From contig AP019005.1 in the NCBI GenBank assembly GCA_003945285.1, positions 1,116,001-1,180,000 on the forward strand: DNA of 64,000 nucleotides, in the 5' to 3' direction. The translations under genes were made by a program, and so were the position numbers. Each line of letters begins with the position of its first letter. The stretch's first letter is position 1. Positions 1 through 64,000 of the stretch are shown in pieces. The stretch comes from Hydrogenimonas sp. GTDB lineage: Bacteria; Campylobacterota; Campylobacteria; Campylobacterales; Hydrogenimonadaceae. Below the pieces are notes generated by a model. The model worked only from the letters and a program-made list of their open reading frames with translations. It had not been told where the DNA came from and did no database searches.

Positions 1-294
1 GGCCAGTGCATTGACGACGAACTCGTCAGTCACGTCGAACAGCTGCTCTGACTTCCCGAAATCGATACTTGCGCCGCTCTCCTGAAGTGCGGCTATAAAG
101 ACTGCCGCCGAACCGAAGTTCTCGTTCCAGTTCACCAGGGGAAAGACCGCCTGCAAAATTTTGTCGCGGTTCTTCTGTCCGCGATCTACGCGGCATATGC
201 CGAATGCAACCGCTCTTCTGTACCCCTCCTGTGCCTCGGTTTCTTCGACCAGCCTCTTAAATCCCTCTTTGGACTCGATTTTTTCGATTGACAT
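1..294 (-). CDS. dapD: Tetrahydrodipicolinate N-succinyltransferase, N-terminal part (runs off left edge)
   Basis: Ninety-eight codons are readable from the ATG at 294 to the window edge. The product begins MSIEKIESKEGF and contains FGICRVDRGQ and NWNENFGSAAVF. I recognise these as the N-terminal domain of the long Campylobacterota-type DapD, which succinylates tetrahydrodipicolinate in the diaminopimelate/lysine pathway. The left-handed beta-helix catalytic domain lies outside the window, so the call rests on the N-terminal domain alone. The start sits upstream of the AT-rich spacer shared with the divergent PAS gene. Confidence 0.65.
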   Translation of the reverse strand, partial: MSIEKIESKEGFKRLVEETEAQEGYRRAVAFGICRVDRGQKNRDKILQAVFPLVNWNENFGSAAVFIAALQESGASIDFGKSEQLFDVTDEFVVNALA

Positions 295-475
295 CACCAC
301 TCCTGAATATAATGTTGCGCGATTATACTCGAAATAAGTTGACACTCCGTTTAGAGAAATTGACCAGAATCAATGATAAGAGTTTTATTATCGTCTATCA
401 TTAATTTAACTGCTTAAAATTACATATTTAATAAATTATGTTTTTTTGTGCAGATTTCAAACAGAGGATAACTCC

Positions 476-997
476 ATGAGAAGACCTGAACCGAGAGACT
501 TCGAGCGCTTTTTGAAGGAGGAAGACTATATCGTCTCGAAAACCGACCTCAAAGGTCGTATCACCTACTGCAACAAGACTTTCATCGAGATCTCCGGCTA
601 CAGTGAAGAGGAGCTTTTGGGTGCACCCCACTCCATACTTAGGCATCCCGATATGCCAAAGATCGTCTTCAAACTCCTCTGGGAGAGAATTCAAAACAGA
701 CAGGAGATTTTCGCTTTCGTTAAAAATCTATGTAAAGACGGGGGATTCTACTGGGTTTTTGCAAACGTAACGGCTACGGTGGACCCCGACGGCAATATTC
801 GCGACTACCACTCTGTGCGGCGCAAACCCTCCAGGGAAGGTGTAAAGGTGATGGAGTCTATCTACAAGAGGCTACTGGAGGAGGAGAGGCGCGGCGGCAT
901 GGAGGCTTCGGCATCCATGCTGGAGACTATCCTTGAGTCTGAGGGGACAGATTACGACAAGTTCGTAAACTCTCTTCAAAAGCCGAAAACGGCTTAA
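476..997 (+). CDS. PAS-domain sensor, CetB/Aer-like
   Basis: This 173-residue cytoplasmic protein is almost entirely one PAS domain. TDLKGRITYCNKTFIEISGYS, LLGAPHSILRHPDMP and DGGFYWVFANVTA follow the Aer/CetB pattern of FAD-binding PAS domains. In that family the protein passes a redox or oxygen signal to a separate membrane chemoreceptor for energy taxis. There is no transmembrane segment and no output domain, so it must act through a partner, and none is adjacent here. I chose the ATG at 476, preceded by an AGAGGAT-like ribosome-binding site, over the in-frame ATG at 446. The C-terminal ~50 residues are charged and helical. Confidence 0.7.
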   Translation: MRRPEPRDFERFLKEEDYIVSKTDLKGRITYCNKTFIEISGYSEEELLGAPHSILRHPDMPKIVFKLLWERIQNRQEIFAFVKNLCKDGGFYWVFANVTATVDPDGNIRDYHSVRRKPSREGVKVMESIYKRLLEEERRGGMEASASMLETILESEGTDYDKFVNSLQKPKTA

Positions 998-1019
998 AGG
1001 TCCGCCGATATTTGACTGA

Positions 1020-1106
1020 CGGGTTGATGCGCAACGTTTGGGCAGAGTAGAAGTTTTGGCGGAGGCTCATCGACCCCTGCCCCCTGAAGCTTTGAAATTG
1101 CAGATG
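1020..1106. repeat. Degenerate copy of the TTACGC-ended repeat (group 2)
   Basis: The block GTTTTGGCGGAGG ... GACCCCTGCCCCCTGAAGC followed by GAAATTGCAGAT is recognisably the interior of the element at 32273-32385. The terminal repeats are eroded (GATGCGCAACGTTTG remains on the left). It lies just after the PAS gene and directly downstream of the ompA-like stop codon. It is therefore an old, immobile copy. Confidence 0.5.
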
Positions 1107-1110
1107 CGGC

Positions 1111-2682
1111 TCACTTCGTTAGGCGTATGACGATTGCGTCCGTACGTCTGTTGAGAGCCCGGCCGGCCGCTGTATCGTTCGAGGCTGCAGGTCTGCTCTC
1201 TCCATAGGCTCTGATATCGATCCTCTCCGGAGAGACTCCCAGATCGGTCAATGCAGATTTTACTTTGAGAGCCCTTCTTTTCGAGAGTAGAAAGTTGTAT
1301 CGAACACTCCCGATACTGTCGGTGTGCCCCTCTATCCTAACTCTTATATCGGGATGGTGCCGGAGATATTCGGCCAGTTGTCCTATGCGGACCCTGTCTC
1401 TTTCATCGAGCTTAACGGAGTCGAATTCGAAATTGACGAGCATCGGCACGCTTTTGGCACACCCGTCACTATCGACAACCCATCTTTTTGGAGTATCTCT
1501 GCAGATATCCCTGCAGTCCGGCACTCCGTCGTTGTCGCTATCTTCTCTGCAAACCGCCTCTTCGGAAGTCGGCCGCTTCCGTTCGACTCTTTCCGATCTC
1601 TCAGCTGCCGCGGCCGGTTTCGCCGTTTCGACTGCCGCTTTCATCTTGGCGACACTCTCTTTTTCCGCCTTTGACTCCGCCGCAATATTACCTGTTTCCT
1701 TGTCCGAGAAGATATTTCGGTACACACCATCCCCGTACCCGTCGCTCTCTACTCCGGCGGCAGTTTGCTCAATATCCAGTTCATCGCTGCCGTATCCCGT
1801 TTCCCCGGACTCTTTTGCTATAATTCTGCCGCTTTCGTTCCCACCGGATCGATTTTCAGTATTTAAAGACTTAAATGCCGCTTTCGGTGAAGTAGACGAT
1901 AATGCCGCTTCGGCACTTTCCGGTATCTGTGCTGCCGCCGTTACGGCCGGTGATACAGCGGCACCAACGCCTCCACTATCTTCGGCAGGAGCTCTGTATG
2001 TAACTTTTTCGCTTCTATTTTGCCGGTAGTTCTCGTAACTCTTCTTGCTCTTTTCTGCATACTTCCCTTCCGGTCTCTTTTCATCCAACGGGGGAAGTTC
2101 CGGCCATAGATCCTTTCTGGGCGGAACGTAATATGAGTAAACCTCCTCTTGCACACTTCTCTCCAACTCTCCGAAAGAGAACTCCAGTCCGAACCTCCAC
2201 GAAAAGGTGTGTCCTGCATCGGAAAAGCGGACGACATCTTTGAACTCCATACGTAGAGAGACCGGTTCAACGATCAGCAGGTGGGCTCCGAGACCTATTC
2301 CGGCGATACCGCCGCTTTTGAGATCTCCCATGCTGTTGTCATACTTTTCCGCACCTAATCCAATCAGCATATAGGGAATGAAACCTTCGTCATCTTTTAC
2401 ATTGTATAGGAAATTTGCCATCAACTGATGACCGTTCGTCGCAGGTTTGGAAGGGAGAGTCTCCTGTACAAAGTTGTAAAGATAGTCGTAGCTGAGCTCA
2501 AGAGCATAGTGTTCATCGAAGTTGTAGCCTAACCTGACTCCGTAGCTCAATCCGTCATCTAGCAACCCTTTGCCTATAGACTCCAGCCTGTTCACCATCG
2601 GCCCGACTGTAAATCTCTTTTGCGCAGCTACGGAAAGCACCGGAATCAACAAACAGAAAAAAATGAGCCATGCTCTTCTCAC
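1111..2682 (-). CDS. OmpA-family outer-membrane protein with N-terminal barrel and TSP3 calcium motif
   Basis: This 523-residue protein begins with a signal peptide (MRRAWLIFFCLLIPVLSVAAQ). A ~160-residue beta-barrel-like region follows (alternating aromatic strands, LGYNFDEHYALELSYDYLY). A long Ala/Glu/Ser-rich linker of about 200 residues comes next, then a thrombospondin type-3 motif (EDSDNDGVPDCRDICRDTP) and a C-terminal OmpA domain. The OmpA domain carries the peptidoglycan-binding signature NFEFDSVKLDE ... IEGHTDSIGS ... NRRTDAIVI. The inferred role is anchoring the outer membrane to murein. The unusually long low-complexity linker may span the periplasm. It has no obvious operon partner. 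Confidence 0.85.
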   Translation of the reverse strand: MRRAWLIFFCLLIPVLSVAAQKRFTVGPMVNRLESIGKGLLDDGLSYGVRLGYNFDEHYALELSYDYLYNFVQETLPSKPATNGHQLMANFLYNVKDDEGFIPYMLIGLGAEKYDNSMGDLKSGGIAGIGLGAHLLIVEPVSLRMEFKDVVRFSDAGHTFSWRFGLEFSFGELERSVQEEVYSYYVPPRKDLWPELPPLDEKRPEGKYAEKSKKSYENYRQNRSEKVTYRAPAEDSGGVGAAVSPAVTAAAQIPESAEAALSSTSPKAAFKSLNTENRSGGNESGRIIAKESGETGYGSDELDIEQTAAGVESDGYGDGVYRNIFSDKETGNIAAESKAEKESVAKMKAAVETAKPAAAAERSERVERKRPTSEEAVCREDSDNDGVPDCRDICRDTPKRWVVDSDGCAKSVPMLVNFEFDSVKLDERDRVRIGQLAEYLRHHPDIRVRIEGHTDSIGSVRYNFLLSKRRALKVKSALTDLGVSPERIDIRAYGESRPAASNDTAAGRALNRRTDAIVIRLTK

Positions 2683-2800
2683 TTCACCCCCTTCAGCCCA
2701 TCGAAGATTCAGAACAGATATAACGCAAAACCTGGATAAAATCCATGCTTCTGTCGGGGATGAACTTCCCCCCGTTCCCTGTCGGATCTTACATTTTAAC

Positions 2801-2961
2801 TGACCTTACGCAAAATTTGTCAGCCCCGGGATTAGATCGGGAAAATATCGTTAAAAAACCGTGCTTGCCCGTAATGGCGCCGGAGGCGTCAGCGGTTTTT
2901 GGATATTTTCGGCGTCCCGCAGGGCAAATCCCGCCCGGCGTGCGGATTTTGCGTATGGTCA
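2801..2961. repeat. MITE-like inverted-repeat element, group 1, copy A
   Basis: This 161-bp element begins TGACCTTACGCAAAAT and ends ATTTTGCGTATGGTCA, so its termini are inverted repeats with one mismatch. The interior is also self-complementary: AAAAAACCG pairs with CGGTTTTT around a GC-rich centre. It is clearly homologous over its full length to copy B at 9601-9763. No target duplication is convincing at this copy. It carries no coding capacity. The rest of the 430-bp gap (2683-3112) holds nothing else I can support. Confidence 0.8.
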
Positions 2962-3112
2962 GACTTTAAGATGACGCTTCCACTTTCGTTTAACGTCAAT
3001 GACATAAGAACTTTTTCATCTGAAGATTTATACTGTAAGTTTGCTTAAACAAATAGTAAAAATCCCTTGTTTTGGCTATTTCAAACAGTTTTACTATAAT
3101 TAAATATAAATT

Positions 3113-5404
3113 CTAACAGCTATTGCGCATCTCTTGGAGCGCACTGCTTTTCAAGTCCGAAGCAAGATGAGCCAGGACAGTTCTTCTGACAGTAGTGTCG
3201 ACTCTTCTGCAGGCTCCTGTGAAAGCACTCTCTTCACCTATGACCAGGCAGTGCTTTTTTGCCCTGGTCACAGCCGTATAGAGCAGCTTTGTATTGTGCA
3301 TGATATAGTGGCTGTAGCTGATAGGAATTATAACCGTCCCATACTCCATTCCCTGGGTTTTGTGTATGGTCAATGCGTATGCAAGGCCAAGGTAGTCTGA
3401 TAACGAGTCGAATCCGTACCTTACGACAACCTGTTCGTTGGGGTAGTAGACATAACACTCCTCCTCTTCCATATCCATCTTGAATATCAGCCCCAGCATT
3501 CCGTTGAAGATTCTCTGGTCAGTCGGATCGAGCCCTTTTTTGAAAGCCTCCGGCGTGTAGGAGGGCATATTCTCGTTTTTCGTATGCACCACTTTGTCGT
3601 AGAGCCGGTAACTGTAGATTCCCCTTTTGACACTCAGCTTCGCCTTGGGGTTAAAAAGCTCCTGAAGCTCCCTGTTGAGCTCTTCGCTTCCGAGCACTCC
3701 GCCTCTCATCGGTGTAATGATTTGAATGTGGGTGAGGTACCCTCTTATATCTTTCTCCTCCAGCAGCTCTCTCGCCTCGAGAATGTACGGAACGGCCTCA
3801 TTTTTCAGGGATTCTCGTATCTTCCTGTTGTGCTCCTCTCTCAACCTGCTCTTCTCACCCTGCGAAAGAGTCGCTCTCTTCGCGAAGTAGCCCGGGATAC
3901 TAAGATCCACAAACCTGAAATCCGCATACTCACCCTTGAACTCCGGGACCATGGCCTTTCTTATGGAGTCCGCTATCAGCGGTATCGCCTGATCTTCGCT
4001 CTGCCTGTATATCGTCGTCAGCTTCACTACCGGTATCAGTTCATATTTAATAATATCGGAAAGGGTATTCCCCGCCCCTATGGGAGGAAGCTGGCCGTCG
4101 TCGCCTATAATCAGCAAAACGGCATCCTCCTTCAGTTTGGAGATGAGCTGATTGAATATGACCGAATTGACCATGGATGCTTCATCCAGCAGTACCACAT
4201 CGTAAGGTAGATGCTCTCTCTCCTTGTGCGAGACAAGAAGGCTCTGGATGGTGGCCGACCTGTACCCGGTGGTCTCGTGTATCCGCTGTGAGGCTATACC
4301 GCTTAGTGCGGTCGTGATTACCGCGTCGTATCCGTATCTTCTCTCAAGCAGCTTCAGCATCACTCTTGCCGTCGTGCTCTTTCCGGTCCCTGCATAACCT
4401 ACAAGCGCCATGGCGGTGACGCCGCTGTTGAGAAGAACGACAGCCTCCCGCTGCTGCTGTGAAAGAACTATGCCGGCTCTCTTTTGCTCTTCATCTATGA
4501 ATCTCTGCACATCCTCGACAATAGGACTCTTTTTCGAATCGGCCCTTCCGCGGAAAAATTCGAAGAGTGCACTTTCGGTACGGTAGTAGAAGGAGTGGGC
4601 TATATCTCCACCGATTTCATAAAGGAGCTCACGCTCCGTCAACTCCCGCAGAACCTCTTCGACCGCACTCTTTTGCTCCTGTGTGAAGCCGAGCTCGGCG
4701 CAGAGGCTCTCTATGAACGAGTCACGCTCCACGGCGCTGCTCCCCTCCCTTTCGCTGATCTCCCGCAGAAGATAGTCTATGGCCGCCTCTATCCTGAACC
4801 GTGACTGCGGATCTACCCCCATGGAGAGCGCCATATCGTCCGCCCGCTTGAAGCCGACACCCTTTACCCGTGTGATGATGTATGGATTCTCCCGGATCGC
4901 TCCGACAAGATTATCACTGTTGATGAAAGTTCTGTATATCTCCGCAACTATAGACTGCCCGATTTTATACGGCGCGAGGAACATTGCGAGCTCACGCATA
5001 TCTTTGTACCTCTGCCAGCTTTCGGTGATCTGGGAGAGCTTCTTCTCTTTTATGCCCTTGAACTCCAGCAGCCTCTGCGGCTCTTCGTCCAAAATACGCA
5101 GCAACTCCTCTTCGCCGTAATGGGAGATGAGTCTCTTTACAAGTTTGCTGCCGACCCCTTTGACCACTTTCGTAAGATAGAAGTAGAGTTCGCTCCCCTT
5201 TATCTCCAGGCTTTCGAAAACGAACTGGGGGCCGAACCTCGGGTGCTCCTGCCACTCCCCTTCAAGCTCCACCTCCTGCCCCTCCAGCGCATCGCTTTGA
5301 GCGATAAGCGTACTGCCCGATATCTTTGTACCCCCCTCCAGCAGGGCGATTATGAAACCCTCCTTTTCGAAGAGTATGCGCTCTATCTTCCCGGTAAGCC
5401 TCAT
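3113..5404 (-). CDS. recD2: RecD2-type ATP-dependent DNA helicase
   Basis: This is a 763-residue superfamily 1B helicase. An N-terminal OB-like domain is followed by helix-hairpin-helix motifs (VVKGVGSKL, EFKGIKEKKL, RVKGVGFKRAD) typical of RecD2. The motor domain carries Walker A GYAGTGKST near residue 335, motif II LLDEASM, and motif III DDGQLPPIG. The C-terminal UvrD-like motifs are TIHKTQGMEY and LLYTAVTRAKK. RecD2 proteins are 5'-3' helicases working outside RecBCD in replication-fork or mismatch repair. I chose the ATG at 5404 because it overlaps the upstream peptidase stop as ATGA. An open frame extends further upstream but only inside that gene. Confidence 0.85.
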   Translation of the reverse strand: MRLTGKIERILFEKEGFIIALLEGGTKISGSTLIAQSDALEGQEVELEGEWQEHPRFGPQFVFESLEIKGSELYFYLTKVVKGVGSKLVKRLISHYGEEELLRILDEEPQRLLEFKGIKEKKLSQITESWQRYKDMRELAMFLAPYKIGQSIVAEIYRTFINSDNLVGAIRENPYIITRVKGVGFKRADDMALSMGVDPQSRFRIEAAIDYLLREISEREGSSAVERDSFIESLCAELGFTQEQKSAVEEVLRELTERELLYEIGGDIAHSFYYRTESALFEFFRGRADSKKSPIVEDVQRFIDEEQKRAGIVLSQQQREAVVLLNSGVTAMALVGYAGTGKSTTARVMLKLLERRYGYDAVITTALSGIASQRIHETTGYRSATIQSLLVSHKEREHLPYDVVLLDEASMVNSVIFNQLISKLKEDAVLLIIGDDGQLPPIGAGNTLSDIIKYELIPVVKLTTIYRQSEDQAIPLIADSIRKAMVPEFKGEYADFRFVDLSIPGYFAKRATLSQGEKSRLREEHNRKIRESLKNEAVPYILEARELLEEKDIRGYLTHIQIITPMRGGVLGSEELNRELQELFNPKAKLSVKRGIYSYRLYDKVVHTKNENMPSYTPEAFKKGLDPTDQRIFNGMLGLIFKMDMEEEECYVYYPNEQVVVRYGFDSLSDYLGLAYALTIHKTQGMEYGTVIIPISYSHYIMHNTKLLYTAVTRAKKHCLVIGEESAFTGACRRVDTTVRRTVLAHLASDLKSSALQEMRNSC

Positions 5405-6105
5405 ACCAGCTCTCTTCTCAACTCTCTCCAGCGCGGCTCGTAACGCTCCACGAGACTCCAGAACGGCTTTTTGTGATGCTTGTGACGAATGTGTGCCAGT
5501 TCGTGGATGATCACGTAGTCTATAAGACGCATATCGTATAGAAGCAGACGTGTGTTGAGCGTTATGACGTTTCGGGCACTGCAACACCCCCAGCGGCTTT
5601 TGTAGCGTCTGAACTTAAGCTCTTTCGGATGAAGGTCCATCTTTTCGGACCAGTACTCCATACGCTCTGCGAGCACCACCTTCGCGGTGCGTAGATAGAA
5701 TCTGTCCAGAGCGCTCTGAAATCTTCGGGTGTCGCTGGAGCTGAAAATGAACGACTCGCCGTCGAAGTCCATGCGGCTCATGCCCCTCTTTTCATACTTG
5801 ACCGGATACCTCTCACCGAGGTACCATACGGTGCACCCATGCGTAAATTCGGCCGGATTTACCCGCCTGAAGGTGCTGCCGTGCGCCAGCCTGCCGACGA
5901 TCCACTCCTCCTTTTCACGCATAAGCCTCTCGGCTTCCTCTCTGGAGAAGTTCCATGGAGCCGATATACGGAGAGTTCCATCGCCCATCAGGCGCAGATA
6001 GACGTTTTTCTGGCCGCTCTTTCTGACAAGTGTAGAGTTGAGGCGGGTACCGTTTCGACATACAAAGTCAAAACCCTGCTCAGCCGACAGCTTTTTTCGC
6101 CTCAT
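5401..6105 (-). CDS. YgjP-type (DUF45) zinc metallopeptidase
   Basis: This 234-residue protein ends with the HELAHIRHKHHKKPFW motif, the HExxH-plus-downstream-His zinc site of the YgjP/WLM-like family. It has the family's preceding RRYKSRWGCCSARNVI segment, variant of the usual KSRWGSC. The substrate is unknown; the SprT/WLM relatives act on DNA-protein adducts. Its stop overlaps the helicase start (ATGA), which suggests co-translation with a DNA-repair helicase. Its start lies 26 nt inside the end of the phosphohexomutase gene, so the three genes probably form one transcript. Confidence 0.8.
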   Translation of the reverse strand: MRRKKLSAEQGFDFVCRNGTRLNSTLVRKSGQKNVYLRLMGDGTLRISAPWNFSREEAERLMREKEEWIVGRLAHGSTFRRVNPAEFTHGCTVWYLGERYPVKYEKRGMSRMDFDGESFIFSSSDTRRFQSALDRFYLRTAKVVLAERMEYWSEKMDLHPKELKFRRYKSRWGCCSARNVITLNTRLLLYDMRLIDYVIIHELAHIRHKHHKKPFWSLVERYEPRWRELRRELV

Positions 6106-7459
6106 CTATCAGGGTGTTCAACGTTTTTCTAATACGCTCGAGCGCTTCAGGGGAGTCTGCCTCGAATCTGGTCACAAGGATGGGAGTGGTATTGCTGGCC
6201 CTTACCAGGCCCCAGCCATCCCGGAAGATTACCCTTACGCCGTCTATCGTCACTATATCTCTGATCCCGAGCTCATCTTTTCTACTCTGAAGTATCTTTT
6301 TGAGCTCGTCGACGATTCTGAATTTGAGAGTGTCCGTCGTCTCAACCTTGATCTCGTCGGTGCTGTAGAGCTTCGGCAGCTTTTCGAACTCCGCATCGAA
6401 ATCGAAGCCGTTTTTGAGCATCTCGAGTATGCGCAGCATCGCGTATATGGCGTCATCGTAGCCGAAGTAGCGGTCGTTGAAGAAGATGTGGCCGCTCACC
6501 TCCGCCGCAAGGTCGGCACCGGTCTCCTTAAGCTTCACCTTCAGGTTGGAGTGGCCGGTTTTGTACATTATCGCCTTCCCAATCTTCTCTATCCCGTCAT
6601 ACATGATCTGCGAACACTTCACCTCCCCTATGACGGTAGGGTTTTTCATCGTTTTTGCGAAGAAGAGAGCCAGTATGTCACCCTTGAAGTTGTATTTTCT
6701 GCTCAGAAAGGCTATTCTGTCTCCGTCACCGTCGAAAGCGAAACCGTACTGCGCTCCGTTTTTAAGCAGCTTTTTGAGATCTTCAAGGTTCTCCTCCTCG
6801 CTGGGGTCAGGATGATGGTTGGGAAAGGTGCCGTCCGGCTCGAAATAGAGTTTGTATGCGGGTATCTCCAGCTTCTCAAGAAGCGGCTCGATAGCGACGC
6901 CTGCCGCCCCGTTACCGCAGTCGATGGCCATTTTCGGGTCGAACCCTTTCAGATGTGAAAACTCATCCGCAAGATAGTCCAGATAGCTTCCCAGGGCGTC
7001 GATCTCTATAGAGTCCGTCTCGGTAGGAATCGCCATGGTGCCGTTCTTCTCCACTTCCCGGCCGAGAGAGTATATCTGCTCTCCGAAGAAGGGCTCTTTG
7101 CCGATCGTTATCTTGAAACCGTTGTACTCCGGGGGGTTGTGGGAGCCGGTTATCTGTATCCCGCCGGCGGGGGTCACATCTTTGCCGCCTACGTTAAATG
7201 TATTGAAGTTGCAGAAGTAGTTGACCGGTGTCGGAACGAGCCCCCCGTGCAGGACAATCACTTCGGCTGCGTTTAGCCCGCTGACCAGCCAATCGCTCAG
7301 ACGCGGAGAGTGGGTACGCGCATCGTATGTAACGACAGCGTAATCGCCTATCTCTTTTATCTTTTTACCCAGAAAATAGCCGATGAGTTTGACGGTTTTC
7401 TCCGTCAGATCCTCACCAAAAACGCCTCTTATATCGTACTCTCTGAAAATATGCTGCAT
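6080..7459 (-). CDS. manB: Phosphomannomutase/phosphoglucomutase
   Basis: This 459-residue enzyme belongs to the alpha-D-phosphohexomutase family. The catalytic phosphoserine loop is GSHNPPEYNGFKI, the metal loop is FDGDGDRIAF, the sugar-binding loop is AEVSGHIFFND, and the phosphate-binding loop is RASNTTP. It interconverts hexose 1- and 6-phosphates. It would supply GDP-mannose or ADP/UDP-glucose precursors, including glucose 1-phosphate for the glycogen genes at the other end of the window. Its length is normal. It leads the apparent manB-peptidase-helicase transcript. Confidence 0.88.
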   Translation of the reverse strand: MQHIFREYDIRGVFGEDLTEKTVKLIGYFLGKKIKEIGDYAVVTYDARTHSPRLSDWLVSGLNAAEVIVLHGGLVPTPVNYFCNFNTFNVGGKDVTPAGGIQITGSHNPPEYNGFKITIGKEPFFGEQIYSLGREVEKNGTMAIPTETDSIEIDALGSYLDYLADEFSHLKGFDPKMAIDCGNGAAGVAIEPLLEKLEIPAYKLYFEPDGTFPNHHPDPSEEENLEDLKKLLKNGAQYGFAFDGDGDRIAFLSRKYNFKGDILALFFAKTMKNPTVIGEVKCSQIMYDGIEKIGKAIMYKTGHSNLKVKLKETGADLAAEVSGHIFFNDRYFGYDDAIYAMLRILEMLKNGFDFDAEFEKLPKLYSTDEIKVETTDTLKFRIVDELKKILQSRKDELGIRDIVTIDGVRVIFRDGWGLVRASNTTPILVTRFEADSPEALERIRKTLNTLIDEAKKAVG

Positions 7460-7536
7460 AGACTCTCTTTTTTAGGTGCTATTCTATCAAAAATCGACTC
7501 TATTTACGACAGTGCATAACTCAAAATGGTAAAATA

Positions 7537-7803
7537 GACTTCTTGCAAAACTATACGCAGATATGAGAGGTATAAAAAGGGTAAGATCGTGAAAAACAGA
7601 TTTTTCAGCGTAGCCAAAGCTACGGTGAAAACATTTTTTTGTACGAGATTGCCCCTTTTTATGCCTCCCGAAGGGCAAAAAGATAAATCGATTGACTCTG
7701 CGTTAGATAACCCCAAACGTAGCTTTGGCTACGCTTGGGAACATCTGCCTTGATTGAATCGTTTCTCTTTTTGCTCATACTGTGTATAGTTTTGCAAGAA
7801 GTC
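7537..7803. mobile_element. 267-bp MITE-like element with TA target duplication
   Basis: The ends are 24-bp inverted repeats with a single mismatch, beginning GACTTCTTGCAAAACTATAC on the left and mirrored on the right. The element is flanked by TA on both sides (7535-7536 and 7804-7805). That fits Tc1/mariner-IS630 or IS427-type target duplication. Inside are two mutually inverted GTAGC(C/T)(A/T)AAGCTAC-like palindromes near 7610 and 7722. It has no transposase. It fills most of the 371-bp gap between manB and the methyltransferase, and ends 27 bp before the latter's start codon. Confidence 0.8.
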
Positions 7804-7830
7804 TAATAAGAGAGTAACAAGAGGATTTTC

Positions 7831-8418
7831 ATGAGCTTTGATGAACGTGCCGGAGTATGGGACTCTTCAGGAAGAAGGCAGGAGTTGGCGGATGCCGTCG
7901 CGAAGGCGATATCGGAGCGAATAGAGCTGAAAGGCTCTTTCAACCTGCTCGATGTCGGAGCAGGTACCGGGCTCCTGACCCGCCGCCTTCTGCCATATGT
8001 CTCTACCGTAACCGGTGTCGACAGTTCGAAAGGTATGCTCGAAAAGTTTGCAGAGCTTGGAGAGCGGGCAACCGGTGTGCAAAGCGATATTCTCTCTTTC
8101 GTTTCCGACCGGAAATTCGACGGCATCGTATCGTCTATGACCCTTCACCACATAGAAGATACGGAAGCCCTCTTTCGCAAACTGCACTCTCTGCTTAAAC
8201 CCGGAGGGTTCATAGCCCTTGCCGACCTTGCACCGGAGGACGGATCGTTTCATGAACAAGGCAACGAGGGTGTATTCCATTTCGGATTCGACGAGGAGAG
8301 CCTGAAATCTCCTGCAGATGCGGCCGGCTTCCTTGATCCCTGCTACAGAATAGTTCACAATATCGAAAAGGAGAACGGCAGAACTTATGGAGTGTTTCTA
8401 TTCACAGCCGAAGCGTAG
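7831..8418 (+). CDS. Class I SAM-dependent methyltransferase
   Basis: This 195-residue Rossmann-fold methyltransferase has motif I LLDVGAGTGLLTRRLL near residue 50. The acidic ribose-binding residue is in VTGVDSS, and MTLHHIED and LLKPGGFIALADL complete the UbiE/BioC-like core. The substrate cannot be assigned. An AGAGGA ribosome-binding site precedes the ATG. Its promoter region is largely the adjacent MITE-like element, so the insertion may have changed its expression. Confidence 0.75.
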   Translation: MSFDERAGVWDSSGRRQELADAVAKAISERIELKGSFNLLDVGAGTGLLTRRLLPYVSTVTGVDSSKGMLEKFAELGERATGVQSDILSFVSDRKFDGIVSSMTLHHIEDTEALFRKLHSLLKPGGFIALADLAPEDGSFHEQGNEGVFHFGFDEESLKSPADAAGFLDPCYRIVHNIEKENGRTYGVFLFTAEA

Positions 8419-8449
8419 TAGATCCGCTAACGGCAATTCAAAACTCGAG

Positions 8450-8486
8450 AGGGACGAAAAGAGGGGCTAATCCCGGTTTTGAATTT
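8450..8486. repeat. Imperfect inverted repeat in the intergenic gap
   Basis: AATTCAAAAC and GTTTTGAATT form a 10-bp inverted repeat about 17-30 nt apart, downstream of the methyltransferase. There is no T-run directly after the right arm, so it is a weak terminator candidate at best. Nothing else is visible in 8419-8653. Confidence 0.25.
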
Positions 8487-8653
8487 AATCCCAAATCTCG
8501 AAATATAGTATAGAAGAACTCGTCACGACCGTTGGAGCCGTACACCCTGTGGAAAGCCGTCGACGCACCTGACGGGGGCACCTTGAATTTTCCCGAAACC
8601 GCCTGACCACAAACATCGCAACGATTTCAAACTATCCTATTTCAAGATTTTGG

Positions 8654-9553
8654 TTAATCTATCTGCTTGCTCTTTCTATGGTATCTCTGTACGATGTCGG
8701 GATCTGGGTGAAGATTGATCTCCGCCTTCTCTTTTCCCTCGTACGGTATGTGTGAGAGAACATAGCGGATCGACTCGAGCCGTGCCGACTTTTTATCGTT
8801 GCTTTTGACTATGATCCAGGGAGAAAAAGTTGTATGGGTACGGCTGAACATCTCCTCTTTGTAGTATGTGATCCTGTCCCACATCTGCTGTGCTTCCTTG
8901 TCTACCGGGCTCAGCTTCCACTGTTTCAGAGGATTCAGCTCCCGCTCCTTGAATCTCTTCTGCTGCTCCTCTTTCGAAATGGAGAACCAGAACTTTATCA
9001 TGATTATACCGTCGTCTATAAGCGCATGCTCTATCTCCGGTACCTCCTGCATGAACTTTTCGTACTGTTCATCACTGCAAAAACCGAATACCGGCTCAAC
9101 TATGGCACGGTTATACCAGCTGCGGTCGAAGAAGACGATCTCACCCGGATTCGGAAGGTGCGCGAAGTATCTTTGGAAATAGAACTGTCCCGCCTCCACA
9201 TCGCTCGGTTTCGGAAGCGCCACGACCCGGTATCGGCGCGGGTTTAGGCGTTCTGTAAACCTCTTGATAGCTCCGCCCTTCCCTGCCGCATCACGCCCTT
9301 CGAAGATAACCAACACCCTCTTTTTGTTTTCGAAGACCCAGTTCTGAAGTTTTATCAGTTCTACCTGCAGTTTTACCAGATCCTCCTCGTACATTACCGT
9401 ACGAAGCGCTTTTTGAACCTTTTTCCCCTTCGCGAGAAGTCTTAGGCCGGATTTTTTGGAAAGAGAGTCGATCTTTTTCTGAATCGCTTCGACGCGCCTT
9501 CTTACCTCCTTGTCTTTGACATGTTTTTTTATATATTCGAGATCCTCGTTCAT
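8654..9553 (-). CDS. ppk2: Polyphosphate kinase 2 (PPK2), first paralogue
   Basis: This 299-residue protein has Walker A IFEGRDAAGKGGAIKRF, Walker B FFDRSWYNRAIVEPVFGF, and the lid KERELNPLKQWKLSP, all hallmarks of PPK2. The enzyme transfers phosphate between polyphosphate and nucleotides. This length matches one-domain PPK2s. A charged coiled-coil-like N-terminus of ~60 residues precedes the kinase fold. Whether it prefers ADP, GDP or AMP cannot be read with certainty. A second paralogue lies at 24796-25686. The group 1 element copy B sits just upstream of its start. Confidence 0.88.
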   Translation of the reverse strand: MNEDLEYIKKHVKDKEVRRRVEAIQKKIDSLSKKSGLRLLAKGKKVQKALRTVMYEEDLVKLQVELIKLQNWVFENKKRVLVIFEGRDAAGKGGAIKRFTERLNPRRYRVVALPKPSDVEAGQFYFQRYFAHLPNPGEIVFFDRSWYNRAIVEPVFGFCSDEQYEKFMQEVPEIEHALIDDGIIMIKFWFSISKEEQQKRFKERELNPLKQWKLSPVDKEAQQMWDRITYYKEEMFSRTHTTFSPWIIVKSNDKKSARLESIRYVLSHIPYEGKEKAEINLHPDPDIVQRYHRKSKQID

Positions 9554-9600
9554 GCAAATCCTCTTTTTGAACTGTAGTCAATGTAAGATATGTGAATAAC

Positions 9601-9763
9601 TGACCTTACGCAAAATTTGTCAGCCCCGGGATTTGAGCTGAAAAATATCGTTCAAAAAACCGCGCTTGCCCGTCAGGGCGCCGAAGGCGTCAGCGGTTTT
9701 TAGATATTTTGCGGCGTCCCGCAGGGCAAATCCCGCTCGGCGTGCGGATTTTGCGTAAGGTCA
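9601..9763. mobile_element. MITE-like element, group 1, copy B, with 9-bp target duplication
   Basis: This 163-bp element starts TGACCTTACGCAAAAT and ends ATTTTGCGTAAGGTCA, so its terminal 16 bp are perfect inverted repeats. It is flanked by GTGAATAAC at 9592-9600 and again at 9764-9772, an exact 9-bp duplication that shows insertion by transposition. A 9-bp duplication is seen in IS1 and in IS903-type IS5 elements. There is no open reading frame of its own. It lies between ppk2 and the HAD phosphatase gene. Confidence 0.85.
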
Positions 9764-9813
9764 GTGAATAACTACTATCTTATACTATTATATCCCCGTT
9801 CATTTAATATCGG

Positions 9814-10446
9814 CTAAACGGTAACTATATCAAAAACATCGGCCGGAACTTCCGCTCTCTTTTCAACCCCGTCAACTGCCGGGAGACTCTTTGCAAAGCC
9901 CCATTCTGCAAAAACCGGAACCACTCCCGCGCTTCTGGCCGCCATCACATCCTTAAGGCTGTCTCCTACCATCCAGCAGAGCTCTTTGCCTCTTTTCGAG
10001 ATTATCATTTCCAGCATCTCCGGGTGCGGTTTGGCGTTTGTAACCCTGTCGGCCCCCACTACATCTGTAAATAGAGCGTCGATACCGTTATTTTCGAGGA
10101 TTATGAGTGATGTAGCGGTCGGGGCGTTCGTTGCAACGAACATTTCGACCCCTTCGTTTGCCAGGGAGTGAAGAAGCTCCCTGATACCGTCGAAGCACAC
10201 GGCGTTCTTTATGCACTGCGCGGCGTAGTGCTCCTCAAAGAGCTCCCTCGCCCTATCTTCGTATCGCTCAACGCCGTAAAACTCGTATGCCAGGTTCAAT
10301 CCCGGGCGGTTCATAAGCTCCACTATCTTCTCTTCCGGAAGCGGGGGGAGTCCATATATCTCTCTGCGGATATGGTTTATGGATATGCTTAAATCCCTGC
10401 CGGTATCTACCAGTGTTCCGTCCAGGTCGAAAATCACCGTTCTCAT
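9814..10446 (-). CDS. gph: HAD-family phosphatase, phosphoglycolate-phosphatase-like
   Basis: This 210-residue protein has the HAD motifs in order: FDLDGTLVDTGRDL (nucleophile Asp), FVATNAP (motif II), KPHPEM (motif III Lys) and MVGDSLKDVMAARSAG (motif IV). The alpha-helical cap between motifs I and II fits subclass C1 phosphoglycolate or beta-phosphoglucomutase-like enzymes. Substrate assignment is by family resemblance only. The ATG has a strong GGAGACAG ribosome-binding site. It is divergent from tamA across a 38-bp gap. Confidence 0.7.
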   Translation of the reverse strand: MRTVIFDLDGTLVDTGRDLSISINHIRREIYGLPPLPEEKIVELMNRPGLNLAYEFYGVERYEDRARELFEEHYAAQCIKNAVCFDGIRELLHSLANEGVEMFVATNAPTATSLIILENNGIDALFTDVVGADRVTNAKPHPEMLEMIISKRGKELCWMVGDSLKDVMAARSAGVVPVFAEWGFAKSLPAVDGVEKRAEVPADVFDIVTV

Positions 10447-10484
10447 CTGTCTCCTTTGGTATAATCATAACAAAAAGAGGGGGT

Positions 10485-12179
10485 ATGGTGAAAAGAGCTG
10501 CCACTCTCTGGCTTCTGACACTCTGTCTGGCTCTTGCCGAACCTCTACCTGTGGAGTTTTCCGGAAACAGATCGTTCGACGAGAGGTCTCTTTATGAAGC
10601 GATGGGAATCGAAAAGCCCTACTTTTTCGAATTCTGGAAAAAGAGGCCGAAGGTCGATCCAAAAAAGCTGGATGTCTTGATCCCCCTCCTGGAAAACTTC
10701 TACAAATCGCACGGCTTCTACCATGCAAACATAACCTACAGAGTCGGAAACGGTAAGATAGAGATAGATATAAAAGAGAACCGGCCGGTTACCGTAGAAG
10801 ATATATCCTACATCTCTCCTCTCGATATAGAAGAACTTCTACCTTTCAAAAAAGGGGACAGGTTCGATGCAGAAAAATTTGTAGAGAGTAAGGAGAAGAT
10901 AAAGGAGTTCTATGCCTACCACCGCTACTGCAACGTAAATCTCGACTCCAAAGCATACATAGATATAGAGAACGACAAGGCCTACATCGTATACGACATA
11001 GAGCCGAACGAGCCGTGTCTTTTCGGCGAAATCACCATAAAAACTCCCCCAAAACTCGATGAGAAGATAGTCCGTTCGCTCCTCTATTTCAAAGAGGACG
11101 ACCCCTATTCCGCAGAGCTCATAAAAAAGAGCTACAAGGAGATCTACGCGAATGAAGGGGTTGAGCGCGTCATCATCGACGATGCCAAACACGAAGGCAA
11201 CAGGGTTCCGGTAAAAGTCACGGTTTCACTCTATCCGAAGCCGGTCCACTTCAGCGCAGGCGCCGGCTACAGCAGTGACGAGGGGCTGAACCTGCAGATG
11301 GGTATAAAGCACCGGAACTTTCCGAAAAACCTCAAGACTGTGGGCCTTCAGACAAGATATTCGCAAATTCGACGCTATGTGAAGGCGACTTATGAAATGC
11401 CGCTGCCCAACCACAACCGCTTCGCCGGGGAGATCGGCTTTTCAAACGAAATTTTCGACGGCTACAAAGAGAGTTCGCTCAGGGCGAAACTGCTTCTAAA
11501 ACAGTTGAGATGGCCGCAGCTGCTGCAGGAGAGTGTTTCAATAGACAAAACGACCACTTCCGAGAGTCTAGATACGGTAAACTTTCCAAACGGCAGACTC
11601 CTGATAGTCTCCGTAAACGGCGGCTGGGAGATAGACAGACGCGATTCGGTTCTGAACCCGACGAAGGGGTACAAAATCGGAATCGAAGCCTCCGGCTCGG
11701 TCAAATCGGCCATATCTGATGCCACCTATTACAAGCTCCTTCTTACAGGAGTACATCATACTCCTTTGACGAAGGCGACTCTCTCTCTCCGCCTGCGGCA
11801 GGGTGTTATAAAGGCGAAGCAGGGGCATATTCCACCCTCATACCGCTTCTACGCCGGCGGCATGAACTCCAACAGAGCGTTCGGATACCGGCAGCTTGGT
11901 CCCAAAAACAGTCTCGGCGATCCGGTCGGTGCCTTCAGCCTGACGGAGGCCACGGCGGAGTATAGATTCGATATCGGTAAAAATTTCCGCGGTGTGCTCT
12001 TCAGCGACGTCACATACCTGGGACAAAATTCTCTGCCGGACTACAAGAGGGGCTACATAAGCGTAGGTCCGGGTATCCGCTACATGACACCCATAGGCCC
12101 GATAGCCTTCGACCTCGGCTTCAACGCTCAAAACTTCGGCAGCTACACCCTGCACTTCCATATCGGGGAGCTTTTCTGA
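10485..12179 (+). CDS. tamA: TamA-like outer-membrane translocation/assembly protein (Omp85 family)
   Basis: This 564-residue protein has a signal peptide (MVKRAATLWLLTLCLALA) and POTRA-like repeats to about residue 240. A C-terminal 16-stranded-barrel region follows, with the Omp85 signature RFYAGGMNSNRAFGYR and GPGIRYMTPIGPIAFDLGF. It ends in a terminal-Phe-type strand (GSYTLHFHIGELF). With TamB it should form the translocation and assembly module linking inner and outer membranes. The next gene begins in a TGATG overlap and is tamB, which supports TamA over BamA. I chose ATG 10485 because the signal peptide follows it and a GAGGGGG site precedes it. Confidence 0.85.
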   Translation: MVKRAATLWLLTLCLALAEPLPVEFSGNRSFDERSLYEAMGIEKPYFFEFWKKRPKVDPKKLDVLIPLLENFYKSHGFYHANITYRVGNGKIEIDIKENRPVTVEDISYISPLDIEELLPFKKGDRFDAEKFVESKEKIKEFYAYHRYCNVNLDSKAYIDIENDKAYIVYDIEPNEPCLFGEITIKTPPKLDEKIVRSLLYFKEDDPYSAELIKKSYKEIYANEGVERVIIDDAKHEGNRVPVKVTVSLYPKPVHFSAGAGYSSDEGLNLQMGIKHRNFPKNLKTVGLQTRYSQIRRYVKATYEMPLPNHNRFAGEIGFSNEIFDGYKESSLRAKLLLKQLRWPQLLQESVSIDKTTTSESLDTVNFPNGRLLIVSVNGGWEIDRRDSVLNPTKGYKIGIEASGSVKSAISDATYYKLLLTGVHHTPLTKATLSLRLRQGVIKAKQGHIPPSYRFYAGGMNSNRAFGYRQLGPKNSLGDPVGAFSLTEATAEYRFDIGKNFRGVLFSDVTYLGQNSLPDYKRGYISVGPGIRYMTPIGPIAFDLGFNAQNFGSYTLHFHIGELF

Positions 12180-12367
12180 TGGGTGAACTCTACAGCCGTT
12201 TCGCAGCCCTTCTGCAGCTCTCTCTCATCATCTGCGGAACACTCCTGTTTGTAGCGGCGCATCCAAAGACGGCGGAGCTGGTACTGCAAAAAGCACTTGT
12301 GACCTGCTCCCCGAAATTCAAGCCATATCCAGAGTTAGAATATAATTTCTAACAAAGGAAGCCAAAC

Positions 12368-12631
12368 ATGAAGAAACGATTTAGTGAAGAGCAGATCGTC
12401 AAAATTTTGCAGGAGGCGGAGCGGGCCGCGACAGACCAGGAGGTCATCCGAAAGCACAATATATCCGATACGACGTTCTACCGGTGGAAAAAGCTCTATG
12501 GAGGCATGGGGGTTTCCGAGGTCAAGCGGCTCAAAGAGCTCGAAAGGGAGAACGCCAGGCTGAAAAAGCTGCTGGCGGAGCAGATACTCGTCAACGATGC
12601 GCTGAAGGATGTTGTCGAAAAAAAGTGGTAA
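12368..12631 (+). CDS. IS3-family transposase OrfA
   Basis: This 87-residue DNA-binding protein starts MKKRFSEEQIVKILQEAE and has the helix-turn-helix IRKHNISDTTFYRWKKLYGG. A leucine-zipper-like tail (LKELERENARLKKLLAEQ) follows. This is the standard OrfA of IS407-like elements, which recognises the terminal repeats. An A7 run at 12618-12624 near its end lies where a -1 ribosomal frameshift would join it to OrfB. Confidence 0.9.
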   Translation: MKKRFSEEQIVKILQEAERAATDQEVIRKHNISDTTFYRWKKLYGGMGVSEVKRLKELERENARLKKLLAEQILVNDALKDVVEKKW

Positions 12632-13455
12632 GGCCCGACCAGAAGCGTGCAGCGGTGCGGATGATGCAAGCGCACAACGTCTCGCAACGGCGGGCCTGCC
12701 AGGAGATCGGCGTGAGCCGGTCGAGTATGGTCTACAAACCGAGACAGCCCTTCAAGGACGAGGTGCTGGCCGAATCGGTCAAAGCGCTCAGCGAGAAATA
12801 TCCCCGTTTCGGCTATCGCCGCATCGGTGTGATGCTGGGTTGGGAAATGAACGAGACGATCAACGCTAAGCGGATCTATCGCCTATGGACAATGCTGAAC
12901 CTGCAGCTGCCGAAGAAGCGTCCCAGGCGCAGACGTCCGGGAACCGACCCGATCAAACTGCAATCCGGGCATATCAATCATGTCTGGAGCTACGATTTCG
13001 TCAGCGACCGTGCCGCCAATGGGCAGAAGCTCAAGATTCTGGTGGTCGTAGACGAATACACAAGAGAATGCCTGGCACTGGAGGTAGCGGCTTCCATCAG
13101 GACGCACCATCTCATCGATACGCTCTCTCGCCTGATGACACTGTACGGCAGGCCCAAATTCATCCGCAGTGACAATGGGCCGGAGTTCACGGCTAAGGCG
13201 GTTATTCAATGGCTGACAGACAATGATATCGGTCCGGCTTTCATCAAGCCAGGCTCTCCCTGGCAGAACGCCTATGTGGAAAGCTTCAATGGAAAATTCA
13301 GGGACGAGTGTCTGAACAGGGAGTGGTTTTACAATCGGAAAGAGGCCGCTGTCATCATCGAAAAATGGCGAAATCATTACAATCACGAACGACCGCACAG
13401 CTCACTGGACAAACAGCCACCGGCCAAGGTTTCAGGCAGAAAATATGTCGCCTGA
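12625..13455 (+). CDS. IS3-family transposase OrfB (DDE integrase domain)
   Basis: The frame is -1 relative to OrfA. It can be reached by slippage on the A7 run at 12618-12624, or from the GTG at 12625. The integrase core shows its acidic triad in VWSYDFVSDR, RSDNGPEF and NAYVESFNGKFRDECL. An HTH_21 segment (RRACQEIGVSRSSMVY) lies near the start. The C-terminus (YNHERPHSSLDKQPPA) is typical. No stop or frameshift interrupts it, so an OrfAB transposase should be made. Confidence 0.9.
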   Translation: MVRPDQKRAAVRMMQAHNVSQRRACQEIGVSRSSMVYKPRQPFKDEVLAESVKALSEKYPRFGYRRIGVMLGWEMNETINAKRIYRLWTMLNLQLPKKRPRRRRPGTDPIKLQSGHINHVWSYDFVSDRAANGQKLKILVVVDEYTRECLALEVAASIRTHHLIDTLSRLMTLYGRPKFIRSDNGPEFTAKAVIQWLTDNDIGPAFIKPGSPWQNAYVESFNGKFRDECLNREWFYNRKEAAVIIEKWRNHYNHERPHSSLDKQPPAKVSGRKYVA

Positions 13456-16223
13456 TATACAATCAAAATCTAACTCTGGGATTGGACCTAAATTTGGGGG
13501 CAGGTCACTTGGCCCTGCGGATATCAGATTCAAAAAAATAGAGGGCTCACTGATATTCGGGCTCACTCTCTACGATGTGACCTACCGGAAAGCTGTCTCT
13601 GTCCGCAGAGTCGGCATATCCTACTCTCCTTGGAAACTGCTCAGCCCGAAGCCGACGATCGAAAAGATCACCCTTGCCGGTGCCAGGGTCTACCCCGACA
13701 GGTTCAAAAAAGAGAAAAAAGAAGAGAGAGGCGGTTCAATCGCGGTTTTTCCCCCGATCTATATAACGAATCTCTCCATTGAAGATGCAAAACTGATGCT
13801 CTCACCCGTTATCGGAGTCGAAGCGGATGCAAAGAGTATCAAAATCGCCCGAGACGGATTGGATATAGGCAAAATTACCGCTTCCGCCGATTCGAAATAC
13901 GGTTCGGTGAAACTGCACGGCTCTTTCGAAGATATGGAGCTGAATGCAGTCGGAACGGTTACACCGTCGAAGTTTTACAGAGACGAAACAGCCCGGCAGG
14001 TAGAGGGGGTTCCGCGATCGCTTCCCCTGAAACTCCATACCGATTTCAAAACGGTAAAGGTTTCGACTTCGATCTCCCATGAACTTAAAATCAGAGATAC
14101 GAATATATCGATATCGGGTATCGAAGCGGACGCCGAATATCTATTGAAAGATAGATATTTCAAAACAAGGGCATCCTATGCTCTCCACTCGCCGCAAATC
14201 GATGCAGCAGTACAACAGAGCGCACTTGTAACACTCTTTGGAGCATACGCGACCAAAGCGGACGTCAAAATCGTCAAAAGCGAACATGCCCTCCCCTTCA
14301 AAGAGTTCAGGATAGACGCCGCCGGTGACGAGACGATACTTTTGGCAGATCTGTACGCCGATCCGTTCAGAGTCAACCTCTACAGCAGCGACTATCGTAA
14401 CTTTGCGCTTCACGCGGTCGCCAAACCGCACCGACCGGACTATATAGAGCATCTGCCGGCAATATTTACGGCACAGTGCATCGGCATGGAAGCCGACGCG
14501 ACAGCGCACCTTACTCCTGAGCCGGGTATCGAAGGGGTTCTCTCTCTGGATGGAAACTATACTTTCGCGAAAAGCTATATAGAGCTGAACAAAGAGAGCC
14601 TTCTGGTCCGCTCGACCGTCATGCCCAAAGAGAAAGAAGGGGGTATATGGGCAGAGCTTCCCAATCCCATGAGAACCGAAATCGATGCATTTGTCTATGT
14701 TTCCGAAGAGAAAAAGATTGTAAGCGTCATATCAGAGAAGGCCGATCTGACACTATTCGAGCAGAAGGGGTCGATCAACGGATGGGCCGACATAGGTTCT
14801 CTGACACTTGATGCACAAGGCTCCGTAAAACCGGACTCGACCGTCGATATAGCTTTCGACGCACATATAGATTCTCTGCGCTCTTTGTTGTACGATTTGA
14901 ACATAACAGAACGCTCCATGATCGATGCGGAGATAAAAAGCCGCTTCAACCTGAAGCTTGCCGACACCTTCTCGCTCAGTTACCGCTCCGAAATTCCATG
15001 GTATATCGTCGAGCCCGATTCCCAGCATGTTTATTACGGTCTAAACTCGACTCTTGAGGGGACTTTGAAAAATAACCGTATAACTATAGATCGCTACTCC
15101 ATTGCCTTCAAGGGGCGTCGATTCACCCAAAAGCGCGCTTCTATCCTGAGCCTCGATGAAAACATGACTCTTCAGGTCGAGAAACTGAGCCTGTTAGATA
15201 CACTTACGGCAAAAGGATTCTACAGCTTCAAAACCAAGAAGGGAAGGTTTTCCCTCAAAGGAAGAAACAGCCACTACAGCGGCCCGGAAGGTAAAGTAAC
15301 AGCCGATGCGGATATCACGGCGGAGATATCGCCGGAAGAGTTGGGCGCAGAAGGGGAGATCTTCATAAAAGAGGCTCTGATCACCTACCGTCCCCAAAAA
15401 GAGTATGTCGTTGAAGATGAAGATATTGTAATTATACAGGATATAGAAGAGCCAAGCCGCACGCAAAGAAAGTTGAATATCCATATCTACTCCGACGCCC
15501 CTTTGAGATACAAAATACCCGAGGTGGAAGCAGAATTCATTCCCGATATAACTATCTGGAAAGAGGCCGGAAAGCCTTTCAGTATTCTTGGAATCGTCAA
15601 GATTACCGAAGGCTCCGTAAATGCGGCGGACAAACGGTTCACGATAGAGCCTTCGAATATCTATTTCTCAGGTGCGAACCCTATAAACCCCTATCTGGAT
15701 CTCCACTTCCTGTATGAACTGGATTTTTACAAATTCAACATATATGTGGGTCACACACTGGCCAAACCGCTCTTTCTCTTCTCATCCGAACCGCCGATGA
15801 GCCAGAACGACATAATGAGCTACATCCTCTTCGGAGCACCTGCCGACGAGGCTTTCAAAGCCTCCGGCGAACCGAGCGGCTCCATAGCCGCAATGCTTCT
15901 CGGTCTGGGGCTGAAAAATGCGATCGGTTCGGCAACCGGCATACGTTTCGATACCCTTAGCATACTTTCGAGTGAAAACGGGGGATTCGGAATCGAAGTG
16001 GGAAAGAGAATAGGAAAACGCCTCAGAATAATCTACCGAAACGATACGGTATCGAGCTTCATAATACAGTATAGAGCGTCCAGAAGTATCCGGATAGACG
16101 TTGATGTAAGAGATACCGGACAGGGAATAAGCATTCTTTATGTAAAAGATTTCAGTGGAACCGGTCTTTAACCTGCCGGAAATCATCCGCCGAAACTTTA
16201 TAAAAAGCCATTTTTACCGATAT

Positions 16224-18038
16224 ATGACTAATGATATACACTACACGCCAGATAAAAAGAGATTGTCATGCAGGGACAGGTTCATGCTGAACGATCCGGT
16301 CGAATATAATCACGCCGTAGAGATAGCACCCAAAGTATGGTGGGTGGGACATGTTATGCAAAACGATCCGTTCCAGTGCCACGTATATTTGATAGAAAAC
16401 GGAGATGAGTCTATCCTGATCGATCCGGGTTCCAGGCTGACATGGAGCGGGACCAGGCGGAAGATTCGGGAAGTGGTTCCGCTGGAGAAGATCAAATATA
16501 TCGTATGTCAGCACCAGGACCCGGATATTGCAGGTGCCGTCGAACAGATTATAGAAGAGGTGGGCAGTGAAGGGAGGTATATAGTTACACACTGGCGAAC
16601 CGCTACACTCCTGAAACACTACGACTGGAAAATAGAGTTTTACGAAGTTGATGAAAACAGATGGCGTTTGAAGGCTGGAAATAGACGTATCGAATTCGTG
16701 TTTACTCCCTATATGCACTTCGCCGGAAATATATGTACCTACGACCCTGAGACCAGAATTCTCTTCTCCAGTGACATTTTCGGCGCCTTCACTGAGAGAT
16801 TCAAGCTCTACGCAGACGATGCCAAACTCTACTTCGAGCAGATGAAACTTTTCCACACGCACTATATGCCCAGCAAAGAGATTGTAAACAGCGGTCTTGA
16901 TGCGATAGAGCGGAAAGATATAGGGATGATAGCACCGCAGCACGGATCTATAATTCCGGAAAACCTGGTTTCATATCTCATTTCACGCCTGAGAAAGCTG
17001 GATGTTGGCATATATCTACAGTTCATAGGATGCAAGAATGTCAGGCGCCTTACCAAGGCGAACGAAATTATTTCCAAAATGTTTGAACAGATCACCTTTA
17101 CCAGTACGACTGTTTACGAAAAAATCGGTACGATAATAATGTTGATAAACGAACTCTTCTCTCTCGAAAAGATCGTATGTTTCAGTTCGATAGAGGGCAA
17201 AGTGGTTCTGTTCGACTCAGCTATTAACCACCCAATCGACACAGAACTAGATGAAAAAGAGCTCTTCTTATCCATAGAGCAGATACTCTCCGATGATGAA
17301 AGAGTCTACCGGACCGACAAGATAATGGATACACATCTGCACAAAAACTATCTTCTCTTTCCCTTCGTTACCTACAACGAACAGCACTCGGCAAACGGGG
17401 TGTGCTACTTTCTCTTTTCCGACGACGAGATTATAGACGAGCAGGATATAGAGATACTCAAAAGTTTCAGAAAGATCTTCTCGATCATGTTGACAAAAGA
17501 GATAGGATACTACAAGATGCAAAAGGAGCGTAAAGAGCTGCTCAACAGGACCATAACAGACAGCCTGACCAGACTCTACAACCGATACTACCTGGAGGAT
17601 ATCGCCCCGAAAGAGATGAGCAAGGCCAAGCGTCACGGGTACCCTTTGAGCCTGGTAATGCTCGATCTTGACGACTTCAAGGCGATAAACGATACCTACG
17701 GACACGATATAGGGGATGCGGTACTGAAAGATTTCGCACGGTTTCTCTACAGGAATCTAAGAGAGAACGACTTCCTGTTCCGTTACGGCGGTGAGGAGTT
17801 TATTATCTTGATGCCGTTCACTACGGACGTTGACAGCTACAATGTGATCGAGCGTATAAGAAAACTTCTGAAAAAGAGAAGCGGTATAGACTCAAGTGTG
17901 GACAAAAACATAAAATACACCTTCAGTGCCGGAATCGTACAATTCAACAATGAGAACACAGTTAGGGAGCTTATAAAAAAGTCGGACTTGCTCCTTTATA
18001 AAGCCAAACGGGAAGGAAAAAACAGAAGCGCTATGTAG
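16224..18038 (+). CDS. ODP di-iron (metallo-beta-lactamase-fold) sensor fused to GGDEF diguanylate cyclase
   Basis: The N-terminal ~250 residues form an ODP-type MBL fold (CQHQDPDIAGAV, YMHFAGNICTYD, LFSSDIFGAF, PQHGSII). This is the oxygen-reactive di-iron domain family. A GAF-like or linker region of ~170 residues follows. Then comes a complete GGDEF domain (DSLTRLYNRYYL, LDLDDFKAINDTYGHDIGD, RYGGEEF). RxxD (REND) sits exactly five residues before GGEEF, the usual product-inhibition I-site. The protein should make cyclic di-GMP in response to oxygen or redox state. No strong ribosome-binding site marks the ATG at 16224; the ATG at 16284 (MLNDPVEYNH) is an alternative. It converges on the next gene with an 8-bp overlap. 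Confidence 0.82.
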   Translation: MTNDIHYTPDKKRLSCRDRFMLNDPVEYNHAVEIAPKVWWVGHVMQNDPFQCHVYLIENGDESILIDPGSRLTWSGTRRKIREVVPLEKIKYIVCQHQDPDIAGAVEQIIEEVGSEGRYIVTHWRTATLLKHYDWKIEFYEVDENRWRLKAGNRRIEFVFTPYMHFAGNICTYDPETRILFSSDIFGAFTERFKLYADDAKLYFEQMKLFHTHYMPSKEIVNSGLDAIERKDIGMIAPQHGSIIPENLVSYLISRLRKLDVGIYLQFIGCKNVRRLTKANEIISKMFEQITFTSTTVYEKIGTIIMLINELFSLEKIVCFSSIEGKVVLFDSAINHPIDTELDEKELFLSIEQILSDDERVYRTDKIMDTHLHKNYLLFPFVTYNEQHSANGVCYFLFSDDEIIDEQDIEILKSFRKIFSIMLTKEIGYYKMQKERKELLNRTITDSLTRLYNRYYLEDIAPKEMSKAKRHGYPLSLVMLDLDDFKAINDTYGHDIGDAVLKDFARFLYRNLRENDFLFRYGGEEFIILMPFTTDVDSYNVIERIRKLLKKRSGIDSSVDKNIKYTFSAGIVQFNNENTVRELIKKSDLLLYKAKREGKNRSAM

Positions 18039-19137
18039 TTTTTCTGAGATAGCGCAGCAGATAGCGGTCGGGACTTACCGAAATATCAACACGCCGTCTC
18101 CCCAGAATCTTTTCGGAGAGCATCTTGCCCATCAGCGGAGCGAAGACGAAGCCTCGGCCGCCGAAACAGCCTGCAATGTAACACCCATCCTTCGCGACTA
18201 TCTCTTCTGACTCCGGCTTTATACTCCTGTGCGGAGTCTTCAGCCTCCTGGCCGTCTCATTCAGGTCGGCAACGGCCCCGACCAGCGGGAAGTGGTCACT
18301 TACGGCGGACCTCCTTCCGGCGTATATACGTGATAGAGTCTGATCTTTGAGACTCGGTACCAGCTCTATCGCCTGGACGATGAGGCCGTTTATCCGCTCT
18401 ATCTCGCTTTCGGTTCCGCCTCTTACATGGGTGGCTCCTACACGTACCGTTCCGTCTATGTTGGCCGAGACGGAGATCTGCCTGTGCAGACTCATCGGAA
18501 TTTCGGCTTCACTTTTCAGGTCTACCCTCTCCCCCCAAACACCGCCGATTTCTATATAGGGAATCTCTACGGGCAGCTTCTCGGAACCGGTGGCCAGTAC
18601 GATATTTTCGGAGAGAAACCGGCCGACTCGCCACCCGCCTCTCTCTTTGGAAGGGGCTGCCGCAAGAGAGAGTGCGGTATCGATACCCTCCGTGAGCCTT
18701 TTCGCGACACCCGCGGGGTCAACAAAGGCCGCATTTCCAAAGCAGAGCGCCCCGAACTTCAAGGCATCTTCGTCTATGAAGGAAAGCTCCTTCGCTTCGC
18801 AGAGATCGAACGGTATATCGAGATGCTTTTTATAGCTTTCGAACCTCTCTGCATCCGGCTCATCTTTCGGAATTCTGGCGACCCCTTTTTGGAAGAAGGC
18901 TTCAGGAGCCTTTTGCGCATAGAAGCCGAGGGCGAACCGGTAGGCTTCGTTGGTGAGAAGCTGAAGCGCGCCCCCTTTGCCCAGCCTTGGGGAGAGAAAG
19001 GCCCCTGCCGCACCGCTGGCACCGGCAAGCAGCCCCTTTTTGTCTACCAGAAGGACCTTCTGCCCCGCCTCTTTGAGCCAGTAGGCGGCACATATTCCGG
19101 CTATCCCGGCGCCTATGACAATCGTATCGTATCTCAT
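18031..19137 (-). CDS. FAD-dependent oxidoreductase resembling the MnmC C-terminal domain
   Basis: This 368-residue protein has an N-terminal dinucleotide-binding motif (IVIGAGIAGICAAYWL) and the MnmC-like loop GASGAAGAFLSPRLGKGG. YAGRRSAVSDHFPLVGAV and AGCFGGRGFVFAP lie further along. In bifunctional MnmC this domain oxidatively removes the carboxymethyl group from cmnm5s2U34 in tRNA, and a separate N-terminal domain methylates the product. Only the oxidase half is present here, and no methyltransferase domain is next to it. A glycine-oxidase-like DAO role is the main alternative. It is probably transcribed with glyS. Confidence 0.65.
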   Translation of the reverse strand: MRYDTIVIGAGIAGICAAYWLKEAGQKVLLVDKKGLLAGASGAAGAFLSPRLGKGGALQLLTNEAYRFALGFYAQKAPEAFFQKGVARIPKDEPDAERFESYKKHLDIPFDLCEAKELSFIDEDALKFGALCFGNAAFVDPAGVAKRLTEGIDTALSLAAAPSKERGGWRVGRFLSENIVLATGSEKLPVEIPYIEIGGVWGERVDLKSEAEIPMSLHRQISVSANIDGTVRVGATHVRGGTESEIERINGLIVQAIELVPSLKDQTLSRIYAGRRSAVSDHFPLVGAVADLNETARRLKTPHRSIKPESEEIVAKDGCYIAGCFGGRGFVFAPLMGKMLSEKILGRRRVDISVSPDRYLLRYLRKTT

Positions 19138-19153
19138 AGTACGGCAGTCTGTT

Positions 19154-21202
19154 TCAGAGGGTGATCTCTTTGATATCCGCTACGCTTCTGAAGGCCCTGT
19201 AGACGGAAGCCACGAGATTCTGCCTGTTTCTTCTCAAGGCCTCGTCATCTACATTCACCATCACATTGTCGAAAAATCTGTCAAGCTGCGGCTTGAGTGA
19301 AAAGAGGGCATCGAGCTCCTCTTCGTAGTCGCTGTATTCGCGGTCCAAAACGGCATTGAAGGCTTCGTAGAGTTCCATCTCTTCATCCTTTTCAAAAAGT
19401 GAAGGATCGACCTCGAGCTCTCCTTCAAGATCTATATCTCTGCTTATATTTGCCACACGCTTGAATGTTGTAAATATCTCCTTGAAGCCGTCGCTCTCAG
19501 AGATACTCTTGAGAGCATCTACCTTCTTCACTATCTCGTTGATGTCACTCTCTCCACTTGCAAGCACCGCCGTTATGACAGAGGGGTTCGCATCAAGCGC
19601 TTTATAGAGGCGCTCTTCGAAAAATCTGATGAGCTCTTCGGTTTCAAACTCGGCATACTCTTTTTTGAAGTACTCTATCGTCTCCCTGAGATCGAAAGGT
19701 ATATCGAAGTGTGTAACTATTCTGATTATCCCGGCGGCAGCTCTTCGCAGGGCGAACGGATCTCTGGAGCCGGTTGGAATCTTGCCGATGGAAAAGAGGG
19801 CCATCAGGTTGTCCAGTTTGTAGGCTATCGCAAGCAGGGCCGCAAAGAGATTCGCCGGCAAATCCCCCTCTTCTGAGTTTGGAAGGTACTGATCTCTTAT
19901 GGCGAGAGCCACAAGTTCATCCTCCCCCTGCGCTTTCGCATAGTAGTAACCCATAACTCCCTGAAGTTCGGTGAACTCGTAGACCATCTCGCTCAGCAGA
20001 TCCGCCTTCGAAAGTATGGCCGCCCTCTCCGCAAGCGCTTTGAGTTCACCCCTCTCTCTGGAAAACTCTCTCTCCAGCCTATCCGAATAGACCTCCGCCA
20101 AAGCAGACGCGATGATACTCTCTCTGAGACTTTTGTCGTACATCGTTCCAAGGCCGTCCATAAATACGATACTCTTCAGGCCCTCCGGGTCGAGACCCTT
20201 TTTCAGATCGTTTTCGTAGAAGAACATCGCATCGGAGAGCCTGGGCTTCAGCACCCTCTCGTTACCGGCTATAACCTGCGAAAAGTCGTCCGTTTTGGCG
20301 TTTGATACGACCACGAAACGGTTGTGCAGCAGACCATCTTTAAATACCGGGAAGTAGCGCTGGTGCTCTTTCATGCTGGTCATGATCACCTCGGGCGGCA
20401 GCTTCAGGAAACTCTCGTCGAAAGAGCCCGGCAGGGGTGTGGGATACTCGGTAATGGCCACAATCTCATCCAAGAGCTCCCCGTCGCGTCCGATCTTCAG
20501 TCCCTCTTCACTCTCTATGCGCCCAAAGCCTTCGAGAATCTTTTCGGCTCTTCTATCGGCGAAAAGCTCCACCCCGCCGTTTTCAAGCCTCTCGAAATAC
20601 TCCTTCGCGGATTCGACCCTGACGGGATCGAACGAAACCTGCCTGTGGAGCCTGGTGCTGTTCGAGCTCTCGACTCCAAAAAGCGTTACCGGCACCGTCT
20701 CGTTGCCGAAAAGTGTCAGAATCCACCTTACCGGCCTTATGAACTCCTCTTTGCCTTCTCCCCATCTCATCATCTTTCCGAATCGCATCGAAGAGATCCA
20801 CTCCGCAAGCATATCCCCGAGCAGGGTCTCGGTTCGCTCCCCCTCTATGATACGCCTGAAAAATAGAACCTCTTTGCCTCCCTTTTCGCTTCGCCCTATC
20901 TCATCGAGCGGAACTCCGCACTTCTTCGCAAAACTCTCGGCCGCCCTGGTCGGCCCGGAGTCGTCGAACGCTATCTGCACGGGAGGGCCGTAGAGCTCCT
21001 CTTCGCTATCTGGCTGTTTTACGGGGAACTCCGGGTGCCATAGCACCAGTCGCCTGGGCGTATAGGAGAATTCGAACTCCACAAGCAGGCGCCGTTTTTC
21101 AAGTATTTCGGCCCACGAACTCTCTATCCGGTCAAGAATTTTAAGCAGGGGAACCGCCGGAAGCTCCTCCACACCTATCTCTATAAGCAGGGGTTTTGTC
21201 AT
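19154..21202 (-). CDS. glyS: Glycine--tRNA ligase beta subunit
   Basis: This 682-residue protein starts MTKPLLIEIGVEELPA, the characteristic GlyS N-terminus. FGKMMRWGEGKEEFIRPVRW, MTSMKEHQRYFPVF and DPFALRRAAAGIIRI are further family signatures. It pairs with GlyQ in the alpha2beta2 enzyme charging tRNA-Gly; glyQ is not in the window. A GGAGAGATC ribosome-binding site precedes the ATG. The anticodon-binding helical C-terminus is complete. Confidence 0.93.
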   Translation of the reverse strand: MTKPLLIEIGVEELPAVPLLKILDRIESSWAEILEKRRLLVEFEFSYTPRRLVLWHPEFPVKQPDSEEELYGPPVQIAFDDSGPTRAAESFAKKCGVPLDEIGRSEKGGKEVLFFRRIIEGERTETLLGDMLAEWISSMRFGKMMRWGEGKEEFIRPVRWILTLFGNETVPVTLFGVESSNSTRLHRQVSFDPVRVESAKEYFERLENGGVELFADRRAEKILEGFGRIESEEGLKIGRDGELLDEIVAITEYPTPLPGSFDESFLKLPPEVIMTSMKEHQRYFPVFKDGLLHNRFVVVSNAKTDDFSQVIAGNERVLKPRLSDAMFFYENDLKKGLDPEGLKSIVFMDGLGTMYDKSLRESIIASALAEVYSDRLEREFSRERGELKALAERAAILSKADLLSEMVYEFTELQGVMGYYYAKAQGEDELVALAIRDQYLPNSEEGDLPANLFAALLAIAYKLDNLMALFSIGKIPTGSRDPFALRRAAAGIIRIVTHFDIPFDLRETIEYFKKEYAEFETEELIRFFEERLYKALDANPSVITAVLASGESDINEIVKKVDALKSISESDGFKEIFTTFKRVANISRDIDLEGELEVDPSLFEKDEEMELYEAFNAVLDREYSDYEEELDALFSLKPQLDRFFDNVMVNVDDEALRRNRQNLVASVYRAFRSVADIKEITL

Positions 21203-21307
21203 GATCTCTCCAAACTGGAAAATTGACCCGATTTTATCGAAAGTTTGATTAAGGAAACCTCTTGCCGCGGATTAGGGAGATTAACCGCTCTCTAACACTC
21301 CTTTCGG

Positions 21308-21313
21308 TATAAT
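21308..21313 (+). promoter_or_regulatory. Candidate -10 element for valS
   Basis: A perfect TATAAT lies 31 nt before the valS ATG. No good -35 hexamer is visible at 16-18 bp. Campylobacterota sigma-70 promoters often lack a conserved -35, so the call is plausible but weak. Confidence 0.35.
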
Positions 21314-21343
21314 CGCGATTATTTTGCCAGCGAGGTTCGATAA

Positions 21344-23974
21344 ATGAGCGAAAAAAAAGGGTACAACCCACACGAATTCGAAGAGAAATTTTACGGTATA
21401 TGGGAAGATCGGGGCTACTTCGAAGTAGACGGCAACAGGGAGATTCAAAAAGAGGGCAGAAACTTCTGCATCATGATGCCGCCTCCCAACGTAACCGGAA
21501 GCCTGCACATAGGCCACGCTCTTACGTTCACACTTCAGGATATCATGGTGCGCTACAAGCGTATGGACGGCTACAGGACTCTCTGGCAGCCCGGAACGGA
21601 CCACGCGGGCATCGCGACGCAGAACGTAGTTGAAAAGCAGCTGCTTGCCGAAGGAAAGAGCAAAGAGGATCTCGGAAGGGAGCTCTTTTTGAAGCGTGTC
21701 TGGGAGTGGAAAGAGCAGAGCGGCGGTATGATAGTACACCAGATGCGGAAACTCGGTGTCTCACCCGCATGGAGCCGCGAACGCTTCACGATGGATGAAG
21801 GCCTCAAAAACGCCGTTAAGAAAGCCTTCGTACAACTCTACGATGAAGGGCTGATAGTACGCGGAAACTATATGGTCAACTGGTGTACCCACGACGGTGC
21901 GCTGAGCGATATAGAGGTCGAGTACGAAGAGCACGACGGAAAGCTCTACCATATCCGATACCCGCTTGCAGATGAAGAGGGTTACGTCGTGGTAGCTACG
22001 ACCAGGCCCGAAACATACTTCGGGGATACCGCCGTAATGGTCCACCCGGACGACGAACGCTACAAGCACCTTGTAGGCAAAAGGGTACGGCTTCCGCTGA
22101 TAGAGAGGGAGATCCCCGTCATCGCCGACGAGCACGTCGATATGGAGTTCGGTACCGGAGTCGTCAAAGTTACACCTGCGCACGATCCAAACGACTACGA
22201 AGTGGGCAAACGGCACAACCTCGACTTCATCACCGTTTTCGACGAGAAAGGTATACTGAACAAGTTCGCGGGAGAGTTCGAAGGGCATGAGAGGCTCGAC
22301 GCGAGAGAGAAGATCGTAGAGCGTCTGCAGCAGGAGGGCTACCTCGAAAAGATAGAAGAGCACCGCCACCAGGTTGGCCACTGCTACAGGTGCCACAATG
22401 TCGTGGAGCCCTACATCTCAAAACAGTGGTTCGTAAAAAAAGAGATCGCAAAAAGAGCCATAGAGAGGGTCAACGCCGGTGAAGCGAAATTTTTCCCTCC
22501 GCACTGGATCAACAGCTACAACGCGTGGATGAGCGAACTCAGGGACTGGTGTATAAGCAGGCAGCTATGGTGGGGACACCGCATACCGGTATTCTACTGC
22601 GAAGATTGCGGACATGAATGGGCGACGGAAGATGAGAGCCCGAAAAAGTGTCCGAAGTGCGGAAGCGACAGGATCTATCAGGACCCGGACGTTCTGGATA
22701 CATGGTTCAGCTCCGCTCTATGGCCCTTCAGCACCCTCGGCTGGGGCAACGCCGATGCGCTGAAAGGTCTGAAGTGGAGCGAAGAGGACCTGAAAAACTT
22801 CTACCCGAACGATCTGCTGATAACCGGCTTTGATATCCTCTTCTTCTGGGTCGCCAGGATGATAATGATGGGTGAGCACTTCATGGGAGAGCTCCCCTTC
22901 AGAGATATCTACCTCCACGCGCTGGTACGCGACGAGCACGGCAACAAGATGTCCAAGTCGCGCGGCAACGTCATAGACCCGCTGGACACCATAGAGCAGT
23001 ACAGTGCCGACGCTCTGCGCTTCACACTCGCCGTTCTCGCCGTCCAGGGGCGCGACATAAAACTGAGCAACGACAAGCTCGAGCTGAGCCGCAACTTCAC
23101 CAACAAACTCTACAACGCGGCGAACTACCTTCTTATGAATGCAGAGAGATTCGAAAACCTCGAAAACTGCAAAATAGAGACACCGCTAGGACGCTACATG
23201 CTCTCACGTTTCGCCCTTGCCGTAGAAGAGACGAGAGGCTACATAGACCAGTACAGGTTCAACGATGCCGCAACGACGCTCTACCGCTTTTTGTGGGGCG
23301 AGTTCTGCGACTGGGGCATAGAGCTCTCGAAGGCTAGCAAAGAGAGTGTCGCCGAGCTCGGTGCCGTATTCAAAGAGGCGATGAAGCTGCTGCACCCGTT
23401 CATGCCGTTCGTAACCGAATATCTCTGGCACAGGCTTTCAGCCACATCCGTAGAGAGCGACGGCTCAGTCATGGTGATGCCCTACCCCGAAAATATCGCC
23501 CGTGACGAAAAGATAGAGAGAGAGTTTGCAGCCATAACGGAAGCAATCGTATCGATCCGCCGCGCAAAAGCTACGGTGGATATGCCGGGCAGAAAGATCG
23601 AGAAAGCCTACATCAAGCCTGACGAGCCTATGGATGCCGGGCTGGCGGCCCCCTTTATAAAGCTTCTTGCCAAAACCGAAAGCGTAGAGTTCGTAAACGA
23701 GAAGGTTCCAGACGCCATTACCGATGTAAGCGAACATATGGAGATATACCTTCCCCTGAAAGGGATAGATCTCGAACCGCTCCTGAAGCGGCTGGAAAAT
23801 CAGCAGAACAAACTCACCAAAGAGGTTGTAAAACTTTCCGGTATGCTCAAAAACGAGAAGTTCGTCGCAAACGCCCCCGCCCATGTCGTAGAGGAGAACA
23901 AAAGAGCGCTCGAAGAGGCTCAAAAGAGGCTAAAAAAGGTCGAAGCGGAGCTTCTTCAGCTCACATCTGTCTAA
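21344..23974 (+). CDS. valS: Valine--tRNA ligase
   Basis: This 876-residue class I synthetase has the HIGH motif in PNVTGSLHIGHAL and an editing (CP1) domain with ATTRPETYFGDTAVMVHP. A zinc-ribbon segment (CEDCGHEWA ... CPKCGS) and the KMSKS loop GNKMSKSRGNVIDP follow. It ends with the ValS-specific C-terminal coiled coil (LENQQNKLTKEVVKL to the end). It charges tRNA-Val and edits misactivated threonine. Its stop overlaps that of the convergent small gene by four bases. Confidence 0.95.
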   Translation: MSEKKGYNPHEFEEKFYGIWEDRGYFEVDGNREIQKEGRNFCIMMPPPNVTGSLHIGHALTFTLQDIMVRYKRMDGYRTLWQPGTDHAGIATQNVVEKQLLAEGKSKEDLGRELFLKRVWEWKEQSGGMIVHQMRKLGVSPAWSRERFTMDEGLKNAVKKAFVQLYDEGLIVRGNYMVNWCTHDGALSDIEVEYEEHDGKLYHIRYPLADEEGYVVVATTRPETYFGDTAVMVHPDDERYKHLVGKRVRLPLIEREIPVIADEHVDMEFGTGVVKVTPAHDPNDYEVGKRHNLDFITVFDEKGILNKFAGEFEGHERLDAREKIVERLQQEGYLEKIEEHRHQVGHCYRCHNVVEPYISKQWFVKKEIAKRAIERVNAGEAKFFPPHWINSYNAWMSELRDWCISRQLWWGHRIPVFYCEDCGHEWATEDESPKKCPKCGSDRIYQDPDVLDTWFSSALWPFSTLGWGNADALKGLKWSEEDLKNFYPNDLLITGFDILFFWVARMIMMGEHFMGELPFRDIYLHALVRDEHGNKMSKSRGNVIDPLDTIEQYSADALRFTLAVLAVQGRDIKLSNDKLELSRNFTNKLYNAANYLLMNAERFENLENCKIETPLGRYMLSRFALAVEETRGYIDQYRFNDAATTLYRFLWGEFCDWGIELSKASKESVAELGAVFKEAMKLLHPFMPFVTEYLWHRLSATSVESDGSVMVMPYPENIARDEKIEREFAAITEAIVSIRRAKATVDMPGRKIEKAYIKPDEPMDAGLAAPFIKLLAKTESVEFVNEKVPDAITDVSEHMEIYLPLKGIDLEPLLKRLENQQNKLTKEVVKLSGMLKNEKFVANAPAHVVEENKRALEEAQKRLKKVEAELLQLTSV

Positions 23975-24198
23975 TCTTCGGAGCGCTTGAGCGCTCCTGA
24001 CTTCTCAAGCTCCTCTTTGTGTACTCTGTCGACCATCTCGAGCGCTTCCATAGTATTTTTGATTATCTGTTTCTTGCTTGTGAGCGGTTTCATCGCAAGA
24101 TTCTTCGTCCGTTTGTCTGTTTTTGGATTCGAAAGAATCTTCATAACCTCGTTTTCCAACTCTTTTATATAACCGTTAAGACAATCTTCTATCTTCAC
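23971..24198 (-). CDS. Small conserved-looking charged protein of unknown function
   Basis: This 75-residue protein is helical and Lys/Glu-rich (IKELENEVMKILSNPKTDKR), with no signal peptide or membrane segment. I chose the GTG at 24198 because it overlaps the upstream stop (GTGA) and has a GGAGGAG ribosome-binding site eight bases before it. A longer ATG frame lies inside the upstream gene. It is translationally coupled to that gene. I do not recognise the family. Confidence 0.6.
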   Translation of the reverse strand: MKIEDCLNGYIKELENEVMKILSNPKTDKRTKNLAMKPLTSKKQIIKNTMEALEMVDRVHKEELEKSGALKRSED

Positions 24199-24734
24199 TC
24201 TTTCAGCTCCTCCCTCATCTTCATCCATCTGGTTTTGAGATCTTTTCCGTCTCCGTACCTTAAAAAATGCCAATAGCGCCTATGTACCCCTCTGACTCTC
24301 CGGGCATGCCGTATGGGACACCAGAACTGCTCTGTTCTGGAGGCGATCTCCCGCACATAGGCGACGAGTCCGTTGAAGTAGGCGCAGTAGAGGCAGTTGA
24401 GCTTCTGCAGCATATTGAGGTAGCGCAGCCGGTGCCTGTCGAAAACTATGAACTCTTTACGGTCGACCTTGGGAATTCCGTATACCGGAAAGCAAACACC
24501 TTGATAGACGGTGACGAAAATATCCATAATAACCGCCGGGACTATCATCGCGTAGATGAAGGGGGCGGTCGCTATATATCCCGGCTTTGCGGTTTTGATA
24601 TAGTCCCAAAGAGGTACCCGCTCCTCCAGAAAATCGCACTTGAGCGACTCCGCTTCCTTTTCGAGCTCCCTGTTTAGAAGAGACTCGGTCTCTTCGAGCT
24701 TTTCGAGAAGCTCGCCGATTTTATCTCTATCCAT
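24195..24734 (-). CDS. Putative membrane protein of unknown function
   Basis: This 179-residue protein has a charged coiled-coil-like N-terminus, then a hydrophobic stretch (YIATAPFIYAMIVPAVIMDI) and another (VYQGVCFPVYGIP). A cysteine-containing segment (LNCLYCAYFNGL) and a basic tail rich in Arg/Trp follow (RHARRVRGVHRRYWHF). The CxxC and conserved-looking ASRTEQFWCPIRHA segment could bind metal, but I cannot assign a family. It is coupled to the downstream small gene. Confidence 0.6.
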   Translation of the reverse strand: MDRDKIGELLEKLEETESLLNRELEKEAESLKCDFLEERVPLWDYIKTAKPGYIATAPFIYAMIVPAVIMDIFVTVYQGVCFPVYGIPKVDRKEFIVFDRHRLRYLNMLQKLNCLYCAYFNGLVAYVREIASRTEQFWCPIRHARRVRGVHRRYWHFLRYGDGKDLKTRWMKMREELKE

Positions 24735-24795
24735 TTTACTGCCTGAAATTTAGTCCTAAAATGATACAATAAAAAAAAGAGCAAAGGTGGTTTTC

Positions 24796-25686
24796 GTGGG
24801 AAAAAAAGATGAGAGAATAATAGAGGAACTCAAAGATTTCAGTGATGTTGAAGTCTGCAGCAACTCCGACCCGCTTCCGGTCCTGCTGAAAAAGAAAAAG
24901 GCCATCAGAAAATATCTTGAAGCGGAAGAGCTCAAACCGTACCAGGCGGAGCTGATAAAACTACAGAAGCACTTGGAGAACAACAAACTCAAGATGCTGA
25001 TTCTCTTCGAAGGGCGTGATGCCGCGGGCAAGGGTGGAACGATCCGCAGGGTCACACGCTATATGAACGAGAAGCACTACAGGGTGGTCGCTCTCGGAAA
25101 ACCTACCGAAGAGCAGCGTACCCAATGGTATTTTCAGAGGTATGTGGAGCAGTTTCCACGCGGAGGAGAGATAGTTCTCTTCGACAGAAGCTGGTACAAC
25201 AGGGCGATGGTGGAGCCGGTATTCGGCTTCTGTACACCTGAAGAGTACCAGACCTTCATGGAGGATACCCCGAGCTTCGAGAAGGGGCTGGTAAGAAACG
25301 GAATCACCCTTATAAAGCTCTATTTCAGTGTTACGAAAGAGGAGCAGAAAAGACGCTTCGAGCGCCGTAAAACCGACCCTCTCAGGCAGTGGAAGCTGAG
25401 CGAAGTCGACCTCCAGGCACAGGAGAGATGGGACGACTTTACGAACATGAAGTACGAGATGCTCAAACACACCCACACCACAATAGCCCCCTGGACGATA
25501 ATACGTTCAGACAACAAGCACCTTGCACGCCTAAACGTCATGAGAGTGATTCTCAACTCGATACACTACGAAGGAAGAGACGAACTTCTCGACTACGTAC
25601 CCGACAGCAACATCGTAGTATCGGGAGCCAGAGAGCTTGAGCTTATGGAGGCGCAGCGGCTAAGAAGCGGCAAGTTTATAGGATAA
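24796..25686 (+). CDS. ppk2: Polyphosphate kinase 2 (PPK2), second paralogue
   Basis: It has the same motif set as the gene at 8654-9553: Walker A LFEGRDAAGKGGTIRRV, Walker B LFDRSWYNRAMVEPVFGF, and lid ERRKTDPLRQWKLSEVD. The body is about 297 residues with an extra C-terminal tail after the kinase fold. A GTG at 24796 has AAAGGTGG at good spacing; the GTG at 24787 is an alternative. A TACAAT -10-like sequence sits about 20 bp upstream. The differing N-termini and lids suggest the two PPK2s have split roles or substrates. Confidence 0.88.
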   Translation: MGKKDERIIEELKDFSDVEVCSNSDPLPVLLKKKKAIRKYLEAEELKPYQAELIKLQKHLENNKLKMLILFEGRDAAGKGGTIRRVTRYMNEKHYRVVALGKPTEEQRTQWYFQRYVEQFPRGGEIVLFDRSWYNRAMVEPVFGFCTPEEYQTFMEDTPSFEKGLVRNGITLIKLYFSVTKEEQKRRFERRKTDPLRQWKLSEVDLQAQERWDDFTNMKYEMLKHTHTTIAPWTIIRSDNKHLARLNVMRVILNSIHYEGRDELLDYVPDSNIVVSGARELELMEAQRLRSGKFIG

Positions 25687-25752
25687 AATTAAAACCTGAA
25701 AATTATCTCTATCCCCTTCGTAGAGTGGTAACATAGGGGAAAAAACGGGAAA

Positions 25753-26406
25753 ATGATGAAACAGTACAATCTTCTGAACCATATTGTAAAGGTTGACAAA
25801 AAGAGCTTCCTCGATGCCTTGAACTCAGGCCGCAGGATCGCGATCACACCAGAAGGCGAGATAGTCGAGGAAAATGAAAACGGAACCCTCCCTCCGCAAC
25901 TCTACATCTATGCCGGAAAACCCGGGTCTCTCACCGGCAACGGAGTGGGCAGGCCTACACCTCTTTCAAAGATACTCGGAGAGAACTACGAGGTAAGAGA
26001 CGAAGGAGAGAGGGTTGCGATATCGGCCGACAAAGCGTGGGAGCGGATCGTGGAGGCAAATCTGCCGCGGTTTCACTACCTCGACGTGGCCGGAGAGGGG
26101 ATAGGCGAGTTCTCCGACAAGGAGCTCGACAATCTAATCTGGTACAGCTGTGAATTCGGCATAAACTACAGGGAGGTGGCCGAACATCTCGAGAAGAGTG
26201 TCGACGGCACCGTTTTGTGCATAGAGCATTTGGAGCCCTACAGATTCAACGGCTGTGTTTATATAGACGATATCGAAAAGGCTAGAAGGGTCGCCTTCGA
26301 CTTCATAGTATCGGAGCTGAAAAGGCGGATCGACGAAGGGGCGATAGATACGGAAGACCTGGAAGATGAAGAGGAGGAGGCGCTCAGATTCTTCGGCCTG
26401 CTCTGA
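25753..26406 (+). CDS. Hypothetical protein with acidic C-terminus
   Basis: This 217-residue soluble protein starts MMKQYNLLNHIVKV; the second ATG (25756) is equally possible. No catalytic motif is recognisable. The middle has SDKELDNLIWYSCEF and HLEKSVDGTVLCIEHLEPYRF, and the tail is acidic (EDLEDEEEEALRF). It stands alone between ppk2 and a convergent gene. Codon use matches the core genes. Confidence 0.6.
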   Translation: MMKQYNLLNHIVKVDKKSFLDALNSGRRIAITPEGEIVEENENGTLPPQLYIYAGKPGSLTGNGVGRPTPLSKILGENYEVRDEGERVAISADKAWERIVEANLPRFHYLDVAGEGIGEFSDKELDNLIWYSCEFGINYREVAEHLEKSVDGTVLCIEHLEPYRFNGCVYIDDIEKARRVAFDFIVSELKRRIDEGAIDTEDLEDEEEEALRFFGLL

Positions 26407-26416
26407 TCCAAGCGGC

Positions 26417-26935
26417 TTAAGCGTATATTTCGAAGCTCTTCATACTCTCGAAGAGGCGGTCGAAGAGCTTTTTCGAGCTCTCGATGAGCGCCCTGCTCTT
26501 TTCGAATGACGAAAGAACTTCATCCATCATATCTACCGTTCTCGATTTCAGAAGGTTCACTGCATCTTCGTTTCCGCTCTCGGGCATGAGACTTTTCATA
26601 AGCTGCGCCGTATTGGCCGTCTCTTTCACTCCCGCAGCTTCACCACTCTCTTTGACATTTTGCAAAAACTCCTGAAAAAGAGGTTTTACGACCTTCATCG
26701 CCTCCTCTATCTCGGCACGGTCACGTGCGTCTATGCCGTTGCCGCTGTATGAGAAGGAGTAGCCGTACTCATGCTTCAGACTCATCGAAAAGCTTTTGGA
26801 AGAGCCATCCTGTGACATCTGCATCGAAACGGACCTGTTGTCGTAAAGCGAGAGCGATATTCTGTCGCCGGAGCTTGTGGTCAGATCGAATGAAAAGGTG
26901 TTGGCCGTTGCGGTGAGTGAACCCAGCTGTGTCAT
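26417..26935 (-). CDS. Hypothetical protein, helical C-terminal half
   Basis: This 172-residue protein has a Ser/Thr-rich beta-like N-terminal half (FSFDLTTSSGDRISLSLYD) and a helical C-terminal half (LFQEFLQNVKESGEAAG, EVLSSFEKSRALIESSKKLFDRL). There is no signal peptide. The composition is reminiscent of small motility- or surface-associated proteins, but I recognise no family. Confidence 0.55.
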   Translation of the reverse strand: MTQLGSLTATANTFSFDLTTSSGDRISLSLYDNRSVSMQMSQDGSSKSFSMSLKHEYGYSFSYSGNGIDARDRAEIEEAMKVVKPLFQEFLQNVKESGEAAGVKETANTAQLMKSLMPESGNEDAVNLLKSRTVDMMDEVLSSFEKSRALIESSKKLFDRLFESMKSFEIYA

Positions 26936-26988
26936 ATGCCGCCTTTGGTTGGGTTATAAAATAAATATCGGCATTATAAAATCCGGTT

Positions 26989-27306
26989 TTAAGGTATGAA
27001 AAATGGATCACTCTTTTGCATAAGCTCTTTTTTGCCCAAATGACATCGTGAGCAGGAGGCTATCGCCCGGTGTTCCGGGAGAGTAGAGCTCATAAGCCGC
27101 TTTTTGTCATGACACTCGAAGCAGTCCTGTCCGCATGTCGAGGCCCCTGTAGAGCTCTCTTTGTGACACTCTATACACCGTTTTATCACCTTGTGGTGAG
27201 GCTCATCTATACTCTTTTTCAGGACCGGATGGCACTTGATGCAGTCACCGCTGCAGGCGAATGAGAGGCCGGCAAGAGCGGAAAGTGAGATCAAAATCTT
27301 TACCAT
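26989..27306 (-). CDS. Small tetrahaem c-type cytochrome, periplasmic
   Basis: This 105-residue protein has a signal peptide (MVKILISLSALAGLSFA) and four CxxCH haem sites: CIKCH, CIECH, CFECH and CSRCH. Extra His residues are suitable as distal ligands, and there is an additional CGQDC without His. It resembles small NapC/NrfH-partner or cytochrome c3-like electron carriers in the periplasm. I chose the ATG at 27306 because the signal peptide begins there. It is divergent from the sodium-channel gene across 125 bp. Confidence 0.82.
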   Translation of the reverse strand: MVKILISLSALAGLSFACSGDCIKCHPVLKKSIDEPHHKVIKRCIECHKESSTGASTCGQDCFECHDKKRLMSSTLPEHRAIASCSRCHLGKKELMQKSDPFFIP

Positions 27307-27431
27307 GACACTAACCTCCGTAACGCAAAACAAAAAGATCGCTTTCACGACAACTTTAAATCTGGGATTGAGAGTTATTATAGTGGAAAGTTGATTAAAA
27401 TTCTGAGAATAATTCTCATCCGGGAGGCGGA

Positions 27432-28214
27432 ATGTATAGTAGGGTGGCAGCAATCGTCGACTCAAAGAGGTTCAAAAGCTTCATTACGGCGATGATTATC
27501 TTCAACGGTATCACGCTAGGGTTAATGACTTCAAAAAGCGTTATGGAGCAGTTCGGGCCGTTGCTCATCTTTCTGGATGTTGTGGTGATAGGTATCTTCA
27601 CGATCGAGATCGCCATGAGGATCTATGTGCACAGAAAAGAGTTCTTCAAAGATCCGTGGAGTCTCTTCGACTTCTTCGTAGTGGCCATTTCACTCGTTCC
27701 AGCGAGTGAAGAGTTCTCCATTTTACGGGTTCTCAGAGTGTTGAGGCTCTTCAGGCTCCTCACAATAGTACCGCAGATGCGAAAGATCATAGGTGCACTG
27801 GTCAGCGTCATACCCGGCATCGGCTCCGTGGCGATGGTACTCCTGCTTATCTTCTACGTATTCTCCATAATGGCCACGTCGATGTACGGCGAAGCCTTTC
27901 CGCAGTGGTTCGGAACCCTCGGCGCCTCGATGTACACACTCTTCCAGGTCATGACACTGGAGAGCTGGTCTATGGGAATAGCCAGACCGGTCATGGAGCA
28001 GTTCCCGGGAGCGTGGCTCTTTTTCGTCATCTTCGTGCTAATCTCCACCTTCGTCATGGTGAATCTTCTCATAGGCATAATAGTCGACGCGATATTCGCC
28101 ATAAAAGATGAAGAGAAACCGGAAAAGAGAGCGGTGGATGAAAAAGAGGAGCTCAAAAGAGAGCTCGAAGAGCTCAAGGCCGCCCTCTCAAGAGTGCAGA
28201 AGAGACTGGAATAG
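27432..28214 (+). CDS. Bacterial voltage-gated sodium channel (BacNav/NaChBac family)
   Basis: This 260-residue six-helix ion channel has an S4 voltage sensor with regularly spaced arginines ([21 protein letters not shown], residues ~96-116). The pore is MTLESWSMG, the sodium-selective filter known from NavAb and NaChBac. S6 follows ([15 protein letters not shown]). The C-terminus is a charged coiled coil ([20 protein letters not shown]) of the kind that holds these homotetramers together. In other bacteria such channels support motility, pH homeostasis or chemotaxis. The family assignment is secure; the role here is unknown. Confidence 0.9.
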
Positions 28215-28252
28215 CATATGAAATGTATACCTTGTAATTTACTTTACTGAAC

Positions 28253-28401
28253 TGACATTACGCAAAGTTTGACCAAAGCCCAAGCTTTGGCGGGGACTGA
28301 CCATCCCCTGCAGACACCTAATACTACGAAAACAAGCGAAGCACAGTTTATTTAGTAAAACATAGATTTCGAGATAAAGTTACGATTTTTGCTCAATGTC
28401 A
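28253..28401. repeat. MITE-like inverted-repeat element, group 2
   Basis: This ~149-bp element has ends TGACATTACGCAAAG and, on the right read inward, TGACATTGAGCAAAA. The interior shares CTTTGGCGGGGAC ... CCCCTGCA and TAGATTTCGAGAT with the element at 32273-32385. The outer 14 bp also resemble group 1 (TGACCTTACGCAAAAT), so the two groups probably share one transposition system. No target duplication is evident at this copy. Confidence 0.7.
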
Positions 28402-28415
28402 GTTGCTTGTTGTTT

Positions 28416-28799
28416 TTATTGTTTTATGAAACCCAATGATATCATTGACAAAAATACAGCCGCTATCATGTAGAGTGGAAATTTGGTGACTAATGCTTTA
28501 AAACCAAAATATTTTTTTTCCAAACCTAAGTATTTTAATTCTTCGATTCCTTCTAACTCTGCTTTCCTAAGAAGCTTTATTCTTTCCGGAAAATTTTTCT
28601 TTCCATATATTAGAAAAATCACCATAAATGCCAAAGATACAATTGCCCAAAATTGTGGATCTTTGGTGCCTAAGCATGAAATTGCCAAACTAAAACCGAC
28701 AATACCGAAACCTATATTAAGATACTCCTGCCATTTTAAATAATCAGATTCAATTTCTGAAAGGACTTTATCATCGATAATTTCCTGCTTTCTTTTCAT
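28416..28799 (-). CDS. Small membrane protein of unknown function
   Basis: This 127-residue protein has hydrophobic segments near residues 30-47 (IGFGIVGFSLAISCLG), 50-66 (FWAIVSLAFMVIFLIYG) and at the C-terminus (FPLYMIAAVFLSMISLGF). Charged stretches separate them. The ATG at 28799 has a GAAGGAG site at 5 bp, so it is preferred over the GTG two codons earlier. It is much more AT-rich than its neighbours and is bordered by a repeat, suggesting transfer. The 222 bp upstream to 29027 are AT-rich and hold nothing I can name. Confidence 0.6.
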   Translation of the reverse strand: MKRKQEIIDDKVLSEIESDYLKWQEYLNIGFGIVGFSLAISCLGTKDPQFWAIVSLAFMVIFLIYGKKNFPERIKLLRKAELEGIEELKYLGLEKKYFGFKALVTKFPLYMIAAVFLSMISLGFIKQ

Positions 28800-29027
28800 A
28801 AGCACTCCTTCTATTAATCTAATGCATCAAGTAAACTAACTAGTTTAGATGAATAGAAATACATCTAATAATATATTGACTTCTTTGGCTAAAATTGTCA
28901 CATTTTCGGTATTAAAACAAAATTAAAACAGCAGTTAACCTGATTGGTTAAAATTGTATTATTTCAAGCATAACGAATATGAATATATGTTTTTTCTCTT
29001 GTTCCCGTCATGAAAACCCTCTACAGC

Positions 29028-29471
29028 TCAGATCTCCTTCGAATCTGCTATTACGGTCACCGGGCCGTCATTTACTATCTCCACCTCCATCATCGCCGCG
29101 AAAACTCCTCTTTTTACCCTGCACTCTTTCTCCATCTGCTCACAGAAGTATTCGTAGAGTCTTTTCGCCTCCTTCGGCTCCATTGCGGCGTCGAAACTCG
29201 GCCTTCGCCCCTTTTTTATCTTGGCGGCGAGCGTGAACTGGCTTATCACCAGCACTTCCGCGTCTATATCTTTCAAAGAGAGGTTCATCTTGGCGTTTTC
29301 GTCGGCGAATATTCTGAGGTTCACGATCTTGGAGACCAGCTTCTTAGCATCCTCTTCGGTATCTTCCTTCATGACACCGAGCAGGATGTTGAGCCCTTTT
29401 CCTATCTGCGCCACCTTTCGGCCCTCTACGGTGACACTCGATCTCGTCACCCTCTGCAGAACAGCTTTCAC
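29028..29471 (-). CDS. dtd: D-aminoacyl-tRNA deacylase
   Basis: This 147-residue protein starts MKAVLQRVTRSSVTVEG and carries ISQFTLAA and VNDGPVTV, the two Dtd signatures lining the active site. It hydrolyses D-amino acids from mischarged tRNA. It starts with GTG overlapping the preceding small gene's stop (GTGA), in a trmL-small ORF-dtd run. Confidence 0.92.
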   Translation of the reverse strand: MKAVLQRVTRSSVTVEGRKVAQIGKGLNILLGVMKEDTEEDAKKLVSKIVNLRIFADENAKMNLSLKDIDAEVLVISQFTLAAKIKKGRRPSFDAAMEPKEAKRLYEYFCEQMEKECRVKRGVFAAMMEVEIVNDGPVTVIADSKEI

Positions 29472-29623
29472 TCTTTTTCGCGCTCCTCTTTTTCACCCTT
29501 TTTCACTTCGGTTCCGTTCTCCCCGTAGCGCTCCTCGTACTTCTGGGCGTGGTACCCCTTTATAATCCAGATCATGAAGAGAACGAAGCCAGCCGTCATA
29601 ACTATATCCATAAATGTGTTCAC
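29468..29623 (-). CDS. 51-residue single-span membrane protein
   Basis: This short gene is linked by GTGA overlaps on both sides: its GTG start at 29623 overlaps the trmL stop, and its TGA overlaps the dtd start. The product begins VNTFMDIVMTAGFVLF, so a single membrane helix (about residues 6-22) is followed by a highly charged tail (GTEVKKGEKEEREKE). The tight coupling is strong evidence that it is real. The function is unknown. Confidence 0.7.
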   Translation of the reverse strand: MNTFMDIVMTAGFVLFMIWIIKGYHAQKYEERYGENGTEVKKGEKEEREKE

Positions 29624-30087
29624 ATCAATCCTTTGAATGTATCGAAATTCTGCCTTACAGCCTCGTATGCGACTATGCCGACGCTAATCGAAATGTTGAG
29701 GCTGCGGCCCTCAGGTGTCATCGGAATCGTAATGCACTTTTCCGGCATCTTTTTCAGCAGCTCTTCGGGCAGACCTGTTGTCTCGCTGCCGAAAAGGAGG
29801 AAATCGCCCGGTTCAAAGTCCGCTTCGAAGTAGGGCTTTCTTGTTTTGGTGGTAGCGAGCCAGAGCCTTTTGTCTCCATGCTCTTCCATAAACGCCTGCA
29901 GCGACGGCCAGACGGTAGGGTTCAGCTTGTGCCAGTAGTCGAGCCCCGCACGCTTCAGCCGTTTGTCCTCTATGACGAACCCGAGCGGCTCGACGAGGTG
30001 CAAAGCGGCTCCCATATTGACGCAGAGCCGCCCTATCGTTCCGGTATTTGGCGCAATTTTGGGTTCGACCAGAACTATATTTACCAT
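29620..30087 (-). CDS. trmL: tRNA (cytidine(34)-2'-O)-methyltransferase
   Basis: This 155-residue minimal SPOUT methyltransferase starts MVNIVLVEPKIAPNTGTIGR. LFGSETTGLPEELL and IPMTPEGRSLNISISVGIVAYE form the trefoil-knot SAM site. It methylates the wobble nucleotide of certain leucine tRNAs. I chose the ATG at 30087 on homology; the upstream in-frame extension overlaps the divergent promoter of the M48 gene. Confidence 0.9.
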   Translation of the reverse strand: MVNIVLVEPKIAPNTGTIGRLCVNMGAALHLVEPLGFVIEDKRLKRAGLDYWHKLNPTVWPSLQAFMEEHGDKRLWLATTKTRKPYFEADFEPGDFLLFGSETTGLPEELLKKMPEKCITIPMTPEGRSLNISISVGIVAYEAVRQNFDTFKGLM

Positions 30088-30146
30088 TACACAATGACTC
30101 CCTGAAAAATTGGTACAATTGTAACCAAAAAAGAGAGAGGATTGCC

Positions 30147-30932
30147 ATGAAACGGATCGCACTTTTTCTGATAGCTCTCCTTTTCATAGCCGGCTGCGCA
30201 AAAGCCCCGATAACCGGCAGGACACAGATCATCATGCTGACCCCGGACCAGGAGATGGCCCTGGGGCTTCAGACGGAGCAGGAGATCTTCAAAACAGAAA
30301 AGATTTCGCACGATCCGAAATATACGGTTCCTGTAGAAAGAGTCGGCAGACGCATCGCCGAAGCGACCGGCATCGATCTCGACTGGAAGTTCTACGTCAT
30401 CGACAACGACAAGGTTCCCAACGCTTTCTGCCTCGCCAACGGACACGTCTTCGTCTACACCGGCCTCTTCAAATATATCGACAACGACGCACAGCTGGCA
30501 ACCGTCATGGCACACGAAATAGCACACGCCGTCGCCCACCATGTAGCCGAAAGGCTCAGCGTGGCGCAGCTTACCGGAATAGCCGCCGCCATAGCCAATG
30601 AGGCGGTGAGCAGAAGCGGCGGCGAATACGCACAGCTCTACCAGGCGGCCATAGGCATAGGCTCACAGGTGGGTGTCATGCTCCCCTACTCGAGAATGCA
30701 GGAGAGCGAGGCGGACCATATAGGGCTAATAATCATGGCGATGGCATGTTACGACCCGAGAGAGGCGCTAAAATTTTGGGAGAAGTTCGCCAAGGCGGGT
30801 AAAGAGCCGATAGTCTACCTCTCTACCCACCCCACTTCGAGAAGCAGGATAGAACAGCTGAAAAAACTAATGCCCGAAGCTTTGAAAGAGTACAGAAACT
30901 GCCGCCTGAACAGAGACTCAAAGATCCGTTAG
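30147..30932 (+). CDS. M48-family metallopeptidase lipoprotein
   Basis: This 261-residue protein has a lipoprotein signal (ALFLIALLFIAGC, lipobox cysteine at about residue 17). The zinc motif is MAHEIAHAVAHH and the third ligand is in MQESEADHIG. This matches the YcaL/LoiP-like M48C group of outer-membrane-associated quality-control proteases. A GAGAGAGGA ribosome-binding site precedes the ATG, and a TACAAT -10-like box lies upstream. With an OmpA-like protein and the TamAB module in the same window it may serve envelope maintenance; that link is inference. Confidence 0.85.
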   Translation: MKRIALFLIALLFIAGCAKAPITGRTQIIMLTPDQEMALGLQTEQEIFKTEKISHDPKYTVPVERVGRRIAEATGIDLDWKFYVIDNDKVPNAFCLANGHVFVYTGLFKYIDNDAQLATVMAHEIAHAVAHHVAERLSVAQLTGIAAAIANEAVSRSGGEYAQLYQAAIGIGSQVGVMLPYSRMQESEADHIGLIIMAMACYDPREALKFWEKFAKAGKEPIVYLSTHPTSRSRIEQLKKLMPEALKEYRNCRLNRDSKIR

Positions 30933-30939
30933 AGAAGGC

Positions 30940-32250
30940 TCAGAGCCTGTAGAAGGCTCTCTCGACGATCTCGCTGAATGTAGGATGCGCCAGAATCGTC
31001 TCTCTGCAAAGCTTCGCATCCATCTCCCCAGCCAGAGCCATCGAAACTATGGCGATAAGCTCCTGTGCCTGCGGAGCCAGGATCTCTCCGCCGGTAACGA
31101 AGTCATCCGAATCCTTGTACAAAATCACCACACCCCTGTCGGCACTGCATATCTCCGCATAGGGCCAGCCTCTCATCGGCATCACGCTCGAGCTGTCACC
31201 CTCCCCGTAGGAGCCGACAGATGCGTAACTCATAGGCAGGGTGTGGATAAACTTGACCACCCTTCCGAGATCGAGGGCATCTACACCTTTGCCGAGCAGC
31301 TTCCCGGTTACATTCAGCACCTCCGCCCTGGCCGCATGTGCCAGCTGCAGCTTCCCGTTGCAGTCGCCTATGGCGTAGTGCCCGGGCAGTGTGGTTTCGA
31401 AATATCTGTCGGTCTCGATACCCCTTTTGCCGATCTCTATCTCAGGAGTCGCAACTACGTCGGTAACGGCCCTCCTGCCGGTAGCGACGAGCAGAAGGGG
31501 CGCATAGTGCTCCGATCCGTCCTCAAACGTTATGTGAACGCCTCTTCTCGAAGTCACCGACGCCTTTTCGATCGATCTGTTCGGCATAAGCTTGACACCT
31601 ATATCCTCCATCTGGGCCTTGAGCGCCTCGCCTATTACCGGGTGGGCCTTTCTCAGAAGTCTGTCATGCCGCCATATAAGTTCGGTCTCTACACCGGCCG
31701 CGGCCATGAAAGAGGCCATCTCCAGCCCTATCGCCCCGTCGCCGTATACGGCAATCTTTTTCGGCAGGGTCTCCAGGTTCAGTATTTCGTCGCTTGTCAC
31801 TACGCTCTTTCCGTCATACACGATGCCTTCCGGAATGAACGGCCTCGAACCTGTACCTATCACAACGCTCTTCGCACTCAGAGTGTCGCCCCCTACTTCG
31901 ACCCTGTTCGGTTCCACGAGCTTCGCTTCGCCCTCAACAAGGTCAACACCTCCACACTGCTTTCGTATCGCCTCCGTCGCTTTCGTCACAATCGTCTCTT
32001 TTTCGCTCAAAAGGGCTTTCATGTCGAGTACGGACGCACTCTTGAACAGAGGCCGCCTGCTCTGAAGAACCGTATCTGCCGCATGCAGGAACAGCTTGGA
32101 CGGTATGCAGCCGTTATGCAGGCAAGTACCTCCGAGATGGACCATCTCTTTTTCGATCAGAACGGTTTTAAGCCCCGCCTTCGCGGCAACTACAGCACCG
32201 GCATAGTTCAGCCCGCCTCCTATGAAGCAGATATCGTAAGTTTTATCCAT
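30940..32250 (-). CDS. lpdA: Dihydrolipoamide dehydrogenase (E3)
   Basis: This 436-residue flavoprotein has FAD-binding GGGLNYAGAVVAAKAG, the redox disulfide GGTCLHNGCIPSK, and NAD-binding YGDGAIGLEMASFMAAAG. The second FAD motif is HYAIGDCNG. The C-terminal interface motif ILAHPTFSEIVERAF contains the catalytic His-Glu equivalent. It reoxidises lipoamide on E2 in the upstream complex. It is the last gene of the locus and is separated from the MGMT gene by a group 2 repeat. Confidence 0.88.
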   Translation of the reverse strand: MDKTYDICFIGGGLNYAGAVVAAKAGLKTVLIEKEMVHLGGTCLHNGCIPSKLFLHAADTVLQSRRPLFKSASVLDMKALLSEKETIVTKATEAIRKQCGGVDLVEGEAKLVEPNRVEVGGDTLSAKSVVIGTGSRPFIPEGIVYDGKSVVTSDEILNLETLPKKIAVYGDGAIGLEMASFMAAAGVETELIWRHDRLLRKAHPVIGEALKAQMEDIGVKLMPNRSIEKASVTSRRGVHITFEDGSEHYAPLLLVATGRRAVTDVVATPEIEIGKRGIETDRYFETTLPGHYAIGDCNGKLQLAHAARAEVLNVTGKLLGKGVDALDLGRVVKFIHTLPMSYASVGSYGEGDSSSVMPMRGWPYAEICSADRGVVILYKDSDDFVTGGEILAPQAQELIAIVSMALAGEMDAKLCRETILAHPTFSEIVERAFYRL

Positions 32251-32272
32251 CTTTTACAACCCTTTCTCCGAT

Positions 32273-32385
32273 GTTACGCAAAGCTTGAGTCAAGCCCAAC
32301 CTTTGGCGGGGACCGGCCGTCCCCTGCACCCCCCTGAAGCTACGAAATCGTAGATTTCGAGATGACGTTACGCTTTTTGCGTAAC
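32273..32385. repeat. MITE-like inverted-repeat element, group 2, inside the dehydrogenase operon
   Basis: The ends are GTTACGCAAAG (left) and the inverse TTTTTGCGTAAC (right). The interior contains CTTTGGCGGGGAC, CCCCTGCACCCCCC and an inner palindrome CTACGAAATCGTAG. It shares this interior with 28253-28401. The MGMT reading frame runs into it and stops within it, so its insertion replaced the original end of that gene. Confidence 0.7.
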
Positions 32386-32702
32386 GTTGGCTTATCAAAC
32401 TCGAAAAGCAGGCTCTCGAAGTTCACTATCTTTCCCTCTTTTACAGACACACCTTCAGATCTCAGAAGATCGGCTTTCCTATCCCTTCCACCCTCTGCGG
32501 AGTAATTTCCCAGCCTCCCGTCGGCAGGAACGACCCTGTGGCATGGGACTTCCGGGGCGTAAGGGTTTTTCCCTACCGCACTTCCGACAGCCCTGTAGGC
32601 ACGGGTACCCAGATATCTGCCTATCGCCCCGTATGTCGTCACCCTCCCTTTCGGTATCAGTTTAAGAGCCTCCCACACACTCTTTTGAAAATCAGTCGCC
32701 AC
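32340..32702 (-). CDS. ogt: Methylated-DNA--[protein]-cysteine S-methyltransferase family protein
   Basis: This ~120-residue protein consists of the MGMT DNA-binding domain. It has FQKSVWEALKLIPKGRVTTYG, GKNPYAPEVPCHRVVP (acceptor Cys in PCHRV) and the LLRSEGV helix. It lacks the N-terminal domain of full-length Ada/Ogt, as in short MGMT proteins. A short ATL relative would have Trp in place of Cys, so this one is likely active. The GTG at 32702 overlaps the end of the E2 gene by 11 bp. The last ~17 residues (from about DKPTLRKK) are encoded by the repeat and are not family-derived. Confidence 0.8.
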   Translation of the reverse strand: MATDFQKSVWEALKLIPKGRVTTYGAIGRYLGTRAYRAVGSAVGKNPYAPEVPCHRVVPADGRLGNYSAEGGRDRKADLLRSEGVSVKEGKIVNFESLLFEFDKPTLRKKRNVISKSTIS

Positions 32703-34017
32703 CCTCTTTTGCCCTCTCGAAAAATCTTCTATCCACAGCAAGAGTTTTCAAGCTCTCCATGAAAAGAGCGGCCTGAAGTCCGTTCACCACCCTGTGATCC
32801 ACAGTCAGAGTGACCGAGATTCTCCCATCGACTTCGGCGCCTATCGCCGCGATGGCGCTGTCATCCCTGTTTATCATCGCATCAAAACGCTCTATGCCGG
32901 TCATCCCAAGGTTGCTCAGCCCGAATGTGGAGCCTGCAAGATCTTCGGGTCTCACTCTCTTTGAAGCTATCTTCCGTTTCATCTCTGCAAGAGCCGCCGA
33001 GATCTCCTCCACACTCTTTCGGTTCAGATCTTTGAATACCGCCGCATAGAGATCCTCTCCGTCGGCAATCGCAAGGCTGATAGAGGCGTTCGGCCATACG
33101 AAGAGCTTTTCATCTTTGAGTGTGGTTCTGAAACCTTCATGCTTCATCATCGCTTCGGCAAAGAGCTTAAGAAACCATACCGTGTATGTCAGCTCTCTGT
33201 TTTCGTATATCTTCAACAGAGCTGCGTCTATCCGGTCGAAAATGTGGTAAACAGGCTTTTTAGCAGCCTCCTCAACTGTCGAAATTATCGCTTTTTTCAT
33301 AGTAGAGACGGGCTTTGGAAGCGGGATTTCATGCTCTTTTACATACTTTTCGACATCCTCTTCGCCGATCTTTCCCGCCTTGTCGAAAATTGCGGGATCC
33401 AGAGCGTAGAGCCTTACCAGTTTCAAGGCTTTGGGAGTGAATCTGCGCCTTAGATACCACTCCTTTATATCCTCCTCATGCGCCGGCAGAGGCAGGCTCC
33501 CCTCTTTTTGCAAAGCCTCTATGTCAATAGCGTATCCGGCGGCAAGGGCCCTAGCTTTCGGTGATGCTTCGCCTGCCGACACTGCGGCTCTTTTTTCCGT
33601 TGTCGGCCCCGTTTTCGACTCTTTGGAAGCGGATGCTCCGCCAAACAGCTCCTCTACTACCGACTCGGGAGCCTCCTCTTTTTTCCGGGGCTTCTCTTTT
33701 TTCGGCGGAGCGCTTTTCGGGGCCTCATGAACAGCTTCCGGCTCCTCTTTTTTCTCTTTTTCCGGCGCCTCCTTCCCCCCTTCGGTCTGCAAAACGGCTA
33801 TTACGCTGCCGACCGGAACACTCTCTCCTTCGGATACCTTCAGCTCCTTTACGGTGCCGTCCTTGAAGCTCTGAACATCCATAACCGCTTTGTCACTCTC
33901 GACTTCGGCTATGACATCTCCCGCTTTGACACTATCGCCGGGATGCACTTTCCAGTTTACAAGCCTCCCCTCCTCCATCGAAGCGGAGAGCTGGGGCATT
34001 ACGATCTCATAATCCAT
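32692..34017 (-). CDS. 2-oxoacid dehydrogenase E2 (dihydrolipoamide acyltransferase)
   Basis: This 441-residue protein has an N-terminal lipoyl domain with the lipoyl Lys in AEVESDKAVMDV (about residue 43). A Glu/Lys/Pro-rich linker follows, then peripheral-subunit-binding segments (SPKARALAAGYAIDIE and FTPKALKLVRLYALDP, possibly two). The catalytic domain ends with the active-site DHRVVNG. It forms the core of the complex and transfers the acyl group to CoA. Pyruvate or acetoin is the most likely substrate class given the split E1. Confidence 0.9.
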   Translation of the reverse strand: MDYEIVMPQLSASMEEGRLVNWKVHPGDSVKAGDVIAEVESDKAVMDVQSFKDGTVKELKVSEGESVPVGSVIAVLQTEGGKEAPEKEKKEEPEAVHEAPKSAPPKKEKPRKKEEAPESVVEELFGGASASKESKTGPTTEKRAAVSAGEASPKARALAAGYAIDIEALQKEGSLPLPAHEEDIKEWYLRRRFTPKALKLVRLYALDPAIFDKAGKIGEEDVEKYVKEHEIPLPKPVSTMKKAIISTVEEAAKKPVYHIFDRIDAALLKIYENRELTYTVWFLKLFAEAMMKHEGFRTTLKDEKLFVWPNASISLAIADGEDLYAAVFKDLNRKSVEEISAALAEMKRKIASKRVRPEDLAGSTFGLSNLGMTGIERFDAMINRDDSAIAAIGAEVDGRISVTLTVDHRVVNGLQAALFMESLKTLAVDRRFFERAKEGGD

Positions 34018-34984
34018 TTCTCCTCCCCCACTCTGTAATCTTTTCAGCTATCTTGTCGGGAGTAGGAATGGAGAGAAGCTCGAGGGTTCTGTTGTACGGT
34101 ATAGGCACATCTTCTCCCGCTATCCGCAAAGGCGGTGCATCGAGCATGTAAAAGAGCTCTTCGCAGACATTGCTGACTATCTGGGCCCCGTAGCCGCCGG
34201 TTTTGTGATCCTCTTCGACGACGACGAGCCTTCCTGTCTTCTTGAGCGACTTCGCGACGGTATCGTAATCGACAGGGTTCAAAGAGCAGAGGTCTATAAC
34301 CTCACAGCTTCTTTTCAGACTCTCCTCAATCTTGCCGACAGATGCCATTACATCGTCTACCATCTTCAGGTAGCTTACGATCGTGATATCCTCACCCTCC
34401 TTGACTATGCGCGCCTTGAAGGGGTCGAGCTCCGCGTTGAAATCTACATCCCCTTTTTTGTTGTAGAGAAGTTCATGTTCGATGAAAATGACAGGGTCGT
34501 CCATCAAAACGGCCTTTTTCAGGGCGTGGTAGGCGTAATTGACATCGTTGGCGGCAAATACGGTCAGGCCGGGAACCGCCGAGAGCATCTGTTCGTAACT
34601 CTCGGAGTGCTGTGCCGCGAGCTGTCTGCTGACTCCCTGCGGAAAACGGACCACCATAGGCAGTGTAATCTTTCCGGCGCTCATATAGCGGTATTTGGAC
34701 ATATGGTTTATGATCTGATCGAAGGCGAGGAGCGAGAAGTTGGCGGTCATGATCTCCGCGACCGGCCTCAGACCGCCGATAGCCATTCCGACGGCGTTGC
34801 CCACTATAGAGAGCTCCGCGATCGGGGTATCTATGACCCTTCTCTCTCCATATTTGGCCACCAGCCCCTCCGTCACCCTGTAGGAGCCGCCGTAAAGACC
34901 CACATCTTCTCCAAGCACCACCACATCCGGATCTATCCGCATCACATCGTCTATGGCACGGTTCAGCGCTTCACGATACAACAT
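34007..34984 (-). CDS. 2-oxoacid dehydrogenase E1 beta subunit
   Basis: This 325-residue transketolase-like subunit starts MLYREALNRAIDDVMRIDP. It carries VVVLGEDVGLYGGSYRVTEGL, DTPIAELSIVGNAVGMA and FPQGVSRQLAAQHSES, all PDH-E1beta/AcoB signatures. The longer in-frame extension upstream lies inside the E1alpha gene, so the ATG at 34984 is used, leaving a 14-bp overlap with E1alpha. It pairs with E1alpha in the alpha2beta2 thiamine enzyme. Confidence 0.9.
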   Translation of the reverse strand: MLYREALNRAIDDVMRIDPDVVVLGEDVGLYGGSYRVTEGLVAKYGERRVIDTPIAELSIVGNAVGMAIGGLRPVAEIMTANFSLLAFDQIINHMSKYRYMSAGKITLPMVVRFPQGVSRQLAAQHSESYEQMLSAVPGLTVFAANDVNYAYHALKKAVLMDDPVIFIEHELLYNKKGDVDFNAELDPFKARIVKEGEDITIVSYLKMVDDVMASVGKIEESLKRSCEVIDLCSLNPVDYDTVAKSLKKTGRLVVVEEDHKTGGYGAQIVSNVCEELFYMLDAPPLRIAGEDVPIPYNRTLELLSIPTPDKIAEKITEWGRRNGL

Positions 34985-35942
34985 TGCCGCACCTCTTGCA
35001 GTATAGATTTTCGAACAGTTCGGCCGCATCGGGCTCAGGACTCGAGGCGGCGAACTCCACCGCCTCTTCGACAGCCTTTTGCGCCCGCCGTTCAAGCGAC
35101 TCTATAGTTTCGGCATCGGCCTCGAAGCTCTCCGTAAGAGCCTTTTTCATCCTCTCTATCGGGTCCTGGGCCTTGCATATCTGCATCTCCTGCGGAGAGC
35201 GGTAACTGCCCGAATCGCTCATGGAGTGCCCTTCGTATCTGCATGTGAACGCTTCGATAAATATAGGCCCCCGGCCGTTTTGAATCTCCCTTTGCGCCTC
35301 TTTCACCGCCTCATATACGGCTATCGCATCCATTCCGTCCACCTCCGTCACGGGCATATAGGGTGCGGCTTTTTTTGACTGTTCCAGAAACGGTGACACC
35401 CTCGTGATCTCCGTACCGATAGCGTAACGGTTGTTTTCGCAGAGAAAGATTATGGGCAGCTTCCAGGCCGAAGCTATATTCAGCGACTCGAAAAAGGCGC
35501 CTCCGTTGGTTGCGCCGTCTCCGAAGATCACCATGACACCCTCTTCCTCCTCTTTGTACTTACGGGCGTATGCACAGCCGACGGCATTCGGAATCTGCCC
35601 TCCGACAATAGCGTCGCCGCCGTAAAAGAAGCGAGAAGGGTCGAAAAGGTGCATCGATCCCCCTTTACCTCTGCTCACCCCGGTCACCTTGCCGAAAAGC
35701 TCCGCCATGACCGCCTTGGGGTCTATACCCCGTGCTATCGCCATGACATGTTCACGATAGGTCGAAAAGACGTCACCCTTTTCGAACGCCTTCATGGCGG
35801 CGACACTTAATCCCTCCTGGCCGATGTCCAGGTGAAGGAAGCCGGAGATGTCACCCTTCATGTAGTGCTCTTTCGCGGCCAGTTCGAAACGCCGCCCAAG
35901 AGTCATATAGTAGTATATCTCTTCAGCGAGCAGTTTGTTCAT
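34971..35942 (-). CDS. 2-oxoacid dehydrogenase E1 alpha subunit
   Basis: This 323-residue subunit has the thiamine-diphosphate motif FGDGATNGGAFFESLNIA ... ENN. HLDIGQEGLSVAA and the phosphorylation-loop-like region YEGHSMSDSGSYRS are typical of PdhA/AcoA. It decarboxylates the 2-oxoacid (or cleaves acetoin) and acylates lipoyl-E2. Most Campylobacterota are thought to use pyruvate:acceptor oxidoreductases instead, so a full complex is notable. Its ATG overlaps the AhpD-like stop (ATGA). Confidence 0.9.
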   Translation of the reverse strand: MNKLLAEEIYYYMTLGRRFELAAKEHYMKGDISGFLHLDIGQEGLSVAAMKAFEKGDVFSTYREHVMAIARGIDPKAVMAELFGKVTGVSRGKGGSMHLFDPSRFFYGGDAIVGGQIPNAVGCAYARKYKEEEEGVMVIFGDGATNGGAFFESLNIASAWKLPIIFLCENNRYAIGTEITRVSPFLEQSKKAAPYMPVTEVDGMDAIAVYEAVKEAQREIQNGRGPIFIEAFTCRYEGHSMSDSGSYRSPQEMQICKAQDPIERMKKALTESFEADAETIESLERRAQKAVEEAVEFAASSPEPDAAELFENLYCKRCGNVVS

Positions 35943-36277
35943 GAAGCAAACTCGTCTATGGCTTTTTCAACCGGAATCATATACATAAGCGCGGGACCGC
36001 CGTGCATCAGAACCGCCTGCATCGCCGCATCTACAATCTCCTCTCTCGAAGCGCCTGCGCCGAGTGCCTCTTTCACATGCAGCGCTATACACCATTCACA
36101 CTGCGCCGCCACCGCAAGGCCTACATTTATAAGCGCTTTCTGCTTACCTCCCAGCGCATCCGGACTCTCCACGGAGAGCATGAACTTGTTGAATGCCTCC
36201 ATCTGCTTCGGGGCCTGCTTCTGCAGCCTGCCGATAAGCTCTTTCACCTCTTCCAGTTTTTTCGTGTATGTTCCCAT
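35939..36277 (-). CDS. AhpD/carboxymuconolactone-decarboxylase-like protein
   Basis: This 112-residue protein has the CEWCIALHVKEALGAG motif, the CxxC...H proton-relay site of AhpD-like proteins. In Mycobacterium AhpD is reduced by lipoylated E2 and Lpd and passes electrons to a peroxiredoxin. Here it is first in the same transcript as E1, E2 and E3, with ATGA coupling. A lipoyl-linked peroxidase role is therefore a reasonable inference. No ahpC is adjacent. Confidence 0.8.
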   Translation of the reverse strand: MGTYTKKLEEVKELIGRLQKQAPKQMEAFNKFMLSVESPDALGGKQKALINVGLAVAAQCEWCIALHVKEALGAGASREEIVDAAMQAVLMHGGPALMYMIPVEKAIDEFAS

Positions 36278-36514
36278 CTTTTTCTCCTTCTATAAGATGT
36301 CGTCGATCACTTACGGGAAGTCGCCGGCCGCCTGTTTGCACCAGAGAGCACTCTTTCTGCCTATCAGGCCACCGGAAACTATGATACCGGTTCCATTACT
36401 CCTGCTCCATCGCATCCGCCATGTTTTCACATTTACAGCCGATATACGTAGTATAATACAAATAGGTAAACGACCGGTTAACGCAGCAAATGCCTCTGTG
36501 ACAAAAGGATAAAT

Positions 36515-37333
36515 TTGACAAAGAAGTGGCGCTTCATCGATACAGAGCTCGGATCGGCACACTGGAATATGGCGGTGGACGAGGCGCTTTTGGACCGGTT
36601 CGGTGAAGATGACACACCCATACTAAGACTCTACCGCTGGGAGCCTTCGCTCAGTTTCGGACGCTTTTCCAAACCTCTTGGGAGTATAGATTTGGCCCTG
36701 GCCGGAAAGAGCGGAGTCTCCTGCGTGCGCCGTATCACAGGCGGCGGCATTCTCGTACACGGCGGAGACCTCTCCTACTCCATCATCCTGCCCTCCTCTT
36801 TCGCGAAAAAAAGAGGCATCAAGGGCAGCTACAGATTTCTCTGCCGCTTTCTGATCCGTCTCTACGAGAAGCTGGGGTTAAGTGCTGGATTCGTCGCCGA
36901 GAGTCAAAAAGAGGAGAAAAAACCGTCTCAGTTGCTGCGTACAGGGCTCTTTACGAGGGGTTCTAATATCTGTCTTGCGGGTAATGAAGAGTACGATATT
37001 CTGATAGACGGGAGAAAAATGGGGGGCAATGCGCAGCGCCATACAAAAAGGGCTATGCTCCAGCACGGCTCCATACCTCTATATATAGACCGTGACCTGC
37101 TGGAGCCCCTTTTCCTCGAAGATTCCGGCCTTGACGGCGCGGCGACGCTGCACGGCCTCGGTGTCAAAACCGATTTTAACGCACTCTCCCTTCTCCTGAA
37201 GGAGGCCTTTTGCGAAACCTTCGGCGTAACCGCAGTGCAAGAGGGTCTAAGAAGCGATGAGAGCGAAAGAGCGAACGAACTTCTCGATAGAAAATATAGA
37301 GACGAAAGGTGGACCGTAGATGGCAGAGAGTAA
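36515..37333 (+). CDS. Lipoate--protein ligase / octanoyltransferase (LplA/LipM family)
   Basis: This 272-residue protein starts at TTG with an AAAAGGA site 6-7 bp before it. It has RRITGGGILVHGGDLSYSI (ligand-binding loop), and GRKMGGNAQRHTKRAMLQHGSIPL contains the catalytic-type Lys. The family attaches lipoate or octanoate to E2. Because lipA follows immediately and no lipB is seen, an octanoyltransferase (LipM-like) role is likely, but ligase activity cannot be excluded. The divergent placement from the dehydrogenase genes supports joint function. Confidence 0.82.
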   Translation: MTKKWRFIDTELGSAHWNMAVDEALLDRFGEDDTPILRLYRWEPSLSFGRFSKPLGSIDLALAGKSGVSCVRRITGGGILVHGGDLSYSIILPSSFAKKRGIKGSYRFLCRFLIRLYEKLGLSAGFVAESQKEEKKPSQLLRTGLFTRGSNICLAGNEEYDILIDGRKMGGNAQRHTKRAMLQHGSIPLYIDRDLLEPLFLEDSGLDGAATLHGLGVKTDFNALSLLLKEAFCETFGVTAVQEGLRSDESERANELLDRKYRDERWTVDGRE

Positions 37334-38177
37334 GTGGAGCAGGCCGGAGTGGCTCAGGAAAAAGATATCGCTCTCGGAACTCACCGAAATGAGGGAGAGA
37401 CTGGCCGAAGGGCGGCTCCATACCATCTGCGAAGAGGCCCTCTGCCCCAATATCGGGGAGTGTTTTTCGAAAAACCAGGCAACGTTTCTGATTTTGGGAA
37501 ATATCTGCACCAGGGCCTGCACCTTCTGCAACGTAACGAAAGGGGCGCCGCTGACGCCCGACCCCGAAGAACCCGCAAATATAGCCGCGACGGTCGAAAC
37601 GATGGGGCTGAGGCATGTAGTCATCACAAGCCCCACACGCGACGATCTGCCCGACGGCGGGGCAGACCAGTTTTGCAAAACTGTACAGGCCGTAAAATCT
37701 CTGGACGACTCCATTCGCGTAGAGCTGCTCATACCCGACCTTCACGAAAAAGAGGATGCGCTGGCGAAAGTCGCCAAAAGCGGAGCGGAGATAGTGGGCC
37801 ACAATCTCGAAACGGTACCGCGCCTCTACCACATACGAAAAGGTGCGAAGTATGACCGTTCGCTCAGAGTCCTGGAAAAACTCCACAAGATCAACCCGAA
37901 CCTCGCAACCAAAAGCGGCATCATGCTCGGCCTCGGCGAAGAGGATGAAGAGGTTTTGAAACTTATGCAAGAGCTCCTCGATGTCGGCTGCCGGCTGCTC
38001 AGCATAGGGCAGTACCTCGCCCCTTCCGACTCGCATGTACCGGTCGTCGAGTTCGTAAGGCCCGAGCGCTTCGACTTTTTCCGCGAAGAGGGTATGAAGA
38101 TGGGATTCAGATATATCAAAAGCTCCCCCTACACACGCAGCAGCTATATGGCGCATGAGTATCTGGATGCGCCGTAG
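37320..38177 (+). CDS. lipA: Lipoyl synthase
   Basis: This 285-residue radical-SAM enzyme has the auxiliary cluster CEEALCPNIGEC and the radical-SAM cluster CTRACTFC. The C-terminal RSSY serine motif (TRSSYMAHEY) that ligates the auxiliary cluster is present. It inserts two sulfurs into protein-bound octanoyl groups. It overlaps the preceding ligase gene by 14 bp, so the two are co-translated. Confidence 0.95.
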   Translation: MAESKWSRPEWLRKKISLSELTEMRERLAEGRLHTICEEALCPNIGECFSKNQATFLILGNICTRACTFCNVTKGAPLTPDPEEPANIAATVETMGLRHVVITSPTRDDLPDGGADQFCKTVQAVKSLDDSIRVELLIPDLHEKEDALAKVAKSGAEIVGHNLETVPRLYHIRKGAKYDRSLRVLEKLHKINPNLATKSGIMLGLGEEDEEVLKLMQELLDVGCRLLSIGQYLAPSDSHVPVVEFVRPERFDFFREEGMKMGFRYIKSSPYTRSSYMAHEYLDAP

Positions 38178-38190
38178 AAAAGAGGAAGAT

Positions 38191-39117
38191 ATGAGACAAA
38201 ACAGCGCCTACATCTACGACCCCGTATATCTCGAGCACGACACCGGAGAGTGGCACCCGGAGTCGCCGCGGCGGCTTTTGGCCGTCGAAAGGGCCGTGAG
38301 CGGTCTGAAGCCACGGCTGTTGCAGCTTTCGCCCATCCGCGTCTCTGAAAAGCTGCTGCTCCGGGTCCATACACCCGAACATATCGAAGCGGTACGGCTC
38401 GCCTGCGAAGCGGAAGAGCCCATCGATGCCGATACCGTCTGCGTACGCCGCTCTTGGGATGCGGCCCTGACCGCGGCAGGTGCGGGAATAGTAGCGCTGG
38501 ATGCCGCAAAAGCGGGAAAGATCGACCGCGCATTCTGCGCCGTAAGGCCGCCGGGCCATCACGCCACACGTAACCGGTCGATGGGCTTCTGCCTCTTCAA
38601 CAATATCGCCGTAGCCGCCAGATACGCCCAGTCTATCGGCTACGAAAAGGTAGCGATCGTCGATTTCGACGTCCACCACGGCAACGGCACACAGGATATC
38701 TTCTACGACGACGGATCGGTTCTCTACCTCTCGACCCACCAATACCCAGCCTACCCCGGCACGGGCCTCTCCACCGAACGGGGCATAGGCAGAGGCGAAG
38801 GAACCACATTCAACTTCCCCTTCCCTCCCGGCAGCGGAGATAAGGAGCTAATCCCGGTCTATACCGAAAAGCTTCCCGTCATCCTTGATGATTTCAAACC
38901 CGACATCATCCTCGTCTCCGCCGGCTACGACCTCCACAAAGCCGACCCGCTTGCCCAGCTCGAAGTAACCACCGAAGGTATACGCACCATAGTCCGGGCC
39001 ATACTAAATACCGCAAAAACACTACCGGTTCTCTTTTTTCTCGAAGGGGGCTACAATGTCGAGGCGCTGGGAGAGAGTGTGTTTGTGACGATTGAAGAGA
39101 TGTTGGGCGGGGAATAA
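38191..39117 (+). CDS. Histone-deacetylase-family (AcuC-like) zinc deacetylase
   Basis: This 308-residue arginase/deacetylase-fold enzyme has RPPGHHATRNRSMGFC and the zinc/catalytic motif VDFDVHHGNGTQDIF. STHQYPAYPGTG and VSAGYDLHKADPL complete the site. Bacterial members deacetylate acetyl-lysine or polyamines; AcuC is linked to acetyl-CoA synthetase control and acetoin use. Its position after lipA and beside an acetyl-CoA-forming dehydrogenase fits such a role by context only. I chose the ATG at 38191, after the lipA stop. Confidence 0.85.
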   Translation: MRQNSAYIYDPVYLEHDTGEWHPESPRRLLAVERAVSGLKPRLLQLSPIRVSEKLLLRVHTPEHIEAVRLACEAEEPIDADTVCVRRSWDAALTAAGAGIVALDAAKAGKIDRAFCAVRPPGHHATRNRSMGFCLFNNIAVAARYAQSIGYEKVAIVDFDVHHGNGTQDIFYDDGSVLYLSTHQYPAYPGTGLSTERGIGRGEGTTFNFPFPPGSGDKELIPVYTEKLPVILDDFKPDIILVSAGYDLHKADPLAQLEVTTEGIRTIVRAILNTAKTLPVLFFLEGGYNVEALGESVFVTIEEMLGGE

Positions 39118-39452
39118 GCAGGGGATATTCTCAACTCCTCTCTTTCTAAAAATTTATCGTTAGATGACCGAAATTCTTCTAAAAGCAGCCTGTCCCCGTA
39201 TAGCGGCGTTAACGCCAGAAAAACACTTTTAGCAGACAGAGTGTTCTATTAATGGATATATCCCGGCTAAAAGGACATTGGATTTCTTGTAATTGTAAGC
39301 TTTTTCAGACAAAAGATTTCAAGAATTATCATAATTAAATATTTTTGAAAAATTAACGGACATTATTGTGTACTGTTAATACTGGATTTTAATGGTGATG
39401 ACGCTATAATGTTCCTTGAATAAATAGATGGGCGTAAAGAAAGGAGGGTATG
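39118..39452. other. AT-rich intergenic boundary of the island
   Basis: GC falls sharply after the deacetylase stop. Visible items are a GTTAGAT (integron core-site-like) at 39159-39165, a palindrome GGCGTTAACGCC at 39205-39216, and an imperfect AACACT...AGTGTT hairpin. A TATAAT at about 39401-39406 suits a promoter for the TIR gene. No gene is evident. Confidence 0.4.
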
Positions 39453-39947
39453 ATGGCACGAAAAGCATTTTATAGTTTTCACTATAAGCCAGATAACTGG
39501 CGGGCTTCACAAGTCAGAAACATGGGGGTTGTGGAAGGCAATAGGCCCGTTAGTGACAACGATTGGGAAACAATCAAAAAAGGCGGTGATGCAGCCATAA
39601 AGAAATGGATAGACGGGCAGCTAAACGGAAAATCTGTAGCAATAGTTTTAATTGGTGAAAAAACCGCTGGGCGCAAGTGGATCAAATATGAAATCAAAAA
39701 AGCTTGGGAAGATGGCAAGGGTATATTAGGAGTCTATATACATAATTTAAAAGACAAAGATGGCAACCAATCGTCAAAGGGGAGAAACCCATTTGATGAT
39801 TTCAATATTAATGGGGTATCGCTTGCAAAAATAGTAAAAGCATATGATCCACCATTTTCCACAAGTAAATATGTATATGATCATATAAAGGAGAATTTAG
39901 CGGATTGGATAGAAGAGGCCATAAAAATAAGGGGTAATTATGGGTAA
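39453..39947 (+). CDS. TIR-like (DUF1863/ThsB-type) domain protein
   Basis: This ~164-residue protein is one domain, with KAFYSFHYKPDNWRASQVRN at its start. VAIVLIGEKTAGRKWIKYEI and GVYIHNLKDKDG follow, the pattern of the ThsB/MTH538-like TIR family. In Thoeris systems such TIR proteins sense phage and make an NAD-derived signal that activates an effector. It has a strong AAGGAGGG site before the second ATG of an ATGATG pair. It overlaps the following membrane-protein gene by 8 bp, indicating a two-gene unit. No ThsA (Sir2 or Macro) gene is present. Confidence 0.8.
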   Translation: MARKAFYSFHYKPDNWRASQVRNMGVVEGNRPVSDNDWETIKKGGDAAIKKWIDGQLNGKSVAIVLIGEKTAGRKWIKYEIKKAWEDGKGILGVYIHNLKDKDGNQSSKGRNPFDDFNINGVSLAKIVKAYDPPFSTSKYVYDHIKENLADWIEEAIKIRGNYG

Positions 39948-40392
39948 TTTAGGTCATGGTGCTACGTCACTTGACGAATCGTCGCCTTCTGTTCAAGCGC
40001 ATCTCGGTATTTTGCAAGGTGTGATACAACGCATGGCTGCAAACAGCAGTCAATGCAAAGCTTGGTGTATTACTATTGTGTCGGCAATTCTTGTAATTGT
40101 CGCCGATAAAAGCAAGCCTGATTATGCTTGGATAGCATTGTTTCCAACAATATTGTTTTTGGCCCTGGATTCCTATTATTTAGCCTTAGAGAAAGGCTTT
40201 AGGGAGTCATATAATATATTTGTTTCTAAAATTCATGGAAATAATTTATCTCCAAATGATCTGTATTCGGTAAGGCCTTCGGGTGATGTGAATAAACACC
40301 AGATTGACTCTTTGAAATCCTTTTCTATATGGGGGTTTTATGGTGGAGTTACCTTGCTATTAGTGCTAGCCAGGTATGTAGTTCTAAAATGA
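39940..40392 (+). CDS. Small membrane protein, putative effector partner of the TIR protein
   Basis: This 150-residue protein has a helical N-terminus (VQAHLGILQGVIQRMAANSS), and two adjacent membrane helices follow (CITIVSAILVIVA, ALFPTILFLALDSYYLAL). An amphipathic linker and a third C-terminal helix (WGFYGGVTLLLVLARYVVL) complete it. The layout recalls SLATT-type 2TM effectors of nucleotide-signal systems, but I cannot prove membership. It overlaps the TIR gene by 8 bp and lies directly before an attC-like site. It would plausibly perturb the membrane on TIR signalling; that is inference. Confidence 0.65.
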   Translation: MGNLGHGATSLDESSPSVQAHLGILQGVIQRMAANSSQCKAWCITIVSAILVIVADKSKPDYAWIALFPTILFLALDSYYLALEKGFRESYNIFVSKIHGNNLSPNDLYSVRPSGDVNKHQIDSLKSFSIWGFYGGVTLLLVLARYVVLK

Positions 40393-40399
40393 ATATATC

Positions 40400-40471
40400 G
40401 CCCAACAAGGCGCTGCACCTGACCGCTATTCCGCTGCGCTCCATAGCGGCCGGTGAGCTTAGTCGTTATCT
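40400..40471 (+). other. attC-like integron recombination site 1
   Basis: The site starts with inverse-core-like GCCCAAC and ends at GTTATCT. Between them lie complementary arms GCTGCACC / GGTGAGC and CCGCTAT / ATAGCGG around a short loop. This is the arm order and extrahelical-base style of cassette attC sites. It begins eight bases after the stop of the membrane-protein gene, the normal position in a gene cassette. The core site is degenerate at two positions. Confidence 0.65.
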
Positions 40472-40488
40472 CGGACGCTGTGCGTCCG

Positions 40489-40622
40489 AGATAACGGGGC
40501 CGCGGGCTGAACATTCGCTTGTTATCTGACGCTTCGCACCAGATAACAAGCGGATGTACCGAGCAACCCTCAAAAAATTAAAATTTTTAGATGACCGTCG
40601 GTGACCCACGGCCCCGTTAGCT
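40489..40622 (+). other. Long attC-like inverted structure 2 (orf-less cassette end)
   Basis: The left arm GATAACGGGGCCGCGGG pairs with the right arm CCCACGGCCCCGTTAGC, with AAC and GTT at the expected core positions. Inside is a 13-bp hairpin (CGCTTGTTATCTG / CAGATAACAAGCG). Just outside the left arm, a further perfect hairpin spans 40466-40494. The next cassette gene starts ~35 bp downstream. No gene fits between structures 1 and 2. Confidence 0.5.
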
Positions 40623-40656
40623 TTACATAAAAATCTAGTAAAAAAGGAATAAGAAA

Positions 40657-41247
40657 ATGGCAATTATAGAAACTAGTAGTTTAATATATTGGAATTATTT
40701 TTTAGCACTTGAAGCTGATATAGAAAAATTAGCTAGGTATGTCGAATTTACAAATGAAAATTTCAATACTTATTCAATAGAATTAGCTCATCTTTTATTA
40801 GCAATTTCATCTGAAGTTGATGTTGTAGCACGTCAACTTTGTAATAACTTAGAAAGTTCATCAACTGCTGAAAATATTGGAGATTATAAAAATATAATTA
40901 AACGACATATATTGAATATAGCAACTGAAACAATCACTATACCACGCTATGGTTTAACATTAAAACCTTGGCAGAATTGGGCTAGTGATGAATCTCCTGA
41001 TTGGTGGAAAGATCATAATAAAGTTAAACACTCAAGAAATGAACACTTTCAAAAAGCAAATTTATCAAATGTGCTTAATGCTATGTCAGGACTCTTTTTA
41101 CTAGTTCTTCACTATTATCAAAATACAATAGATGAAAGGAGAATTGAACCACCACCAACAATATTTACACCGGAAAACTCTTTAGCAAGTGTATGCCCAA
41201 CGGCTGGTGGTAGAATGGCACTATTTTTTACAGAGCCGAACAGCTAA
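40657..41247 (+). CDS. Cassette-encoded protein, possibly HEPN-like
   Basis: This 196-residue, AT-rich, all-helical-looking protein has no signal peptide. The segment DWWKDHNKVKHSRNEHFQKA followed by hydrophobic NAMSGLFLLVLHYYQ resembles a widespread family of HEPN-like proteins, though the canonical Rx4-6H motif is not clear. The TAA stop lies within the left core of an attC-like site, a hallmark of cassette genes. The function is unknown; defence or RNA-related roles are only suggested by context. Confidence 0.55.
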   Translation: MAIIETSSLIYWNYFLALEADIEKLARYVEFTNENFNTYSIELAHLLLAISSEVDVVARQLCNNLESSSTAENIGDYKNIIKRHILNIATETITIPRYGLTLKPWQNWASDESPDWWKDHNKVKHSRNEHFQKANLSNVLNAMSGLFLLVLHYYQNTIDERRIEPPPTIFTPENSLASVCPTAGGRMALFFTEPNS

Positions 41248-41309
41248 CAAAACAGAGTAGCCAATAAATTACCTAGCGGCAACTTATTGGCTATTTTTAA
41301 CCGTTAGAA
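41242..41309 (+). other. attC-like integron recombination site 3
   Basis: The site runs from GCTAAC to GTTAG, with arms TAGCCAATAA / TTATTGGCTA and a loop between. The right arm is followed by TTTTT, so the structure could also act as, or simply be, a Rho-independent terminator. The paired CTAAC/GTTAG ends and the overlap with the stop codon favour attC. Confidence 0.5.
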
Positions 41310-41324
41310 GACTAAGGAAATATA

Positions 41325-41429
41325 TTGATATACTCAACAGAACCAACAGATTGGAGCGATCTTCAAGATAAGGTTTCCTCGATACTAGATGTTTGCGAGA
41401 AGCCCCGGAGAAGCCCCGGGGTCTGGTGA
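41325..41429 (+). pseudogene. Truncated cassette gene (N-terminal 25 or so residues)
   Basis: A TTG with an AAGGAA site opens IYSTEPTDWSDLQDKVSSIL, then the frame runs into a repeat and stops at 41427-41429. The opening resembles the N-terminus of a restriction-endonuclease-like family often found in islands; this is from memory and uncertain. It follows the third attC-like site, so it would be the last cassette of the array, cut off by the repeat that begins near 41405. Confidence 0.4.
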
Positions 41430-41518
41430 TAATAATAACTATGGCACATCCTTTTTTCTGTCAGGTCTTCATGAAGCTTGGCGCTTGGCGCAGGTCGGCT
41501 TATGTTATTGTTATCACC
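41425..41518. repeat. 94-bp inverted-repeat element with GGTGATAATAATAAC ends
   Basis: GGTGATAATAATAAC at the left and GTTATTGTTATCACC at the right are inverted with one mismatch. The left end continues the GGGTCTGGTGATAA motif that begins the ~150-bp repeats at 43110-43640 and 51036. The interior differs from those. Between this element and 41709 I see only a short open stretch (41589-41694) without a start codon. Confidence 0.6.
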
Positions 41519-41708
41519 TCGTATAATACCTCTGTAGCCAAATACTACAATTATCCAAGAGCTTGAAAGCGTGCAACAGATCAGAGTATCACCGAAGCGT
41601 TTGTCGAGATGACAGATAGCTTGAGGGTCAGTGAGATGGTTGCACCCAAGCCCCGCCTTATTTTCTCAGTTTGAAATTCAACATATTAGTCCTTTGAAAC
41701 ATGCTTTC

Positions 41709-42971
41709 TTAATGGATTTTAGGTATTTTTTCAATCACTCTAACAATGCCATCTATTACGGTTTTATAGACATGTTCATCAATCACTTTTTCATCATCGC
41801 CATCTTCATGGTGACCGAAAAGTCTTTCACTAAGCTGACGTTTTAATTCCTGTCTTTGGTCTTCTTTGAGAGAACTAATAAATGGATCAAATGCTTTAAT
41901 CTCTAAAGCAAACCAACGTGCCCGCTTTTCATTGTTTCTATGTTTGGTTGATTGCTGCGAAGCATATGCCGCACCATATAACATCACACCTGTTAGTGAA
42001 AATGCAGTAACAATTTTTATCCAAAATCCTTCTGCTCCAAAATGGCAAAAATCAAAACTGCCAGCATTGCAAAAATAGACAAAAGCCAACCATAATACAG
42101 TTGTAACAATAAACCCTATTGCAATCCATCTCCATGTATTGGCCTGCTTCATCTCTTTATCGGCGCTCTTTATGTAGCCTGCCCCAACACTGTCTCCAGC
42201 TGTCAACTCATAGAGTTCAAGAATTGCTTTATGTTTTGCATCTGCATCTTTGATTATTGCTGATATTTCTTCTTCAAAAGCGGATTGATGACTCTTTAGG
42301 GTTTCTTCGGATTTATCAATAACTTCTTGTGTTTGACTTGCAGCTTGCTTATCAACTTTTTCTCGCCAAGCTGCATAGTCAGTATTACGACGTTCCTGGG
42401 CTTCAGAAAATTGACTTTGCCATTGTGATATCAAGGTATCCGTTTCGTTTTTTCGAGCTTCTATTTGTCGTTCGAGTTTTTGAAGTTTTTGTTCGCAGTC
42501 AGCAACTTCTCCTGATAGTGATTTAAGTTCATTCTGCAATGTGTCCTTTTGGGAAACAATTGTTTTCGAGAACTCATCAACAAGTTCTTCAGCTTTCCGA
42601 AATGGCTTGCTAAAACGCATCTTTTTAGAAATAGCAAAAAGCAAAGAAAGGGGTGTAAGCAGATTTGTTAAATGGTCATTTGCTCTAATCAAGTGGGCTG
42701 GATTTCTGTTCGATACATAATCAGTAACTTGATTCCAAATATTTGCTTGCCTTAAGCCATCATTAAGATTATCAAGCTGATTCATTGGTACCAATTCACT
42801 ATCAAGACCTTTTAAAACCTCTTGATACATGGCTATAATTTTTAAGAATCGCCTACGCTCAATAGCTTCTTGCTCTCCAATATCTTCAAACTCTTTTGAG
42901 ACACTTTCTTCAAGCTGTCTTAACGTCTCATGTATCGGATGCTCCTCAAACTTTTGCTGCCAGCGATTCAT
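41709..42971 (-). CDS. Coiled-coil membrane protein of unknown function
   Basis: This 420-residue protein has an N-terminal helical region and a long coiled coil (about residues 130-250, e.g. LSGEVADCEQKLQKLERQIE). Two membrane helices follow (WIAIGFIVTTVLWLAFVYF and FWIKIVTAFSLTGVMLYGAA). The ~100-residue cytoplasmic C-terminus contains KAFDPFISSLKEDQRQELKR and RLFGHHEDGDD. It is AT-rich like the island and lies opposite in strand to its neighbours. The architecture would suit a membrane-anchored sensor or effector, but no family is recognised. Confidence 0.65.
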   Translation of the reverse strand: MNRWQQKFEEHPIHETLRQLEESVSKEFEDIGEQEAIERRRFLKIIAMYQEVLKGLDSELVPMNQLDNLNDGLRQANIWNQVTDYVSNRNPAHLIRANDHLTNLLTPLSLLFAISKKMRFSKPFRKAEELVDEFSKTIVSQKDTLQNELKSLSGEVADCEQKLQKLERQIEARKNETDTLISQWQSQFSEAQERRNTDYAAWREKVDKQAASQTQEVIDKSEETLKSHQSAFEEEISAIIKDADAKHKAILELYELTAGDSVGAGYIKSADKEMKQANTWRWIAIGFIVTTVLWLAFVYFCNAGSFDFCHFGAEGFWIKIVTAFSLTGVMLYGAAYASQQSTKHRNNEKRARWFALEIKAFDPFISSLKEDQRQELKRQLSERLFGHHEDGDDEKVIDEHVYKTVIDGIVRVIEKIPKIH

Positions 42972-43109
42972 AAAATTGCCCCTCCTCCTTGTAATTACTG
43001 AATTAAAGATAGCGTCAGGATATTTCTGTAAATTGTTTACAAGCCATTTGCTATTTTACCAGATTGTCCTAAGAAACATATTTTTTTCTGGTAAGCCATT
43101 TTGAAGGCC

Positions 43110-43637
43110 TACGGGGTCTGAAAGGCCTACGGGGTCTGGTGATAATAATAACACCACCCCTTCCTTCTCTTTATTGCACCACTCATTACCGGCTAATCTG
43201 CGCAACCCTATTCCGGGCATATGGTGTTTATTGATAGCTTTAATTTGGCCGGTAATAGTACATCTGTTCCACAACTTTTCAAATTACACCCCTGTGAGTG
43301 AATCTCCACTTTTATGATATTTTTTTTCATAGAGGCATAGGGGCCTGGTGATAACAATAACCCCACCCCCTCCTTCTCTTTATTGTCCACTCATTAACGG
43401 CAAATCTACGCAATCCTATACCGGGCATATGGTGTTTATTGATAACATAACTTTGGCTGGTAATAGTACATCTGGAGCCTACGGGGTCTGGTGATAACAA
43501 TAACACCACCCCTTCCTTCTCTTTAATTGTACTATTCATTACCGGCTAATCTGCGCAACCCTATCCCGGGTATATGGTGTTTATTGATAGCTTTAATTTG
43601 GCCGGTAATAGTACATCTGTTCCACAACTTTTCAGTA
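43110..43637. repeat. Three tandem-like copies of a ~150-bp island repeat
   Basis: Units begin near 43120, 43345 and 43477 with GGGTCTGGTGATAA(C/T)AATAAC (first bases vary). They contain CCTTCTCTTTATTG and GGGCATATGGTGTTTATTGAT and end near GGTAATAGTACATCTG. Inside each, ATTACCGGC pairs with GCCGGTAAT; it is less perfect in the middle unit. A fourth full copy is at 51036-51180. The REP-like CCTGTGAGTGAATCTCCAC sequence separates units one and two at about 43285. The stretch 42972-43109 holds nothing I can name. Confidence 0.75.
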
Positions 43638-43745
43638 ATGCAACCGACATTGCGCCACCACGATCAGATCATAGATGATGGTATAAACAGCTCTGGATAG
43701 CATCATTTTGGCGATTTTGCTTATTTATGTAAATCAGGAAAAGAG
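43638..43745 (-). pseudogene. Deletion scar of a yefM-yoeB locus
   Basis: The sequence AACCGACATTG...CACCACGATCAGATC...ATGATGGTATA matches the 3' end of yoeB at 51198-51249. It then jumps to TTTTGGCGATTTTGCTTATTTATGTAAATCA, which matches the yefM promoter region at 51731-51759. The bulk of both genes is missing. It sits between the tandem repeats and the hrpB fragment, mirroring the order repeat-yoeB-yefM-...-hrpB on the right. Confidence 0.7.
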
Positions 43746-43797
43746 GATAAGGCCTCAACCAATCAAATTTTCTGCCTTGAAGCAAATATGGCCGCCA

Positions 43798-44402
43798 TTA
43801 AATCTTTTTTGCCATCCCTCTTTTCGTCCTGTTCGTCGCTACGGCGGTTAACGGGTCTTCGGGCCAGTAGTGTTTGGGGTAGCGGCCTCGCATCTCTTTT
43901 CTTATGTCGTTGTAGGCGTTTCGCCAGAAGGTTTTCAGGTTTTTGGTGACGGCCAGGGGGCGACCGGCGGGTGAGAGCAGATGCAGCGTGAGTGCCACCT
44001 TTGCGTCCATGATTTCCGGGCTCTTTTGCCAGCCGAACAGCTCCTGCAGCCTTACCGGAAGAACGGGGTTTTCGGGGTCGCTGTAGTCGATGGAGATTTT
44101 GGATCCGCTTGGGACCTCTATACGCTCAGGGGCGAGCAGGTCAAGTGACTGCAGTCTCTGCCACTCGAGCAGGCCGGTGAGGATGGCGTACATATCTAGT
44201 TTTTGCAGCTCTTTTAGACTCTTCATTCCCCTGATATAGGGCAGCAGCCAACTATGCAGAGTTTCAAGAAGCGCTTCGTCGCTTAGATCGGGAAAATCTT
44301 CACTCCTATGGCGACGGGCAAACTCTACACGTTTGCGGAGAGTGAGGCTTTTTTTGTCCCACGGAAGAGAACCGAGCCCCTTTTGCGCCATCGCTTTTAA
44401 AA
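43798..44402 (-). pseudogene. Duplicated 3' end of hrpB
   Basis: This encodes 196 residues nearly identical to the C-terminus of full-length HrpB (53740-56235); I count eight substitutions by eye. The frame is open to the stop but lacks the helicase motor. A Met sits where the full gene has Val. Similarity continues past the stop to about 43771. At the other end it breaks at 44402 where a REP-like sequence begins. It is thus a fragment, not an independent gene. Confidence 0.85.
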
Positions 44403-44595
44403 ATTACACCCCTGTGAGTGAATCTCCACTTTTATGATATACTTTTTCATAGAAAAAAATGATAGAAATTTGGCTATACTTAACGCTTATTTGGATGGTT
44501 ACACCCAGGTTGATATTGCCAAGTATTTAAATGTATCCGAGTCCTTGATTTCAAAGGTAATAATATAGTGGAGATTCACTCACAGGGGTATAATC
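44403..44595. mobile_element. REP/RAYT remnant with inverted CCTGTGAGTGAATCTCCAC ends
   Basis: CCTGTGAGTGAATCTCCAC near 44411 is inverted as GTGGAGATTCACTCACAGG near 44571. Between them, ~115 bp encode NLAILNAYLDGYTQVDIAKY followed by LNVSESLISKVII and a stop. This is the helix-turn-helix tail typical of REP-associated (Y1-type) tyrosine transposases. The catalytic part is gone. A lone copy of the left sequence also lies at about 43285. Confidence 0.55.
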
Positions 44596-44803
44596 CACGG
44601 TAAGAACCAGGTTGCCCTGGAGGGAGAAATCCACATCAATGGCATCGAATATTTCTGGAGTTTTACCAATCGAAGGTTCAAGAAATTCAATGGAGTCAAG
44701 AGGAACTTCAAGATTCACCTCAAGGAGTGTGGATTACGTTGGAGAAAATCCAATAAGACGATGTATAATATCCTACGCTCTAGACTCAAAGAGTATCTCA
44801 CAT
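44596..44803 (+). pseudogene. IS1595-family transposase remnant (C-terminal end)
   Basis: The frame encodes FWSFTNRRFKKFNGVKRNF and IHLKECGLRWRKSNKTMYN, then LRSRLKEYLT and a stop. This is the C-terminus of ISXO2/IS1595-type DDE transposases. It is cut at the left by the REP/RAYT remnant. No ends or target duplication can be made out. Confidence 0.65.
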
Positions 44804-44855
44804 AAAGGGGTGCTAGTCTATAGCCAATCTAAATAGATTAACATTGGAAACCTGA

Positions 44856-47800
44856 ATGCTAAAAATAAGATGCTTCAAACCTCGCCAATACCTCGCCCCG
44901 TTATATTCCAAGCAGTCTATTGCTCGTTCCGATCTTGAAAAATTTGAAAACACTCTTCAAGATTATCTGGAGAAAACAAAACGGCAGTTGGCGGCTCGGC
45001 AAAGTGAGCCGAATATCGTCTCCAATGCACTCAAGCCGTTTTTCGAATCCCTGGGTTATGTGGCACAGAGCCACTCGCAAAAAGGTCAGAGCGGTATAGA
45101 TTTGGCTTTGATCCAGGAGGGTGAGCCTGCGGTCATTATCGAAGCGAAGGCTCCCGGCTCTCCTGGGATGATTGCTCTCGGAGATATCAACCGAAAAGCC
45201 TTTCATGAGGCTGTGCTCTATTTTATGCGGGAGCGGGTACGGGGCAATCGGTCGATTTACCACATCATCATCACCGACTTCTACCGATGGTTCGTCTTCG
45301 ATGCCAAAGAGTTTGAGCGGCTTTTTTGGCAAAACAAAAGAGTCAGGAAGATTTTCGAAAGCGTCAAAAATCCTTCCGTTTTAGGAAACAGGACGGAGGA
45401 TTTCTATCAGCTACTCTCCGAAGAGATCGCATCCATGCAGGAAAATCTTATAGAGGATCGGGAGATCGAGGCAGCCTGCTTCGATCTGAAAGAGCCGAGA
45501 AACGAAAAGCAAAACGCCGCTCTGTACAAACTCTTCTCCAAAGAGACGATCTTAAAGAGTTTCAATCCAAACGACGCCAATAACCTCAATAAAGAGTTCT
45601 ACAACGAGTTACTCTACATCATGGGGCTCGAAGAGCGCAAAGAGGGAGGCAAAAAGATCATCTCCCGGAGCCGGAATCCCCACATGGCCTCTCTGTATGA
45701 AAATACGACTCGCAATCTCGAATACGCCGGATACCCCACCGATTTTGAAACCGTACTGCGGCTCAACATCATCTGGACCAACCGGATTTTGTTCTTGAAG
45801 CTTCTGGAGGCACAGCTTCTGCGGTGGAACGGCGGCGAAGAGCGCTACAGATTTCTCAATATCCGCACCATTGAAGATTTCGACCGCCTGAAGATCTTCT
45901 TTTTCGATATTCTCGCCCGTCCCCAGGAGGAGAGGGGCCACAAGGAGTACCCGCAGATTCCCTATCTCAACTCTTCGCTCTTTGAAATCTCACCTGTGGA
46001 GAAGCGCTATATTGATATATCCACCCTCGAAGACCACTGCGAACTGCCCTATTACCCAAAGACGGTCCTCAAAGACGCAAGTGGAAGACGAAGAGATGGT
46101 ACTGTCGATATGCTTCAGTACCTCTTCGAGTTTCTCGATGCCTACGACTTCGCAAGCGAAGGGGGCGAAGAGATTGTCGCGCAGAACAAGACGCTTATCA
46201 ATGCCGCGGTACTGGGGCTGATCTTCGAAAAGCTCAACGGCTATCGTGAGGGGAGCTACTACACGCCGAGCTTTGTGACGATGTATATGTCCAGGGAGAC
46301 GATCGAAAAGGCCGTCATAGAGAAATTCAACCACCTGAAGGGATGGTCATGCAAGAATCTGGATGAGCTTGACGAGAAAATCGAGGACAAAAAAGAGGCC
46401 AACGAGATTATCAACAGTTTGACGATCTGCGATCCGGCGGTGGGAAGCGGGCATTTCCTCGTCTCCGCACTCAACACGATTCTCGAGATCAAAAGCAGGC
46501 TGCGCATTCTTTTCGATGCCGAGGGACGGCGGATCAAAGACTATACACTGGAAGTGAAAAACGACGAACTGCTCACCAGAGATGACGAGGGGGAGCTCTT
46601 TGGGTATCGAAGCCATTCGAGGGAAAAGGGGCGGATCCAAAAAGCCATTTTCGAAGAGAAAAAAAAGATCATCGAAAATTCGCTCTTTGGTGTCGATATC
46701 AATCCCAACGCCGCGCAGATCGCGCGGCTGCGTCTCTGGATCGAGCTGCTCAAGCACAGTTATTACGACCACAACGGTCGCTTGGTGACGATGCCCAATA
46801 TCGACATCAACATCAAAGTGGGCAACTCACTAGTGAGCCGGTACGGGCTGCACGACGAGATCACGATCCCCAATATCCGCCACAAGATCGAGGAGTACAA
46901 AGCGTTGGTGCGCGAATATAAAGAGGGGGCCTTCGAGACCACCAAGGCGCAGATGCAGCAGGTCATCGAGGAGATCAAGGCGATGTTCGGTCTGACGCTT
47001 CAGGAGCAGTGGAAGCAGACGAAACGCTACAACAAGCTTCTTTACGAATATGTCAAGGAGTTCGGGTTGGAAGGGCTGAGCCTCGAGATGCAGTTGGACG
47101 CTTTGAAGGCCGGCTACGGGAAGCATGGACGCCTCTTCGGCGATGAAATCGGCGCACAAGGGATCAAAGAGCGTGAAAAGATGCTCAAACAGCTCAAAGA
47201 TGCCCACGCCCAGATCGAAGAGATCCGAGCGGGATACATCTATGAAAACGCCTTCGAGTGGCGCTTCGAGTTTCCCGAGGTCTTGGATGAAGAGGGGAAT
47301 TTTGTGGGGTTTGATCTAATTATCGGCAATCCACCCTATTTCAATATCGATGTGTTCGGTGGCGGTTCCGCGATGTTGAAATACTTGCCTGAACACTATC
47401 CAGAAATCTACATGGATAAAAGCGATATTCTCTTCTATTTTATCGAACGAGGCGCGAGACTGAGTACTTCGCAGGTAGCCTACATCATCTCCAACGCCAT
47501 GCTCTATTCGGCAAAAGCGAAAAAACTGAGAAATTTTATCTTGCAAGAGGTGCCGGTCCGGAAAGTGGTCAATTTCGAACGTTTCAAGGTCTTTGATGAA
47601 GCCGATATCACCTCGATGATACTCTTTTTGGAAAAAGGGTACAAAGGACCGGCCAAAGCGCTCGTTTTCAGCGGAAGTGACTATACGCAATCCGAAATAC
47701 TAAATAGCCTCGAAGAGGAGTCGAACTATTTTGATGTACATTTAAAAGAAGATGCCCCCTTCGCACTCATCGATACCAAGATCGCGAATCTAAATGAAAA

Positions 47801-48689
47801 GATCGATGGGGCACATCCCAAACTTGGTGATCTTGTTCATGTTGGAAAGGGTATGGAAACTGCCGCCAACAGAGTCTATACATTTACCCAAATCCCTCCG
47901 GATATGGATCTGGGTCTCTTCAAGAAAAAGATGAGCGGCGATATCATCCGAAAATATATCCACGATCCGGTGAAGGAGTATCTACTCTATCTGGAAAATT
48001 TCGAGCACTTCGAGGAGTTGCCCGAAAATATCCAGGTTTATCTTTTGACACATAAAGAAAAATTGGCCAATAGGGCAGAAATAAAGAGGAATACCAATAG
48101 ACAATGGTGGAAATATACCTTTCCTATGCACAAAGAGTATTACCAGTATCCAAAAATATGGACCTCCTACCGTGCGAAAGAGAATACCTTCTGCCTTGAT
48201 GAAAGTAATGAATACATCGGCTTGACTAATACCACCGTAATCTTTGGCACGAATGAATCGGTGTATTTAAAATATCTTCTGGCACTTCTGAACTCGGCAT
48301 TGCTCAATTTCCGATACCGATCGATCGGCAAGCAGACCGGAGGGGAAATCTACGAATATTTCGAACATCAGATATCGAAACTTCCCATTCCGAAGATCGG
48401 TAAAGATATGCAAATCCCGTTCATTGACCTTGTCGATCAGATTATCGAAAAGAAAAAAGCCGGGGAAGCCACGGATGAGCCGGAAGGTCGGATCGACCGT
48501 ATGGTTTATGAGTTGTATGGGCTTAATAATGAGGAGATCGAGATTGTTGAAGGGCCTACTGGGTCTGGTGATAACAATATAACAGATGGGAGAATCTCTC
48601 CAGTTATTTCAAATACCCCGAAGATATCAGGCGCATCATCTACACAACCAATATTATCGAATCGGTACATCGCCAGTTTAGAAAGCTGA
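44856..48689 (+). CDS. Type IIG restriction-modification enzyme (Eco57I-like) with altered C-terminus
   Basis: This 1,277-residue fused nuclease-methyltransferase has an N-terminal nuclease-like region with [20 protein letters not shown] (PD-(D/E)xK pattern, D...E-x-K, about residues 80-100). A helical connector follows. The N6-adenine methyltransferase core has motif [18 protein letters not shown] and motif [14 protein letters not shown] TaqI-like target-recognition region comes last ([41 protein letters not shown]). The normal end appears to be near residue 1232 (IEIVEG). The last ~45 residues come from an island repeat and an IS256 remnant. Activity may survive because all core motifs are present. 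Confidence 0.85.
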
Positions 48690-48860
48690 CCAAAACCAAG
48701 TGCGTTCCCTAACGAGAACTCTCTGCTGAAGATTCTCTATATGGGAATTCAGATTGCCCAAAAGAGGTGGACGATGCCAATGAAGAACTGGTCGTTGACC
48801 ATTTCCCAACTGGCTATCTTCTTCGAGGGCATGTTGGACAAGGCTCTGGAGCTGTGATAT
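48553..48860 (+). pseudogene. IS256-family transposase remnant fused behind an island repeat end
   Basis: GGGTCTGGTGATAACAATA is followed by a frame reading [20 protein letters not shown] and [12 protein letters not shown]. After a frameshift near 48710 it reads LLKILYMGIQIAQKRWTMPM and SQLAIFFEGMLDKALEL with a stop. These are consecutive pieces of the IS256 transposase C-terminus. The first part lies in a different frame from the restriction-modification gene, which reads through it. Confidence 0.75.
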
Positions 48861-48879
48861 TATTCACTTATCTATCGGG

Positions 48880-49030
48880 TGACACAAAACTCTGAACGGT
48901 CTCTCTGACCCCTTTTTTGAGCTTCTTGATGTAGACCTCCTAGTATTTGGGTGTGCGGAAGAAGCGCTTGATGGTGATGTTGTCGAAGTTCTGCCTTTGC
49001 CGTTCATCGATATGGTTATACCGTGATTTT
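48880..49030 (-). pseudogene. IS3-like transposase remnant
   Basis: Read on the minus strand, YNHIDERQRQNFDNITIKRF followed by FRTPKY, a stop, and EVYIKKLKKGV matches the late integrase core of IS3-type OrfB (pattern 'D-x-R-G-R...DN-x-x-I-E-R-x-x-R-x-x-KYE-x-V-Y'). The catalytic Glu is replaced (Lys in TIKRF) and the frame is stopped. It is a short inactive fragment. Confidence 0.5.
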
Positions 49031-49168
49031 TGAGTATGCTCTCTTTGCTTTTTTTGTAATAATTTTCTCATACTTATACTTCAACAAGAGTTCAAATAAA
49101 TTTTAATGCCATAATACTGGCGATAATACGTGTATAATTGGGATATACAAATATGTAGTGAGGTACCG

Positions 49169-49597
49169 ATGAGCCGACAGACCAAAAAATATCGTACTCA
49201 GTGGGCGTCCCAGTTTTATGTGGCTGCGGAATTGACGCGGCGGGGCTATCTGGTCTCACTTATGTTCGGTAACGCCCATGTGTCTGATCTGCTGGTGCAA
49301 GGTGAAGATGACAAGATGTTCACCGTTGACGTGAAGGGTCAGTCCACAAAAAACTTCTGGCTAATCCAGCCAAGACCGATTACGGAGAACCATTACTATA
49401 TCTTTGTCTATCTGCCGCGCAACGGTGGCGATCCAAGCTATTTTATCGCCTCATGCAAAGAGGTGATGAAGTTGCGAAATGCCTACAAACAGCGAATGAT
49501 TGAACAGGGCAAGAAGTACAACGACAAGCTCGGTGGGTTCAATTGGAGCGATATTTTGCCATATGAAAACCAATGGGAGATTTTTAAGAGATCATAA
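49169..49597 (+). CDS. Putative PD-(D/E)xK nuclease-fold protein
   Basis: This 142-residue protein starts MSRQTKKYRTQWASQFYVAAELTR. It then has LVSLMFGNAHVSDLLVQGED and MFTVDVKGQSTKNFWLIQP. The order helix, D (SDLLV), then D-x-K (VDVKGQ) fits the Holliday-junction-resolvase/restriction-endonuclease fold. Such proteins occur beside restriction systems. I chose the ATG at 49169 with a GTGAGGT site. The exact role is unknown. Confidence 0.6.
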   Translation: MSRQTKKYRTQWASQFYVAAELTRRGYLVSLMFGNAHVSDLLVQGEDDKMFTVDVKGQSTKNFWLIQPRPITENHYYIFVYLPRNGGDPSYFIASCKEVMKLRNAYKQRMIEQGKKYNDKLGGFNWSDILPYENQWEIFKRS

Positions 49598-49619
49598 CGA
49601 CGGCTATGTCATTCGGAAA

Positions 49620-49830
49620 GGAGCCGGATGCAACGTTCATCATTGGCTGTAGGCGAATTGCAGACAGGTGAAACCGGCCACTCCCGAAGAAAGTCATCCT
49701 CGATCTGCCTCAGAAGAGGACGCAGTACGGATGTATCTCGCAGCGATTCATCGAGCCAGAGCTTTGCGTCTTCGAGTCTGAGTATCACCGGCATCCGGTC
49801 ATGGATGTCTACTCTGCCGCACACGATGTG
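49620..49830 (-). pseudogene. SRAP (YedK/HMCES) C-terminal remnant
   Basis: The minus strand encodes IHDRMPVILRLEDAKLWLDE and PLLRQIEDDFLREWPVSPVC. This is the C-terminal part of SRAP-domain proteins that shield abasic sites in DNA. The N-terminal catalytic cysteine and core are absent. It is therefore a remnant in the decayed zone between island genes. Confidence 0.6.
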
Positions 49831-49971
49831 CCCCTTTGTTCGGTTTTGATGTTATTCTAGCCATTATTCGGGCTATCCGGAAGAGAGGACCGTAGTAGAC
49901 GCTGAAGCGGGTGTTGCCAAAAAAATCCCTTGTGCGGTACAATGGCATGTAACAAAATCAGGGAGAAATAA

Positions 49972-51024
49972 ATGAAAAAAACCGTGATGATTCTGACGGC
50001 ACTGGCCGTCTCAGCGTTCGCCGGAGCTAACGAGGATGGGCAAAAGGCCTACAATCAGGGCGACTATACAACGGCTGCGAAGCTCTACGAAAAAGCGTGC
50101 AGGCTTGGAAGCGGAGCGGGATGTAGTAACCTCGGGATGTCGTATGCACAAGGTCAGGGTGTCAGGCAAAACTATACAACGGCCGCGAAGCTCTACGAAA
50201 AAGCGTGCGGGCTTGGAATCGGAGTGGGGTGTAGCAACCTCGGGTTCTCGTATGCAAAAGGCCAGGGTGTCAGGCAAAACTATGCGACGGCCGCTAAGCT
50301 CTTTGAAAAAGCGTGCAGGCTTGGAAGCGGAATGGGATGTTACAACCTCGGGGCTTTGTTTGACAATGGCCAGGGCGTCAGGCAAAACTATGCGGCGGCC
50401 TCGAAGCTCTACGAAAAAGCGTGCGGGCTTGGAATCGGAGCGGGATGTTACCACCTCGGGGCTTTGTTTGACAATGGCCAGGGCGTCAGGCAAGACTATG
50501 TGACGGCCTCGAAGCTCTACGAAAAAGCGTGCGGGCTTGGAAGCGGAATGGGATGTAGCAACCTCGGGATCTCGTATGCAAAAGGCCAGGGTGTCAAGCA
50601 AAACTATGCGACGGCCGCTAAGCTCTTTGAAAAAGCGTGCGGGCTTGGAATCGGAGAGGGATGTTACCACCTCGGGGCTTTGTTTGACAATGGCCAGGGC
50701 GTCAGGCAAAACTATGCGACGGCTGCGAAGCTCTACGAAAAAGCGTGCGGGCTTGGAAACGGAGTGGGATGTAGCAACCTCGGGATCTCGTATGCAAAAG
50801 GCCAGGGTATCAGGCAAAACTATACAACGGCCGCTAAGCTCTTTGAAAAAGCGTGCGGGCTTGGAATCGGAGTGGGATGTTACAACCTCGGGATCTCGTA
50901 TGCACAAGGCCAGGGCGTCAGGCAAGACTATGCGACGGCAAAAGAATACTTCGGCAAGGCGTGTGACCTCGGGGAACAGGAAGGTTGCCGCAACTACGCG
51001 ACCCTAAACCAAAAAGGCTATTAA
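49972..51024 (+). CDS. Secreted Sel1-repeat, Hcp-like cysteine-rich protein
   Basis: This 350-residue protein has a signal peptide (MKKTVMILTALAVSAFAGA) and then eight full 36-residue Sel1-like repeats (from residue 32) plus a partial ninth. Each repeat carries a Cys pair spaced C-x7-C (KACxLGxGxGC) that should form a disulfide, as in Helicobacter Hcp proteins. At DNA level the 108-bp units are almost identical, which favours unequal recombination and length variation. Likely periplasmic or secreted, it may bind peptidoglycan or proteins. It has a GGGAGAAATA ribosome-binding site. Confidence 0.85.
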   Translation: MKKTVMILTALAVSAFAGANEDGQKAYNQGDYTTAAKLYEKACRLGSGAGCSNLGMSYAQGQGVRQNYTTAAKLYEKACGLGIGVGCSNLGFSYAKGQGVRQNYATAAKLFEKACRLGSGMGCYNLGALFDNGQGVRQNYAAASKLYEKACGLGIGAGCYHLGALFDNGQGVRQDYVTASKLYEKACGLGSGMGCSNLGISYAKGQGVKQNYATAAKLFEKACGLGIGEGCYHLGALFDNGQGVRQNYATAAKLYEKACGLGNGVGCSNLGISYAKGQGIRQNYTTAAKLFEKACGLGIGVGCYNLGISYAQGQGVRQDYATAKEYFGKACDLGEQEGCRNYATLNQKGY

Positions 51025-51035
51025 GCTCCAGACAA

Positions 51036-51185
51036 GGGGCCTACGGAGTCTGGTGATAACAATAACACCACCCCTTCCTTCTCTTTATTGCACCACTCAT
51101 TACCGGCTAATCTGCGCAACCCTATACGGGGCATATGGTGTTTATCGACAGCATTAATTTGGCTGGTAACGGTAGATCTGTTTCA
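51036..51185. repeat. Full copy of the ~150-bp island repeat, right side
   Basis: GGCCTACGGAGTCTGGTGATAACAATAAC... continues through CATTACCGGC and GGGGCATATGGTGTTTATCGA to GGTAACGGTAGATCTG. It matches the three units at 43110-43637 in order and length. It directly abuts the yoeB stop, as the left copies abut the yoeB scar. A decayed partial copy is also visible around 51768-51810 (CTGCCCCTTCCCTTTG...CACCACT). Confidence 0.75.
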
Positions 51186-51192
51186 CAACACT

Positions 51193-51453
51193 TCAGTAAT
51201 GGAACCGACATTGTGCCACCACGATCAGATCGTCGATGATGGTATAGACAAGTCTGTGCTCGGAAGTGATACGTCTTGAAAAGTAGCCTTGAAAATTTCC
51301 TTTGAGCCGTTCAGGTTTTCCTAATCCGTTTTTATCATACGGGTTGCGTTTGATGTCTGCAAGAAGCTGATTTATCCTTTTGAGAACTTTTTTGTCATTC
51401 ATCACCCAGTACTGGTAGTCCTCCCAGCCGGCATCGGCAAAGCCTACGATCAT
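51193..51453 (-). CDS. yoeB: YoeB-family mRNA-cleaving toxin
   Basis: This 86-residue protein has a RelE/YoeB fold: GWEDYQYWVMNDKKVLKRIN, NPYDKNGLGKPERLKGNFQG and YFSRRITSEHRLVYTI. It ends in VAQCRFHY, with the conserved C-terminal His-Tyr needed for ribosome-dependent mRNA cleavage. It overlaps the antitoxin gene (ATGA). Its 3' end is duplicated in the scar at 43638. Confidence 0.92.
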   Translation of the reverse strand: MIVGFADAGWEDYQYWVMNDKKVLKRINQLLADIKRNPYDKNGLGKPERLKGNFQGYFSRRITSEHRLVYTIIDDLIVVAQCRFHY

Positions 51454-51701
51454 ATTTCAATGTTTTTCTTACTGAACTTCAACGATTCTATCTGATCTAC
51501 CGCTTCATTGAGTCTGTCACGATTGGCTTTTGATGAGAGCAGGTACATCGTCTCTTTCATCGCACTATACTCCTCTTCGGAGATAAGAACCGCGGTTTTA
51601 TTGTCTTTGGTGGTGATCATCACTTCGTCATAGTCGTCGCACACTTTATTGATCAGCGATCTCAAATTATTTCGTGCTTTGGAATAGAACACAGTCTGCA
51701 T
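51450..51701 (-). CDS. yefM: YefM/Phd-family antitoxin
   Basis: This 83-residue protein has an N-terminal Phd/YefM DNA-binding fold (YSKARNNLRSLINKVCDDYD, MITTKDNKTAVLISEEEY). A toxin-binding tail (LNEAVDQIESLKF) follows. It neutralises YoeB and represses its own promoter, for which a palindrome is visible just upstream. The ATG has an AAAGGA site. Confidence 0.92.
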   Translation of the reverse strand: MQTVFYSKARNNLRSLINKVCDDYDEVMITTKDNKTAVLISEEEYSAMKETMYLLSSKANRDRLNEAVDQIESLKFSKKNIEI

Positions 51702-51713
51702 TCAAAATCCTTT

Positions 51714-51758
51714 TTGACAAGATATTGTCATTTTAGCGATTTTTCTTATTTATGTCAA
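51714..51758 (-). promoter_or_regulatory. yefM-yoeB promoter and operator
   Basis: On the minus strand, TTGACA (51758-51753) and TAAAAT (51735-51730) are separated by exactly 17 bp. Just downstream of the -10 is the palindrome TGACAATATCTTGTCA (51730-51715), with TGACAA/TTGTCA arms. This is the expected position for repression by the YefM-YoeB complex. Confidence 0.75.
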
Positions 51759-51981
51759 TCAAATCCCTGCCCCTTCCCTTTGTTTATCGCACCACTAGGC
51801 GCCGGCTGAAGCATATATAAAATATGCGCAATCTGTGCTGTGTCAATCTATTTTCGTACATGGAGTCAAATCACGCCGGCACCGCCGACTGTTTGGAGCT
51901 TTTGGATGGAGCTTTTGGAGCGTAATAATGCCTTCTTCCAAAGACGGGGGAATGGGAGTTTTGCGATCATATGCGTATGTT

Positions 51982-52010
51982 TTGGCAAATGTGACATTTT
52001 CAGATACAAT
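51982..52010 (+). promoter_or_regulatory. Promoter of the AbiE pair, predicting a leaderless transcript
   Basis: TTGGCA (51982-51987) and TACAAT (52005-52010) are 17 bp apart. The ATG of the antitoxin gene is at 52017, where transcription would begin, so the mRNA would have no or almost no leader. No ribosome-binding site is present before the ATG. Autoregulation by the antitoxin is expected for AbiE systems. The rest of 51759-52016 shows no gene. Confidence 0.6.
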
Positions 52011-52016
52011 ATATCT

Positions 52017-52517
52017 ATGGAAAATATCGAAAATATCAATATTTCAAGCTATATTAAGAACAAGTTAAGGCGACTTCATAAAGATAAACTCTATGACTAT
52101 TCCATTTTTGAGCCGGTCCCTTCAGATAAAAAAGTGGCATTCAGAAAAGCGATTTCACGCCTTGCCAAAGATGGAGTAATCGTTAAAGTCGGCAGCGGCA
52201 AGTTTTACAAAAGAGGATACCGCCGATCAGCGCCCATAGAACCGGTACACATCAAGCCACGCCGAAAAGAGTGGCTCAAATCTGGCAAGGTGCCGGCGGA
52301 TATTCTCAAATACCGACTCTCAAGAAACCTCTTTTGGTCCAACCCCAAAGGGAAAGTGCCGGTAGAAAATGTCATAGTTGCTGTAATTGAGAATGGTGCA
52401 CTGGATGATTTGGACTTCATCCGTTTCTCTTTTGGAGACGATAAGGTCAAAGAGGTCTTTTTGAAACACTTCGATATCCACTCAAAGCCGATGATAAGGA
52501 ATATACTGGATGTCTGA
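52017..52517 (+). CDS. AbiEi-type antitoxin / DUF6088-like regulator
   Basis: This 166-residue protein has an N-terminal winged-helix (SSYIKNKLRRLHKDKLYDYS, AFRKAISRLAKDGVIVKVGS, GKFYKRG). A C-terminal region follows (LFWSNPKGKVPVENVIVAVI, DDLDFIRFSFGDDKVKEVF). In Type IV AbiE systems this partner represses the operon and counters the nucleotidyltransferase toxin. Its last 8 bp overlap the toxin gene. A longer open frame upstream is rejected because the promoter lies inside it. Confidence 0.75.
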   Translation: MENIENINISSYIKNKLRRLHKDKLYDYSIFEPVPSDKKVAFRKAISRLAKDGVIVKVGSGKFYKRGYRRSAPIEPVHIKPRRKEWLKSGKVPADILKYRLSRNLFWSNPKGKVPVENVIVAVIENGALDDLDFIRFSFGDDKVKEVFLKHFDIHSKPMIRNILDV

Positions 52518-53634
52518 CAAAAAACAGCTGCAAGCTTCGATGCCTGCCGCCACTTTTGAGCTTTTGAGTGAAGGTTTTATGCCGATGCCTGAAATGAGCC
52601 GATGGACACTGGTGGGCGGCACGGCACTCGCTATTCATTATCAACACCGGCTATCGGAAGATTTGGATTTCTTTATCAAAAACAGCACGCTTGAGCAGGA
52701 CCGCAGACGCATCGACAGGATGATGCGGCAGTTACAGGATGAGGGATTTGAAGTCAGTAAACTCCATGAGAACGATATCCAAATAGATTTTGAGATTGAC
52801 AGGGTCAAAGTTACTTTCTTTGCCTCAAGTCTCGATATTTTGCGAAAAGACGATATCGCATTTGGGAATGTAGCAGTTGCCGGTATTGAAACCATTAAGG
52901 CAATGAAAATGGATGCCATTTTAAACCATCGCACACTCTCAAGAGATTTTTTTGATATTGCCACTATTATGGAACGGGAGAAACTGACTATCTTTGACCT
53001 GCTTGAGAGTTACCGTCAACACTATACAAAATATCTCTCCGCCGGTCTAGTTGCAGAGCGCTTGAGCAAAAAAGAGCTTGATGCAAACGATCCGGGGCTT
53101 ACTCCAATGCAGCCAAGAACCAAGATAGATATCGTCGGGTTCAGAAAAAAACTTGCCGAACAGATAGAAATAGAAGTCCGGAAAGATACAAAGTGTCTCG
53201 ATACATTGATTTCCGACCCATCTATCATAAAAAACCATTTGGATAGAAAGTTTGGACTCAGCCGAATGAACCTGCCCCAGAAACTGGCTGTTCTGGGGGA
53301 AGACGGGTTGGTGCTTGAAGCACTAAATATCGGTGATTTCGATATCGCTTACAAAGATATTTCCGGTAAAACGCTTCTGGATTACTACCTTGAAGACGAT
53401 GCAATGTTTGCTAAAATCCTTTCCTTTGCCAAAGAGATTCCCGATGAGTGGCTACAGAGTCGCATATTCAAAAGATACGATAAAGACAAACTCATTGCAC
53501 TGGAAAATAGCGTGATAAGCTGTGCCAAAAAGGCAGAGAACTCCAAAGAGAAGATCGAGAGGCTTGCAGCCAGACACAATATTGAGCCAAATGAGCTGCG
53601 GGAGAGGATAGAGGCGAAAGAGAAGATTTTATGA
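52510..53634 (+). CDS. AbiEii-type nucleotidyltransferase toxin
   Basis: This 374-residue protein has the nucleotidyltransferase motif LVGGTALAIHYQHRLSEDLD plus FF (GG-x-A-L ... S-E-D-L-D, about residues 36-57). The third acidic residue is in IQIDFEIDRVKV, and TIKAMKMDAILNHRTLSRDF with FDIATIM completes the DUF1814 core. Its C-terminal half is longer than usual and helical. AbiEii proteins block growth by nucleotide addition to tRNA, giving abortive phage resistance. The antitoxin gene precedes and overlaps it. Confidence 0.82.
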   Translation: MSDKKQLQASMPAATFELLSEGFMPMPEMSRWTLVGGTALAIHYQHRLSEDLDFFIKNSTLEQDRRRIDRMMRQLQDEGFEVSKLHENDIQIDFEIDRVKVTFFASSLDILRKDDIAFGNVAVAGIETIKAMKMDAILNHRTLSRDFFDIATIMEREKLTIFDLLESYRQHYTKYLSAGLVAERLSKKELDANDPGLTPMQPRTKIDIVGFRKKLAEQIEIEVRKDTKCLDTLISDPSIIKNHLDRKFGLSRMNLPQKLAVLGEDGLVLEALNIGDFDIAYKDISGKTLLDYYLEDDAMFAKILSFAKEIPDEWLQSRIFKRYDKDKLIALENSVISCAKKAENSKEKIERLAARHNIEPNELRERIEAKEKIL

Positions 53635-53739
53635 CCTCTATCCCTGAAGGCTGAAAGTTTGTAGCTTGCCAAGTTTGTTTTTCGCGGTTTTGTAAAACAG
53701 AAAAACAGTAGTCGTGCCTTGAGGCAAACGTGACCTCAA

Positions 53740-56235
53740 TTAAATCTTTTTCGACATACCTTTTTTCGTCCTGTTCGTCGCTACGGCGGTTAACGGGTCT
53801 TCGGGCCAGTAGTGTTTGGGGTAGCGGCCGCGCATCTCTTTTCTTATGTCGTTGTAGGCGTTTTGCCAGAAGGTTTTCAGGTTTTTGGTGACGGCCAGGG
53901 GGCGATTGGCGGGTGAGAGCAGATGCAGCGTGAGCGCCACCTTTGCGTCCATGATTTCCGGGCTCTTTTGCCAGCCGAACAGCTCCTGCAGCTTTACCGG
54001 AAGAACGGGGTTTTCGGGGTCGCTGTAGTCGATGGAGATTTTGGACCCGCTCGGGACCTCTATACGCTCAGGGGCGAGCCGGTCAAGCGACTGCAGTCTC
54101 TGCCACCCGAGCAGACCGGTGAGGATGGCGTACATATCTAGTTTTTGCAGCTCTTTTAGACTCTTTGTTCCCCGGATATAGGGCAGCAGCCAACTATGCA
54201 GAGTTTCAAGAAGCGCTTCGTCGCTTAGATCGGGAAAATCTTCACTCCTATGGCGGCGGGCAAACTCTACACGCTTGCGGAGCGTGAGGCTTTTTTTGTC
54301 CCACGGAAGAGAACCGAGCCCCTTTTGCGCCACCGCTTTTAGCAGTGTCTCGGCTACGAGGTCCGGGTCGGGGTTTTGTAGCGGTTCGCTCTTTATCGTG
54401 ACGGCGCCGAACCGGGTTATGCGGCGGGCATCTATGCGCTCTTTTTCATCGTGCCAGCGCAGATCGTCAAAGGTTTCGAAGCGGTCCGAAAAGAGGGTAT
54501 GCAGATCCTCTTCACTCAGGCGGGCGGCTGAAAATATGGTCGCTTCGGTACCGGTGCCTCCCGCTTCGGCTACGGCTAGCCACGGGGTGCGTATCAAGGA
54601 GTCACTCCCTTTCAGGCGAAGCCCTTTGCCCGATACACTCAGGTATCTATCTCCCTCACCTCTCCATTTGGCTATACGCTCCGGGTAGGCCATTGCCACG
54701 AGAATACCGGCTTTCAGGGGATTTATATCTTCATATTTTTGTATATTAAGCTCTCTCAAAAGCTTCTCTACCGATTTTTTGAACTGTCCGAAGCTTCTCT
54801 CTTCAAGAGTACGGTGAAATGTTTCGAGCGATAAAGAGAGATCACTCTCCCCTCCCAGAGGGGGGCGCTCCTGCAGTAAAACCGCCAGAAGTGCGGCTTC
54901 ATAGCCCAGCCCCATCGTTTTGGCTTTTAAAAGCATATGAGCTATGCGGGGGTGGTGCCCCAGGTTCAACACCTCTTTGCCGTGCGGCGTGAGTGTGCCT
55001 CTCTCATCGGTCATACCGAGCTGACGAAGAAGATCTTCCGCATGGCCGACGGTGTGGGCCGGGGGCGGATCGATCCACTTGAGCTCTTCGGGACGCGCAC
55101 CCCAAGCGGCGAGGCTCATCATCAAAGGTGCGAGGTCGCTTCGCAAAATCTCCGGCTGGGCATATTCGACGAGTCTTCTGTTTTCGTGCCAGAGACGCAC
55201 GCAGATGCCCGGTGCCTCACGTCCGGCCCGTCCGGCCCTCTGTATGGCGGAGTTTTGGCTGATTGGTAGGGTTTTGTAGCGGTTCATCCCCGCAGCGGCA
55301 TCGAAAAAGACGGAGCGCTCTAGTCCCGAATCTATCACGATCCGCACCCCTTCGATAGTGAGGCTGGTTTCGGCGATGTTGGTGCCCAGGACCACTTTGC
55401 GCTTTCCTGCGGGTGCCGGTTCGACGGCCAGGCGCTGAGCCTTCGGCTCCATCGTCCCGTAAAGCGGTGCTATGATGATATTTTGGTCGCTTATCTTTCG
55501 GCGAAGAAGACTTTCGGTACGGCGGATCTCTTTGGCGCCGGGAAGGAAAACGAGAACGTCACCCTCCTCTTTCTCGAGCATTTCCACCGTTTTCAGAGCT
55601 GCCGTGTCGGCAATTCGCTCCGGTGCGGGAAGAGGAGTTTTGATATCGAGGTAGCGGTATTCTACCGGGTGGGTGCGCCCCTCGCCGGTGATGACAGGCA
55701 CTTTTTCGTCTCCCTTACGCAAAAGTTCGGCGACGGCTTCGGTTTGGAGCGTGGCCGACATCACCAGAATCTTCAGATCGTCGCGCAGCAGCTCCTGTGT
55801 CTGCAATGACAGGGCCAGAGAGAGATCGGCATGAATAGAGCGTTCGTGGAATTCGTCGAAAATCAACAGCCCGATATCTTCGAGAGATGGGTCATGAAGA
55901 AGCATCTGCGTCAGCACCCCTTCCGTGACCACTTCGATGCGTGTGGCGGGAGACACCCTCGTCTCCCCGCGCATCCGGTACCCTACCCTTTTTCCGACCT
56001 TTTCGCCTAAGCTCTGTGCCAGCCGCACAGCCGCACCCCGCGCCGCAAGACGCCTCGGCTCGAGCATAACGATCTTCCGGTCTGCCAACCAGGGTTCCTT
56101 GAGCAGTTTCAGCGGTACGACGGTGGTCTTGCCCGCACCGGGCGCCGCCTGCAGCACTACGCGGTCGTTCAGCGACAATTCGTCGAGAAGCCGGGGAATG
56201 ACGGTATGGATGGGAAGTGCGTCTGAGCGATTCAT
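53740..56235 (-). CDS. hrpB: ATP-dependent helicase HrpB (DEAH family)
   Basis: This 831-residue helicase has Walker A LQAAPGAGKTTVVPLKLL, motif II LLIFDEFHERS, motif III LVMSATL, and motif VI AIQRAGRAGREAPG. The HA2-like domain and the HrpB-specific C-terminal region (RYPKHYWPEDPLTAVATNR) follow. HrpB is an RNA/DNA helicase of poorly defined role. I chose the ATG at 56235; eight more in-frame codons lie upstream. Its last ~200 codons are duplicated at 43798-44402, and it closes the island on the right. Confidence 0.9.
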   Translation of the reverse strand: MNRSDALPIHTVIPRLLDELSLNDRVVLQAAPGAGKTTVVPLKLLKEPWLADRKIVMLEPRRLAARGAAVRLAQSLGEKVGKRVGYRMRGETRVSPATRIEVVTEGVLTQMLLHDPSLEDIGLLIFDEFHERSIHADLSLALSLQTQELLRDDLKILVMSATLQTEAVAELLRKGDEKVPVITGEGRTHPVEYRYLDIKTPLPAPERIADTAALKTVEMLEKEEGDVLVFLPGAKEIRRTESLLRRKISDQNIIIAPLYGTMEPKAQRLAVEPAPAGKRKVVLGTNIAETSLTIEGVRIVIDSGLERSVFFDAAAGMNRYKTLPISQNSAIQRAGRAGREAPGICVRLWHENRRLVEYAQPEILRSDLAPLMMSLAAWGARPEELKWIDPPPAHTVGHAEDLLRQLGMTDERGTLTPHGKEVLNLGHHPRIAHMLLKAKTMGLGYEAALLAVLLQERPPLGGESDLSLSLETFHRTLEERSFGQFKKSVEKLLRELNIQKYEDINPLKAGILVAMAYPERIAKWRGEGDRYLSVSGKGLRLKGSDSLIRTPWLAVAEAGGTGTEATIFSAARLSEEDLHTLFSDRFETFDDLRWHDEKERIDARRITRFGAVTIKSEPLQNPDPDLVAETLLKAVAQKGLGSLPWDKKSLTLRKRVEFARRHRSEDFPDLSDEALLETLHSWLLPYIRGTKSLKELQKLDMYAILTGLLGWQRLQSLDRLAPERIEVPSGSKISIDYSDPENPVLPVKLQELFGWQKSPEIMDAKVALTLHLLSPANRPLAVTKNLKTFWQNAYNDIRKEMRGRYPKHYWPEDPLTAVATNRTKKGMSKKI

Positions 56236-56300
56236 TTTGGTATAGTATCGTTTAGACACTCCGGAGTCAATCGCATAAAGCAGTTCAAAAGGAATATTTA

Positions 56301-56354
56301 TGACGAAACCAAAGATCGTTGTCGGAAAGGTTATCGGCCATGAAGCGGAGTGAG
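56301..56354 (+). CDS. 17-residue upstream open reading frame
   Basis: An ATG with a good AAAAGGAATATTT site opens MTKPKIVVGKVIGHEAE and a TGA stop. It ends 12 bases inside the start of the permease gene in another frame. It could be a leader that couples translation, or a truncated gene start. No family can be assigned at this length. Confidence 0.35.
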
Positions 56355-56774
56355 CGGTCCATCAAAAAAGCTTTGATACAGGCCATGACGGGGCTGGCTT
56401 CGATGTTTCCTATGATTCTTGCCGTCATCGGTCTGGTGGGGCTCTTTCAGGTATTCATCTCCAAAGAGATGCTGGCGTCACTCTTTACGGGCGATCCGGT
56501 CAAAGATACGATTATCGGGACGGTTGGGGGCGGCATCGCCGTAGGGCAGCCGATCATCAGCTATATTCTGGGTGGCGAACTGCTGGAACAGGGTATTTCG
56601 ATGTATGCCGTGACGGCATTCATACTGGCATGGGTCACCCTCGGGGTCGTTCAGCTTCCGGTGGAAGCGGGCGTGCTCGGCGTCCGTTTTACCGTATATC
56701 GCAACATCCTGGCTTTTCTTTCGACACTTGTCGTTTCTATCGCGACGGTATGGACACTGGATCTGCTGGGATGA
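56340..56774 (+). CDS. ArsP/DUF318-type permease, first half
   Basis: This 144-residue membrane protein has helices LASMFPMILAVIGLVGLFQV, DTIIGTVGGGIAVGQPIISY, AVTAFILAWVTLGVVQLPVE and LAFLSTLVVSIATVWTLDLL. The GIAVGQP and QLPVEAG loops resemble the first repeat of the ArsP_1 permease family (organoarsenical or metal export). It is a separate short protein followed by a second half with ATGA coupling. The in-frame TTG at 56319 is an alternative start. Confidence 0.65.
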   Translation: MKRSERSIKKALIQAMTGLASMFPMILAVIGLVGLFQVFISKEMLASLFTGDPVKDTIIGTVGGGIAVGQPIISYILGGELLEQGISMYAVTAFILAWVTLGVVQLPVEAGVLGVRFTVYRNILAFLSTLVVSIATVWTLDLLG

Positions 56775-57277
56775 AACTCAAATTCAGAGGTCTTCCCTTT
56801 CTGGGTATCGTAGTTCTCATCTATGTCACCCTCTTTCTGTTTCATTCGCAAAAGACGTTTCTTGCACTTGAAAAGAGCTTCGGTGTAATGATTGAAATCC
56901 TGCCGATTTTTCTGATCGTCATTCTCTTTACAGCGCTGATAAACTACTATTTCAAATCCGAAGATGTTGCGGCCCATCTGGGCAAAGAGAGCGGTTTCAA
57001 AGGATGGGTGATCGCATTGACAGCCGGCATCATAAGTCACGGGCCGATGTACGCATGGTACCCGATGCTCGAAGATCTGAAAAAGCACGGGCTCAAAAAC
57101 GGTCTCATAGCGACATTTTTCTATGCTCGCTCCATCAAAGTTCCTCTACTGCCGATTATGATCGACTATTTCGGGCTTGCTTTCACACTTTTTTTGAGCC
57201 TCTATATTCTGATCGCATCTGTTATACAGGGGTTTCTGATCGATTGGCTGTGCGCCAAAAGTAATCATTGTGATTAA
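56771..57277 (+). CDS. ArsP/DUF318-type permease, second half
   Basis: This 168-residue protein has helices GIVVLIYVTLFLFH, MIEILPIFLIVILFTALINY and GWVIALTAGIISHGPMYAWY. YFGLAFTLFLSLYILIASVI forms a further helix. SHGPMYAWYPM and FFYARSIKVPLLP are the counterpart loops of the preceding protein, consistent with a permease split into two subunits. The ATG overlaps the upstream stop (ATGA). The substrate is unknown. Confidence 0.65.
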   Translation: MKLKFRGLPFLGIVVLIYVTLFLFHSQKTFLALEKSFGVMIEILPIFLIVILFTALINYYFKSEDVAAHLGKESGFKGWVIALTAGIISHGPMYAWYPMLEDLKKHGLKNGLIATFFYARSIKVPLLPIMIDYFGLAFTLFLSLYILIASVIQGFLIDWLCAKSNHCD

Positions 57278-57384
57278 TTCAAAATATAATTCGGTTGATT
57301 ATAATGAAGTCGTTGATATATAAGAACAAAGAGAGGCTACAAAACGGTTGATCTGCATAGGATGACCGTTGTGGAGACAAAAAG

Positions 57385-58071
57385 ATGAGCAGATACAGAC
57401 AGGAAGACTCGAAAGTAAAAGTGACCGGCTTCGAGGCTCGCCACTATGACCGCTTGATGGATCTCATTACACTTGGGCGGTATCCGAAATTCATACGAAG
57501 AGCGATAGCCGACATAGGACTGCAACCGGGTGAGAAAGTGCTCGATTTCGGTGCGGGAACAGGACGCAACGCTCTGCTGATGCGTGAGCAGATCGGCGAT
57601 GAAGGGAAGATCACGGCCCTGGAAATCGGACCTGAGATGAAAGAGCAGTTTAAGCGCAATACAGCAGCCTACCCGAACATAGAACTCGTAGATCGGCATA
57701 TCGACGAACCGATGCCCTACGAAAACGAATATGATGTGGTTTTCATCTCTTTCGTACTGCACGGCTTCATCCAGGAGCTTCGGGACAGAATTATCGAAAA
57801 TGGCTACAAAGCCCTGAAGCCGGGCGGCCGTTTCGCAATTCTCGATTACAATAACTTCGATATCGACAAAGCACCCTGGTATGTAAGACTCGCCATTCGG
57901 AAAATCGAATGTCCGCTGGCGGAGGATTTTATAAACCGCGATACGAAACAGATGCTGAAACCTTTCGGATTCACATCGTTTGAAGAGCGCTTCTATTTCA
58001 AAAACTACCTAAGACTTCTCGTTGCACACAAGCCTTCAATATATTCGGAACTGATATTTCGCAAAGGGTGA
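57385..58071 (+). CDS. Class I SAM-dependent methyltransferase
   Basis: This 228-residue protein has motif I VLDFGAGTGRNALLMREQIG, ITALEIGPEMKEQF, YDVVFISFVLHGFIQEL and ALKPGGRFAILDYNNFDID. These are the UbiE/ArsM-like core motifs. It follows the split permease but with a 107-bp gap. Since ArsP permeases export methylated arsenicals, an arsenic-methylating role is tempting. However, the conserved cysteines of ArsM are not seen, so I do not assign it. Confidence 0.75.
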   Translation: MSRYRQEDSKVKVTGFEARHYDRLMDLITLGRYPKFIRRAIADIGLQPGEKVLDFGAGTGRNALLMREQIGDEGKITALEIGPEMKEQFKRNTAAYPNIELVDRHIDEPMPYENEYDVVFISFVLHGFIQELRDRIIENGYKALKPGGRFAILDYNNFDIDKAPWYVRLAIRKIECPLAEDFINRDTKQMLKPFGFTSFEERFYFKNYLRLLVAHKPSIYSELIFRKG

Positions 58072-58074
58072 TAA

Positions 58075-58284
58075 AGAGAGAAGTTTCGAAAAGCGCCCAG
58101 CTTCCTGAACTATTTCCAAGACTATATTGAGGTTTTCTTACCTGTTTTCTCCACTAAAATCGAGGAGCCGGATACATTGCGTCAGATCGGTTCTCCAAGA
58201 AGAGTTTTACCACACGCCTATATCGGCGACGGCCTCAGAAACAGTACTGCGGCGTTGTTCGGCAGACTGATGTTGAACCGGTAA
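58075..58284 (+). other. Open frame without start codon, possible gene remnant
   Basis: After the methyltransferase stop an open frame of 69 codons reads FLNYFQDYIEVFLPVFSTKI then EEPDTLRQIGSPRRVLPHAY and ends LFGRLMLNR. Composition is protein-like, but there is no start codon or recognisable family. It may be the 3' end of a deleted gene. Nothing else is seen in 58072-58325. Confidence 0.3.
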
Positions 58285-58325
58285 AACAGCACTTTCCACT
58301 GCCATCCGGATTCTTTTCGGGCCGC

Positions 58326-60242
58326 CTATATCAACCCGAAATAGGAAACCGAAAGCGCCTGAAGGTTGACCGCTATGGACTCTCTTCGGTCATGTGCTGG
58401 AATATCCTCGCTCCCGACAGGCTTGCCGTTCAAAGAGCCCCATCCGCTGTAGTCGCTCTTTTGGGAGCAGAAGATCTCTTTCCAGACTCCCGGTGCCGGT
58501 ACGCCGATGCGCACGTTTTCGTAAACAGTGTCGGCGAAGTTGCAGACGACAAGCAGCGTCTCTTCGTCGTTGTCGCTCTTTCTTATGAAAATGAGCAGGT
58601 TTCTGGATGCGTCGTTTGCTTCTATCCACTCGAAGCCGGCATGTTTTTCATCGTAAAGGTGCAGAGCGGGCATCGTTTTGTAGAGGGCGTTGAGGTCGCT
58701 TACCATCTTCTGCAGGCCCGAGTGGCGGGGCTTTTCCAGCAGGTACCACTCCAGGCTCTCTTTGTAGTTCCACTCGCTCCACTGGCCGAACTCGCCTCCC
58801 ATGAAAAGGAGCTTCTTGCCCGGATGCGCGGTCATGTAGGCGAACATCGCACGCAGGTTCGCGAATTTTACGTTCTCATCGCCGGGCATCTTGTTTATGA
58901 GCGAACCCTTCATGTGCACCACTTCGTCGTGGCTTAGCGGGAGCATGAAGTTTTCATCGAAGGCGTACCACATGCTGAAGGTTATCTGGTTGTGGTGGTG
59001 CTGCCTGAAGAGCGGGTCGACCTTGAAATATTTGAGTGTGTCGTGCATCCATCCCATGTTCCATTTGAAACCGAAACCGAGTCCTCCCGAGTATACCGGG
59101 CGCGTAACCATAGGGTAGGCGGTAGACTCTTCGGCGATCATCATTATATCTTCGAACGCGCCGTATACAGTCTCGTTGAGCTGTTTCAAAAAGGCTATGG
59201 CGTCGAGGTTTTCGTTGCCGCCGTACCTGTTGGGAAGCCACTCTCCCTCTTTTCGGGCGTAGTTGAGGTAGAGCATGGAGGCGACCGCGTCGACTCTGAT
59301 ACCGTCTATATGGTACTTATCCAGCCAGTACATGGCGCTGGAGATCAGGAAAGCGCGAACCTCGTTGCGTCCGTAGTTGAATATGGCGCTGCTCCACTCG
59401 GGATGGTACCCAAGACGTGGATCCATATGTTCGTAGAGGCATGTGCCGTCGAAGTTTATGAGGCCGTGGCCGTCGGTTACGAAGTGCGACGGAACCCAGT
59501 CCATTATCACCCCTATGCCGTGTCTGTGCATCGTATCTACGAAGCTCATGAAATCCTGCGGCGTGCCGTAGCGTGCCGTGGGGGCGAAGTAGCCCGTCAC
59601 CTGGTAGCCCCAGGAGCCCTCGAAAGGGTACTCCGTTATGGGCATGATCTCGACGTGCGTATAGTTCATTTCGTTCAGATATGCCGCCAGCTCCCGGGCC
59701 GCTTCGAGGTATGTCATAGACCTGTTCCCCTTTTCCACCTTTCTTCGCCATGAGCCCAGATGCACCTCGTAGACACATATGGGCTTGTCGTGGCCGTTTC
59801 TATCTCTTCGAAACTCCATCCATGAGTCATCCTGCCATACGTAGTCGTCCGCGTTCCAGATGCGCGATGCGGAGTTGGGGGGCTTTTCGGCATACTTCGC
59901 ATAAGGGTCCGCCTTTTCGAACGTTCTGCCTTCGACGGAAGAGACGATATGGTACTTGTATGTCTGCCCCTTCTCTGCCCCCTCTATGAATCCCTCCCAT
60001 ATGCCGGAGCCGTCTCCTCTGAGTCTTAGATGGTGGGCCGAAGGGTCGTAGGAGTTGAAATCTCCAACCACACTTACGGCGGAAGCGTTTGGAGCCCAGA
60101 CGGCGAAGTATACCCCCAAAACCCCGTTGCGCTCCATGATATGTGAGCCCATCTTCTCGTAGAGCTTCACATGAGTCCCCTCTTTGAAGAGATATATGTC
60201 CAGATCGCTGAAACGTGTTACGTCGTAATATATAGCACCCAT
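58326..60242 (-). CDS. glgB: 1,4-alpha-glucan branching enzyme
   Basis: This 638-residue GH13 enzyme has an N-terminal CBM48 (GVYFAVWAPNASAVSVVGDF). The four GH13 regions follow: DWVPSHF, GIRVDAVASMLYLNY (nucleophile Asp), MIAEEST (acid/base Glu) and LPLSHDEVVH. It introduces alpha-1,6 branches into glycogen. It lies 2-4 bp after glgA, and an AGGTAGG site overlaps the glgA stop. ATG 60242 or 60245 are both possible. Length matches the shorter GlgB group that lacks the extra N1 domain. Confidence 0.92.
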   Translation of the reverse strand: MGAIYYDVTRFSDLDIYLFKEGTHVKLYEKMGSHIMERNGVLGVYFAVWAPNASAVSVVGDFNSYDPSAHHLRLRGDGSGIWEGFIEGAEKGQTYKYHIVSSVEGRTFEKADPYAKYAEKPPNSASRIWNADDYVWQDDSWMEFRRDRNGHDKPICVYEVHLGSWRRKVEKGNRSMTYLEAARELAAYLNEMNYTHVEIMPITEYPFEGSWGYQVTGYFAPTARYGTPQDFMSFVDTMHRHGIGVIMDWVPSHFVTDGHGLINFDGTCLYEHMDPRLGYHPEWSSAIFNYGRNEVRAFLISSAMYWLDKYHIDGIRVDAVASMLYLNYARKEGEWLPNRYGGNENLDAIAFLKQLNETVYGAFEDIMMIAEESTAYPMVTRPVYSGGLGFGFKWNMGWMHDTLKYFKVDPLFRQHHHNQITFSMWYAFDENFMLPLSHDEVVHMKGSLINKMPGDENVKFANLRAMFAYMTAHPGKKLLFMGGEFGQWSEWNYKESLEWYLLEKPRHSGLQKMVSDLNALYKTMPALHLYDEKHAGFEWIEANDASRNLLIFIRKSDNDEETLLVVCNFADTVYENVRIGVPAPGVWKEIFCSQKSDYSGWGSLNGKPVGSEDIPAHDRRESIAVNLQALSVSYFGLI

Positions 60243-60246
60243 CATC

Positions 60247-61734
60247 CTACCTGTGTCTCGCCGCACGTTTTGCATAGAGGGCGTAGATGTATATATCTTC
60301 ATACGCACCGGCCGAGTGCCTCCAGTCAAAACGGGCTTCCATAGCTGTTTTTTGCATCCTGCCGAAGGCATCCTTTTCATATCTGTATGTATCACATGCC
60401 CATTTCACCGTAGCATAGAGCGCATCTGGTGTAGCGTCATGGAATTTGAAGCCGTTCCCGTCGCCTGTCGCCGGGTCGTAGTTGTGGACGGTATCATCCA
60501 AACCGCCGGTAGCGCGTACTATGGGCAGTGTACCGTAACGGAGAGAGTATATCTGGTTCAGTCCGCAGGGTTCGAAGAGCGAAGGCATAAGGAAAAGGTC
60601 GCTGCCCGCCTCTATCTTGTGTGCAAGCTCTTCCGAATAGCCCACATGGCATCCGAAATTGTCCGGATAGCGCCTGGCGACATCACTGAAGAATCCTTCG
60701 GCCCACTTCTCTCCGGTTCCAAGCATGACGATCTGCGCATCCAGGTGCACCAGCCCCTCTATCGCGGCCGCCATGAGACCTATACCCTTCTGCTCGGCGA
60801 AACGGCCGACGAAGCCTATGAGAGGAACGTCGTCCCATTGCGGCAGTCCGAAGCGGCCCTGAAGCTCCTTTTTGCAAAGAGCTTTGCCCGCCATATCTCC
60901 AATATCGTAATTTGCGGCGATATAGCGGTCTGTAGCAGGGTTCCACTCCGAGTAGTCGACACCGTTGAGTATTCCGAACAGCTTGTGCGAGTGGGCCCTT
61001 ATGTGGCCGTCCAGACCGAAACCGAACTCCGGTGTCTGTATCTCTGCGGCATATCTTCTGCTGACGGTGGTTACGGCATCGGCGGCGGCTATTCCGCCTT
61101 TTAGAAAGTTCATTCCGTCCATCGCTTCCAGTTCATGAGGATTGAAGTGCTCCCAGCCCACCTCGGCGACATCGACGGCACCTTTGGAAAAGAGTCCCTG
61201 ATGCTGGAGGTTGTGTATCGTAAGCACCGATACGCCATCTTTGAAAAGTTCGTCGAATGAATAACGGGTTTTGAGCAGAAGAGGCTGAAGAGCGGTATGC
61301 CAGTCGTTGGAGTGGATAATATCGGGTCGGAAGTCGAGCCTGCGCGCCAGTTCGAAGGCGGCTTTGCTCAAAAATATGAAACGGCTGTCGTTGTCGTCAT
61401 AGCTGAAGCCGTTCTCGTCGGCATAGAGGCCGGAGCGGCCGTAGAACGCCTCGTAATCTATGAAGTAGACCGGCAGATCGCTTCCGGGCAGAGTGCTTCG
61501 GTATACACCGGTCCACAATGTGCCCATCGGCCCCATAGGAACGCCGAGAGGTCCCGGAATATGCTCCAGAGCGGAGCGGTCTATAGTGTAGTAGCGAGGC
61601 ATCACGACGACCACATCGTGTCCGAGCTCACCCAGTGCTTTCGGAAGTGCGCCGGCGACATCCGCAAGTCCTCCGGTTTTTGCGAACGGAACAGCCTCGG
61701 ATGCCGTAAAAAGAATTTTAAGTCTCTCCCTCAT
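60247..61734 (-). CDS. glgA: Glycogen synthase, first copy in the operon's distal part
   Basis: This 495-residue GT5 glycosyltransferase has the ADP-glucose-binding VPFAKTGGLADVAGALPKAL. NDWHTALQPLLLK, GFVGRFAEQKG and LMPSLFEPCGLNQIYSLRYG (second KTGGL-like site) follow. It elongates alpha-1,4-glucan from ADP-glucose. The ATG at 61734 has an AAGGAGAGAT site, 11 bp after the ROK kinase stop. A second, diverged GlgA is encoded just upstream. Confidence 0.92.
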   Translation of the reverse strand: MRERLKILFTASEAVPFAKTGGLADVAGALPKALGELGHDVVVVMPRYYTIDRSALEHIPGPLGVPMGPMGTLWTGVYRSTLPGSDLPVYFIDYEAFYGRSGLYADENGFSYDDNDSRFIFLSKAAFELARRLDFRPDIIHSNDWHTALQPLLLKTRYSFDELFKDGVSVLTIHNLQHQGLFSKGAVDVAEVGWEHFNPHELEAMDGMNFLKGGIAAADAVTTVSRRYAAEIQTPEFGFGLDGHIRAHSHKLFGILNGVDYSEWNPATDRYIAANYDIGDMAGKALCKKELQGRFGLPQWDDVPLIGFVGRFAEQKGIGLMAAAIEGLVHLDAQIVMLGTGEKWAEGFFSDVARRYPDNFGCHVGYSEELAHKIEAGSDLFLMPSLFEPCGLNQIYSLRYGTLPIVRATGGLDDTVHNYDPATGDGNGFKFHDATPDALYATVKWACDTYRYEKDAFGRMQKTAMEARFDWRHSAGAYEDIYIYALYAKRAARHR

Positions 61735-61745
61735 ATCTCTCCTTT

Positions 61746-62600
61746 TCAATCCCGTGAAACTGTCGTCATTGTATCCAAGAGAAGCTTTGCCCCTTGCATG
61801 GAGGCGTTTTCTATTCGACTCTGGACTACAGCAAGACCTTCGCAGCTTGCGGGAAGTGCATAACGGTCTATCCTCTCTTCTATCTTCGGTACGATATCGG
61901 GATTGTGTGCCAACACTCCGCCTCCCAGAACCACTCTTTTGGGATTGAACAGTGTCACGACGGTCGCCGTAGCCGTCAGCATCGCTTCAAGATAGTCTGC
62001 CGCGATTTTTCTGCACTCCGCTCTGTCGGAGTCTGCCAGCATTCGAAGATCCGGCTCGCCGCCGCAGCCTGAAAACTCCATCCACTTCTTCATACCGCTG
62101 CCGGAAGCGAACAGCTCTATGCAGTTATCTTTTCCGCATCCGCAACGCAACGGCGTCTTTTTGTAGGGAATGTGGCCGATCTCACCCGCCATGCCGCGCC
62201 ATCCGTGCACTATCTCACCGCGCGAGACGATGCCGCACCCCAGTCCCGTACCGGAGTAGATGGCCGCCAGCTCCTTTTCGTTCCAGTAGACCGATTCCGC
62301 CAGTGCCGCGCAGTTCAGGTCATTCTCTATTTTCAGGGGTATACCGAAACGGTTCTCTATGAAGTTCTCTATCTCCGGTTCGTCTATCTCTATGTTCGGT
62401 GCCGAAAGTATGACACCTTCGTCTACCTGTCCGGCGAAAGAGATCGCCACCGCATCTATATGCGGGTGTTTTTCAAGGAGTGAAGAGATAAATGAGCCCA
62501 GCTTCGTACTCTTTGCCGGAACCCTGCCGCACACCTCCTCTTCGCCGGCTATTTCATACCTGAACCAGGTGCCGCCCGCATCTACCGCAAGTCTGCTCAC
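61746..62600 (-). CDS. ROK-family sugar kinase (glucokinase-like)
   Basis: This 284-residue protein has the ATP phosphate motif LAVDAGGTWFRYEIAG and SFAGQVDEGVIL. The ROK sugar and zinc region is GEIGHIPYKKTPLRCGCGKDNCIELFASG: GH-x-x-x plus a CxCGxxxCxE zinc motif. The catalytic Asp is in KIENDLNCAA. It likely phosphorylates glucose released from glycogen. It starts with GTG overlapping the preceding glgA stop (GTGA). With the two synthases it forms one transcript. Confidence 0.87.
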   Translation of the reverse strand: MSRLAVDAGGTWFRYEIAGEEEVCGRVPAKSTKLGSFISSLLEKHPHIDAVAISFAGQVDEGVILSAPNIEIDEPEIENFIENRFGIPLKIENDLNCAALAESVYWNEKELAAIYSGTGLGCGIVSRGEIVHGWRGMAGEIGHIPYKKTPLRCGCGKDNCIELFASGSGMKKWMEFSGCGGEPDLRMLADSDRAECRKIAADYLEAMLTATATVVTLFNPKRVVLGGGVLAHNPDIVPKIEERIDRYALPASCEGLAVVQSRIENASMQGAKLLLDTMTTVSRD

Positions 62601-64000
62601 AATAGACTCCTGTAGAGTTCAAGGTAGCGCTTGGCACATCTTCCGACGGAGAAGTCGCAACTCATGTCGAACTCCCTTGTTCTTTGCATCTTGTGGAGTG
62701 CGGCGTAGAGTGAAAGAGCCCTCTTCACCGCATCCAAAAAATCGGCAGCCTCCATCTTTTCAAACCTGAAGCCCAGTCCGCACAGAGGCTCATTGCTCTC
62801 TATAGGGTGGACAGTGTCGCGAAGGCCGCCGACAGCGTGAACTACCGGTATTGCGCCGTATCTCATCGCTATCATCTGGTTGAGGCCGCACGGCTCGAAG
62901 CGTGACGGCATAAGAAGAAAGTCGGCCGCCGCGTACATTCGGCGTGAGAGCGCCTCGTCATATCCGAATTTGACGGCAATGTTCGGGTATCTGTCGCAGA
63001 TGCTTCGAAGCTGCTCGCGGTACTTCCGCTCACCCTCCCCCAGAATGGCCAGCAGAAGCGGGAGTCGGGCCAACTTCTTTGCCGCCTCTACAATGAGCTC
63101 TATACCTTTTTGCTCCGTGAAACGTCCTATGAAGATGAAGAGCGGTAGTTCATATTTATCTATATCAAAGCCGGCCTCCCGCAAGAAACTCTCTTTGCAT
63201 AGACTCTTCCCTTCGAGGTTTTCAGAGTCGAAACGTTCAGGTATGGAGGGATCGGAGAGAGGGTCGAAGATGGAGTAGTCTATGCCGTTGAGTATACCTT
63301 TGAGCTTGCCGTTGTGTTTTCTCATAAAACCGTCCAGTCCGCACCCGTACTCAGCCTCCTGTATCTCTACGGCATAGCTGGGGCTCACGGTCGTCACCGC
63401 ATCGGCGTGGGCGATGCCCCCTTTCATCCAGTTGACCTCTCCGTAGAACTCCAGCTCTTCCATATTGAAATGCCTCTTCGCGATCCCGGTTCTTTCGAGC
63501 GATTCTGCGGGAAAGATACCCTGGTATGCGAGGTTGTGGATAGTGTAGACGATTTTTGCCCTGACACCCTCATCGTGTGCGATAAGAGCCGCAAGGGCGG
63601 TGTGCCAGTCGTTGAGGTGCATTATCTCGAAAGAGTGTATCTTCACCAGCTCCACGATCGCCCGGCAGAAGATGCTGAAGCGAACGTCGTTATCTTCGTA
63701 CCCCTCTCCCGGAGGGCCGTAGAGGTGGTCACGGTCGCACAGCAGCCGGTTGTAGACGAAGAGAACCTCTTTGCCTTCACATGCACCGGCGAATATCTCT
63801 ACGTCATACGTTTCTCTGCCGAAGTTCAGGACGAAGTGCTCTCCGGTGGGGCGTATACAGAAGCGCTCCTTATCTATGAAGCGGTAAAGCGGCATTACCA
63901 CGGTGACGTCAGCCTTCTCGCCGAGTGCGGCCGGAAGTGCATGGGCGATATCGGCAAGCCCTCCGCTCTTGGCGAAAGGGAAGATCTCGGCGGAAGCGAA
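62597..64000 (-). CDS. glgA: Glycogen synthase, second paralogue (runs off right edge)
   Basis: At least 467 codons are open from the window edge to the stop at 62597. At the edge it reads FPFAKSGGLADIAHALPAAL, the N-terminal ADP-glucose site. Then come HLNDWHTALAALIAHD, FIGRFTEQKGIELI and LMPSRFEPCGLNQMIAMRYG. The start codon lies just beyond the window. It is clearly a paralogue of the GlgA at 60247-61734 but considerably diverged. Its presence in the same operon suggests distinct donors, primers or regulation. Confidence 0.9.
   Translation of the reverse strand, partial: FASAEIFPFAKSGGLADIAHALPAALGEKADVTVVMPLYRFIDKERFCIRPTGEHFVLNFGRETYDVEIFAGACEGKEVLFVYNRLLCDRDHLYGPPGEGYEDNDVRFSIFCRAIVELVKIHSFEIMHLNDWHTALAALIAHDEGVRAKIVYTIHNLAYQGIFPAESLERTGIAKRHFNMEELEFYGEVNWMKGGIAHADAVTTVSPSYAVEIQEAEYGCGLDGFMRKHNGKLKGILNGIDYSIFDPLSDPSIPERFDSENLEGKSLCKESFLREAGFDIDKYELPLFIFIGRFTEQKGIELIVEAAKKLARLPLLLAILGEGERKYREQLRSICDRYPNIAVKFGYDEALSRRMYAAADFLLMPSRFEPCGLNQMIAMRYGAIPVVHAVGGLRDTVHPIESNEPLCGLGFRFEKMEAADFLDAVKRALSLYAALHKMQRTREFDMSCDFSVGRCAKRYLELYRSLL

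Follow-up and report, generated by a model that had tools for sequence, protein, structure and literature searches.

A probable integron platform without an integrase gene, keeping attI and its cassettes, in a Campylobacterota chromosome

The DNA analysed here, a stretch of 64,000 nucleotides that we call the window, lies in a genome of one contig (2,193,435 bases, 2.19 Mb) from the phylum Campylobacterota. Between a histone-deacetylase-family gene and a gene on the minus strand, it carries an array of at least three cassettes and a broken fourth, with the following features (window positions):

ends at 39117: histone-deacetylase-family gene, left neighbour of the array
39209-39427, plus strand: attI region, with the crossover between 39427 (G) and 39428
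39405-39410, plus strand: TATAAT, putative -10 element of the cassette promoter Pc, inside attI
39428-40465, plus strand: gene cassette 1 (TIR gene pair), not in the paralogous locus 1002377-1002592
39450-39947, plus strand: TIR-like gene, ThsB family / PDC-M50B (Pfam and PADLOC)
39940-40392, plus strand: partner gene, PDC-M50A (PADLOC E 3e-30), membrane protein by sequence reading
40400-40471, plus strand: attC1 (90 bits; compensatory changes; relatives on plasmids)
40465-40495, no strand assigned: terminal hairpin of cassette 2, formed between the left-end core and the first R''-like core (z -9.8)
40466-40616, plus strand: cassette 2, ORF-less, 151 bp, of a conserved structured cassette family
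40489-40622, plus strand: attC2, three-way-junction fold (fold z -8.6; consensus fold; second R'' core at 40541-40547)
40617-41303, plus strand: gene cassette 3
40657-41247, plus strand: gene of cassette 3, 196 aa, with conserved E...W...KHxR
41242-41309, plus strand: attC3 (72.7 bits)
41304-41417, plus strand: remnant of a fourth cassette, left end GTTAGAA
41418-41518, no strand assigned: repeat with inverted ends, interrupting the fourth cassette; its family has ends of the Y1-transposase type
41709-42971, minus strand: gene on the right of the array

A preliminary description of this locus had reported three attC-like inverted structures, and all three (attC1, attC2 and attC3) do lie where it placed them; the left end of the array was missed, its limit being the attI crossover, outside the segment 40400-41429 that had been described. 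The gene stops do fall in or just before the left core, as had been said, with TGA at 40390-40392 before attC1 and TAA in the R'' core of attC3, at 41245-41247. What had been listed separately as an ORF-less stretch and a second site is indeed ORF-less, but the two form one 151-bp cassette of a conserved family. The product of the right-hand gene (41709-42971) is a 420-aa protein, by eye of coiled-coil and membrane type, that weakly resembles LeoBC and LeoA (E about 1e-6).

The boundary of cassette 1 is visible by comparison within the same chromosome, where the TIR cassette, and nothing else, is missing from an empty site (1002377-1002592) whose junction falls at G/TT (the slash marks the crossover): genome positions 1002190-1002401 match window positions 39225-39427 and then continue directly into a match to 40465-40657. 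Because the left end of a cassette and its own R'' core are the halves of one attC in the circle, the first has to be the reverse complement of the second. Junctions at G/TT with such a left end are found in all three window cassettes, one of them with a mismatch in GTT. In cassette 1 the left end GATGGGC (GTTGGGC expected) agrees with its R'' core GCCCAAC in 4 of 4 variable bases; GTTATCT in cassette 2 is the reverse complement of AGATAAC, and GTTAGCT in cassette 3 that of AGCTAAC in 7 of 7 bases. The rule also holds in the array at 1002 kb (two cassettes by script, a third by reading), and left end and R'' are mismatched in the first two cassettes of the array at 608 kb. As a less circular test, we used attC sites that covariance models had detected in other genomes, in which the left end and R'' matched fully in 41 of 60 cases; 10,000 shuffles reached at most 12, and a right-end control matched in 6.

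Covariance models of our own making were applied to the attC sites, with no window sequences in the training sets. Model R1 (13 training sites) gave attC3 72.7 bits (E 1.8e-14) and model R2 (seven relatives as training sites) gave attC1 90 bits (E 4e-24), scores that express family membership rather than blind discovery, because similarity to the window sites is how most of the training sites had been found. In the whole genome attC3 was the sole match of R1, and a second model was therefore needed. Among six sequences of the attC1 type, 5 of 18 pairs carry compensatory changes, with a covariation score reached by none of 500 shuffles, and close relatives of attC1 are located on Geoalkalibacter, Citrobacter and Thiolapillus plasmids. 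On the Thiolapillus plasmid pTBH13 (L191), another defence-like cassette consists of a TIR gene and, after it, a caspase-family gene, with an attC1-type attC at the end. When folding was compared with shuffled sequences, site 2 (z -8.6) and site 3 (z -5.2) stood out and site 1 (z -0.7) did not. The bottom strand gives a more stable fold than the top strand in 13 of the 14 sites compared, and attC1 shows attC-like bulged bases. The attC2 proper may be confined to 40541-40622. A scan of the window against Rfam gave no match; an attC scan based on energy only was noisy, missed attC1 and was discarded.

The attI region is 90% identical to the stretch between a divergent intI and the first cassette in a genome of the same genus (G012). 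Wherever the region was available in relatives with intI, AATAAATAG/TT or a close form of it lies upstream of the divergent intI, which was identified by protein family, independently of the attI core. The genome has four copies of the attI core GCTATAATGTTCCTTGAATAAATAG, at 608718, 710854 (on the minus strand and with one mismatch), 1002377 and 1155403, of which the last is that of the window. Homology does not reach equally far to the left in the four copies, which fits separate losses. TATAAT is found in all four and in several intI-linked attI sites; a generic sigma-70 scan did not list the one at 39405-39410 among its promoters. The cassette genes would be transcribed from this putative Pc. 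Because an attI region with a promoter-like TATAAT persists, the locus amounts to more than a set of attC sites alone.

Scanning the GTDB contigs with the attI core returned 94 stretches, nearly all of them, among those listed, in Campylobacterota records. Of 54 fetched copies with at least 1.5 kb of upstream sequence, 20 have intI or an intI remnant upstream, the intI start being about 270 bp away and divergent. Related attI sites are abundant in Campylobacterota, most of them without an adjacent intI. In 80 attI loci, 63 of 65 covariance-model attC matches are downstream and on the same strand (downstream sequence makes up 44% of the bases), and the remaining two read the same sites in reverse. 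One relative (G021) has eight attI copies, and two copies without intI occur in each of two complete genomes (G078 and a Sulfurospirillum diekertiae record). The sequence-level recognition of this attI family across Campylobacterota means that platforms lacking an integrase can be located without recourse to intI or attC. We also observed a second attI-like core, ACAATAAATAG/TTATCA (L013:16825), about 5 kb from the intI-linked attI of G007 (316.8 kb), with an attC after it that conforms to the cassette rule, and a degenerate core, GCTATAATGCTCGTTGAATAGATA/TTAGGCA (L041:7522, genome 1005.5 kb), downstream of the 1002-kb array.

The array had been described as carrying defence genes, and the TIR gene pair of cassette 1 does match a candidate defence system. 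The product of 39450-39947 matches ThsB_TIR in Pfam (E 6e-28) and both ThsB (E 3e-77) and PDC-M50B (E 8e-68) in PADLOC; with M50A and M50B adjacent, the pair corresponds to the PADLOC candidate defence system PDC-M50, a predicted combination of a ThsB-type TIR protein and a partner. The TIR pair may act against phages. The cassette genes differ at each attI copy of the genome; all four are followed by cassette genes, several of them defence-like, and the first genes at the other three encode a Cap12-type TIR protein, a YaaC-family protein and an AAA-TOPRIM protein.

Cassette 2 folds over its whole length into a terminal hairpin and a three-way junction that incorporates the attC. In a consensus of 13 aligned copies, 27 of 57 pairs are compensated, which none of 500 shuffles reached, and the arms of the terminal hairpin vary in sequence among copies while keeping their complementarity. 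The score of the window copy, 158.5 bits, is not independent, because the model was built on an alignment that included this copy and that of the 1002-kb array. The G.T pairs favour the bottom strand, and still do so (16 vs 6 A.C) when the count is limited to pairs that are predicted for both strands; this agrees with the cassette being used as folded DNA of the bottom strand. A full or partial copy is present in all four arrays of the genome and in six further genomes of 100; the fetched loci hold 29 hairpin-led stretches of this architecture, often as the first cassette after attI. A narrow literature search found no description of the family.

The gene of cassette 3 had been called HEPN-like, a label that is unproven: its product has no family match in Pfam, NCBIfam or PADLOC, and a single-sequence structure model was uninformative (pLDDT 38). 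The E...W...KHxR pattern is common to this protein and its relatives in a six-member alignment. Beyond cassette 3, no R'' matching GTTAGAA was found for the fourth cassette (41304-41417), which is cut by a repeat with the core CTGGTGATAAYAATAAC. This core has 12 copies in the genome (at most one mismatch), none of them farther than about 12 kb from one of the four attI loci. In a full element (1004445-1005303), two inverted copies of the repeat flank a Y1_Tnp (IS200-like Y1 transposase) gene, and an attC at 709.3 kb seems to be interrupted by a copy; the repeat family may favour cassette arrays. Within the window the repeat occurs at 41418-41518, 43125-43525 and 51050. Farther to the right, a type IIG restriction-methylation enzyme is encoded near the array at 44856-48689 (PADLOC E 4e-272), and two adjacent genes at 51840-53634 resemble, by eye, an AbiEi/AbiEii-type pair of regulator and nucleotidyltransferase. 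A 600-bp duplication of a helicase gene 3' end (43798-44391 and 53743-54333; proteins 95% identical) brackets the region of the type IIG enzyme and other genes, which gives it the look of an inserted island.

The window contains no IntI, as had been stated, and a search of the whole genome was likewise negative: no match to TIGR02249 rose above the cut-off, and only weak partial matches to other tyrosine recombinases were obtained. Nor were intI remnants found upstream of the four attI copies of the genome. Of the parts of a complete integron, the locus has attI and lacks the intI gene. Among relatives, intI with stops or truncations occurs in four genomes of the same genus (G004, G007, G010 and G012; a contig edge may partly explain truncation on small contigs), and G021 has an intI shred upstream of attI beside one or two of its eight attI copies. 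Two relatives whose genomes are complete have retained the neighbouring deacetylase gene; in both, an nfeD-like gene adjoins it and there is no integron. Because of these two, an ancestral intI at the position of this array is unproven. A search of the window for the nfeD-like gene, meant to set the right-hand limit of the insertion, did not find it. The array had also been thought noteworthy for its phylum. It is not exceptional: intI lies above the family cut-off in 11 of 100 relatives, and integrons and CALINs of Campylobacterota have been published (PMC8618304, PMC10295459), the CALINs in Sulfurovum sp. NBC37-1 and Sulfurimonas autotrophica (PMC10295459).

The empty site, the cassette-end rule and the covariance models support the integrase-less cassette array of the integron type that had been proposed, and we hold it to be highly probable that the locus is an integron platform without its integrase gene, which has kept attI, a probable promoter and cassettes while intI was deleted. 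With IntI present, circular cassettes would have been inserted by recombination of a folded bottom-strand attC with G/TT, cassette 1 entering between attI and cassette 2. The intI gene would then have been deleted, leaving attI, a probable outward Pc and the cassettes, and without IntI the array would be frozen unless an integrase were supplied in trans. Since no intI remnant lies at the locus, deletion of intI, rather than its never having been present here, is something we infer and do not see.

Other readings of the same locus can be weighed against this one. That the hairpins are transcription terminators or unrelated inverted repeats has a negligible chance: although the folding energy of site 1 is ordinary, and site 3 on its minus strand and a short stem inside site 2 come up in a terminator scan, this reading is refuted by the cassette-end rule, the empty site, the covariation, the bottom-strand bulges and the placement of the sites downstream of attI across genomes. 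The cassettes might instead have been inserted off-target by a distant IntI at an ordinary chromosomal site (attG) that was never a platform, an origin that is possible for CALINs (PMC8618304) and that is in keeping with the missing intI remnant and with the two relatives that have no integron beside the deacetylase gene. However, about 220 bp of the left flank are conserved and common to intI-linked sites and three other loci of the genome. As random targets would not share an attI region of about 220 bp, insertion at an attG is strongly disfavoured, and we judge it very improbable.

A working integron that is spread out over several integrase-less attI platforms, with IntI supplied in trans from a plasmid, a phage or incoming DNA, would have the same anatomy as a platform that lost its integrase, and would differ only in that the platforms are still being used. 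The four attI copies in this genome and the eight in G021, the complete genomes with two attI copies and no intI, and the different cassettes at each copy are all consistent with it, and cassettes of CALINs can be mobilised in trans (PMC12444791). Nevertheless, no source of integrase was found in the genome, and the broken fourth cassette and the mutated left junction of cassette 1 fit decay, so that we consider supply in trans unlikely. Equally doubtful is the broader notion that Campylobacterota genomes carry many docking sites of attI and promoter, with defence and structured ORF-less cassettes and with integrases acting in trans, the integron being distributed and not dead. On the preferred reading, a platform that has lost its integrase gene, defence-type cassettes stay fixed in the chromosome after the recombinase has gone. 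The question raised is why there are four platforms in this one genome, each with a copy of the same structured ORF-less cassette.

CALINs and the decay of integrases have already been described (PMC8618304, PMC9024848, PMC12444791), and loss of intI is among the proposed origins of CALINs (PMC8618304). The locus resembles a CALIN in having at least two attC sites with R and L boxes, folded-strand structure and cassettes, and no intI nearby; it differs in that an attI with a probable promoter is kept, at four such platforms in one genome. In the sedentary chromosomal integrons of Xanthomonas with inactivated intI, the integrase is likewise lost or broken and the cassette arrays are kept and stable (PMC12444791), but there the intI locus is single and conserved, downstream of ilvD, whereas here copies of attI lie at four loci. 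Integrons with anti-phage cassettes, such as those of Vibrio cholerae cited in PMC12444791, are similar in encoding defence-like proteins (TIR, Cap12-type TIR, AAA-TOPRIM); the present arrays are short, integrase-less and from Campylobacterota, and their proteins are assigned to defence by similarity. Cassette 2 differs from known ORF-less cassettes in belonging to a family of mostly about 150 bp that folds over its whole length with compensatory changes across genera. The attI sites outside class 1 integrons are poorly described (PMC9024848), and the less familiar part of the system is the repeated orphan attI platforms together with the structured ORF-less cassette. Because attI is kept at four loci of an integrase-less genome, along with such a cassette, we regard the locus as a variant and not as a plain further example of these known systems.
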